From the NCBI GenBank assembly GCA_903831865.1, contig CAIKZH010000013.1, positions 1-38,112 on the forward strand: 38,112 nt of DNA, given 5' to 3'. The position numbers and the translations under genes are program-made. The notes under the pieces are model-generated. The model was not told the DNA's origin and did no database searches. It saw only the letters and a program-made list of their open reading frames with translations. Numbering within the stretch: the first letter of the stretch is position 1; every line of letters begins with the position of its first letter. Shown one piece after another: positions 1 through 38,112 of this stretch. This DNA comes from an uncultured Coriobacteriia bacterium (lineage in GTDB: Bacteria > Actinomycetota > Coriobacteriia > Anaerosomatales > PALSA-660).

Positions 1-706
1 CGGTCACGGTCTCGCAGAGCGGCGCGATGCGCGCAGACAGCCCACCCGTGGCGACCACGGGCGTCTGCCTCCCGAGTTCATGCCACGTCCTGCGGACGAG
101 CCCGTCCACCTTGGCGGCCTCCCCGAGCAGCAGGCCCGCCTGAAGGCTCTGTCGGGTGTTGCGGCCGATCACGGTGCCCGGGTCCTCCAGGTCGACCTTG
201 CTCAGGCGCGCCGCGTGGGTGAAGAGTGCCTCGGCGCTTGTCTCTATCCCAGGGGCGATCGCCCCTCCGATGTACGCCCCGTCCTCGTCCACGACCTCGA
301 TCGTGGTGGCTGTCCCGAAGTCCACCACGACCACCGGCCCTCCGAAACGGGCGAGCGCGGCAACGCCGTTCGCGATACGGTCGGCGCCGATCTCGTGTGG
401 GTTGTCGTAGTGCAGGGGCATACCGGTCTTCAGACCCGGCCCGACGACCATGGGTTCGCGACCCGCCGCCGCCCGGGCCAGGTCGGTCCATGCATCGGTG
501 AGCCTTGGCACCACCGATGCGATCACGACGGTCTCAACAGACGCCCACTCGAACCCTCCGAGCGCCAGGAGTCCTCTCGAGCTCACCAAAAGCTCATCGG
601 CGGTGAGCTCCGCGTTCGACGAGACGCGCCAGTGCCCCGCGAGCGTCTCGTCATCGAAGAGGCCGATCACCGTCTGCGTATTCCCGATGTCCACACAGAG
701 GATCAT
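1..706 (-). CDS. coaX: Type III pantothenate kinase (partial, C-terminus beyond window edge)
   Basis: This enzyme phosphorylates pantothenate with ATP, the first step from pantothenate to coenzyme A, in the cytosol. The protein begins MILCVDIGNTQTVIGLF, the N-terminal phosphate-binding motif (DIGNT) of the type III family. Further in it carries DFGTATTIE and GGAIAPGI, both typical of CoaX and of the ASKHA fold. About 235 codons are visible. The family is about 255 residues, so some 20 C-terminal residues lie outside the window. The ATG at 704-706 is preceded by AGGAGA at a good distance. It is divergent from the two-component regulator at 843, with 136 bp between them. PanB and PanC, which make its substrate, are encoded a few kilobases away on the same strand. 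Confidence 0.93.
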   Translation of the reverse strand, partial: MILCVDIGNTQTVIGLFDDETLAGHWRVSSNAELTADELLVSSRGLLALGGFEWASVETVVIASVVPRLTDAWTDLARAAAGREPMVVGPGLKTGMPLHYDNPHEIGADRIANGVAALARFGGPVVVVDFGTATTIEVVDEDGAYIGGAIAPGIETSAEALFTHAARLSKVDLEDPGTVIGRNTRQSLQAGLLLGEAAKVDGLVRRTWHELGRQTPVVATGGLSARIAPLCETVT

Positions 707-795
707 GGCCGTCTCCTATGCTGTGCGCCCACGCCGCCGTTGCCCGGCTGTCATGCGAGCGTGCTCCCCGCGGCACCGAGACCGCCACGGTCCGA

Positions 796-804
796 TGCTA
801 TCAT
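796..804 (+). promoter_or_regulatory. Extended -10 promoter for the response regulator
   Basis: TGCTATCAT lies 38 bases upstream of the regulator start. It is a TGn extended -10 followed by TATCAT. I find no convincing -35 hexamer 16 to 18 bases upstream, which is common for extended -10 promoters. The same TGC-TAnnnT pattern precedes panB, the zinc-ribbon gene and livK. This is assigned by sequence only. Confidence 0.5.
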
Positions 805-842
805 CGCCGCTGGAAGCCAGCCCGTCCAAGGAGGCGCTGCGC

Positions 843-1553
843 ATGCACAATCCTCCTCGCGTACTCGTGGTCGACGACGAGGCCGCGATCCTCGAGTTCG
901 TCTCCTTCAACCTCCGCAAGGAGGGCTACGAGACCACGACGGCCAGCAATGGCGACGAGGCCCTCGCTCTCTCCGAGAAGGAATCCTTCGACCTGGTCGT
1001 GCTCGACATCATGCTGCCGGGCGCCGACGGCTTCGAGGTGTGCCGCACACTGCGCGCACGTGGCGTCGACATCCCCGTTCTGTTCCTCTCCGCCCGCGAT
1101 ACGGAGCTCGACAAGGTCGTCGGGCTCGAGCTGGGCGGCGACGACTACCTCGCCAAGCCCTTCGGCATCCGTGAGCTGCAGGCGCGCGTGAAGGCTCTGC
1201 TGCGCCGCGCGTCCGCTCCTCCGCGCTCGGGGGTCGTCGATGCGCAGCCCGGCGCGGTCTACGAGGCTGCCGGCATCCGCCTGGACGAGGACTCCCACGA
1301 GGCCTGCAACGGCGACGTGCCGATCGATCTCACTCCTCGCGAGTTCGAACTGCTCGCGAGCCTGATGCAGCACGCGGGCAAGGTGCTCTCCCGCGACCAG
1401 CTCCTCCGAGAGGCGTGGGGCTGGGAGATCGTCGTGGAGACGAAGACCGTCGACACGCACATCAAGCGGCTTCGCGACAAGCTCGAGGCGGCCGGCGTGG
1501 ACCCGGACGTCGTCGACACGGTGCGCGGGTACGGCTACCGCCTGAACGGCTGA
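843..1553 (+). CDS. OmpR/PhoB-family response regulator
   Basis: A 236-residue DNA-binding response regulator. The receiver domain (about 6-118) has the acidic pair D11/D12, the phosphoacceptor D55 (LVVLDIMLPG) and the conserved K105 in the DDYLAKPF motif. The C-terminal winged helix (about 140-235) has the family features LTPREFELL, VLSRDQLL and the terminal VRGYGYRL. The ATG at 843 follows an AAGGAGG ribosome binding site by about 8 bases. In-frame sequence upstream of it antisense to coaX is not part of the gene. The gene ends 10 bases before the histidine kinase and is surely co-transcribed with it. The target genes cannot be deduced. PhoP/PhoB-like is the nearest description. Confidence 0.95.
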   Translation: MHNPPRVLVVDDEAAILEFVSFNLRKEGYETTTASNGDEALALSEKESFDLVVLDIMLPGADGFEVCRTLRARGVDIPVLFLSARDTELDKVVGLELGGDDYLAKPFGIRELQARVKALLRRASAPPRSGVVDAQPGAVYEAAGIRLDEDSHEACNGDVPIDLTPREFELLASLMQHAGKVLSRDQLLREAWGWEIVVETKTVDTHIKRLRDKLEAAGVDPDVVDTVRGYGYRLNG

Positions 1554-1563
1554 CGGCATCCCC

Positions 1564-3003
1564 GTGCGCGGGTCCATCCGCACCCGCCTGCTCGCCGCGT
1601 TCCTGCTCGTCGCCGTGGCGGCCGCCGCGGCGCTCTCCATATACTCGCTGGCGGTCGTGGAGGCGTACGGCGTGCGCAGGCTGCAGGAGCGCCTCGACAC
1701 CGAGGCGCGTGTCTCTGCGGGACTCCTCTCCGCGGCCATCGGCACCATCGGCACGACGCACGTGGGCCCGTCGCTCGCGGCGGCCACCAGCAGGGCGCTG
1801 AAGCAGGCGGGCGCTGAAACGGCCACGCGGATCATCGTGGTGGACTCGACCGGTCGTGTCGTCGCCGACGGCGGCACCCCGAGCGTGATCGGCAGCGTCT
1901 ACTCCGCTCGGCCCGAGATCCGCAGCGCGCTGCGTGGCACGGAGGGGTCCGCGACTCGCTCTCTGTCCAACGGACGCCTTGCGCTGTTCGTGGCGGTGCC
2001 CATCAGCGCAGGTGGACATGTCGTCGGCGCCACCTACGTCTCGTCGACCACGTTCTCCGTGGCAACGCTCCTGCGCGACTACCGAGGTCAGCTCGCGCTG
2101 GTGGCGCTCGCCTTCCTGCTTGCCGCTCTTGTGCTGACCGAGGTCCTCACGCGCTGGCTGACCCGGCCTCTGCGCGACCTCCAGGTGAGCGCACGACGCC
2201 TCGCCACGGACCACTCGGTCCGTGTGCGCCCGGTGGGCCCACGCGAGACGCGCGAACTCGCTGCCGCATTCAATCAGCTCGCGGAAGAGATCGAGACCTC
2301 CTCCGACGAGCTTCACGAGGAGGAGCGACGCAAGTCACGCTTCGTCTCCGACGTGAGCCACGAGCTGCGGTCCCCGCTCACGGGGATCCGTCTGGCGGCC
2401 GAGACCCTCCTCGACAACGAGGTGGGCGCCGAGGATCAGCAGCGCTTCCTCGCGACCATCATCCGCGAGGCGGACCGTCTCACGGGGCTCGCCAACGACC
2501 TCCTCGAGCTCCAGCGCATCGAAGGGGCGACCGGCGAGCTGCCGCTCGGGCGCGTCGACCTGCGACGCGCCGCCACTCTTGCGGTGGAGGCGAACGATCC
2601 CGTCGCGGCCGACAGAGGGGTCGCCGTGACGGTGGAAGGCAGGGCTCCCGAGGTCCTGGGCGCGGCCGACCGGCTTCAGCAGGTGGTCGGCAACCTGGTC
2701 GACAACGCCACGCGGCACACGCCGGCCGGTGGCCACGTGAGGGTCATCCTGTCCGGCGAGGCAGGGTGGGCTGTGCTCCGCGTCGTCGACGAGGGGCCGG
2801 GCATCCCGCCCGCGGATCTGGCGAACCTCTTCGAGCGCTTCTGGCGCGCGCAGTACTCGCGCGACCGGGCGACTGGAGGCGCGGGACTGGGACTCGCGAT
2901 CGTTCGTGCGATAGTCGCCTCGCACGGGGGCACGATCGAGGCAGCGAACCGCCCCGAAGGCGGGGCGGCCTTCACCGTCCGCCTTCCCTCCCTGCGCGAC
3001 TGA
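1564..3003 (+). CDS. HAMP-domain sensor histidine kinase
   Basis: A 479-residue membrane sensor kinase paired with the regulator just upstream. A first membrane helix (about 7-29) is followed by an extracytoplasmic region of about 150 residues, a second helix (about 178-198), a HAMP linker, a HisKA domain with phosphoacceptor H266 in SHELRSPLTG, and an ATPase domain. The ATPase domain shows the N-box NLVDNATRHTP, the G1 box VDEGPGIP and the G2 box GAGLGLAIV. It starts with GTG at 1564, 10 bases after the regulator stop. The sensor part lacks a motif I recognise, so the stimulus is unknown. Its 3' end overlaps the convergent bioY gene by 32 bases. Confidence 0.94.
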   Translation: MRGSIRTRLLAAFLLVAVAAAAALSIYSLAVVEAYGVRRLQERLDTEARVSAGLLSAAIGTIGTTHVGPSLAAATSRALKQAGAETATRIIVVDSTGRVVADGGTPSVIGSVYSARPEIRSALRGTEGSATRSLSNGRLALFVAVPISAGGHVVGATYVSSTTFSVATLLRDYRGQLALVALAFLLAALVLTEVLTRWLTRPLRDLQVSARRLATDHSVRVRPVGPRETRELAAAFNQLAEEIETSSDELHEEERRKSRFVSDVSHELRSPLTGIRLAAETLLDNEVGAEDQQRFLATIIREADRLTGLANDLLELQRIEGATGELPLGRVDLRRAATLAVEANDPVAADRGVAVTVEGRAPEVLGAADRLQQVVGNLVDNATRHTPAGGHVRVILSGEAGWAVLRVVDEGPGIPPADLANLFERFWRAQYSRDRATGGAGLGLAIVRAIVASHGGTIEAANRPEGGAAFTVRLPSLRD

Positions 3004-3568
3004 CCGGCGTCTGGGCCCGTGCCGCCCTTCGCACCACCGGAGCAAGGCCCACCGCCACCGCAGCCTTCACCGCGTCCGGCACGATGAACGGGGCGACTCC
3101 CGCGAAGAACGCCGCCGACGCCCCAAGGTGCGCCACCGCTGCGAGCTGCGCCCAGCCGCACGCGTAGATGATCAGGATCACCACGATGCCGACGATCGCG
3201 TCGCCCCACCAGCGCGGCCGCAGGCGCTGGCCGGCGAGGCGACCCAGCGCGGCGCCGACCACGGCTCCTATGAAGAAGCCGACGAGGTAACCGCCGGTGG
3301 GACCGATGAGCACGCCGAGCCCGCCGCGCGCACCCGCGAACACAGGGAGACCGAGTGCCCCGACGAGAAGGTACGTGCCGACTGCCAGCGCCGCCCAGCC
3401 GGGCGGGACGAGCAGGGCGATCAGCACGACCACGAACACCTGAGCCGTCAATGGCACCGTCCCGATGGGGACGGCGATCACAGCGGAGACCGCGAGGAGC
3501 GCGGCGAGCAGAGCAGCGGTCGTGACGCGCCGGGCGGCCGAGGCGACCATGGGTCGTGGTGGGTTCAC
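2972..3568 (-). CDS. bioY: BioY biotin transporter, substrate-binding (S) component
   Basis: An integral membrane protein of 198 residues that captures biotin for an energy-coupling factor (ECF) transporter. No ECF ATPase or T component is encoded in this window. The sequence has about six membrane segments and the BioY-like stretch GPTGGYLVGF near residue 90, plus the AQVFVVVLIALLVPPGWA region typical of the family. I chose the GTG at 3566-3568 because AAGGGAGAAG precedes it closely. A longer in-frame ATG at 3650-3652 would place the start inside the BirA-type box. It follows birA on the same strand but has its own promoter and an overlapping inverted repeat, which indicates biotin-responsive control. 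Its 3' end overlaps the histidine kinase gene. Confidence 0.9.
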   Translation of the reverse strand: MNPPRPMVASAARRVTTAALLAALLAVSAVIAVPIGTVPLTAQVFVVVLIALLVPPGWAALAVGTYLLVGALGLPVFAGARGGLGVLIGPTGGYLVGFFIGAVVGAALGRLAGQRLRPRWWGDAIVGIVVILIIYACGWAQLAAVAHLGASAAFFAGVAPFIVPDAVKAAVAVGLAPVVRRAARAQTPVSRAGREGGR

Positions 3569-3635
3569 GTCTTCTCCCTTGAGGTGCGGTCCCCCATGGG
3601 CCCACGAAGCGCCGCATCGGTCCGGCGTCCACGAT

Positions 3636-3662
3636 GTGAACCCATGAAGCAAATCGGTTCAC
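3636..3662. promoter_or_regulatory. BirA-type operator in the bioY promoter
   Basis: A perfect 7-bp inverted repeat, GTGAACC and GGTTCAC, separated by 13 bases. It resembles the known BirA box, TTGTAAACC with 14 to 15 bases to GGTTTACAA, in its inner AACC/GGTT arms. It directly overlaps the downstream end of the bioY -10 element. The BirA encoded next door retains a DNA-binding domain, so repression by biotinylated BirA is the natural reading. The spacing is one or two bases shorter than in the classical operators, so the assignment is an inference. Confidence 0.62.
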
Positions 3663-3690
3663 GGTAGCCGAGAGCGCCGTGGCGGGTCAA
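3661..3690 (-). promoter_or_regulatory. bioY promoter
   Basis: On the minus strand there is a -35 element TTGACC (3685-3690) and, 18 bases on, a -10 element TACCGT (3661-3666), which fits the actinobacterial TAnnnT form. The BirA-type repeat begins within this -10 element, so a bound repressor would block RNA polymerase. The promoter lies between the birA stop and the bioY start. Confidence 0.6.
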
Positions 3691-3728
3691 CGGCGCATTT
3701 GGCCGAGGCGTGGATCGCAGACGCCGCG

Positions 3729-4715
3729 TCACGCCGTCGGCGCGCGCCTCAGCGTGACATCGCCCGCAACGACAGGTACGCGCCTGCCCTCGCAGAGGAC
3801 GACCAGGCGCCCCTGCTCGTCGACCCCCTCGGCGCGGCCGGCGACCAGCGTCACGCCCGCCGCGTCAGAGACCGTGACGTCTCGCCCGTTCAGCCATGCG
3901 CGGCGGTCGTATTCCGCGTGCAGCGGTCCGAACCCTCCGCGCTGCCACGCCCGGTACGCGTCGGCGATGCCATCGAGGACGGCAGCCGCGGCCTTCGCGA
4001 GCGGCACGCGACCTCCGGTCAGCGCGTCAAGGCCCACGGCGCCCTCGACGCGGATCGTCCTGCGAACGTTGACGCCGACACCCGCCACGATCCAGGCGAC
4101 CCTCCACGCCTCGGTGAGTCCTTCGAGCAGGACTCCGGCGACCTTCCGACCCTCGCCGTCGAGGACATCGTTGGGCCACTTCAGCTTCGTATCGACACCG
4201 AGACCGGCGATACCGCGGGCCACGCCGAGTCCCACGACCAGGGGCAACACGACGGACGCCGGGGTCTCCACAGCCGGACGGAGCACGACCGAGGCGTAGA
4301 CCCCGCCCCTGGGTGAGGCCCAGTCACGGCCGAGCCGTCCCCGACCGGCCGTTTGCGCCGATGCGAGGACGCATGTGCCCTCCCCTGCGCCGGCGCGAGC
4401 CAGGGCCCGAGCGTCGTCGTTCGTCGAAGCGGTCGAGCCCCCGCCGACGAGTCGCGAGTAGAAGCCCGATCGCAGCAGCGGTGCGACCTCCGAGGGCAGC
4501 GGCGCATCCGGGACGGCGAGCAGGGTGTAGCCTTCGCCCCTGCGAGCGCCGATCCCGTAGCCGAGCGTGCGGAGCGCGGCGACATGTTTGCGGACGGCGA
4601 CCCGGCTCACACCGAGCACCTCGGCGAGCATCTGCCCTGACACCGGCCCGGACGCGGCGCGCAGACGTGCGAGCACCAGGGCCCGCCGCTCCTGCGCCTC
4701 GCCGGGGCCCGTCAT
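3729..4715 (-). CDS. birA: Bifunctional biotin-protein ligase / biotin operon repressor BirA
   Basis: BirA activates biotin as biotinyl-AMP and attaches it to carboxylase carrier domains. The group II form also represses biotin genes. This 328-residue protein has an N-terminal winged helix (about 10-68; SGQMLAEVLGVSRVAVRKHV) and a catalytic domain with GRGRLGRDW (biotinyl-AMP loop), KWPNDVL and KVAGVLLEG. A small C-terminal domain (about 280-326) follows. The ATG at 4713-4715 overlaps the stop of the upstream membrane protein gene as ATGA, so translation is coupled. In-frame sequence upstream of it belongs to that neighbour in another frame. The HTH domain is consistent with the operator seen before bioY. 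Confidence 0.95.
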   Translation of the reverse strand: MTGPGEAQERRALVLARLRAASGPVSGQMLAEVLGVSRVAVRKHVAALRTLGYGIGARRGEGYTLLAVPDAPLPSEVAPLLRSGFYSRLVGGGSTASTNDDARALARAGAGEGTCVLASAQTAGRGRLGRDWASPRGGVYASVVLRPAVETPASVVLPLVVGLGVARGIAGLGVDTKLKWPNDVLDGEGRKVAGVLLEGLTEAWRVAWIVAGVGVNVRRTIRVEGAVGLDALTGGRVPLAKAAAAVLDGIADAYRAWQRGGFGPLHAEYDRRAWLNGRDVTVSDAAGVTLVAGRAEGVDEQGRLVVLCEGRRVPVVAGDVTLRRAPTA

Positions 4716-5257
4716 CCGTCGTCCCCTTCGTCGATCGCCAGAGCTTCCCACCGCCGCCACAGAGACTCCCTCGGCCACAGGAAGGCCCACAGCGCGTAGC
4801 TCACACCGGCTGTGGCGAGCACAGGCAACATCGAGCGGGCGAGCACCGTCCCCACGAACCCGAGCAGCGACGCCATCTCGACGCTCAGACACCCTGCGAT
4901 CGAGGCGGTCGCGAACGCGGCATGCAGAGCGCCGTCGGAAGCGTAGGCAGGGCGCCCTGCGCGACGCTGCGCGATGGCGACCCGCGCCATGCGATCGCGC
5001 TGCGACGGGGCGAACAGCAGCAGCGCGATCGCGACGAGCCCGAAGACGACCGCCAGCGCGACCTCGATACCACTGGCGGCACGCGCGCCCGGACGGAGCA
5101 CCCAGGCGAGACCGATCGCACCGAAGACGACAGGAAACAGGAGGAATGCGCCGCAGACGAGGCGAGCGGTCCGCAGTCGCCCGGCGGGCGTGGTGGCACG
5201 AAGCCGGCGCAGCCGGAGCCGTTCCTCGGCGGCCGCACTGCGACGCCGTCGAGCCAC
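4712..5257 (-). CDS. Four-helix membrane protein of unknown function
   Basis: A 181-residue protein with a basic N-terminus (MARRRRS) and about four hydrophobic segments at residues 33-54, 63-83, 109-138 and 142-160, ending in an acidic tail. I do not recognise the family. The start is taken as GTG at 5255-5257, three bases after the nadC stop, with no strong ribosome binding site, so it probably relies on coupling to nadC. Its stop overlaps the birA start. Its place inside a tightly packed NAD/pantothenate/biotin operon suggests constant co-expression with these genes, but gives no specific role. Confidence 0.75.
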   Translation of the reverse strand: MARRRRSAAAEERLRLRRLRATTPAGRLRTARLVCGAFLLFPVVFGAIGLAWVLRPGARAASGIEVALAVVFGLVAIALLLFAPSQRDRMARVAIAQRRAGRPAYASDGALHAAFATASIAGCLSVEMASLLGFVGTVLARSMLPVLATAGVSYALWAFLWPRESLWRRWEALAIDEGDDG

Positions 5258-5260
5258 GGC

Positions 5261-6172
5261 TCAGCCCGCGCTCTCGTCGAGGCCGATGTCCAGAGGCCCG
5301 GCCAGGGTGATCGCACTCGTGCTCACACGGTCCACTCCGGCCGCGGCGATACGAGCCAGCCTCTCGAGTGTGATGCCTCCCGACGCCTCAGTGAGACATC
5401 GGCCGCCCTTCGGCGTCGCCTCCCTGACCGTTGCGACGGCGAGGGCGAGCGTCGCGTCGTCCATGTTGTCGAGCAGGACCATGTCGGCCCCGGCGCGCGC
5501 GGCCTCGGCCGCCTGCGCCAAGGAGTCCGCCTCCACCTCGACCGTCAGCGTCGGGTGCCGCTCGCGCGCACGCCTCACGGCGGCTGTTATCCCTCCAGCC
5601 GCGGTGATGTGGTTGTCCTTGAGGAGCACCATGTCGAAGAGACCGATGCGATGGTTCGTGCCTCCTCCGACCACCACGGCGTACTTGGAGAGAGCCCGGA
5701 GGCCAGGGAGCGTCTTGCGCGTGTCCACCACCGCAAGTCCGGGCCCCGCGTTCTTCACCCAAAGCGCCGTGGCCGTCGCTATCCCGCTGAGGACCGAGAC
5801 GAGATCGAGCGCGCTCCGCTCTCCCGCGAGCACCACCCGCGCCCGACCGTCCACCTCCATGAGCGCCTCGCCGGCAGCAACGGCGGTCCCTTCCGCGACA
5901 AGTGGGAAGCAATCGGGGTCCTCGACGCCGGCAGCAGAGGCGAGAGCCGACCAGGTGCGCTGCGCCACGGGCAGGCCGCAGACGACCCCTGCCTGGCGTG
6001 CGCGCAGCACCCCGGCGAGTCGCGCGCTGTCGGGCAGCAGCGACCCGGTGACGTCGCGGTCCAACACGCCCGGCTCGTGCCTCGCCAGCGACTCCGGCGC
6101 GAGACCCAGGTCCTCGGCGAGCGCGGCGGCGATCACCAACGTCGTGTCGGGCAGGCCGAAGAGCGCGCTCAC
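5261..6172 (-). CDS. nadC: Nicotinate-nucleotide pyrophosphorylase (quinolinate phosphoribosyltransferase)
   Basis: NadC converts quinolinate and PRPP to nicotinate mononucleotide, CO2 and pyrophosphate, completing de novo synthesis of the NAD ring. The protein (303 residues) has the family motifs DTRKTLPGLR, GGGTNHRIGLFDMVLLKDNH, VEVEADSL and the C-terminal EASGGITLERL (GGI loop), ending with STSAIT. I place the start at GTG 6170-6172, which overlaps the nadB stop as GTGA and gives VSALFGLPDTTL as N-terminus. The longer open frame into nadB is not genuine. It is the fifth gene of the panB-panC-nadA-nadB-nadC run. Confidence 0.95.
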   Translation of the reverse strand: MSALFGLPDTTLVIAAALAEDLGLAPESLARHEPGVLDRDVTGSLLPDSARLAGVLRARQAGVVCGLPVAQRTWSALASAAGVEDPDCFPLVAEGTAVAAGEALMEVDGRARVVLAGERSALDLVSVLSGIATATALWVKNAGPGLAVVDTRKTLPGLRALSKYAVVVGGGTNHRIGLFDMVLLKDNHITAAGGITAAVRRARERHPTLTVEVEADSLAQAAEAARAGADMVLLDNMDDATLALAVATVREATPKGGRCLTEASGGITLERLARIAAAGVDRVSTSAITLAGPLDIGLDESAG

Positions 6173-7956
6173 GAATGCGCCTCCCCGCCCGGCGGCTCCC
6201 ACAGCACCTGACCGGCGCGCGGTCGCGCCGCCTCCAGGCGCGGCTTCGCCCCCCGCCGCCACACGGTGTGCACTCGCCAGTGCGCGTCGTCCCGGGCCGG
6301 GAAGTCGTTCCTCCAGTGCGCGCCGCGACTCTCGGTCCTGTAGCGGGCGGCATGGGCGGTGAGCGTGGCCAGGGTCACCATGTTCAGGACCTCGAGCTCC
6401 CGCGCGCTGCTCACGCCCGACTCGAGCAGAGGCGAGCACATGTCGTCCAGCAGGCTCGCGGCTGCGGCAAGCCCCTCCTCATCCCTCGTCACTCCCACCA
6501 TCTCGCTCATGAGGCGCTGGATCGTGGCGCGCGCACCCGTGAGCGAGAGCGGCCGCGCCTCCAGCCCGTCGTCCTCCACGGCGATGCGCAGCGAAGGATC
6601 CTCCCCGCTGTCCTTCAGCGTCCGCACGATCCGGCGCGAGAGGACCAGCCCCTCGAGCAGTGAGTTGGATGCGAGCCGGTTCGCTCCGTGAAGGCCCGAG
6701 CAGGCGCACTCGCCCGACGCATAGAGCCCGGGCACGCTCGTCCGCCCATCGATGTCCACACGGATGCCGCCGATCGCATAGTGCGCGGCGGGAGCGACCG
6801 GTACCAGGTCGCGGGAGAGATCGTAGCCCGCCTCCAGGCAGGTCTCGAAGATCATCGGGAAGCGAGCACGCAGCACCGGCTCGCCCAGATGACGCGCGTC
6901 CAGCCACACGTTCGCCCGCCCGCATCGGCGCATGACCTTCACGATCTCGCGGCTGACCACGTCGCGAGGCGCCAGCTCCGCGAGCGGATGGACGCCGAGC
7001 ATGAAGCGCTTCTCGTCGCAGTCGAGCAGGTAAGCGCCTTCGCCTCGCAGCGCTTCAGTGATCAGGAACTTCGGGCTCGCCGCCGAGTCGAACGCCGTCG
7101 GGTGGAACTGCACGAACTCGAGGTCCGCGAGCTCAGCACCTGCGCGCCACGCCGCTGCGACACCATCTCCGGTGGCGATGGTCGGGTTCGTCGTGACCGA
7201 GAAGAGCTGCCCGGACCCGCCCGTGGCCAGCACGACGGAGTCGGCCCAGAACACCTCGAGGCGCTGGCTGATGGGATCGTGGATGAGGGCGCCGACGCAT
7301 CTCTCGCCGGCGGTGAGGATGTCGACGAGGAAGCGCTCCTCGAAGATGGCCACGCCTTCAGCCCCGCGCACCCTCGCCGAGAGCGTGTTCTGGATCTCCG
7401 CTCCGGTGGCGTCGCCGGAGTGAAGCACGCGAGGCAGCGAGTGGCCGCCTTCGCGGTGAAGGTCGACCGCGCCGGACGCCTCGTGGTCGAAGTCCACGCC
7501 CATCGCCACCAGGTCGCGCAGCGCCAGGGCGGCCTCGCTCACGATCGCCTGCACGACGTCCTCATCGCACAGACCCGCGCCCACGACCAGCGTGTCCGCA
7601 AGGTGGAGCTCGACGGAGTCGGCCTCCCCCACGGCGCCGGCGATGCCGCCCTGCGCGTACCAGGTGCTCGTCTCCGTGATCCGCGCCTTGGTGACGAGGT
7701 GCACGCTCCGACCGGCGGCCGCGGCCCCCAGCGCCGCGGTGAGACCGGCGATACCGCTGCCTATCACGAGCACGTCGGCGCGCTGCTGCACGAGGTCGTC
7801 GGTGTCGAACCCCCGCAGGTAGCGCCTGCCGAGGGCCTCGGGCAGCCGGCGATGGCGCGTCGGCTGGGGCTCAGGCGAGGCGATCGGCACCGGTGGTTGG
7901 CCGGCGGGATGCGTGCGCCTTGGACGAGGCGACGGTTCCTCCACGACGCCCCTCAC
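6169..7956 (-). CDS. nadB: L-aspartate oxidase
   Basis: NadB oxidises L-aspartate to iminoaspartate with FAD, using oxygen or fumarate as acceptor, and supplies NadA. The flavoprotein shows the FAD dinucleotide fold VLVIGSGIAGLTAAL, STWYAQGGIA, GHSLPRVLHSGDATG, FVQFHPTA, PAAHYAIGGIRVD and GLYASGECACSGLHGANRLA. The start at GTG 7954-7956 overlaps the nadA stop as GTGA, like the other junctions here, and yields 595 residues. That leaves about 50 residues ahead of the FAD motif, longer than usual for NadB. GTG at 7942-7944 or 7789-7791 are alternatives. The family is usually about 530 residues, so the true start may be internal. Confidence 0.93.
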   Translation of the reverse strand: MRGVVEEPSPRPRRTHPAGQPPVPIASPEPQPTRHRRLPEALGRRYLRGFDTDDLVQQRADVLVIGSGIAGLTAALGAAAAGRSVHLVTKARITETSTWYAQGGIAGAVGEADSVELHLADTLVVGAGLCDEDVVQAIVSEAALALRDLVAMGVDFDHEASGAVDLHREGGHSLPRVLHSGDATGAEIQNTLSARVRGAEGVAIFEERFLVDILTAGERCVGALIHDPISQRLEVFWADSVVLATGGSGQLFSVTTNPTIATGDGVAAAWRAGAELADLEFVQFHPTAFDSAASPKFLITEALRGEGAYLLDCDEKRFMLGVHPLAELAPRDVVSREIVKVMRRCGRANVWLDARHLGEPVLRARFPMIFETCLEAGYDLSRDLVPVAPAAHYAIGGIRVDIDGRTSVPGLYASGECACSGLHGANRLASNSLLEGLVLSRRIVRTLKDSGEDPSLRIAVEDDGLEARPLSLTGARATIQRLMSEMVGVTRDEEGLAAAASLLDDMCSPLLESGVSSARELEVLNMVTLATLTAHAARYRTESRGAHWRNDFPARDDAHWRVHTVWRRGAKPRLEAARPRAGQVLWEPPGGEAHS

Positions 7957-8864
7957 CCGATCGCGATCATGCGCTCGACAGCGGCGAGCGCGGCGCGCCG
8001 CACGTCCTCGGGCACCTCGACTCGTGGTTCGAGCCTGTCCACGGCGGCACGCACCTTTTCGAGGGTCGTCGACTTCATGTTCGGACACGCGGGCGGGGGA
8101 TCCAGCGTCCAGAAGGTCTTTTCGGGAGCGGCCCTGCACAGGCCGTGCATGAGCGCCTCCTCGGTCACGACGATGAACTCCCGCGCAGGGGAGGAGGCCG
8201 CGTAACGCAACATGCCGCTGGTCGAGAGCACAGCGTCGGCGAGGTCCAGCACCGATGGTCGACACTCGGGGTGCGCCATCACCGCGGCGTCGGGGTGCGC
8301 GGCCCTGGCTGCGAGCACCTGCTCCGGCGTGATCCGTTCGTGAGTGGGACAGAAGCCCGGCCAGGCGATGATCTCGACTTCGGGGACCCGAGACGACACC
8401 CAGTGCGCCAGATTGCGGTCGGGAGCGAAGAGCACGCGATCGACCCCGAGGGAGCGCACGACCTGCGGCGCGTTCGCCGACGTGCAGCAGACGTCGGTGA
8501 GCGCCTTCACCTCAGCCGACGAGTTCACGTACGTCACGACCGGAAGACCGGGGTACCTCTCCTTCCACGCCACGAGCTGTGGCGCGGTGATCATGTCCGC
8601 CATGGGACAGCCCGCCTTCATCTCGGGCAGCACGACGGTCTTGCCGGGGGCGAGGATCTTCGCGGTCTCGGCCATGAAGTGCACACCGCAGAACACGATG
8701 GCCTGCGCGTCGGTATCGGCTGCCGTGCGGGAGAGCCCGAGCGAGTCGCCGACGAAGTCGGCGACGTCCTGCACCTCGGGGCGCTGATAGTTATGCGCGA
8801 GGATGACGGCGTCATGTGAGGCGGCCGACGCCCGTATCGCCTTCTGTGTCTCCTCGAGCGTCAC
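7953..8864 (-). CDS. nadA: Quinolinate synthase
   Basis: NadA condenses iminoaspartate with dihydroxyacetone phosphate to quinolinate using an oxygen-sensitive [4Fe-4S] cluster. The 303-residue protein has ILAHNYQRPEVQ near the start. The three cluster cysteines can be placed at C86 (AGCPMADM), C172 (GFCPTHERI) and C260 (ACPNMKSTTL), with the spacing known for the three-domain family. The start is GTG 8862-8864. It is preceded by GAGGAG six bases upstream and overlaps the panC stop as GTGA. A slightly longer frame beginning at 8879 would include that ribosome binding site. It is coupled to nadB downstream. Confidence 0.95.
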   Translation of the reverse strand: MTLEETQKAIRASAASHDAVILAHNYQRPEVQDVADFVGDSLGLSRTAADTDAQAIVFCGVHFMAETAKILAPGKTVVLPEMKAGCPMADMITAPQLVAWKERYPGLPVVTYVNSSAEVKALTDVCCTSANAPQVVRSLGVDRVLFAPDRNLAHWVSSRVPEVEIIAWPGFCPTHERITPEQVLAARAAHPDAAVMAHPECRPSVLDLADAVLSTSGMLRYAASSPAREFIVVTEEALMHGLCRAAPEKTFWTLDPPPACPNMKSTTLEKVRAAVDRLEPRVEVPEDVRRAALAAVERMIAIG

Positions 8865-9763
8865 GCGGGGCTCCTCCACGACAGCGGCACGACCGCTGCA
8901 TCGGCTTTGGCGGGCACGGGTCCTACCGCGACATTATCTATCAGTCGCGTCCGGCCCACGCGGGCGGCGACAAGCGCCCTGCCGGGAGACGTGAGCCGCC
9001 CGAGAGGGGCCAGGGTCTCGGCGTCGACGATGGCCGCGTACTCGAGTCGTACCCCAGGCTCGCCGGACACCTCATCGGCGAGGGCGCGCGTCAGTTCGCA
9101 GGCGTCGATCTCCCCACGCGCGATCCGCTCGCACAGACGCCTCAGCGCTCGCGACAGGACCCTCGCGCTGACGCGTTCACCTGCGTTGAGATACCGGTTG
9201 CGGCTCGAGAGTGCGAGCCCGTCCTCGTCACGGACGATCGGGCACCCCATCACCCGAACGGGCATGTCGAGATCGCGCACCACGCGCTCGATCACCTTCA
9301 GCTGCTGATAGTCCTTCTCGCCGAAGAACGCGAAGTCCGGGAGCGTGATCCCGAGCAGCTTCACGACCACCGTGGCGACGCCGGCGAAGTGCCCCGGTCG
9401 CGACGCGCCGCACAACACGGTCGAGATCGACCCTGGCTCGACCCGCGTCTCGGCGCCTTCGGCGTACATCTCCGAGGCATCCGGGGCGAAGAGCAGGTCG
9501 GCGCCCGCGGACTCGAGGAGAGCGGCGTCGGCGTCCAGGTCACGGGGGTAGGAGTCGAGATCCTCGCCGGGACCGAACTGCGTGGGATTCACGAACACCG
9601 AGACGACCGTGACGTCGCAGCGGTCGCGACTGGCGCGCACGAGGGAAAGGTGCCCGTCGTGCAGGGCTCCCATTGTCGGGACGAGGCCCACGGTGCGTCC
9701 GCCTCGGCGGAGTCCAGCGAGCGCCGCGCGCGTCTCGGCGATCGTCGTCACGCGCCGCATCAT
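8861..9763 (-). CDS. panC: Pantothenate synthetase
   Basis: PanC joins pantoate and beta-alanine with ATP to form pantothenate. The protein (300 residues) contains VPTMGALHDGHLSLV (the HxGH nucleotide motif), NPTQFGPGEDL, FFGEKDYQQL and SSRNRYL, all in the expected order. It starts with the ATG at 9761-9763, whose last bases overlap the panB stop as ATGA. A second ATG follows immediately at 9758-9760. Its product feeds CoaX, encoded at the left end of the window. No aspartate decarboxylase (panD) gene for beta-alanine is visible here. Confidence 0.96.
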   Translation of the reverse strand: MMRRVTTIAETRAALAGLRRGGRTVGLVPTMGALHDGHLSLVRASRDRCDVTVVSVFVNPTQFGPGEDLDSYPRDLDADAALLESAGADLLFAPDASEMYAEGAETRVEPGSISTVLCGASRPGHFAGVATVVVKLLGITLPDFAFFGEKDYQQLKVIERVVRDLDMPVRVMGCPIVRDEDGLALSSRNRYLNAGERVSARVLSRALRRLCERIARGEIDACELTRALADEVSGEPGVRLEYAAIVDAETLAPLGRLTSPGRALVAARVGRTRLIDNVAVGPVPAKADAAVVPLSWRSPA

Positions 9764-10659
9764 CGCTCGCCGCGCCGCAAGGGGTCGTGCTTCGCACTCC
9801 ACGCGCTCACTTCGTCGAGTGCGTCGGGCTCCATGTGCACGGTCTGCTCCTCGCCGGGGAAGACCCCGTCCCTCACGTCGGCGGAGTAGCGGGCGACGGC
9901 CTCGGTGATCCCGGCACCCATCTCCGCGTAGTGCCGTGCGTGGCGAGGCGTGAAGTCGCCCCCCAGGCCCAGCAGGTCGTGGAAGACCTGCACCTCGCCG
10001 TCGCAGCCGTTCCCCGCGCCGATCCCGATGGTGGACATCGCAAGGCGCCCGGTCGCGAGCGTCGCGAGTTCGGCGGGGATGCATTCCAGCACGACCGCGA
10101 AGGCGCCGGCGTCCTCCAAGGCGTGGCAGTCCTCGAGCAGCATCTCGGCCGCAGCGGCCTTCCTGGCCTGCACGCGGAAGCCGCCGAGCTGATGGACCGA
10201 CTGGGGAGTGAGTCCGAGGTGCCCCATCACAGGGATGCCCGCCTCGGTGAGGCACCGGACTGTCGGCGCCACCGTCGCCCCGCCCTCGAGCTTCACGGCG
10301 CCCGCACCGGCCTCGGCCATGAGGCGGCCCGCGTTGCGCAACGCATCTTCAGGGGAGACCTGGAAGCTCAGGAACGGCATGTCGGCGATGACCAGAGCAC
10401 GTTTGGTTCCGCGCACGACCGCCCCGGTGGCCCTCGCGATATCGTCCATGGTGACCGGCAGCGTGGAGTCGAACCCGAGCACGGTCATCCCCATCGAGTC
10501 GCCCACGAGGATCGCGTCGACACCGGCCTCGTCCACGAGCCGCGCCGAAGCCGCGTCGTAGGCCGTGACGATCACCACACGCTGCCGCGCGGACTTGCGC
10601 GCTCGGAAGGTCAGGGTGGTGACGGGACGCTCGGATCCCGCCTGCGAGTGGACGCTCAT
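9760..10659 (-). CDS. panB: 3-methyl-2-oxobutanoate hydroxymethyltransferase
   Basis: PanB adds a hydroxymethyl group from methylene-tetrahydrofolate to ketoisovalerate, the first committed step of pantothenate synthesis. The 299-residue protein has VTAYDAASARL, VGDSMGM, IADMPFLSF, AVKLEGG, GHLGLTPQ and GIGAGNGCDGEV, a full set of family motifs. The ATG at 10657-10659 is preceded by AAGGAGG at 10665-10671 and is favoured over an upstream in-frame extension without recognisable homology. It is the first gene of the panB-panC-nadA-nadB-nadC-birA operon and has an extended -10 promoter about 90 bases upstream. Confidence 0.96.
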   Translation of the reverse strand: MSVHSQAGSERPVTTLTFRARKSARQRVVIVTAYDAASARLVDEAGVDAILVGDSMGMTVLGFDSTLPVTMDDIARATGAVVRGTKRALVIADMPFLSFQVSPEDALRNAGRLMAEAGAGAVKLEGGATVAPTVRCLTEAGIPVMGHLGLTPQSVHQLGGFRVQARKAAAAEMLLEDCHALEDAGAFAVVLECIPAELATLATGRLAMSTIGIGAGNGCDGEVQVFHDLLGLGGDFTPRHARHYAEMGAGITEAVARYSADVRDGVFPGEEQTVHMEPDALDEVSAWSAKHDPLRRGER

Positions 10660-10750
10660 GGCGCCCTCCTTCCCGATCACACCGTCCCAGCCCTGCCGGG
10701 TCCAGGCGGTCCCAACGAGAAACACCCGCAGCCGTGAAGCGGGGGAAGCG

Positions 10751-10759
10751 AGTATAGCA
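10751..10759 (-). promoter_or_regulatory. Extended -10 promoter for the panB operon
   Basis: On the minus strand the sequence reads TGCTATACT, a near-consensus -10 (TATACT) with an extended TGn element. No good -35 hexamer is present at 16 to 18 bases. The predicted leader to the panB ATG is about 85 bases. Confidence 0.6.
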
Positions 10760-10819
10760 TCGGTCCCGAGCGGGCCCGCGGCGCCTCGACGCCTCGTGAC
10801 CGACCCGTGAGACAGAGCA

Positions 10820-10850
10820 GCGGGGCCCCGGTGCGTCACCGGGGCCCCGC
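10820..10850 (-). terminator. Terminator hairpin downstream of hppA
   Basis: A perfect 14-bp GC-rich stem (10820-10833 with 10837-10850) with a 3-base loop lies 24 bases past the hppA stop. On the minus strand it is followed by TGCTCTGTCTCA, a pyrimidine-rich rather than pure T tail. The same tail follows the hairpin beyond livF at 26513-26546. Confidence 0.75.
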
Positions 10851-10874
10851 TTGCGTACCGATCTCGGGCCGCGC

Positions 10875-13106
10875 CTAGCGCACGCCGTTGATGAAGAGCG
10901 GCGCGAGCACGAGCGTGATCGTGGACAGAAGCTTGATCAGCACGTGCAGGGAGGGGCCGGCGGTGTCCTTGAAAGGATCGCCCACGGTGTCGCCCACGAC
11001 GGCCGCCTTGTGCGTGTCTGAGCCCTTGCCTCCAAGGTAGCCCATCTCGATGTACTTCTTCGCGTTGTCCCAGGCGCCGCCGCCGTTGTTCAGGAACAGC
11101 GCCATGAGCACGCCGACGATGGTGCCGACCATGAGCATGGCCGCCACGGCCTGGCCACCCGCGTTGAACACGAAGCGGAACACGACGCCGACGACGACCG
11201 GCATGCCGACAGCGAGGATGCCCGGCAGGACCATCTCGTGCAGGGCCGCCCTGGTCACGAGGTCGACGGTCCGCCCGTAGTTCGGCTTGGAAGTGCCCGC
11301 GAGGATGCCGGAGTCCTCCTTGAACTGCGCGCGCACGTCGTCGATGACCGCGCCCGCGGCCTTGCCGACGGCGCGGATGGCGAGTGACGAGAACAGGAAC
11401 ACGAGCATGGCGCCGAGCATGGCGCCGACGAAGAGCTTCGGATCGGCGATATTGACGATGTACTGCGCTGCCTTGCCGCCGATCACACCGCTGAGGTCGA
11501 GGTGGTAGTTCTTCAGCTCATCCAGGTATGCGGAGAACAGCAGGAACGCGGCGAGTGCCGCGGAGCCGACGGCGTACCCCTTGGTGAGCGCCTTCGTGGT
11601 GTTGCCCACGGAGTCGAGACGGTCGGACTTCTGCCGCACCTCCTCGGGCTGCCCGGACATCTCGACGATCCCGCCGGCGTTGTCGGCGATCGGACCGAAG
11701 GTGTCCATGGCGAGGATGTAGGCGGCGGTCGAGAGCATGCCCATCGTGGCCACCGCGGTGCCGAACAGGCCGGCGTTCGGGATGCCCGAGGCCTGACCCA
11801 GACTGTACGCGCCGAGGATCGCCACGGAGATGGCGAGGACCGGCATGGCGGTCGACTCCATGCCGACGGCGATGCCGGCGATGATGTTCGTCGCGGGACC
11901 GGTCTTCGACCCGTTCGCGATCGACATGACCGGCCGATACTTGAACTCGGTGTAGTACTGCGTGATGAAGACGAACGCCAGGGCGGTCAGCACACCCAGG
12001 ATCCCCGCCGCGAGGAAGTACAGCCACGCGTTGGGATAGGCGTCGAGATGCAGAAGCCAGCGGCTTGCCGCGGCGAAGCCGACCATGGCGAGTGCCGTGG
12101 CGACGTAGAAGCCGCGGTTGAGCGAGCGCATCGGGTCCTCGTCGCCCTTCACGCTCACCGTGATGATCCCGATGATCGAGGCCAGGATCCCGAAGGAGCG
12201 CGCCACGAGCGGGAACATCATGACGCCGACCACGAAGGCGCTCTTCACGACCGGGTCGCCGCCGAACGCGGAAACGGGGATCGTCGCGGCCATCGTCGCG
12301 CCGAGGATCATGGCGCCGATGTTCTCGGCTGCTGTGGACTCGAAGAGGTCGGCGCCACGACCGGCGCAGTCGCCGACGTTGTCGCCGACGAGGTCCGCGA
12401 TGACCGCGGGGTTCCGGGGGTCGTCCTCGGGGATACCCGCCTCGACCTTGCCCACCAGGTCCGCGCCTACGTCGGCCGCCTTGGTGTAGATCCCACCGCC
12501 GAGCTGCGCGAAGAGCGCCACGAAGGAGGCGCCGAACCCGTAGCCGACGATCAGGAACGGGATCTTGGTGGGGTCCACGCCGGTCGCGGTGAAGCGCACC
12601 AGCGCGTAGAGGCCGCTCACGCCCAGCAGGGACATCGCCACGACGAGCAGACCGGAGACGGCGCCGCCGCGCAGTGCCAGCTGCACGCCGTCATTGACGC
12701 TGCGCATCGTGCCCGACGCGGTGCGGATGTTGGCGCGGATCGAGATCCACATGCCGATGTAGCCCGCGACCAGCGAGCACAGCGCGCCCAGCACGAACGA
12801 CAGCGTGATCCAGAACGCGAGGGCCAGGGCGTTGCTCTTGATCGGATCGAAGGGCTGCGCGCCGCGCACGAAACCGTATCCGATGAACAGCACCACCGCG
12901 AAGCCGACGGCCAGGTAGATGATCGTCTTGAACTGCCGCGACATGAAGGCCTCGGCGCCTTCCTTGATCGCGTCGGAGATCTCTCTCATCTTGTCAGTGC
13001 CGGTGTCATGCTTGAGCACCCATCGGGCGAGCAACCAGGCCACCACAAGGCCCAGTACGCCGAACCCGAGGATCAGTACAAGCAGCAGACCTTCCTGCGG
13101 TCCCAT
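10875..13106 (-). CDS. hppA: K+-independent proton-pumping membrane pyrophosphatase
   Basis: An integral membrane enzyme of 743 residues, about 16 helices, that couples hydrolysis of pyrophosphate to ion pumping. The substrate-site motif DVGADLVGKVE is followed by DDPRNPAVIADLVGDNVGDCAG, and the C-terminal motif KAAVVGDTVGDPFKDTAGPS is intact. The segment GNTTKALTKGYAVGSAAL has lysine where potassium-dependent enzymes have alanine (GNTTAA), so this is the K+-independent subtype, whose known members pump protons. The ATG at 13104-13106 follows a GGAGG-containing site. It forms a single-gene unit bounded by hairpins. It would recover energy from pyrophosphate released by biosynthesis. Confidence 0.97.
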   Translation of the reverse strand: MGPQEGLLLVLILGFGVLGLVVAWLLARWVLKHDTGTDKMREISDAIKEGAEAFMSRQFKTIIYLAVGFAVVLFIGYGFVRGAQPFDPIKSNALALAFWITLSFVLGALCSLVAGYIGMWISIRANIRTASGTMRSVNDGVQLALRGGAVSGLLVVAMSLLGVSGLYALVRFTATGVDPTKIPFLIVGYGFGASFVALFAQLGGGIYTKAADVGADLVGKVEAGIPEDDPRNPAVIADLVGDNVGDCAGRGADLFESTAAENIGAMILGATMAATIPVSAFGGDPVVKSAFVVGVMMFPLVARSFGILASIIGIITVSVKGDEDPMRSLNRGFYVATALAMVGFAAASRWLLHLDAYPNAWLYFLAAGILGVLTALAFVFITQYYTEFKYRPVMSIANGSKTGPATNIIAGIAVGMESTAMPVLAISVAILGAYSLGQASGIPNAGLFGTAVATMGMLSTAAYILAMDTFGPIADNAGGIVEMSGQPEEVRQKSDRLDSVGNTTKALTKGYAVGSAALAAFLLFSAYLDELKNYHLDLSGVIGGKAAQYIVNIADPKLFVGAMLGAMLVFLFSSLAIRAVGKAAGAVIDDVRAQFKEDSGILAGTSKPNYGRTVDLVTRAALHEMVLPGILAVGMPVVVGVVFRFVFNAGGQAVAAMLMVGTIVGVLMALFLNNGGGAWDNAKKYIEMGYLGGKGSDTHKAAVVGDTVGDPFKDTAGPSLHVLIKLLSTITLVLAPLFINGVR

Positions 13107-13190
13107 CGACTCCCCTTTCCTCCCTCATCGGCCACGCGGAGCAAGGCGCTCGACCGCGCACCGGTGCCCCTGTGCACGCGGTGTCGGTAT

Positions 13191-13219
13191 GCGTAACACG
13201 GCGGCAACAGCCCCGTCAA
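13191..13219 (-). promoter_or_regulatory. Probable hppA promoter
   Basis: On the minus strand TTGACG (13214-13219) is followed 17 bases later by TTACGC (13191-13196). The -35 element is good and the -10 is weak. It lies between the upstream terminator hairpin and the hppA start, about 85 bases before the ATG. Confidence 0.42.
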
Positions 13220-13249
13220 CGCAAAGTGCACTTGTCAGGCACATATGGT

Positions 13250-13278
13250 GGGGCCCGGCGCCATCGGCGCCGGGCCCC
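13250..13278 (-). terminator. Terminator hairpin after the zinc-ribbon gene
   Basis: A perfect 13-bp stem made only of G and C (13250-13262 with 13266-13278) and a 3-base loop, 42 bases past the stop of the zinc-ribbon gene. There is no clear T-run after it on either strand, so termination strength is uncertain. It separates that gene from hppA. Confidence 0.65.
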
Positions 13279-13320
13279 GATACCTCTCAAAGACCGCAAT
13301 ATGCGGCCGCGATGTGCCGC

Positions 13321-14115
13321 CTATTGGAACAGCTTCACCAGCCACTTGCCACTCTGTCTCACCAGCGTCACGGACTCGCTCTGCACGGTGTACTTGCCGT
13401 TCTGCGTGTTCAGGAACGAGGCCGTGAACTTCACCGCCGCGGAGTTCGCGTTCTTCGGGTCGATCGTGACCGTCCCGATCTTGATGTCCTTCAGGAACGG
13501 CTTGCCCTTGGATGTCTTCTTGGCGGCATCCGCCTGCTGCTGGAACTGCGCGACCTCGGAGGCGGCCATGCTCGCGTGTGTCGAGTACTGGAGCATGCCT
13601 CTGCCGTCGTAGTTCCCGTAGGCGCTCATGAACCGGTACGTCACCCCGGCGGGCGTGTTGATGACGAAGGCCCCGTAGGCGAAGTAGCCGACCACCGCCA
13701 GTACGATGACGGCCGCCACCGCGATGGCAGCGATGATGCCGCGCTTCGAACCTGCCGGCTTCGCTTCTCCCTCGGCCTCAGCTTCGGCCGGCTCGACTTC
13801 GCTCGCCTCGCCCGGGGTCGCAGGCGCCTCGCCTTCTGCCAGGTCGGCAGCGGGGGGACCGGTCTCGGCGGGAGCGGTCTCGAAGACCTCCTCGGTCGCT
13901 GCCGGAGCCGACGCGGGCTCACTCGACAGTTCGCCGGCCGCCGTGCTCTCGCCCGCCGCTTCTGACTCGGGCTCTTGCGGTGTGTCGGGCGTCGGGTCGG
14001 TCTCCGGCTTGGGGTCCGCCGGCTCGACGGCTGCCGCCGTATCGACCGGCTCGCCGCACTCCGGGCACACATGAGCGCCGTCTTCCAGCTTGGCGCCGCA
14101 CTTCTCACATTCCAT
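13321..14115 (-). CDS. Zinc-ribbon membrane protein with extracytoplasmic C-terminal domain
   Basis: A 264-residue protein. Residues 3-20 form a zinc ribbon with two CxxC pairs (C3, C6, C17, C20: CEKCGAKL and CPECGEPV). A long linker rich in Pro, Ala and Glu follows (about 25-122), then one membrane helix (about 126-150) and a C-terminal domain of about 110 residues ending SGKWLVKLFQ. The C-terminal domain resembles the small DUF4878/NTF2-like domains found outside the cell, but this is a weak call. The topology is a cytosolic ribbon with an external domain. The ATG at 14113-14115 has GGAG upstream. It has its own promoter and a terminator, so it is a single-gene unit of unknown function. Confidence 0.8.
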   Translation of the reverse strand: MECEKCGAKLEDGAHVCPECGEPVDTAAAVEPADPKPETDPTPDTPQEPESEAAGESTAAGELSSEPASAPAATEEVFETAPAETGPPAADLAEGEAPATPGEASEVEPAEAEAEGEAKPAGSKRGIIAAIAVAAVIVLAVVGYFAYGAFVINTPAGVTYRFMSAYGNYDGRGMLQYSTHASMAASEVAQFQQQADAAKKTSKGKPFLKDIKIGTVTIDPKNANSAAVKFTASFLNTQNGKYTVQSESVTLVRQSGKWLVKLFQ

Positions 14116-14153
14116 GTGGTCACTCCACGATAAGGGTGTCGGGACGGTCATGG

Positions 14154-14162
14154 AGTATAGCA
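14154..14162 (-). promoter_or_regulatory. Extended -10 promoter for the zinc-ribbon gene
   Basis: The minus strand reads TGCTATACT, identical over nine bases to the panB extended -10. It lies 38 bases before the ATG, and no -35 is evident. Confidence 0.6.
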
Positions 14163-14206
14163 CCGTGGCGAGTGCTCGAGGCTCGCGCCGGGGAGGCGTG
14201 ACGCCC

Positions 14207-14728
14207 TCAGAGACGGGGCGCGTCAGGCGTGAGCGAGTCGAGCCCGGGGATCACGCCAAGGACCCCGGTGATCCGCCCCGACGTGGCCTCGGAGGACTCC
14301 AGCTTCCGTCCGTCAGGCATCATCAGGGTCGGCTCTATCTCCAGAAGCGGCGTCACCACGAAGTCGCGATCGCGCATCCGCGGATGAGGGAGAGTGAGCT
14401 GCGGCGTGTCGATCACGAGCGAGTCGAACAGGAGGATGTCAAGATCGATGGACCGGGGACCGTTGCGCGGCCCCTCGGCGCGCCCGAGCCGCCTCTCCAC
14501 CGCCCTGCACAGCTGGAGCAGGTCCTCGGGGCCGCCCGCGAATTCCAGCGCGACCGCCGCGTTCGCGAACGATGGCTGGTCGGCGACGCCCCAGGGCTCT
14601 GATCCGTAGACGTGCGAGACGACCCGCAGACAGACGCGGGCATCCAGGGACAGCTCCGCGAGGGCCGCGGCGAGCATCGCGACCCGATCGCTGAGGTTCG
14701 AGCCGAGGGCGATGAACGCGACCGCCAC
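14207..14728 (-). CDS. folK: 2-amino-4-hydroxy-6-hydroxymethyldihydropteridine pyrophosphokinase
   Basis: FolK transfers pyrophosphate from ATP to hydroxymethyl-dihydropterin, giving the substrate of FolP in folate synthesis. The 173-residue protein has IALGSNLSDR at the N-terminus, QPSFANAAVALE, and the signature RNGPRSIDLDILLF followed by LPHPRMRDRDFVVTPLLEI. The GTG start at 14726-14728 lies four bases past the stop of the unknown gene upstream, so the genes are co-transcribed. It is the last gene of the folE-folP-unknown-folK cluster. Confidence 0.95.
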   Translation of the reverse strand: MAVAFIALGSNLSDRVAMLAAALAELSLDARVCLRVVSHVYGSEPWGVADQPSFANAAVALEFAGGPEDLLQLCRAVERRLGRAEGPRNGPRSIDLDILLFDSLVIDTPQLTLPHPRMRDRDFVVTPLLEIEPTLMMPDGRKLESSEATSGRITGVLGVIPGLDSLTPDAPRL

Positions 14729-14732
14729 CGAG

Positions 14733-15434
14733 TCAGCCTCTGGTCACGATGAGGTAGACGACCACCACGGCGACGAGGACCAGCAGGGCGAACGCGAGAG
14801 TCAAGCCGCATCCACCGGTCGGCTGGACCGCTCCCTGGAGACTGGCGTTGTCCGACCACGGCGAAGCGTCGATCCCCGTCGGCCCGGTACTGGGAGCCGG
14901 GGGCGAGACGTGCGAGTCCGCGAGCTCTGAGGGCGAGAACTGCGAGTCCGCCGGATCTGAGGGCACGGGCTGCGAGTCGCTCGGAGCCGGGATCGTTCCT
15001 GCGACCGACGGGTCGGAGTAGGTCACCCACGGCGGCGGGGATCCTTCAAGAGCGCGCCGGGCGTCCGCAAGCCGTGAGGCCTGCACCAGGACGGAGAACG
15101 CGCTGCGCGAGCCGGGCACGAGCCCGGCGGGAGGGAGGAATCCCACGGAGTTCTCGTGCGGGTCGTGCGGTGTCCAGCCGAACGGGATCCCCGCGCCGTC
15201 CAGAAGCTCGCCGACCTCCTCGAGGCCGGCGAGCCCCGCCGGCCAGATCGCGCTGCTCGCGACGGGGAGCCAGTCCTCGCCGATGCCGACAGGCGAGCCG
15301 GTCGGCGCCGGCCGGTCGTGCGCGACGGCCTCCTCGGCGCGGCGCAGCGCGGCGATGTCGTCGACGTACTCGGCATCGGTGTCGTCCTCGGCGCGCTCGA
15401 CGTCGTCGCGCATGTCCAGTCCGTCGTCGCTCAC
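14733..15434 (-). CDS. Unknown C-terminally anchored protein at the folB position
   Basis: A 233-residue protein with no family I can name with confidence. An acidic N-terminus is followed by a globular stretch (about 55-135) containing ASSAIWPAGLAGLEEVGELL and FSVLVQASRLADARRALE. That stretch has a faint resemblance to DUF2007-type domains. Then come a Ser/Pro/Asp-rich segment with three 10-residue repeats (about 150-180) and one membrane helix near the end (about 212-230) followed by a short basic tail. The GTG at 15432-15434 overlaps the folP stop as GTGA, and folK starts four bases after its stop. In the actinobacterial gene order this slot normally holds folB, but nothing here resembles dihydroneopterin aldolase. 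Confidence 0.72.
   Translation of the reverse strand: MSDDGLDMRDDVERAEDDTDAEYVDDIAALRRAEEAVAHDRPAPTGSPVGIGEDWLPVASSAIWPAGLAGLEEVGELLDGAGIPFGWTPHDPHENSVGFLPPAGLVPGSRSAFSVLVQASRLADARRALEGSPPPWVTYSDPSVAGTIPAPSDSQPVPSDPADSQFSPSELADSHVSPPAPSTGPTGIDASPWSDNASLQGAVQPTGGCGLTLAFALLVLVAVVVVYLIVTRG
14911..15000. repeat. 30-bp imperfect tandem repeat (3 units) inside a coding region
   Basis: Units begin at 14911, 14941 and 14971, each opening with TGCGAGTC. The first two match closely (TGCGAGTCCG and CTGAGGGC in register), and the third diverges after about 10 bases. They encode the 10-residue repeats DSQPVPSDPA, DSQFSPSELA and DSHVSPPAPS of the unknown protein. Unit length is a multiple of three, so copy number can change without a frameshift. 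Confidence 0.75.
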
Positions 15435-16306
15435 CAGCTCGCCTTCCCCTTCGCGATCGCCTCCGCCATCTTCAGCGCCTCGACCGTCTCTGCCACGTCG
15501 TGCACGCGCAGGACCGCCACGCCGCGCTGGCTGAGCGCCACTGCTCCGCCCACGCTTCCCGCCACGCGGCACCGCGGCTCCGCCACGCCGGTGATCTCGC
15601 CGACGAGGCGCTTCCGAGACATCCCCACGAGGACCGGGAACCCGAGCGTCCCAAGATCCCGGGTGCGCATCAGGAGCTGCAGGTTGTGCTCGAGCGTCTT
15701 GCCGAACCCGATCCCCGGGTCCACGACGATGCGCTCCCGCCCGACTCCCGCTGCGAGCAGGTCGGCGGTCCGCTCACCGAGGAACGCGACGACCTCCGCG
15801 ACCACGTCGGTGTACGACGGAGCGCTTTGCATGGTGGCGGGCTCCCCGAGCATGTGCATCACGACGAGGCCCGCCTCCGTGCAGCGCGCCACATCCACCA
15901 TACGCGGCTCGCGGAACCCGCCGATGTCGTTGACGATCGCCGCTCCCGCTTCGACGCATGCCGACGCCACCTCGGCGTGCCGCGTGTCGACCGAGACCAC
16001 CGCGCCGTCACGGGCGAGCGCCTCGATCACCGGCAGCACCCGCGCGAGTTCGTCCTCGATCGAGACCGAGGTCGCGCCCGGACGTGTCGATTCGCCGCCC
16101 ACGTCGACGATGTCCGCCCCCGCTCCCACCTGCGCACGGGCCGCTCGCACCGCATCGTGCATGGTGGAGGTCCCGCCACCGTCGCTGAACGAGTCAGGCG
16201 TGACGTTGACGATCCCCATCACGAGCGGGCGCACGAGTGAGAGTGTGTGCGAGCCGCAGCTCCACACGCCGGCGCCGAGCCGACGCGCCGGCGCGCTCGG
16301 AGGCAC
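15431..16306 (-). CDS. folP: Dihydropteroate synthase
   Basis: FolP condenses hydroxymethyl-dihydropterin pyrophosphate with p-aminobenzoate to dihydropteroate and is the sulfonamide target. The 291-residue protein has MGIVNVTPDSFSDGG, GGESTRPG, VSVDTRHAE, IVNDIGGF, VDPGIGFGKT, VGMSRKRLVG and the C-terminal RVHDV, so all substrate-binding motifs are intact. The start is taken as GTG 16304-16306, overlapping the folE stop by one base. A GTG about 16 codons downstream, giving VWSCGSHTLSLVRP, is a plausible alternative because family members usually begin just before that segment. Confidence 0.95.
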   Translation of the reverse strand: MPPSAPARRLGAGVWSCGSHTLSLVRPLVMGIVNVTPDSFSDGGGTSTMHDAVRAARAQVGAGADIVDVGGESTRPGATSVSIEDELARVLPVIEALARDGAVVSVDTRHAEVASACVEAGAAIVNDIGGFREPRMVDVARCTEAGLVVMHMLGEPATMQSAPSYTDVVAEVVAFLGERTADLLAAGVGRERIVVDPGIGFGKTLEHNLQLLMRTRDLGTLGFPVLVGMSRKRLVGEITGVAEPRCRVAGSVGGAVALSQRGVAVLRVHDVAETVEALKMAEAIAKGKASW

Positions 16307-16875
16307 TACGCCGTCCCGCCCTTGATGAGCGCCATGGCCTCGGCGCGGCTCGACGCCCGAGAGCGGAATATGCCCCGGACGGCCGAAGTCGTGGTGACGG
16401 CGCCGGGCTTCCTCACGCCCCGCATCGACATGCACAGGTGCTCAGCCTCGATCACGACCACGACGCCCTGCGGGTGGATATTGGAGACGATCGTGTCGGC
16501 GATCTGTGCGGTGAGCCGCTCCTGCACTTGCGGCCTCCTCGCGAAGACATCCACCACACGCGCGAGCTTGGAGAGTCCACAGATGCGCCCGTCGGGACCG
16601 GGGATGTAGGCCACATGGGCGCGTCCGAGGAACGGCAGCAGATGGTGCTCGCACACCGAGTACAGCGGGATGTCGCGCACGAGCACGAGCTCCTGGTGGC
16701 CCTCGTCGAAGGTCACAGAGAGGTGCTCCGCGGCGTCCTGTCCGAGCCCCGCGAAGATCTCCCCGTACATCTCCGCGACACGAGCGGGGGTGCCCGCCAG
16801 TCCTTCGCGGTCGGGGTCCTCACCGATCCCCTCGAGGATCAGTCGAACGCCCCGTTCGATGCTCTCGCGGTCCAT
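16306..16875 (-). CDS. folE: GTP cyclohydrolase I
   Basis: FolE converts GTP to 7,8-dihydroneopterin triphosphate, the entry to folate synthesis. The 189-residue protein has the zinc ligands C75 and H78 in [10 protein letters not shown] and C148 in [11 protein letters not shown], plus GRAHVAYIP and [15 protein letters not shown]. The C-terminal RGIFRS motif is present. The ATG at 16873-16875 follows GGGAGG about 10 bases upstream. It lies behind a strong hairpin that ends ftsH, and no obvious promoter is visible in the 94-base gap. Expression may therefore depend partly on read-through. Confidence 0.96.
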
Positions 16876-16903
16876 GGCCGACGCAGCCTCCCGGACTTGA
16901 TAA

Positions 16904-16944
16904 GGGGATGGGGGATACCGTGAAGCACAGTATCCCCCATCCCC
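16904..16944 (-). terminator. Strong hairpin between ftsH and folE
   Basis: A perfect 15-bp stem (16904-16918 with 16930-16944) with an 11-base loop that can form three more pairs. It lies 25 bases past the ftsH stop. On the minus strand TTATCAAG follows, with only two T residues. It acts as a terminator or attenuator between ftsH and the folate genes. Confidence 0.78.
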
Positions 16945-16969
16945 GGCAGATCATGGGTCTGGAAGCCGC

Positions 16970-18952
16970 CTAGGTGCCAGCCACCGGTTCCGCGCTCGGA
17001 GAGGCCACGGGCGGAGTCGCGCCCTCGCCCGCGCCGGCCTTGCTGGATCGCGTGCGTTTCGGCGGCTCCGGTTGGGCATCGCCATCGGCCGTGGCCGCGG
17101 CTTCCTTCGCCAGCTGCTCGTCCCATTTGTTCTCGAGCAGAGCTTGCAGCTCGTCCTTGTCCACCGTCTCCCGCTCGACGAGCACGCGCGCCATCAGGTC
17201 GAGCTGGTCGCGACGCTCAGTGAGTATCTTGTGTGACGTCTCCCATGCGCCGTCGATGAGGCGGCGCACCTCCTTGTCGATCTCGAAGGCGATCTCCTGC
17301 GAGTAGTCCGGTGTCGCCGCGAAGTCGCGTCCCAGGAAGACCTCGTGCTGCGCCTCACCGAGCGTCATCGGCCCGAGCTTGTCGGACATCCCGTAGCGCG
17401 TGACCATCGCCTTGGCGATCTTCGTGGCGCGTTCAAGGTCGTTGCTCGCGCCCGTCGTCGCGTCGCCCGTCGCGAGCTCCTCCGCCACGCGCCCGCCGAG
17501 CAGCATCGCAAGCTGGTCCAGCATCTCGCCCTTGCGCACAAGGAACTTGTCCTCGGTGGGGAGAGACTGCGTGTACCCGAGCGCCTGCCCGCGCGGGATG
17601 ATGGAGATCTTGTGGATGGGGTCAGTGTTGGGGAGCAGGTGTCCGACCAGGGCGTGACCCGACTCGTGGTAGGCGATCACGCGCTTCTCCTCGTCGGAGA
17701 TGAGGCGCGTCTTGCGCTCCGGTCCGGCGATCACCCGGTCTATGGCTTCCTCGAGCTCGTCCATCTCGATCTGCTTGCGGCCGTGCCTGGCGGAGAGCAG
17801 CGCCGCTTCGTTGACGAGGTTGGCGAGGTCGGCTCCGGTGAACCCCGGCGTCCGGCGCGCCAGGACCTCGACGTCGATCTCGGGATCGATGGGCTTGCCT
17901 TTGATGTGCACCTTCAGGATCCCGATGCGGCCGCGAAGGTCGGGCCGGTCCACGGTGATCTGCCTGTCGAAGCGACCGGGACGCAGCAGGGCGGGATCGA
18001 GTATGTCGGGTCGGTTGGTCGCGGCGATCAGGATGACGTTGTCCTTGATGTCGAAGCCGTCCATCTCGACGAGCAGCTGGTTGAGGGTCTGCTCGCGCTC
18101 GTCGTGGCCGCCACCCAGTCCGGCACCGCGATGGCGGCCGACTGCGTCGATCTCGTCCATGAAGATGATGCACGGGGAGGCGGCCTTCGCCTGCTCGAAC
18201 AGGTCGCGCACACGGCTGGCGCCGACGCCCACGAACATCTCCACGAAGTCGGAGCCGGAGATGGAGAAGAACGGCACGCCGGCCTCACCGGCCACGGCGC
18301 GCGCAAGCAGGGTCTTGCCTGTGCCTGGAGGTCCCACGAGCAGGACGCCCTTGGGGATCTTCGCGCCCAGCGCCTGGAACTTGCCCGGGTTCGCCAGGAA
18401 CTCCTTGATCTCCTGCAGCTCCTCGACGGCCTCGTCCACGCCGGCGACGTCCTTGAAGGTGATGCGCGGCTGGTCTCGCGTCACGCGTTTGGCCTTCGCC
18501 TTGCCGAACGACATCACGCGGGAGTTGCCTCCCTGCATCTGCTGCATGAAGAAGAACATGATCCCGATGATGACCAGGATGGGGAGGACCGAGACCGCGA
18601 GTTGTATCCACGGACTCTGGTTCTGCGGATCGACGCTGTATTTGATGGTGCCGGCCTGGACGCCCACAGCGAGCTGCTGCTCGAGCTGGGTGGTGTCGAG
18701 GTAGGTGGACGTGAAGGCCGTGGCCTTCTTCGTCTTCTCGGCCGCCGTCGTCTTGTAGTACTGGCCGGTGAGTGACTTGTCGACGGCCCCCGCGGTGACC
18801 TGCGTGACCCGGCCCTGCGTGACCGCCTGATAGAACTGGCTTGTCGTCAGCTGATCCGGAGAGGGACCCTGGTTCATCGTTTGCGCGATGAAGTACGCCA
18901 GGGCCGCCAGCACCAGCAGGTAGAGCGCGACCGTACGGACGTTCTTGTTCAA
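16970..18952 (-). CDS. ftsH: ATP-dependent zinc metalloprotease FtsH
   Basis: FtsH is a membrane-anchored hexameric AAA+ protease that degrades misfolded membrane and regulatory proteins. The 660-residue protein has two membrane helices (about 7-24 and 115-136) flanking an external domain, Walker A GPPGTGKT at 207-214, Walker B IIFMDE at 263-268, the second region of homology ending in RPGRFDR, and the zinc site HESGH at 429-433 with the later LGGRVAEEL segment. A Pro/Thr/Ala-rich tail follows. The start appears to be TTG at 18950-18952, with GGGAGGT nine bases upstream and no ATG or GTG nearby. It follows hpt by 28 bases. Confidence 0.97.
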
Positions 18953-18980
18953 GAGCTTATGACCTCCCGGGCGCCGTCGG

Positions 18981-19523
18981 TCAGTCCTGATAGGCCGAAG
19001 GCTTGAGAACTCCTATGTAAGGCAGGTTGCGGTACTTCTCCGCGAAATCCAGACCATATCCCACAACGAACTCGTCGGGCACGTCGAAACCGACGTACTT
19101 GCAGGTGATAGGTACCCGCCGCTTTCCTTCCTTGCTCAGCAGCGTGACGACCTCCAGGCTCGCGGGCTTGCGGCTCGCCAGATTCTTCAGCAGGTATTTG
19201 AGCGTGAGCCCCGTGTCGAGGATGTCCTCCACGACAAGGACGTCGCGGTCCTCTATCTGCTCGTCGAGGTCCTTCAGGATCCTCACGACACCCGAGGACT
19301 TCGTCGAAGAGCCGTAGCTCGACACGGCCATGAAGTCCAGCTCGACCGGAACGGTGATGTCCCGGGCGAGGTCGGCGATGAAGAGCGCCGCGCCGCGCAA
19401 GACGGCCACGAGGAGCACGGAGCGTCCCTCGTAGTCACGGCTGATCTCGGCGCCCAGTTCACGGATACGAGACTGGACCTCCTCCTCGGAGAGGAGCACG
19501 GACTCGATGTCGGGGTGGATCAC
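18981..19523 (-). CDS. hpt: Hypoxanthine phosphoribosyltransferase
   Basis: This enzyme salvages hypoxanthine (and usually guanine) to IMP/GMP with PRPP. The protein of 180 residues has [16 protein letters not shown], the flexible-loop segment [11 protein letters not shown], the PRPP-binding motif [14 protein letters not shown] and the C-terminal [23 protein letters not shown]. The start is GTG 19521-19523, overlapping the tilS stop as GTGA, with GAAGGGAAGG just upstream. The longer open frame into tilS is rejected. The tilS-hpt-ftsH order is a conserved Gram-positive and actinobacterial cluster. Confidence 0.95.
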
Positions 19524-20929
19524 GTGGCCTTCCCTTCGCCGCACGGTCCGGTCCAGCGTAGCAGTACCGCTCGACCGGTGGCCGGTCCGATCCGATGGTC
19601 TTCGCTGACCCTCACCCCCGCCAGCCACACGATCCCCGCGCCGTCCCGAACGACCGGGACGCGCGCACGGTGCCTGCGGGGCACCTTGGCGTCGGTCAGA
19701 AGGTCCTGCAGCTTGCGGGTCCCCGTCATCCCCAGCGGCCTCATGCGGTCGCCCGGGCGGACCGAATCGACAGTGAGGGAGCCCCTCAGCTTCGCCTGGT
19801 CCAGCAGCGCCGAGTAGGGGTCGCTGCCGAGCTCCGATGGAGAGGAGGCCACAGCGCTGAGGCGGCCGGCCGGACCCAGGTCGACGGCGCCTGGTATGGG
19901 GAGCAAGCAGGGTGCCAGCGGGGAGTCCCCCTCCGAGTCGCCGGAAACGATGAGTGTACCGTACTCGGTGAAGGCCCGCAGACCGTCGCCGAGGTCCCGG
20001 GCGAACGTGTCGATCCCCATCGCGTCACACAGCGCCTCGATGTGATCGAACTCGAGGCGGGACGAGTCCGGGAATGCCGCGAACAGGGCCTCGCGCACGG
20101 TCCGACGCAACATGGCCCTCGACAGCGTGAGCATCCGAGCCCGGTCGAAGCGCACCTCACCGCCGACGCGTTCCGAGAACTGCGCCGCGAACGCCTGCGC
20201 CATCTCGGAGAGAAGCTCGTCCTCGCCCGCGAGCACGTCCAGCGTGCGTGAGACGGCATCGTCGAAGCGGGGATTGATCCCGCGCATGAGCGGCACGACC
20301 TCAACGCGGATGCGGGCGCGAAGGCGGGTCGTGTCCGAGTTCGTCGCGTCTTCACGCCAGGTCCTGCCCTGATCGGCGAGAAAGGCCATGGCTTCCGCGT
20401 GCGAGCAGTCCAGCATCGGCCGCACGATGCGTCCGCGGCGATGCCGGGGCGAGGCGAGACCTGACGCTCCGGCCCCCTGCGCCAGGCGCATCAGCAGCGT
20501 CTCCTCGCGGTCGTCGAGGGTGTGCCCGGTCGCGATCCTGCCGCGTTCGCGCGCGACGTGCCTGGCGTCGCAGAGCGCGTCGAGCTCCTCCTCGGCAAAA
20601 CGGTAGCGCACCCGACGCCCCGCGTCCTCGAGGTTGAGACCCGCACTCGCGGCGTAGGCAGCGACGTCGTAGCGGACGATCCGGCAGGGCACGTCCAGTT
20701 CCTCGCATATCGACTCGACGTGCGACGCGTCGCCGCCGGAGTCCGGGCGCAGCAGATGGTCGAGGTGCAGCACGGTGAGATCGAGGTGGCCGAGAGCGCC
20801 CGAGGCCAGCAGCACGAGCAGCGCGGACGAGTCAGCGCCCCCCGACACGAGGGCGACGACCGGCGCGCCGGGCTCGAAGAGCGAGCGGGCGGAGGCGGTC
20901 GCGGCGGCGACATCGGGAAGGCGGCTCAT
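19520..20929 (-). CDS. tilS: tRNA(Ile)-lysidine synthetase
   Basis: TilS attaches lysine to C34 of the tRNA(Ile) CAU anticodon, switching its decoding to AUA. It is essential in most bacteria. The 469-residue protein has the N-type ATP pyrophosphatase loop [11 protein letters not shown] near residue 30, [34 protein letters not shown] and GRIVRPML, followed by the C-terminal domain with [14 protein letters not shown] and [12 protein letters not shown]. The ATG at 20927-20929 has no good ribosome binding site. A -10-like TATACG lies only 11 bases upstream, so the mRNA may be nearly leaderless. Confidence 0.93.
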
Positions 20930-20940
20930 GGTGAGGCAAG

Positions 20941-20946
20941 CGTATA
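20941..20946 (-). promoter_or_regulatory. Possible tilS promoter (-10 element), near-leaderless
   Basis: On the minus strand TATACG lies 11 bases before the tilS ATG, which would leave a leader of about five bases. The -35 region is weak (ACTTGG at 17 bases). No Shine-Dalgarno sequence exists between it and the ATG. Confidence 0.4.
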
Positions 20947-20984
20947 CGCCACCGCCCCACAGGCCAAGTCGGGGCGCGGGAAGA

Positions 20985-21743
20985 TCAGCCGGTCCCGGCG
21001 CCCGCAGGAGTGACCAGCCGCTCCACCTGCGCCAGCGCGACGTCGGCGAGCACAGCCAGCATGGCCGCGGCCGCGGCACCTTCGAGCACGAAAGCGTAGT
21101 TCTGCACGTTGATACCGGCGAAGATCGGCGCGCCGAGCCCACCGAAGCCCGTGATCGCGGCGACGGTCGCCGTGCCGATGATGATGATGACTGACGTGCG
21201 GACGCCAGCCATGATCACTCGAGCGGCGAGGGGCAGCTCCACCTCGAACAACACGCGCCAGCGGTCCATCCCCATGCCGCGGGCCGCATCGAGCACCGCC
21301 GGGGGCACCGCCTCGATGCCCGCCACCGTGTTGCTCACGACGGGGAGCAGTCCGTAGATGGTGAGCGCCAAGATCGGGGGCCAGGGCCCGAAGCCGAAGA
21401 TGGTCAGCGTGAGCGCCAGCACGGCCACCGGCGGGAATGACTGGCCGAAGTCGACGGTCGCCGCGACAACGTCACGGAAGTCCCGCCCCGATCCGCGCGT
21501 CACCCAGATCCCCAGTGGAAGCCCCAACATCAGGGTGAACGCGCTCGAGACCCCCACGATCTCCAGGTGCTGCATGACGAGGAGCGCCACGCTCGCGCTG
21601 GGGTAGATCGTGTCCGGCTGCCCCGGGAACATCCAGGCCAGAGCCGCGGCCCACCAGTCCTGTCGTGACACGAGGTAGCCGAAGGCGACGATCGCGAGGG
21701 CGACGGCGGCCGGGCCCGTCCATCTGCTGCGCACGGCGGTCAC
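20985..21743 (-). CDS. Quaternary-amine (OpuC/ProW-like) ABC transporter permease
   Basis: A 252-residue inner-membrane permease with about six helices. The binding-protein-dependent transport signature is seen around LDAARGMGMDRWRVLFEVELPLA, the EAA-type loop that docks on the ATPase, and around IGTATVAAITGFGGLGAPIFAG. Both are typical of the glycine betaine/carnitine/choline family. The GTG start at 21741-21743 overlaps the ATPase stop as GTGA. It is the last gene of the four-gene transporter operon, with tilS 55 bases downstream on the same strand and no hairpin in between. Confidence 0.9.
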   Translation of the reverse strand: MTAVRSRWTGPAAVALAIVAFGYLVSRQDWWAAALAWMFPGQPDTIYPSASVALLVMQHLEIVGVSSAFTLMLGLPLGIWVTRGSGRDFRDVVAATVDFGQSFPPVAVLALTLTIFGFGPWPPILALTIYGLLPVVSNTVAGIEAVPPAVLDAARGMGMDRWRVLFEVELPLAARVIMAGVRTSVIIIIGTATVAAITGFGGLGAPIFAGINVQNYAFVLEGAAAAAMLAVLADVALAQVERLVTPAGAGTG

Positions 21744-22885
21744 ACGTCCACCTCCGGCTCGCCTCCCGCATGGGTGATGTAAGCGTCACCCGCGGTCATC
21801 GTCTCCTCTATGCCGGCGAGCGCGACATCCCCGAGCAACCGGCCATCGCCGTCCACGACCGCGATGGAACGGAACCCCTGTCCGAGCATCCGGGAGAGGG
21901 CCTCCTTGAGCGACGTGTCCGGCCGGACCGCCGCCTCCCGCCAGTCCACCGAGGTGATCGCGTCCCGGGCGACGCGGCCTTCACGGAACGCGACGCAGTC
22001 GAACCAGCCTTCGAGCCGGCCGCCGGCATCCACGATGTAGACGAACCGGCTCTCGGCGCACGAGGCCCGCTGCGCCATGGTCTCGGCGCCGCTGCCATCC
22101 TGCATGGTGGGGACCTCGTTGCGCATGACGTCGGACACCCTCACCCGGCCGAGACGCTTCAGCGCTCGGTCCGCGCCCATGAAGTCGTGGACGAACTTGG
22201 TCGCGGGATGGTCCAGCAGGGCCTCGGGAGTGTCGTACTGCTGCAGGTGCCCGTCGCGCATGAGCGCGATCCGGTCCGCCAGGCGGATGGCCTCGTCCAC
22301 ATCGTGCGTGACGAAGATGACGCTCTTGCGCAGTTCCTTCTGGATGCGCGCGAACTCGGCCTGCAGCCGCTCCCTTGTGAGTGGGTCGACAGCACCGAAG
22401 GGCTCGTCCATCAGCAGCACCGGAGGGTCGGCTGCCAGAGCGCGGGCGACGCCCACACGCTGCGCCTCGCCCCCGGACAGCTGGCGCGGGTACTTGTCCG
22501 AGTACTCAGCGGGATCGAGCCCCACCAAAGCGAGCAGCTCCTGCACCCTCGCCTGCATGTGGGGGCGGTCCCATCCGAGGAGCCGCGGCACGGTCATTAT
22601 GTTGCCGGCCACGGTCACGTGCGGGAAGAGCCCCACCGACTGGATCGCGTAGCCGAGGCCGCGTCGCAACTGCTCGGGGCTCACGGACGTGACGTCGTGC
22701 CCGTCGACGAGGATGCGTCCGCTTGTCGGCTCGATGAGACGGTTGATCATCCTCAGGGTGGTCGTCTTCCCGCAGCCCGACGGACCGATGAGGACGCACA
22801 CCTCGCCCTGGGCGACCTCGAGGCTGAGATCGTCCACGGCGACCGTTTCGCCGTAGTGCTTCGACACGTGCTCGAGCGTGATCAT
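21740..22885 (-). CDS. Quaternary-amine ABC transporter ATPase with CBS domains
   Basis: A 381-residue ATPase of the OpuCA/ProV type. Walker A is GPSGCGKTTT, the Q-loop lies in YAIQSVGLFPHVTV, the signature is LSGGEAQRVGVARAL, Walker B is VLLMDEPFGAVDP, and the H-loop is FVTHDVDEA. The C-terminal part (about 250-365) carries two CBS-like segments, including RFVYIVDAGGRLEGWF and FRSIAVVDGDGRLLG. In this family these sense ionic strength or nucleotides and gate transport. ATG at 22883-22885 overlaps the upstream permease stop as ATGA. Substrates are probably glycine betaine, choline or related osmolytes. Confidence 0.93.
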   Translation of the reverse strand: MITLEHVSKHYGETVAVDDLSLEVAQGEVCVLIGPSGCGKTTTLRMINRLIEPTSGRILVDGHDVTSVSPEQLRRGLGYAIQSVGLFPHVTVAGNIMTVPRLLGWDRPHMQARVQELLALVGLDPAEYSDKYPRQLSGGEAQRVGVARALAADPPVLLMDEPFGAVDPLTRERLQAEFARIQKELRKSVIFVTHDVDEAIRLADRIALMRDGHLQQYDTPEALLDHPATKFVHDFMGADRALKRLGRVRVSDVMRNEVPTMQDGSGAETMAQRASCAESRFVYIVDAGGRLEGWFDCVAFREGRVARDAITSVDWREAAVRPDTSLKEALSRMLGQGFRSIAVVDGDGRLLGDVALAGIEETMTAGDAYITHAGGEPEVDV

Positions 22886-24060
22886 GATGCCGCCTCCCGG
22901 ATACCCGGTGACACCAGGGCCCTGGACAGCAGACGGAGCGCCCCGTCAGCGGCGATCGCGAGCACCACCATCGGCACGGCTCCCAGCAGGACGAGGTCGT
23001 CGGCCGTCTGCCCGATCCCCAGGAAGATCAACTGGCCGAGAGTCCCGACGCCGATGAAGGCGACGACCGCAGCGATGCCGATCACGAGGACCGCCGCCGA
23101 GCGAATGCCCTCGATCACGAGCGGGAGCGCCAGTGGAGCCTCGACTCGCAGCAGGAGCTGACTGCGGCTCATGCCCATGCCGCGCCCCGCGTCCACGATC
23201 GCGGCGTCCACCCCCGCCAGCCCGACATAGGTGTCGCGTACGATCGGCAGCAACGCGTAGAGGGTCAGGGCGATGATCCCCGGCAGCGGGCCGATGCCCG
23301 GGAGTCCCAGCGCCGCCAGCGGCACGATGAGAAGGCCGAGTAGGGCCAGGCTCGGCACGGTCTGGATGATCCCCACGACGGCGAGCACGACGGCGCGTAC
23401 GCGGGGCGCGCGGGCGCAGACGACCCCGAACGGCACGCCGATCACCATCGCAATGCCGAGCGCGGTCCCCGCGACAGCGAGGTGCGTGCCGACCAGCTGC
23501 CAGAACTGCGGCCCCTGGTTCGCATACTCCACCGCGATCGAGAGCCTGCCGAGGCCACCGAACGCCCCCGCCCCAAGAAGCCCCAGAGTCGCGACCGAGG
23601 AGGACACCCCGAGCGCCCACCGTCCACGCTCGCCGTGGGCACCGGCGAACCACAGCACCGCAGCCCCCGCCAGGGCGAGCCAGGCGCCCCCTCCGATCGA
23701 GACACGGGCAAAGGGCGCGGCGCCGCGCAGGAGGGTGCTCGCCGCGGCTCCGAGCGCCCACGCGAGGACCACCGTGATAGCCGACGCCGCGGCGAGCAGC
23801 CATGAACCCCTGCGGCGCAGCGTCGCGACCGAGGCGACCGCGCCAGCAAGGCAGGCCGCCACAAGGAGAAGCCCGAAGCCACCCGCGGACCAGACAGCGT
23901 GCGACACGCCCGCCACGATCCGGTTCGGCCGCAGCACCGCGAAGGGCAGGGCGAGACAGGCGACGAGGGCCACCACGGCCCCCGTCGCTGCGACTCTGTC
24001 CACACGACGCGCCCCGAGGCGAGGCGTGCGTGCTGTTCTTCGGCGCGTCGCCCGGACCAC
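22882..24060 (-). CDS. Quaternary-amine ABC transporter permease with N-terminal extension
   Basis: A 392-residue permease. The C-terminal half (about 185-385) is a normal OpuCB/ProW-like permease with DAGRGMGMSRSQLLLRVEAPLALP as docking loop and IGTALGI/IGVGTLGQLIF-type helices. The first 180 residues add about four or five further membrane helices that most OpuCB proteins (about 210-220 residues) lack. The role of the extension is unknown. The GTG at 24058-24060 starts one base after the binding-protein stop, and the gene overlaps the ATPase gene downstream. The call is sure for the family, less so for the extension's nature. Confidence 0.9.
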   Translation of the reverse strand: MVRATRRRTARTPRLGARRVDRVAATGAVVALVACLALPFAVLRPNRIVAGVSHAVWSAGGFGLLLVAACLAGAVASVATLRRRGSWLLAAASAITVVLAWALGAAASTLLRGAAPFARVSIGGGAWLALAGAAVLWFAGAHGERGRWALGVSSSVATLGLLGAGAFGGLGRLSIAVEYANQGPQFWQLVGTHLAVAGTALGIAMVIGVPFGVVCARAPRVRAVVLAVVGIIQTVPSLALLGLLIVPLAALGLPGIGPLPGIIALTLYALLPIVRDTYVGLAGVDAAIVDAGRGMGMSRSQLLLRVEAPLALPLVIEGIRSAAVLVIGIAAVVAFIGVGTLGQLIFLGIGQTADDLVLLGAVPMVVLAIAADGALRLLSRALVSPGIREAAS

Positions 24061-24061
24061 G

Positions 24062-25039
24062 CTACTTGAGGAACCCCTGCTGCTTCAGCCAGGTGGTCGC
24101 CACGGCCTTCGGGTCCTTGCCCTCCACCGCGATCTGGCCGTTGAGGTTCTGCAACGTCTCAAGCGTCAGCTTGTTGAAGACCGGATCGAGGATCGTCGCC
24201 AGCTCCGGGTACTTGTCGAAGACATCCTTGCGGACCGTCGGCGCCGGCTGGTAGATCGGCTGAGCCGCCAGCGGGTCGGTGAGGACGACCAGACCCAGCG
24301 CCGAGAGCGTGCCGTCCGTGCCGTATGCCATCGCGGCATTGGCGCCGCTCGTACCCTGAGAGACCGCCTTCTCTGTGACGGCCGTGTCGCCGGTCGCGAG
24401 GGCCACGGTCTGGGCCGGCTTGAGCGTGAATCCGTAGGCCTTCTCGAACGTCGGCATGCCCGCCGGGCTCGTGAAGAACTCCTGGGAGCCCACGATCTTC
24501 ACCGTCTTGCCCGACTTGATATAGGCGGCCCAGTCAGCCATCGACACAAGGTGGTTCTGCTGCGCGAACGCCTTCGTCACCGCGACCGCCCACGTGTTGT
24601 TTGCCGGGGCCGGCTGCAGCCATTCGACGTTGTTGAGCTTGAGGTCGAGCGTCTTGACGGTGTCGTAGGTCTGCGAGGCGCTCTTGAGCACCGCGGGATC
24701 GATCTTCTGGTTCGCGAGGAATACCAAGACACCGTTGGCCGTGTACTCCGGGTACATGTCGATCTGGTTCGACAGCAGAGCCTTGCGCACGACGTCGGTC
24801 GCACCGGTCCTCGTCTTGTCGACCACGCTGAACCCGTTCGCCTTCAGCATTGCGATCATCATCTGGCCCAGGAGCGGCCCCTCGATGTCGATCTTGCTGC
24901 CGACCCGGATCGGTCCCTTCGTGGCCGCGGGCGTCGTCGTACCGCTGTTCGACGTGCTCGAGGACGAGCAGGCCGCCAGTACGAATGCGACGACGAGCAC
25001 GAGCACCACTGCAAGCGTGCGCTTCACGTGCACCCTCAT
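24062..25039 (-). CDS. Quaternary-amine ABC transporter substrate-binding lipoprotein
   Basis: A 325-residue extracytoplasmic binding protein of the OpuAC/OpuCC type (glycine betaine, choline or carnitine). A signal peptide (KRTLAVVLVLVVAFVLAAC) with lipobox cysteine C24 is followed by a Ser/Thr linker. The mature domain opens with IRVGSKIDIEGPLLGQMMIA and contains DVVRKALLSNQIDMYPEYT, a characteristic family segment. The ATG at 25037-25039 has GGAGGTGGG upstream. A longer frame upstream is not supported. It is the first gene of the transporter operon and is divergent from the NADH dehydrogenase-like gene. The 195-base gap between them holds no promoter I can assign. Confidence 0.92.
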   Translation of the reverse strand: MRVHVKRTLAVVLVLVVAFVLAACSSSSTSNSGTTTPAATKGPIRVGSKIDIEGPLLGQMMIAMLKANGFSVVDKTRTGATDVVRKALLSNQIDMYPEYTANGVLVFLANQKIDPAVLKSASQTYDTVKTLDLKLNNVEWLQPAPANNTWAVAVTKAFAQQNHLVSMADWAAYIKSGKTVKIVGSQEFFTSPAGMPTFEKAYGFTLKPAQTVALATGDTAVTEKAVSQGTSGANAAMAYGTDGTLSALGLVVLTDPLAAQPIYQPAPTVRKDVFDKYPELATILDPVFNKLTLETLQNLNGQIAVEGKDPKAVATTWLKQQGFLK

Positions 25040-25234
25040 GAACCCACCTCCATCTTCCGTGCGTCCCCAGCGCAGGCCGCAGGCACGCCGCTTCCCTAAC
25101 TGGAAGTGATACCCACAATCGGCTTCGCCACTCCCCCGCGTTCTCCGCTGCGGGGCCCCGCCCACCTGCGACCCCGGGATGCTCCATACTCGCCGTGGAT
25201 GGAATGAACACCCTGGCGGCCCTCAGGAGTGCTC

Positions 25235-26506
25235 GTGGAAGCGATCAGCGCCAGCTCACTCGATCCCGACCACCCGCGGCGCGTGGTCGTGGCGGGAGGC
25301 GGCTACGCGGGCATGACCTGCGCGGTCACGCTCGCCCATCGCATGCTCCCCTCCGACGGGCTCGAGATCGTCCTGGTGGACCCGCGGCCGTACCAGCAGG
25401 CGCTTTCCGAGCTCGACTTGGTCGCCGCGGGCACACCCCGACCCCAGTTCGCGGAGCTGTGGCATGCGGACGCCTTCCACGGCCTGCCGATCCGCGTGGT
25501 CTACGACAGGCTCGAGAGCGTGGACCCACGCGAACACCGGGTCGCTCTGGGCCCCCGCGGGGGATCCGGCGACCGGGTCGGGTACTGGCGCCTCGTGATC
25601 GCCACCGGGGCGGTGCCGCACATCCCGCCTGTCCCGGGACTTGTGGAGAACGCCATCACCATGTGGTCGGTGAGCGACGCTCTGCTGCTCCAGCACCGCA
25701 TCGAGCGCCAGCTCGAGACAGCGGCGAAGTCGCCGGACGCCGCGGAGCGCCGGCGCGCGCTGTCGTTCACGGTGGTGGGTGCCGGTGCGACCGGCGTCGA
25801 GATCATGGGTACCATCGCCAAGCGCCTTCCCCGCCTCATGAGAAGGACCGGCGTCGACCCCGGCGAGCTCTCGCTCACGTTGATCGAGGGCCGTCCCGAC
25901 ATCCTGTACGACCTGCCTGCCCCCCAACGCGGAAGGGCCCGCAGACGACTCGCCGCCCTGGGCGTGGACGTGGCACTGGGTCACGATCTGGAGAGCGTCG
26001 AGGGCGGCGTCGCGCATCTGCAGGGTGGCGGCAGCGTCCCCTCGAGCGTCCTGGTCTGGTGCGGCGGCGCGCACGCCGACCCGGACGCCACACAGTGGGG
26101 CCTCCCCGTGGATCGTTCGGGCCGGCTGGTCGCCGGGTCCTCGCTGAAGGGTCAGGGCCAGGAGGACATCTACGTGATCGGCGATGTCGCCGCTGTCAGG
26201 GACCCTCGCGACGGCCGGATCCTGCCGATGCTGGCGCAGTTCGCTATCCGTGAAGCGGAGCACGCCGCGGACTCGATGCTCCGTGAGGCGCGGGGGCTGG
26301 GTCCCCTGCAGTTCGAACCGCACATGCACGGTGAGTTCGTCAGCGTCGGTCCGGGTTGGGGCATCGGCTGGATGTTCGGGGTCCCCGTGTCCGGATGGCC
26401 GGCCATCGTGATGAAGCGGCTCACCTACGTGATGTACTGGGTGCAGGTGGGCAGCTACCGCCTCGCCTGGGAGCGCACGCGCCAGATGCTCCGGATGCGC
26501 CGCTGA
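25235..26506 (+). CDS. Type II NADH dehydrogenase-like FAD oxidoreductase
   Basis: A 423-residue pyridine-nucleotide-disulfide family flavoprotein related to NDH-2, which passes electrons from NADH to membrane quinone without pumping protons. The FAD fold is VVVAGGGYAGMTCAVTLA near the N-terminus. The NADH fold is FTVVGAGATGVEIMGTIA. Further motifs are VLVWCGGAHADP and the second FAD contact DIYVIGDVAAV. The C-terminal 70 residues are rich in aromatics and hydrophobics (GWMFGVPVSGWPAIVMKRL), fitting membrane association. GTG 25235-25237 with AGGAG five bases upstream is preferred over the GTG at 25229. It stands alone, divergent from the osmolyte transporter. Confidence 0.88.
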   Translation: MEAISASSLDPDHPRRVVVAGGGYAGMTCAVTLAHRMLPSDGLEIVLVDPRPYQQALSELDLVAAGTPRPQFAELWHADAFHGLPIRVVYDRLESVDPREHRVALGPRGGSGDRVGYWRLVIATGAVPHIPPVPGLVENAITMWSVSDALLLQHRIERQLETAAKSPDAAERRRALSFTVVGAGATGVEIMGTIAKRLPRLMRRTGVDPGELSLTLIEGRPDILYDLPAPQRGRARRRLAALGVDVALGHDLESVEGGVAHLQGGGSVPSSVLVWCGGAHADPDATQWGLPVDRSGRLVAGSSLKGQGQEDIYVIGDVAAVRDPRDGRILPMLAQFAIREAEHAADSMLREARGLGPLQFEPHMHGEFVSVGPGWGIGWMFGVPVSGWPAIVMKRLTYVMYWVQVGSYRLAWERTRQMLRMRR

Positions 26507-26512
26507 GACAGA

Positions 26513-26546
26513 GCAGGGGCGCCGGATCCCCCCGGCCCGCCCCTGC
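26513..26546. terminator. Bidirectional terminator hairpin between ndh-like gene and livF
   Basis: A 9-bp outer stem (26513-26521 with 26538-26546) and a 4-bp inner stem with a two-base bulge, all GC-rich. It lies 7 bases past the stop of the NADH dehydrogenase-like gene and 27 bases past the livF stop, so it can serve both convergent genes. On the minus strand it is followed by the same TCTGTCTCA tail as the hppA terminator. Confidence 0.7.
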
Positions 26547-26572
26547 ATGGGTCCATCGGCCGAGCGTAGCCG

Positions 26573-27370
26573 CTACGACTCCCCGAGATAGGCCTTGCGC
26601 ACGCGCTCGTTGACGAGCAACTCCTTGCCTGTCCCCTGCAGAGCCACGCTCCCCGTCTCCAGCACGTAGCCGCGGTCGGCGATCTGGAGCGCCATCGCCG
26701 CGTTCTGCTCGACGAGTAGGATCGTGATGCCCTGCTCGTTCATCTTCTCGATGGTCTCGAAGATCGCCTCGACCACCACCGGCGCCAGCCCCATCGACGG
26801 CTCGTCGAGCATGAGGAGCGTCGGAGCGGCCATGAAGCCACGGCCGGTCGCGAGCATCTGCTGCTCGCCGCCGGAGAGGGTGCCGCCCTTCTGCCAGCGG
26901 CGCTCTTTGAGCCGGGGAAACAGGTCGAAGACCTGCTCCAGGGACTCAGTGACCCCGGCCGGGTCGCTCGTGCGCAGGAACGCTCCCATCTGGAGGTTCT
27001 CCTCCACGGTCATCCGAGGAAAGATGCGACGGCCCTCGGGGACCTGGATGACGCCCTTTGCGGTCACGTCGTGCACCTTCATGCCCGAGATGACCTCGCC
27101 CATGAATGAGATGTCGCCGGTGCGAGGATGCAGCAGGCCGGAGATGGTCTTGAGCGTCGTGGACTTGCCGGCTCCGTTGGCGCCGATAAGCGTCACGATC
27201 TCGCCCTTGTGCACATCCAGGCTGATGCCCTTGAGGGCTTCGATCGCCCCGTAGAAGGTGTGGATGTCACCTACATGGAGCACGACGTCGCCGGCCGCAG
27301 AGGCGGATCCGGTTCCTGGTGCGTTCACGGTCGCTTGCGTGTCGCTCATCTGCTGCTCCGCCTCACTCAC
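26573..27370 (-). CDS. livF: Branched-chain amino acid ABC transporter ATPase LivF
   Basis: A 265-residue ATPase of the high-affinity branched-chain amino acid transporter. It has Walker A GANGAGKST, signature LSGGEQQMLATGR, Walker B LLMLDEPSMGLAP and the LivF-specific IQVPEGRRIFPRMTVEENL. The first about 28 residues are a nonconserved extension. GTG 27368-27370 overlaps the livG stop as GTGA. ATG 27347-27349, with GGAG six bases before it, is an equally possible start. It is the last gene of the livKHMGF operon and ends at a hairpin. Confidence 0.95.
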   Translation of the reverse strand: MSEAEQQMSDTQATVNAPGTGSASAAGDVVLHVGDIHTFYGAIEALKGISLDVHKGEIVTLIGANGAGKSTTLKTISGLLHPRTGDISFMGEVISGMKVHDVTAKGVIQVPEGRRIFPRMTVEENLQMGAFLRTSDPAGVTESLEQVFDLFPRLKERRWQKGGTLSGGEQQMLATGRGFMAAPTLLMLDEPSMGLAPVVVEAIFETIEKMNEQGITILLVEQNAAMALQIADRGYVLETGSVALQGTGKELLVNERVRKAYLGES

Positions 27371-28152
27371 GCCTGCTGCGCCAACATCGCCTCGGCGCCC
27401 TTGCCGAGATACGCTTCGATGACCTTCGGGTTGCGCTGGATCTCCACCGGTTTGCCCTCCGCGATGAGCTCACCGAAGTCGAGCACGTAGATCCGGTCGG
27501 CGATGTCCATGACGACCTTCATGTCGTGCTCGATGAGCAGCACGGTCACCCCGGTCTTGCGGATGCGACCCACCAGCTTCGTGAGGTCCGCGGACTCGCG
27601 TGTGTTCATGCCGGCTGCCGGCTCGTCCAGCAGGAGCAGCTTGGGCTCGGTCGCGAGTGCACGAGCGATCTCGAGCCGGCGCTGCTGGCCGTAGGGCAGG
27701 TTCTTCGCCAGCTCGTTCGCCTGGCCGATCAGCCCGACGAAGCGGAGCCACTTGGCGGCCTCGTCAGTCGTGCGCTGCTCTTCCCGCTTGAAGCCCGGTC
27801 CGCGCAGGATCGCCTGCCACGGCCCCGCGGTGCTGCGGGTGTGGCGGCCCATCATGACGTTCTCGAGGGTCGTCATGTTCGCGAACAGCCTGATGTTCTG
27901 GAACGTGCGGGCGATGCCCATCTTGCAGATCTGATGCGGCTTCTTGCCCGCGACCGAGACCCCGTTGAAGGCGAGCACGCCCGACGTCGGCTTGTAGATC
28001 CCCGTCAGCATGTTGAACATTGTGGTCTTGCCAGCGCCGTTCGGCCCGATGAGGGCCACGATCTCGCCCTCGTCGATGTGGATGCTCACATCGTTGACAG
28101 CCTTCAGGCCGCCGAACTGCATCGTTGCATTGGTGGCTTCGACGATCGCCAT
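27367..28152 (-). CDS. livG: Branched-chain amino acid ABC transporter ATPase LivG
   Basis: A 261-residue ATPase partner of LivF. Walker A is GPNGAGKTTMFNMLTG, the Q-loop region is ARTFQNIRLFANMTTLENV, the signature is the LivG-type LPYGQQRRLEIARAL, and Walker B is LLLLDEPAAGMN. The C-terminal IRKTGVTVLLIEHDMKVVM and GKPVEIQRNPKVIEAYLG are standard for LivG. The ATG at 28150-28152 has AGGAGA just upstream. It starts 27 bases after the livM stop. Confidence 0.96.
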   Translation of the reverse strand: MAIVEATNATMQFGGLKAVNDVSIHIDEGEIVALIGPNGAGKTTMFNMLTGIYKPTSGVLAFNGVSVAGKKPHQICKMGIARTFQNIRLFANMTTLENVMMGRHTRSTAGPWQAILRGPGFKREEQRTTDEAAKWLRFVGLIGQANELAKNLPYGQQRRLEIARALATEPKLLLLDEPAAGMNTRESADLTKLVGRIRKTGVTVLLIEHDMKVVMDIADRIYVLDFGELIAEGKPVEIQRNPKVIEAYLGKGAEAMLAQQA

Positions 28153-28179
28153 ATCTCTCCTCGTGTCTGCTCGCGCGGC

Positions 28180-29418
28180 CTACAGGTCGTGGCCGGAGCC
28201 GTCTATCCCGTGCTCGACCGCCCACAGGGACTGGTCCTCTTCCTCGAGGGTCTTCTCGTCCTCGGGGTGCAGCTCGCGTGCCCGCCGTTTCGACGGAAGG
28301 ATGCCCTGTGGTCGCCACGCCATCATGACGACCATGAGCAGGCCGAAGAGCAGGTACCGGTAGTTCGCGATCGCGGACGCCGTCGGCGCGTCGATGTGGA
28401 AGACGCTCGCGAGCATCGGAGACTGCGCGACGCCCTGTATGATGGCGGGGAGTCCGCCGATAAGCGCCGCACCGATGATGACCCCCGGTATGGATCCCAT
28501 GCCGCCGAGGACGACCATCGAGACGACGAACACGGACTCGAGGAAGCTGAAGCTGTCCGGCGTGATGAACCCTTGGAAGTTGGCGAACACGACTCCGGCG
28601 AGACCGCCCCACAGGGCGCCCAATGCGAACGCCCACAGCTTCGCGGTCCGGATGTTCACGCCCACCGAGGCCGCCGCGACCTCGTCCTCCCGCATCGCCA
28701 CCCACGACCTTCCGAGTCGCGAGTTGTCGAGGCGGCGGACGATGAAGATCGTGAAGCATATGAGCAGCACCACGACGTAATACCAATAGAGGTTCACAGA
28801 GAACTGGAACGAGAACCCGACGGCAGGGATGTTGATCACAGGCTTCTGCATCGCGACCAGACCCACCGGGTTCGGGACGTTGATGCTCATGCCCATGGCG
28901 CCGTTCGTGAGCCCGAGGAAGTTGTTGGTGGCGAGGATCCGGATCAACTCTCCGAAACCGAGAGTGACGATCGCCAAGTAGTCTCCGCGAAGCCTCAGGA
29001 CAGGAGTGCCGAGGCTGATCCCCGTGAGCGCCGCGATGAGCGCGGCCACCGGCAGCATGAAGATGAACGTCGAGCTGGTGAGGAACTCTCTCAGCCCCAC
29101 CGCGCCGATGTGCGAGACGGCCTTCACGAACAGGTTGCCCACTACAGCCGCCGAGTAGGCTCCCATGGCGTAGAAGGCGATGTAGCCGAGGTCGAGCAGG
29201 CCGGCATAGCCGACCACGATGTTCAGGCCAAGGGCCAGCATCACGTAGATGCCGACCACGGCCAGGATGCGCACGAGAAAGCTCATGGCCACGAAACCCT
29301 GGAGAACCACGGGCAGGAACACGAGCAGGATCGCACCGACCACGGCCAGGGCGATCTTGCCCTTGGACCAGCCGCCGTCGCCGACCTTCGTCTGGATGTC
29401 CATCTTGCTTCCGCCCAT
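28180..29418 (-). CDS. livM: Branched-chain amino acid ABC transporter permease LivM
   Basis: A 412-residue integral membrane protein with about nine to ten helices. LivM features are NIVVGYAGLLDLGYIAFYAMGA, LRLRGDYLAIVTLGFGEL and LGRSWVAMREDEVAAASVG, the ATPase docking loop. The C-terminal tail of about 40 residues (from RRARELHPEDEKTLE) is hydrophilic and acidic. The ATG at 29416-29418 has AAGGTG upstream, with a second ATG five codons later. It lies four bases after the livH stop. Confidence 0.95.
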   Translation of the reverse strand: MGGSKMDIQTKVGDGGWSKGKIALAVVGAILLVFLPVVLQGFVAMSFLVRILAVVGIYVMLALGLNIVVGYAGLLDLGYIAFYAMGAYSAAVVGNLFVKAVSHIGAVGLREFLTSSTFIFMLPVAALIAALTGISLGTPVLRLRGDYLAIVTLGFGELIRILATNNFLGLTNGAMGMSINVPNPVGLVAMQKPVINIPAVGFSFQFSVNLYWYYVVVLLICFTIFIVRRLDNSRLGRSWVAMREDEVAAASVGVNIRTAKLWAFALGALWGGLAGVVFANFQGFITPDSFSFLESVFVVSMVVLGGMGSIPGVIIGAALIGGLPAIIQGVAQSPMLASVFHIDAPTASAIANYRYLLFGLLMVVMMAWRPQGILPSKRRARELHPEDEKTLEEEDQSLWAVEHGIDGSGHDL

Positions 29419-29422
29419 GGCT

Positions 29423-30376
29423 CTACACCTTTTCCACGACGGACTCGCCGAGCAGGCCGCCCGGGCGGAATATGAGCACGAGAATGAGGACGATGAAGGC
29501 GACCACGTCCTTATAACCTGTCGAGAGGAAGCCGCTCGCCAGCGACTCGACGATGCCGAGCAGGAAGCCGCCGAGGATCGCGCCTCGCAGGTTCCCGATG
29601 CCGCCGAGAACGGCGGCTGTGAACGACTTGATGCCCGGGATGAATCCCATGTTCCAAAGCACGACGCCGTAGTACATGCCGTTGAAGATGCCGGCCACGG
29701 CGCCCAGCGCCGGGCCGATGAAGAACGTGAACGTGATGACTCGGTTGATGTCGATGCCCATCAGTCCCGCCGCTTCGCGGTCCTGAGAGGTCGCACGCAT
29801 CGCCTTGCCCATGCGGGTCCTGGCGACGAAGGTGTCGAGCGCCGTGAGCAGGATGATCACGGTGACGAGTATGAAGATCTGCAGCGTCGACACCTGCGCC
29901 GACCCGTATATCGTGATCTCCTTGACCGGGAAGACCTGCGGGAACGGCAGCGCCATCGTGTTGACCCACAGCAGCACCGCGTTCTGCAGGAAGATCGACA
30001 CTCCGATGGCCGAGATCAGCGGCGCCAGACGCGGCGCGTTGCGCAGCGGCCGGTACGCGAATCGTTCCACCAGCATGCCGAGACATCCCACCGCGATCAT
30101 CGCCACGACGAACACGAGCGCGAACAGGATGACAAGACCGAACCCGCTGCCCTTGAAGAAGGCGGCGAGCCCTCCGACGAGATGGGGGTTCGTCAGCCCG
30201 GTGAGGGTGAACAGCCCCACGTAGGCACCGACCATGAACATCTCGCTGTGCGCGAAGTTGATCATGAGCAGGATGCCGTAGACGAGCGTGTAGCCCAATG
30301 CCACGAGAGCGTACATGCTCCCCAGCGTGATCCCGTTGATCAGCTGCTGGACGATGGTTGCGAGCTGCGCCTGCAA
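29423..30376 (-). CDS. livH: Branched-chain amino acid ABC transporter permease LivH
   Basis: A 317-residue permease with about eight helices. It begins with the LivH segment QQLINGITLGSMYALVALG and has LVYGILLMINFAHSEMFMVG, ERFAYRPLRNAPRLAPLI, TRMGKAMRATSQDREAAGLMG (docking loop) and GGIGNLRGAILGGFLLG. The start is TTG at 30374-30376, six bases after GAGGAA. No ATG or GTG nearby is better placed. It follows livK by 167 bases, and this gap contains a hairpin that could lower permease expression relative to the binding protein. Confidence 0.95.
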   Translation of the reverse strand: MQAQLATIVQQLINGITLGSMYALVALGYTLVYGILLMINFAHSEMFMVGAYVGLFTLTGLTNPHLVGGLAAFFKGSGFGLVILFALVFVVAMIAVGCLGMLVERFAYRPLRNAPRLAPLISAIGVSIFLQNAVLLWVNTMALPFPQVFPVKEITIYGSAQVSTLQIFILVTVIILLTALDTFVARTRMGKAMRATSQDREAAGLMGIDINRVITFTFFIGPALGAVAGIFNGMYYGVVLWNMGFIPGIKSFTAAVLGGIGNLRGAILGGFLLGIVESLASGFLSTGYKDVVAFIVLILVLIFRPGGLLGESVVEKV

Positions 30377-30481
30377 AGTGTGTTCCTCGTTTCCCTGCCC
30401 ACAGACCCCGTCTGGTGCCCGCGGGGACGCTCACGACCGAGTGCGACATACCGCGCCGCGCATACGTCCGACCATAGAGAA

Positions 30482-30510
30482 CCCGGGCGGACCTTGTCGG
30501 CCCGCCCGGG
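30482..30510 (-). terminator. Attenuator/terminator hairpin between livK and livH
   Basis: A 9-bp GC stem (30482-30490 with 30502-30510) with an 11-base loop, followed on the minus strand by TTCTCT. It starts 33 bases past the livK stop. It is likely a partial terminator that sets a high ratio of binding protein to permease. Confidence 0.65.
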
Positions 30511-30543
30511 CTCCCGGTTGCACTGTCCCAGCCTTGACGCTTC

Positions 30544-31743
30544 TTACTTAACGGGACCCCAGACACCGTTCGTCACGGTGTACAGGGTGATCGCCTTGTT
30601 GGTGGTGTCGCCGTTCTTGTCGAACGCGATGTCGCCGGTGATGCCAGCGCCGTGGAAGGCTGCCACTGCAGCGATGATCGCCTGGCGGCCTGAGGTGCCG
30701 GTGACGCTGGAGGCGCCGACTGACTTCGCGGCGACGAGCGCGGACTCCATGATGACCTTGGCCGCGTCGTAGGAGTACGCGTCATAGGCGGCGGGCTTGT
30801 CGTTCGGGTACTTCGCGGAGAACTCCTTCAGGAAGGACTGACCCTGGGGGAGCTGCTCCAGCGGCAGGCCGACCGAGGTCGCATAGTCGCCGTTGGCGTT
30901 CGCGGCACCGGCGAGCACGACGAACTGCGGGTCGTACAGGCCGTCTCCGCCCATCAGCGGAGCGGTGACTCCGCCATCCTTGAGCTGCTTCGCCAGCAGC
31001 GCGCCGGCGTTGTAGATGCCACCGTAGTAGACCAGGTCGGGCTTCGTGGCCTTGATCTTGGTGACGAGGGCCTTGAAGTCGGTGTCCTTGTCGGAGGTCT
31101 TGTCGCGACCGAGGATGGTGCCGCCCTTGGTCTTGAACTCAGCCTGGAAGTTGTCCGCGAGACCGACACCGTAAGGCGTGGAGTCGTCGACCACATAGAC
31201 GGCCTTCTTGCCGAGCTTGGTGATCGCGTCGTCAGCGGCCACAGGACCCTGCACCGCGTCGGTCGTGCAGACGCGGAAGACGTTCTTCCGACCCAGCTGG
31301 GTCAGCTGCGGGTTGGTCGAGGCTGGTGAGATCATGACGATGTTCGCACGCTGATAGACCGCGGAAGCCGGGATCGAGACGCCCGAGTTCAGATGGCCCA
31401 TGACACCGACGAGCTTCGGGTCCGAAGCGAACTGGTTGGCCACGTTGACGCCCTTGGTGGGGTCGCCCTGGTCGTCGCCCTGGATCCCGACGAATGTGAT
31501 ACCGAGCTTCTTCGCGTCGGCCGACGCATTGACATCGTCGATGGCGAGCGTGGCGCCCCGCACCATGCCCTGGCCGAGAGCCGTCGCACCCTGCGTGAGC
31601 GGTGCACCGATACCGATGTCGACAGTGACCTTGCCGCTGCCGGCGGTGCTGGCGCCGCTGCCACCGCAGCCGGTGACAACAAGTGCCACTACGGCGAGAA
31701 CGGCAACAAGCGCCACATACCTCTTCGCCTTGCCCATGCTCAT
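30544..31743 (-). CDS. livK: Branched-chain amino acid-binding lipoprotein LivK
   Basis: A 399-residue periplasmic-type binding protein anchored as a lipoprotein. The signal peptide (KRYVALVAVLAVVALVVTGC) has the lipobox cysteine at residue 26. The mature part contains IGIGAPLTQGATALGQGMVRGATLAIDD, VMGHLNSGVSIPASAVYQ, MISPASTNPQLTQLG and VDDSTPYGVGLADNFQ. All are typical of Leu/Ile/Val-binding proteins. The ATG at 31741-31743 follows GGAGG by six bases. A second ATG lies two codons on. It has its own promoter about 80 bases upstream and a hairpin after it. Confidence 0.95.
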   Translation of the reverse strand: MSMGKAKRYVALVAVLAVVALVVTGCGGSGASTAGSGKVTVDIGIGAPLTQGATALGQGMVRGATLAIDDVNASADAKKLGITFVGIQGDDQGDPTKGVNVANQFASDPKLVGVMGHLNSGVSIPASAVYQRANIVMISPASTNPQLTQLGRKNVFRVCTTDAVQGPVAADDAITKLGKKAVYVVDDSTPYGVGLADNFQAEFKTKGGTILGRDKTSDKDTDFKALVTKIKATKPDLVYYGGIYNAGALLAKQLKDGGVTAPLMGGDGLYDPQFVVLAGAANANGDYATSVGLPLEQLPQGQSFLKEFSAKYPNDKPAAYDAYSYDAAKVIMESALVAAKSVGASSVTGTSGRQAIIAAVAAFHGAGITGDIAFDKNGDTTNKAITLYTVTNGVWGPVK

Positions 31744-31824
31744 CCCTCTCCTCCAACGGACTGCCTGACAAGTGGCTGGGTCGCGTCCTCCCTGACAACA
31801 CACCCCCGGCCCCAGGATTCCGCG

Positions 31825-31854
31825 AGTGTAGCAGAGTGCCGTGAAGCGTAACAA
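31825..31854 (-). promoter_or_regulatory. livK promoter
   Basis: On the minus strand TTGTTA (31849-31854) is followed 18 bases later by TACACT (31825-31830), preceded by an extended TGC element (TGCTACACT). It lies about 80 bases before the livK ATG. The stretch from 31855 to 32020 contains no gene or other structure I can identify. Confidence 0.6.
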
Positions 31855-32020
31855 CCACGCGGACCGTTCAAACCGGGCACCGATTGCGCAGGTCGTCACG
31901 GATGTTTCGGAAGTGTTTCGGACGTGCCGAGGAGCACCGGCCACCTCGCGCGGGCGAGAAGACTGGCGCACGGCCGCGCGAGTCTCGCAGGGCCGCCGCT
32001 CCCGGTCGTGAGGGGCGGAG

Positions 32021-32281
32021 TCAGATGCAGTAGACGGGCGCGCGGTCCGAGTCGATCTCCGCCTGTCGCGCAGCGAGGTCAGCGAGGGTCACCAGGTCGA
32101 GCGCGGCCTCGAGCGCCCCGGCCGCACCGCCCCACACCTCGGTCACCACGGAACCGCTTCGAAACGGGACGTCCAGCGCCGAACCCTCGCGCGCCCTCGC
32201 CACGTCGCCCACGGTGATCCCCTCGGCGGGGCGGGCGAGCATGCAACCCCCGCCGGCCCCCCGCCTGCACTCGATGAGTGC
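32021..32281 (-). pseudogene. Remnant of an Rrf2-family transcription regulator (C-terminal part)
   Basis: The minus-strand reading frame encodes ALIECRRGAGGGCMLARP, then AEGITVGDVARAREG, and ends with LDLVTLADLAA and a short tail. This matches the wing and C-terminal part of Rrf2 regulators (typically LVRSxRGAxGGYxLARP, EITLxDV and the final TLADL). The N-terminal winged-helix (about 55-60 residues) is missing. Upstream the frame runs without similarity to a TAG at 32375-32377. No start codon exists between that stop and ATG 32240-32242, which lies inside the conserved region. A functional 73-residue product from that ATG would lack the DNA-binding helix. The cluster-ligand cysteines of Rrf2 proteins are also not evident. 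Confidence 0.6.
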
Positions 32282-32443
32282 GGCCCCGTCCGCAGGGCCG
32301 CCGCGGCGTTCGCATCCGATGTGTCCGATGCCTGGGTCGTCATCTCCGCTGCCTTGGAGGGCGGGGCACGTGTTCTATGCGCTTAGCCGGCGTCGGCCCT
32401 TGCGCTACCCTTGCCGCGTAGGTGCGAAGGAGTGTGGACCGGG

Positions 32444-32725
32444 ATGTCGCTGTGGTTCTGGGCTTGGGTGATCGTCGCCGTGGTCATCGCCGCCACGAGC
32501 GCGCTCGCGCGTGATCGCTTCGCCGCCCCTTTCGCGCTGGGCGCCTCGGCCGCCGCCGCCCTGGAGGCGGCGCACGTCGGGCCCGCCGCGCAGTGGATCG
32601 CCTTCGTCGTGCTCTCGAGCGTCGTCCTCGTGATCGCGGACCGTCCGCGAAGTGACTACACGCCTCGCCACCAGCGCAACGCGCTCGGCCGACACAGCCG
32701 CGGAGGTAGCTCGGAACGCGGCTAG
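32444..32725 (+). CDS. Short NfeD-like three-helix membrane protein
   Basis: A 93-residue protein with hydrophobic segments at about 4-21, 26-43 and 48-65 followed by a basic tail (RPRSDYTPRHQRNALGRH). The arrangement resembles the membrane part of short NfeD-family proteins, without the soluble OB-fold domain that longer members carry. The ATG at 32444-32446 is 11 bases after AAGGAG. An in-frame GTG at 32432 overlaps that site and is unlikely. Its TAG stop shares a CTAG palindrome with the stop of the convergent glutaredoxin-like gene. The function is unknown. Confidence 0.7.
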   Translation: MSLWFWAWVIVAVVIAATSALARDRFAAPFALGASAAAALEAAHVGPAAQWIAFVVLSSVVLVIADRPRSDYTPRHQRNALGRHSRGGSSERG

Positions 32726-33009
32726 GCCTGGTCCGCCGTGCCGGGAGCGCGAGGCGCCTGCGCGGACGCGGCGAGCCGCTCGAGCGCAGACCGATCGAAC
32801 CCGACGATCACCTGCTCGCCGTGAACTATCACAGGGACCGATGTCCCTCCCGAGAGCTTCTTCACTCTCTCGACCGCGTCCGCCCGCTCCTGCCCGGTGA
32901 GCTTGTCGAGCTCGACGACGTCGAAAGCCACGTCGCGCTCGGTGAGGTAGCCACGGGCCTGACGACAGTACGGGCACGTGGAGAGGGCATACACCGTGAT
33001 GTCCGCCAT
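32722..33009 (-). CDS. Glutaredoxin-like redox protein (CPYC)
   Basis: A 95-residue thioredoxin-fold protein. The active-site CPYC (C12, C15) follows the first strand (ITVYALST), and TSVPVIVHGEQVIVGF contains the cis-proline and the GF segment of glutaredoxin/NrdH types. The tail is Ala/Pro-rich. ATG 33007-33009 with AAAGGA seven bases upstream fixes the start, and a long open frame above it is spurious. It probably reduces disulfides in the cytosol, perhaps with thioredoxin reductase as for NrdH-like proteins of anaerobes. It is convergent with the NfeD-like gene and divergent from the gene at 33107. Confidence 0.88.
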   Translation of the reverse strand: MADITVYALSTCPYCRQARGYLTERDVAFDVVELDKLTGQERADAVERVKKLSGGTSVPVIVHGEQVIVGFDRSALERLAASAQAPRAPGTADQA

Positions 33010-33106
33010 GTGAGAGTCCTTTCGTATGGCGCGGGCACGCAGGCCCGCTGTGGGAGTATCTTCCCGCTGCGTGCCACAGCGATCGTCGCAGCAGGAAGGA
33101 CCGCCG

Positions 33107-33655
33107 ATGTCTCGCTCCGACAAGAAGCGCACGACTCCGGAGGGCGCGGCCCCCGCCCTCCTGCGGCGCACCCTGCGGATCGTGGTCGTCCTGGCCGGCG
33201 TCGCCCTTCTGATCATCGGAGGGTGGGCCGTGTGGGCGCGGCTGCAGGGACCGCTTCCCGCGGCATCCGACCGGCCGGAGCTCCTTGCGCTCCGCGGCAA
33301 GCTCGTCGCCGTACAGGATGCGATCACGCCGATCGCCGTCTCGTTCACCGCAAGGACGGCCACCCACACCCTCGACGTGACCGAGTACGAACAGCGGATA
33401 GCCGGCGCGCGCCGGGTCGTCGAATCCGTGAACAACGTGGACCTCACATCGACTCGGGCCCTCGACATCCGCGACAACATCCTGACCGGCGGCTCCGACG
33501 TGCTCACGGGGTTCCAGCAAGCGCTGGACGCTCTCCGGAGCAACGACACCAGTGCGTCAGACGCCGCCGGGCAGCTCGTCGACCAGGGGATCGCGGAGCT
33601 GACGTCCGCCAAACAGGACCTCGACCGGCTCCTCGGACCAGCGGCCACGAAGTGA
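33107..33655 (+). CDS. N-terminally anchored protein of unknown function
   Basis: A 182-residue protein with a basic cytosolic N-terminus, one membrane helix (about 23-43) and an external domain of about 135 residues predicted to be mainly helical (for example QRIAGARRVVESVNNVDL and LVDQGIAELTSAKQDLDRLL). I do not recognise the family. The ATG at 33107-33109 follows GGAAGGA. Its TGA overlaps the GTG of the PIG-L gene as GTGA, so the two are translationally coupled and likely act together at the outer face of the membrane. Confidence 0.78.
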   Translation: MSRSDKKRTTPEGAAPALLRRTLRIVVVLAGVALLIIGGWAVWARLQGPLPAASDRPELLALRGKLVAVQDAITPIAVSFTARTATHTLDVTEYEQRIAGARRVVESVNNVDLTSTRALDIRDNILTGGSDVLTGFQQALDALRSNDTSASDAAGQLVDQGIAELTSAKQDLDRLLGPAATK

Positions 33656-34476
33656 CCCCGCGAGGGCGGTGGCTGCTGGCGGTGCTCGTCGTGGGGCTCC
33701 TCATCGTTGCGGCCGGGGTCACGTTCGCCCTGCGGCCCGGCGGGGGGCTCGCCGACGCCGCGCCCGCAGACCCTGATGCCGCCAAGATCGCGGGAGAGCG
33801 GCTTCTCGCGTCGCGAGACGCGACGATCCTCGTGGTCGTCGCCCACCCTGACGACGCCGAGTATTGGGCAGGCGGCACGCTGGCGCTCCTCGCGAGGCAC
33901 AACCGAGTCGTACTGCTCATGGGCACGTCCGGCGACAAGGGTGATGCCGGACTCGTGCCGGGACTGGGTGCGATCCGAGAGCGCCTTCAGCGCGAGGCCG
34001 GAAGGATCCTGGGGTACCGGGACATCGTCTTCCTGAGGGATCCCGACGGCGGGCTGGCTGCCTCAACGGCCTATCCCGGTGAGGTACGCCGGGCGTTCGC
34101 CACGTATCGGCCCACGATAGTGGTCACGTTCGACATCGCCGAGGAAGCCGCCGTCTACCACCACCCCGACCATGAGGCGGCCGGCCGCGCCGCGACGGCC
34201 GTCGCGAACGACCTCGGAGGCATCACGCTCTACCTCATACACACGCGTGCACCGGACGTCGTCATCGACTACGACGCGGTGCGGACCGAGAAGGCCAGGG
34301 CGTTCACGCTCCTCGGGAGCTATCGTGACTACGCGCCGGTCGTAGGCTGGCTCAACCCCGCCCTGCGCACGATCGGCGGGCGCCGTCCACTGTCGTATGG
34401 TGGACGCGCGGTCCTGCCGAGCGTCGGGATCTCGTACGGCGAGCTGTTCCGCGAAGTGGTCGTCCCGAAGCGCTGA
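33652..34476 (+). CDS. Membrane-anchored PIG-L family deacetylase
   Basis: A 274-residue protein of the LmbE/PIG-L family, zinc enzymes that remove acetyl groups from N-acetylglucosaminyl substrates. The N-terminal helix (about 6-27) is a signal anchor. The zinc motif AHPDDAEYWAGGTLALLA (family AHPDDE) and the second site HPDHEAAGRAA are intact. MGTSGDKGDAG and FLRDPDGGL lie between them. The N-terminus has Arg before the helix, so the catalytic domain should lie outside the cytosol, unlike the cytosolic mycothiol and bacillithiol enzymes. GTG 33652-33654 overlaps the stop of the preceding gene as GTGA. The substrate cannot be told. Confidence 0.88.
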   Translation: MTPRGRWLLAVLVVGLLIVAAGVTFALRPGGGLADAAPADPDAAKIAGERLLASRDATILVVVAHPDDAEYWAGGTLALLARHNRVVLLMGTSGDKGDAGLVPGLGAIRERLQREAGRILGYRDIVFLRDPDGGLAASTAYPGEVRRAFATYRPTIVVTFDIAEEAAVYHHPDHEAAGRAATAVANDLGGITLYLIHTRAPDVVIDYDAVRTEKARAFTLLGSYRDYAPVVGWLNPALRTIGGRRPLSYGGRAVLPSVGISYGELFREVVVPKR

Positions 34477-34490
34477 GGGGAGTCCGAGTC

Positions 34491-35390
34491 ATGTGTCAGT
34501 TCTGCGTGCAGCACGGTGACGGCAGATCCTGGTATCTCGAGGCGTCGAGCTATGCCTACGACCTCGAGCGCGACCTTCGCCGGCGGCGGTACATGGTGGA
34601 CTTCGTCCAGGAGTTCGCGGGCAACCGCGAGTCCGCCCTCACGAACCTGGCGAGACTGGAGCGTCTGCCCGCGCCCCTTCGCGACCTGGGGCGAGCGGTG
34701 GCCAGCAGCCGCATGAAGAAGCTGCACTACGGACAGCCCGTCCCCATGGAGGAGTGCGACGAGATCTTCGGCATCGCGACCTCGATCGTCCGGCTCCCCT
34801 GCCCGTGTCGTTACTGGGCGGGGACTCACGACGAGGGCTATTGCCTCGCGATCACAACGAAGCCGATCGACACCGTGCTCGACGAGGCCTTCCGCGACTA
34901 CGACGTCGGCCCCGACACATCCAAGTTCCAGTACCTGACTCGCGCGGAGGCGATGGAGCTGCTTCGCCGCAGCGAGGAGGAAGGACTCATGCACTCTGTG
35001 TGGACCTTCCTGACGCCGTTCATCGGCGCGATCTGCAACTGCAGTCTCGAGGCGGGGTGCATGGCGATGCGTATCACGGTCGAGCATGCGACGCCGATCA
35101 TGTTCAAGGGTCACAACGTCGCGACGTGCGACGCAGAGGCGTGCGTGGGCTGTGCAGAGTGCGTCGAGCGCTGCCCGTTCGGGGCGCTCGCCGTGGGGCC
35201 GCGCACCCGGAAGGCCACTGTGGATCCGAAAGCGTGTTACGGATGCGGCGTCTGCCGTTCCGCGTGCGAGCGCCACGCGCTCAGCCTGACCCCCCGACAA
35301 GGCGCGCCCATCGCCTCGCTCGTCACGACCGGCGTCGGCGGTCTCAGGCCGCGGACCCCGGATCGCGCCCGGGAAGCGGCCGCTCGGTGA
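34491..35390 (+). CDS. Cys-rich dicluster [4Fe-4S] ferredoxin-like protein
   Basis: A 299-residue iron-sulfur protein. The C-terminal part (about 210-265) has two classical ferredoxin motifs, C218/C221/C224/C228 (CVGCAECVERCPF) and C249/C252/C255/C259 (CYGCGVCRSACE), each able to bind one [4Fe-4S]. The N-terminal 200 residues hold further cysteines in odd patterns: MCQFC (C2, C5), C89, PCPCRYW (C104, C106), C118, and FIGAICNCS (C182, C184) with C190 and C213. I recall similar uncharacterised proteins from sulfate reducers and other anaerobes, opening with MCQFC and containing FIGxICNC. The ATG at 34491-34493 has GAGGGGAG upstream. A role in electron transfer or metal chemistry is likely, but its partner is unknown. 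Confidence 0.85.
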   Translation: MCQFCVQHGDGRSWYLEASSYAYDLERDLRRRRYMVDFVQEFAGNRESALTNLARLERLPAPLRDLGRAVASSRMKKLHYGQPVPMEECDEIFGIATSIVRLPCPCRYWAGTHDEGYCLAITTKPIDTVLDEAFRDYDVGPDTSKFQYLTRAEAMELLRRSEEEGLMHSVWTFLTPFIGAICNCSLEAGCMAMRITVEHATPIMFKGHNVATCDAEACVGCAECVERCPFGALAVGPRTRKATVDPKACYGCGVCRSACERHALSLTPRQGAPIASLVTTGVGGLRPRTPDRAREAAAR

Positions 35391-36228
35391 GGTAGACCAC
35401 GCCGACCGACCCCGGCCCGACGTGGAGCCCGATCACCGGCCCGAGCAGCTGGATGCGAGGGCGAAGGCCCGTGAGCCGCTCGATCTCATCGGCGAGCTCC
35501 TCGCCGACATCGGGCGCCAGGATGTGGTGCACGACAGCGTCGGTCAGTCCGTGCTCCCGGCTGTCGGCCGCGACCATCTCGGCGATGTCCTTGAGAGCGC
35601 GACGTTGGGTGCGCACAGTGCGCACCGTGCTGGTGACGCCCTGCTCCACGGTGAGGATCGGACGCACCTGCAGCAGGGCCCCGAGAAGGGCCGCGGCGTT
35701 GCCGATACGACCCCCTATCCGCAGATACTCCAGCGTCGCCGGCACGAACAGCCAGCGGCTGCGTCGCATCGCGCTGCGGGCCGCCGCGATGACGGCGTCC
35801 GTGTCGGCCCCGTCGTGTGCGGCGCGGGCGGCCGCCAGCACCGCGAACCCCTCCTGCATCGAGTTCGACTCCGAGTCGACTATCTCGATGTGGCCCCGTG
35901 GCATGCGCGCCAAGACCTGCTCGCGGACCATGCCGGCGGTCTCGAAGGTGCCGCTCATGCGCGAGCTGAGCACGACGGCGACCACGTCCTCGCCCGCCTC
36001 GATCGCGCTCTCGAACGCATCGGTGATGGACCCCACGGAGGGTTGCGAAGAGCTCGGGAACTCGCCGGAGGAACGCATCTGACGGTAGAACGCCTCGGAG
36101 TCGATGTCCTTCTCGTCGCGCGTGACCCCCGCGAGGGTCGCCGAGAGCTGGAGCGTCGCGATCCCCAGCCTCGTGAGCTCCTCTTCGGGCACGTAGCTCG
36201 TGGAGTCCGCAATGACCCTGACCGTCAT
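35344..36228 (-). CDS. DegV family fatty-acid-binding protein
   Basis: A 294-residue DegV protein. Family members bind long-chain fatty acids and, as FakB, present them to the kinase FakA for phosphorylation. It opens with VRVIADSTSYVPEEE and has FPSSSQPSVGSITDAFE, VVLSSRMSGTFETA, VDSESNSMQEGF, TLEYLRIGGRIGNAAALLGALLQV and the late HVGPGSVGVVYL. All are typical. The ATG at 36226-36228 follows GGGAGGGG. No fakA is in the window. Its 3' end overlaps the convergent ferredoxin gene by 47 bases. Confidence 0.92.
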   Translation of the reverse strand: MTVRVIADSTSYVPEEELTRLGIATLQLSATLAGVTRDEKDIDSEAFYRQMRSSGEFPSSSQPSVGSITDAFESAIEAGEDVVAVVLSSRMSGTFETAGMVREQVLARMPRGHIEIVDSESNSMQEGFAVLAAARAAHDGADTDAVIAAARSAMRRSRWLFVPATLEYLRIGGRIGNAAALLGALLQVRPILTVEQGVTSTVRTVRTQRRALKDIAEMVAADSREHGLTDAVVHHILAPDVGEELADEIERLTGLRPRIQLLGPVIGLHVGPGSVGVVYLTERPLPGRDPGSAA

Positions 36229-36408
36229 CGGTCCCCTCCCGACGGAGCGTGCCTCTTGACGAAGGATGGTAGCGCACCGCCGCCGAGAGCTTGCGAGGAT
36301 GTTCGCGCAGCTGAGGCTGTCTTGGGCGTCCGGCCGATATACGATTGGTGAGCTGCGAGCCCGCACGTCCGCTCGGGCACGCGCATCACGCAGTCACTGG
36401 AGGAACCG

Positions 36409-37383
36409 ATGGGGCCCCGGAACAGCATAGCCAGGATCCCGCCAACGGCGCGGCTTGTAGTGGCGCTGGGGGGCAACGCGATCCTACGGCACGGTGACGA
36501 CGGAACCATCGAGACCCAATACCTCCGGGCGTCCAGGGCCATGTCCCACATCGCCCGGCTCGCGAGAGCGGGGCACGCGCTCGTGCTCACCCACGGCAAC
36601 GGGCCGGTCGTGGGCAACATCGTCCTGCGCAACGAAGCCGCGCGAGCGGTGGTGGCCCCCATGCCCCTCTACATCGCCGGTGCGGACTCCGAGGGCGGCA
36701 TCGGGGTGATGCTGCAGATGACCTTGGGCAACGCGCTGCGCGCGGCCGGCGTCACACGGGACGTCGCGACCGTGATCACACAGACCGTCGTGGAGGCCGA
36801 CGACCCCGCATTCGAGCGGCCGACCAAGCCGATCGGGCCCTACTACCCGGCCGAGAAGGTCGCGGCGATGCGCGAGGCGGAGCCCACCTGGGTGTTCGTC
36901 GATACGCCCGATTGCGGGTGGCGCCGAGCCGTGGCGTCTCCTCTTCCCACCAGGATCGTCGAGGCGCCCGTGATCGAGCGGCTGGTCGCGTCCGGCGTCG
37001 CCGTCATCGCGGCGGGCGGCGGAGGGGTCCCGGTGCTCGAGGGTCCGGACGGAGCCCTGCGCGGTGTCGATGCTGTGGTCGACAAGGACTGGTCGAGCGC
37101 CCTTCTCGCACGTGACATCGACGCGGACGCCCTCGTGATCCTGATGGAGGAGGACCGGCTCTACCTCGGCTGGGGGGGAGCAGGGCCTCGCGCGATCGAG
37201 CGCCTGAGCCCCGACGAGGCCTCCGATCTGGTCGCGTCGGGAGCGCTCGAGACCGGAAGTGTCGCGCCCAAGGTCGCGGCCAGCGCCAGCTTCGCCCGGG
37301 AGACGGGACGCCCCGCGATCATCTGCCGGGCCGAGGACCTCGAGGCCGCGCTGCGAGGCGAGGCGGGGACCCGCATCGGCTGA
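36409..37383 (+). CDS. arcC: Carbamate kinase
   Basis: This enzyme makes ATP from carbamoyl phosphate and ADP, or works in reverse. The 324-residue protein has VVALGGNAILRHG, LVLTHGNGPVVGNIVLRNE, TKPIGPYYP, VIAAGGGGVPV and the nucleotide-site segment VDAVVDKDWSSALLA. The C-terminal GSVAPKVAASASFA is also conserved. The ATG at 36409-36411 follows GGAGGAA. No arginine deiminase (arcA) or ornithine transcarbamoylase (arcB) gene is nearby, so the carbamoyl phosphate source is not evident. A TATACGAT at 36338-36345 may be part of its promoter, though no -35 is clear. Confidence 0.95.
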   Translation: MGPRNSIARIPPTARLVVALGGNAILRHGDDGTIETQYLRASRAMSHIARLARAGHALVLTHGNGPVVGNIVLRNEAARAVVAPMPLYIAGADSEGGIGVMLQMTLGNALRAAGVTRDVATVITQTVVEADDPAFERPTKPIGPYYPAEKVAAMREAEPTWVFVDTPDCGWRRAVASPLPTRIVEAPVIERLVASGVAVIAAGGGGVPVLEGPDGALRGVDAVVDKDWSSALLARDIDADALVILMEEDRLYLGWGGAGPRAIERLSPDEASDLVASGALETGSVAPKVAASASFARETGRPAIICRAEDLEAALRGEAGTRIG

Positions 37384-37389
37384 CTCGCG

Positions 37390-38112
37390 TCAGGGCACCA
37401 CGAAGCGCGCGCTGCTGCCCGAGGGTGTCGAGGTGATCTCCAGCCGCGCGGGGATGGCGCGCTGCAGCTCCGGGACGTGGCTGATTATCCCCACGAGTCG
37501 GCCGCGCCCCTGCAGCTCCATCAGCGCCTGGATGGCTGTCTCGAGTGCCTCTTCGTCCAGCGTTCCGAACCCCTCGTCGACGAACACCGTGTCGAGATGC
37601 ACGCCGCCCGCCAGCGACTCGACGACCTCGGCAAGCCCGAGCGCCAGGGAGAGCGAGGCGAGGAAGCCTTCTCCGCCAGAGAGCGTCGAGACGGGCCGGT
37701 CATCTCCGGTGTATTCGTCGAACACCTCGAGGTCGAGACCGCCCGCGCTGCGCCGGTCGCGCGTGCCGGCCGCCATGTGGAGCCGGTAGCGGCCCCGTGT
37801 CATCAGGACGAGGCGCCGCGTCGCCGCGTCGAGCACCTCCGTGAGGAAGACGCCGAGCACGTAGCGCTGGAAGGAGAGGCGCAGCGGGTTCTGCCCGACC
37901 GCGGCGTCGGCGAGCGCCGCCACGGTCCCGTAGGCGCGAGTCAGATCGCCGGACGTCGCGTCGATCTCCGCGAGACGCTCCTTGGCCCGCGTCGCTCTCG
38001 CACATGCCTCGTCGGCGCGGGTCCGGGCCTCGAGCGCCTCGTCGCGGGCCGCCTCGGCCGTGCGCGCGGCTCCCTCGGCTCCGTCGACGTCCGGCGGTTG
38101 AACGCCACGCGC
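37390..38112 (-). CDS. sbcC: Exonuclease subunit SbcC (C-terminal part, N-terminus beyond window edge)
   Basis: The visible 240 residues are the end of the SbcC ATPase of the SbcCD (Rad50/Mre11-like) nuclease complex, which processes DNA ends and hairpins. An Ala/Glu/Arg-rich coiled coil (first about 65 residues) is followed by LADAAVGQNPLRLSFQRYVL, the ABC signature LSGGEGFLASLSLALGLAEV, Walker B LDTVFVDEGFGTLDEE and the H-loop IISHVPEL. The frame stays open to the window edge, so the N-terminal ATPase half and most of the coiled coil lie outside. It is convergent with arcC, with six bases between their stops. Confidence 0.93.
   Translation of the reverse strand, partial: ARGVQPPDVDGAEGAARTAEAARDEALEARTRADEACARATRAKERLAEIDATSGDLTRAYGTVAALADAAVGQNPLRLSFQRYVLGVFLTEVLDAATRRLVLMTRGRYRLHMAAGTRDRRSAGGLDLEVFDEYTGDDRPVSTLSGGEGFLASLSLALGLAEVVESLAGGVHLDTVFVDEGFGTLDEEALETAIQALMELQGRGRLVGIISHVPELQRAIPARLEITSTPSGSSARFVVP

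Follow-up and report, generated by a model that had tools for sequence, protein, structure and literature searches.

A conserved protein of Coriobacteriia that joins a 2[4Fe-4S] ferredoxin domain to an undescribed cysteine-rich domain

The window analysed here, a 38,112-nucleotide stretch from an uncultured member of the Coriobacteriia, encodes a ferredoxin-like protein in which many cysteines lie outside the iron-sulfur motifs. Are these cysteines features of a family, and what would they be for? A preliminary description of the sequence had proposed that they could bind a third cluster or another metal and had ranked the protein as a candidate for undescribed biochemistry. We find that this is a real, conserved protein, in which a ferredoxin of a known kind is joined to a cysteine-rich domain undescribed in the libraries searched, and that it probably carries electrons in anaerobic microbes.

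Two domains in one protein

Table 1. Positions of the gene, its motifs and adjoining features in the window. Fractions are counts among distinct class I sequences; A2 is the wider alignment.
Feature	Position	Strand	Basis
PIG-L family deacetylase frame (PF02585)	32821-34476	+	ends 14 bases before gene
GGGGAG, likely ribosome binding site, 8 bases 5' of ATG	34477..34482	+	sequence reading
Coding sequence, class I cysteine-rich ferredoxin, 299 aa	34491..35390	+	ORF, ATG start
N-terminal motif MCxFCxxHGxGxxWY (C2, C5, H8, W14, Y15)	34491..34535	+	C2, C5, W14 71/71; H8, Y15 70/71
Motif HxGQ....E (H79, G81, Q82, E87)	34725..34751	+	G81, Q82, E87 71/71; H79 70/71
First-half cysteine motif PCxCR...C (C104, C106, C118)	34797..34847	+	71/71; invariant in A2
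Second-half cysteine motif ICNC....C (C182, C184, C190)	35031..35063	+	71/71; invariant in A2
2[4Fe-4S] ferredoxin domain (C218, C221, C224, C228; C249, C252, C255, C259)	35127..35288	+	Pfam Fer4_7, VIA-align

The translated gene contains 18 cysteines (residues 2, 5, 89, 104, 106, 118, 182, 184, 190, 213, 218, 221, 224, 228, 249, 252, 255 and 259). Eight lie in two CxxCxxCxxxC motifs and ten elsewhere, exactly as had been counted, and the strings singled out earlier (MCQFC, PCPCRYW and FIGAICNC) are all present in the translation. Residues 1-212 hold nine cysteines, against a background of 0.98% cysteine in the neighbouring called genes (binomial P about 3e-4). Conservation is a stronger argument than this enrichment. 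C2, C5, C104, C106, C118, C182, C184 and C190 were found in 71/71 distinct class I sequences, although in rows from added neighbourhoods the start was located by a pattern requiring C2, C5, H8 and G9, which are therefore conserved by construction there. The same four residues were invariant (18/18) in alignment A1, whose rows were chosen without that pattern. C89 is lineage-limited (47/71), and C213 is private to the window protein (1/71). The view of the ten extra cysteines as family features thus holds for eight; the alignment proposed as a check, with lack of conservation as grounds for giving the idea up, left it standing. C104, C106, C118, C182, C184 and C190 were the only cysteines invariant throughout A2. 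As for other residues, H8, W14, Y15, H79, G81, Q82, E87 and R107 were present in 69 to 71 of the 71 class I sequences.

The C-terminal part reads as a 2[4Fe-4S] ferredoxin domain, with both motifs and Pfam matches over the cut-offs (Fer4_7, 38.5 bits, cut-off 27; Fer4, 33 bits, cut-off 21.1). All eight motif cysteines were present in 71/71 class I sequences, and the clostridial ferredoxin 1fca superposed on the domain with a VIA-align Z above 10. The last 27 residues of the protein, mostly private to it, had a pLDDT <50.

The N-terminal domain is undescribed in the libraries searched (Pfam and NCBIfam). Residues 1-212 gave no match in either library at E<=0.1, nor did the corresponding region in three out of four further class I proteins tested; the fourth (L031) gave a RelE match at 0.055 only, which is sub-threshold. 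The N-terminal profile found no credible match among PDB sequences. Pentatricopeptide-repeat proteins reached strong E-values in this search and were rejected, because matches to 25-residue stretches accumulate along the tandem repeats, none of them significant by itself. Two class II or fusion domains likewise gave nothing significant against the PDB. Modelled alone, the N-terminal domain had a mean pLDDT of 79.8 and a pTM of 0.73. Foldseek with this model gave a best E of 0.27, and FliM/CheC-like domains (best VIA-align Z 4.6, rmsd 4.6, 118 aligned) were set aside as too weak for use. With the whole model, Foldseek returned FwdF and ferredoxin domains, for which the VIA-align rows rest on the C-terminal part. 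Neither sequence nor fold comparison gave a clear solved relative of the N-terminal domain, which does not show that the fold predicted for it is new. According to the preliminary description, related proteins of anaerobes lack an assigned function, and we found no characterised homologue of the N-terminal domain in the copies of the PDB, Pfam and NCBIfam searched. Likewise, no assignment of function was found in the open-access literature searched, as far as titles and the openings of abstracts show.

In the predicted model, helices cover most of residues 11-78 and are followed by two strand-helix-strand units, the first with C104, C106 and C118 and the second with C182, C184 and C190. Residues 1-20, including C2 and C5, had a pLDDT of only 55-59, so the placement of this pair is unsure.

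A PIG-L frame also precedes the homologous gene at another locus (L009), with a gap of 34 bases, and co-transcription of the PIG-L frame with the cysteine-rich ferredoxin gene is possible. In the window, a DegV gene faces the cysteine-rich ferredoxin gene. An untyped tRNA called by ARAGORN at 34189-34279 (minus strand) was rejected; its type is undefined, it lies inside the PIG-L reading frame and it is probably false. Long open frames opposite probable transporter genes (27319-29475 on the plus strand, and others) are likely artefacts of high G+C content.

Distribution and classes of relatives

A scan of genome contigs returned whole-length homologues of the 299-aa protein at 18 loci, on contigs whose titles name Coriobacteriia and Actinomycetota as well as Acidobacteria, Armatimonadetes and Helarchaeota. 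The N-terminal profile matched 55/69 genomes of the order (43/51 among high-quality ones), and the family is near-core in this order of Coriobacteriia. In the phylum sample, the N-terminal part matched 38/296 genomes, weak and partial matches included. One Helarchaeota genome (Asgard archaea; L081-L094) had 19 superfamily matches, mostly to class II proteins.

We divided the relatives into class I (full length, with an MCxxC start), class II (mostly 310-400 aa) and FAD fusions (~940-1000 aa). Cysteines per half of the N-terminal domain were counted in 64 rows, some of them from the same genomes. Class I had 3 + 3 in 32/42 rows and 4 + 3 in 9/42, the fourth cysteine adjoining the third; the remaining row (L015) was a pattern mis-hit, and A1 shows it as 3 + 3. 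Counts were 4 + 5 or 6 in 19/19 class II rows and 4 or 5 + 3 in 3/3 FAD fusions. Both the cysteine and the ferredoxin domains of class II (CxCR..C..C / CNCCxCxC / Fer4) and of the Coriobacteriia FAD fusions are homologous to those of the window protein (tblastn E 6e-14 to 6e-15). They differ from class I in lacking the MCxxC start, in having more cysteines in the halves and in falling on the opposite side of a branch at 100/100 that sets class I apart (48-row subset, long branches flagged). A CxxC is located elsewhere in two of the three FAD fusions, and one fusion (L056) has no N-terminal CxxC. The cysteine part of the class II and fusion proteins tested passed no library cut-off.

Two of the long frames (L072 7275-10091 and L075 7489-10494) are fusions of the cysteine domain, Fer4, Fer4_20 and a pyridine nucleotide oxidoreductase (Pfam for L075 only). 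The FAD fusions adjoin HypB and, in L075, also a gene that is HypA-like by sequence reading.

What the cysteine-rich domain may do

We give even chances to the reading that we favour, in which the protein would be a multi-cluster electron-transfer adaptor that is not tied to one enzyme. The third cluster of the preliminary description is plausible and may be an understatement: the arrangement of the cysteines would suit extra clusters, and their pattern suggests two rather than one. In the mechanism we propose, each of the two strand-helix-strand halves would carry one CxC...C triplet, and the N-terminal CxxC would supply the two missing ligands, one per half. The N-terminal domain could then hold two additional [4Fe-4S] clusters, four in the whole protein, forming a short wire between an oxidoreductase and a soluble low-potential electron pool; partner enzymes would vary among lineages, as the changing gene neighbours suggest. 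Since class II lacks MCxxC and has more cysteines per half, we infer that one lost ligand in each half is made up for by the N-terminal CxxC. A strict rule of four ligands does not accommodate the FAD fusions, which keep three cysteines in the second half and, in L056, lack the N-terminal CxxC. Fusion of the wider domain to FAD and pyridine-nucleotide modules counts in favour of the adaptor. Electron transfer is also a plainer reading than the undescribed biochemistry that had been envisaged.

A catalytic site, too, would be consistent with the invariant His, Gln, Glu, Arg and Trp. On that account, the N-terminal domain would be catalytic or would hold an unusual cluster, either a double-cubane-like pair on 3 + 3 cysteines, as the six cysteines that alone are invariant through A2 might suggest, or a cluster whose open iron site lies close to H79, Q82, E87, R107 and W14, each conserved in 69 to 71 of 71 sequences. 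Double-cubane [8Fe-9S] clusters sit on six cysteines, in a matching fold. No double-cubane protein was listed among the Foldseek and VIA-align matches to the N-terminal model, and no solved protein matched it by fold or sequence. Furthermore, this account would leave the conserved C2 and C5 unused, and the ferredoxin domain and the neighbouring ferredoxin gene suit plain electron transfer; we consider a catalytic or unusual-cluster domain unlikely. The noncubane cluster of HdrB-like CCG-domain proteins is associated with a CCG motif that has an adjacent cysteine pair, and the window protein has no two adjacent cysteines.

A bolder proposal, improbable in our judgement, is that the cysteine-rich domain represents a new iron-sulfur fold common to bacteria and archaea. 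Its six core cysteines would carry a double-cubane-like or site-differentiated pair, with extra ligands shifted between the N-terminal CxxC in class I and the two motifs in class II. The protein would then be a general low-potential electron hub of anaerobes, possibly one missing electron-entry module for complex I or Mrp machines that have no NADH module.

It is similarly doubtful that the protein is a redox sensor, a regulator or a cluster- or metal-handling protein instead of an electron wire. An N-terminal stretch of some class II relatives, among them most of the Helarchaeota matches, may be a winged helix, with only sub-threshold matches of L087 to HTH_69 (0.0054) and MarR (0.0073). However, class I proteins, including that of the window, have no such match, and their neighbours are often redox enzymes. 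Zinc binding, with the extra cysteines merely holding the fold together, is quite unlikely. CxC and CxxC motifs can bind zinc, and metals are indistinguishable from sequence alone, but the same chain has a ferredoxin domain, and the CxCR spacing, the clustered class II cysteines (CNCCxCxC) and a genomic context with anaerobic redox enzymes all speak against zinc.

Gene neighbours and comparison with known systems

Inspection of gene neighbours across genomes, which had been proposed earlier as a check, revealed redox or ion-pumping systems beside the gene in several lineages, changing by lineage. This pattern counts in favour of the adaptor, and an adaptor used with different oxidoreductases is the most economical account of the protein. 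Counted against the adaptor are the lack of a strong neighbour of the gene in the window and the failure to find in the window's own genome the small ferredoxin that accompanies outer relatives. In outer class I, a small ferredoxin gene lies next on the same strand in 18/19 places, a point in favour of the adaptor; the one miss (L060) lies on a 3-kb contig. Against the adaptor, the small ferredoxin adjoins the gene at 0/20 loci of the close clade (W, L009-L024, L057-L059), some of which end at contig ends and one of which (L057) is from the same genome as L017. Dropped from these counts were L026 (cut), L088 (the same place as L025) and L140 (the same genome as L023). Small ferredoxin-like genes were seen directly 3' of class I genes at L025, L061-L071, L076, L086 and L137-L139. 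Five copies read out were 86-108 aa, and the three copies tested matched Fer4 models only, with no NCBIfam family at 1e-5.

Other neighbours vary between families. Aldehyde oxidoreductase (AOR) lies directly downstream of the gene in four genomes of family f83, which represent two genera; at L020 and L022, the AOR gene is followed by called ThiS and ThiF genes. In six genomes of family f19, AOR and an Fe-alcohol dehydrogenase share the strand of the gene and lie no more than about 8 kb away. This one-strand set comprises the gene, the small ferredoxin, SCP2, the Fe-alcohol dehydrogenase and AOR, not all of them called in every genome, with a metallo-hydrolase added at L138. The f19 cluster (L137-L139, L065, L067) suggests oxidation of hydrophobic alcohols or aldehydes. 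At nine loci of family f2, the gene is the last of an Mrp-type operon. The periplasmic-binding-protein ABC transporter, DegV, PIG-L and other recurrent neighbours were rejected as general partners, being divergent, convergent or lineage-limited.

The f2 operons raise the possibility that the protein is the electron-input subunit of a proton- or sodium-translocating machine of the Mrp or complex I type, which we regard as very unlikely. PF00361 antiporter subunits lie directly upstream on the same strand, at 35-122 bases, in 9/53 loci (Pfam checked for L163 only), and the operon at L175-L177 looks Mrp-type, its genes being named by sequence reading. All nine loci are of family f2, however; L058 and L059, also f2, retain the gene with no adjoining Mrp operon, and there is no Mrp operon beside the gene in the window. 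The several PF00361 subunits of the L175-L177 operon include one of about 890 aa; in the stretch examined there, sequence reading revealed no hydrogenase genes. A complex I lacking NuoEFG has been reported in two cultured Anaerosomatales strains (PMC9686372), and the window-type protein is one of many candidates for electron entry in the order.

It is highly improbable, despite the f83 and f19 arrangements, that the protein instead serves one tungsten AOR subtype as its dedicated electron-transfer subunit, in the manner of AorA or Wor1S. A fixed AOR subunit had looked strong from three adjacent MAGs and was weakened by the order-wide test, in which 47 of 69 genomes had both gene and AOR subtype, 8 the gene only, 9 the subtype only and 5 neither (Fisher p=0.12), with the subtype called at E<1e-150 and two genomes with weaker matches (G351, G362) scored as absent. 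Four genomes that are 97-99% complete (G332, G339, G341, G359) carry the gene and gave no match to the one AOR query. With the order-wide result, these genomes indicate that the protein is no fixed subunit of AOR. In the window's genome, moreover, the gene does not adjoin that of the AOR catalytic subunit. In the phylum sample, the four genomes of the class with close homologues, which are from two genera of one order, have the AOR subtype, and the other 18 genomes of the class have neither. Six genomes outside the class (G043, G059, G105, G191, G250, G275) have the subtype, and none of them yielded a class I match over the full length; in G105, a single weak match covers residues 92-206. No literature on Coriobacteriia with AOR, or on AOR with WorS, was found in the open-access papers searched.

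These observations leave a domain that is near-core in its order and common to Asgard archaea, for which no library match or solved relative was found. Should it carry two clusters, it would add to the known iron-sulfur domains and offer a testable hub for electrons in organisms where their entry into respiration is unexplained. Otherwise, its conserved cysteines still require another role.

Compared with a bacterial 2[4Fe-4S] ferredoxin, the window protein has the same two CxxCxxCxxxC motifs, within residues 210-270, and adds some 210 preceding residues with eight invariant cysteines and no Pfam or NCBIfam match. The known AOR partners AorA, Wor1S and ASOR beta are reported to carry four clusters (PMC12096430), so electron wires of this sort exist. 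The 16 conserved cysteines of the window protein are compatible with the same number of [4Fe-4S] clusters, and in one lineage (f83) an AOR gene is next door. The window protein differs from these polyferredoxin subunits in its size (299 aa, whereas the ASOR subunit has about 18 kDa), in matching 9mqx_E, the corresponding small chain of an AOR complex of known structure, over residues 199-271 only, and in its family's presence in four fairly complete genomes that gave no AOR match at all.
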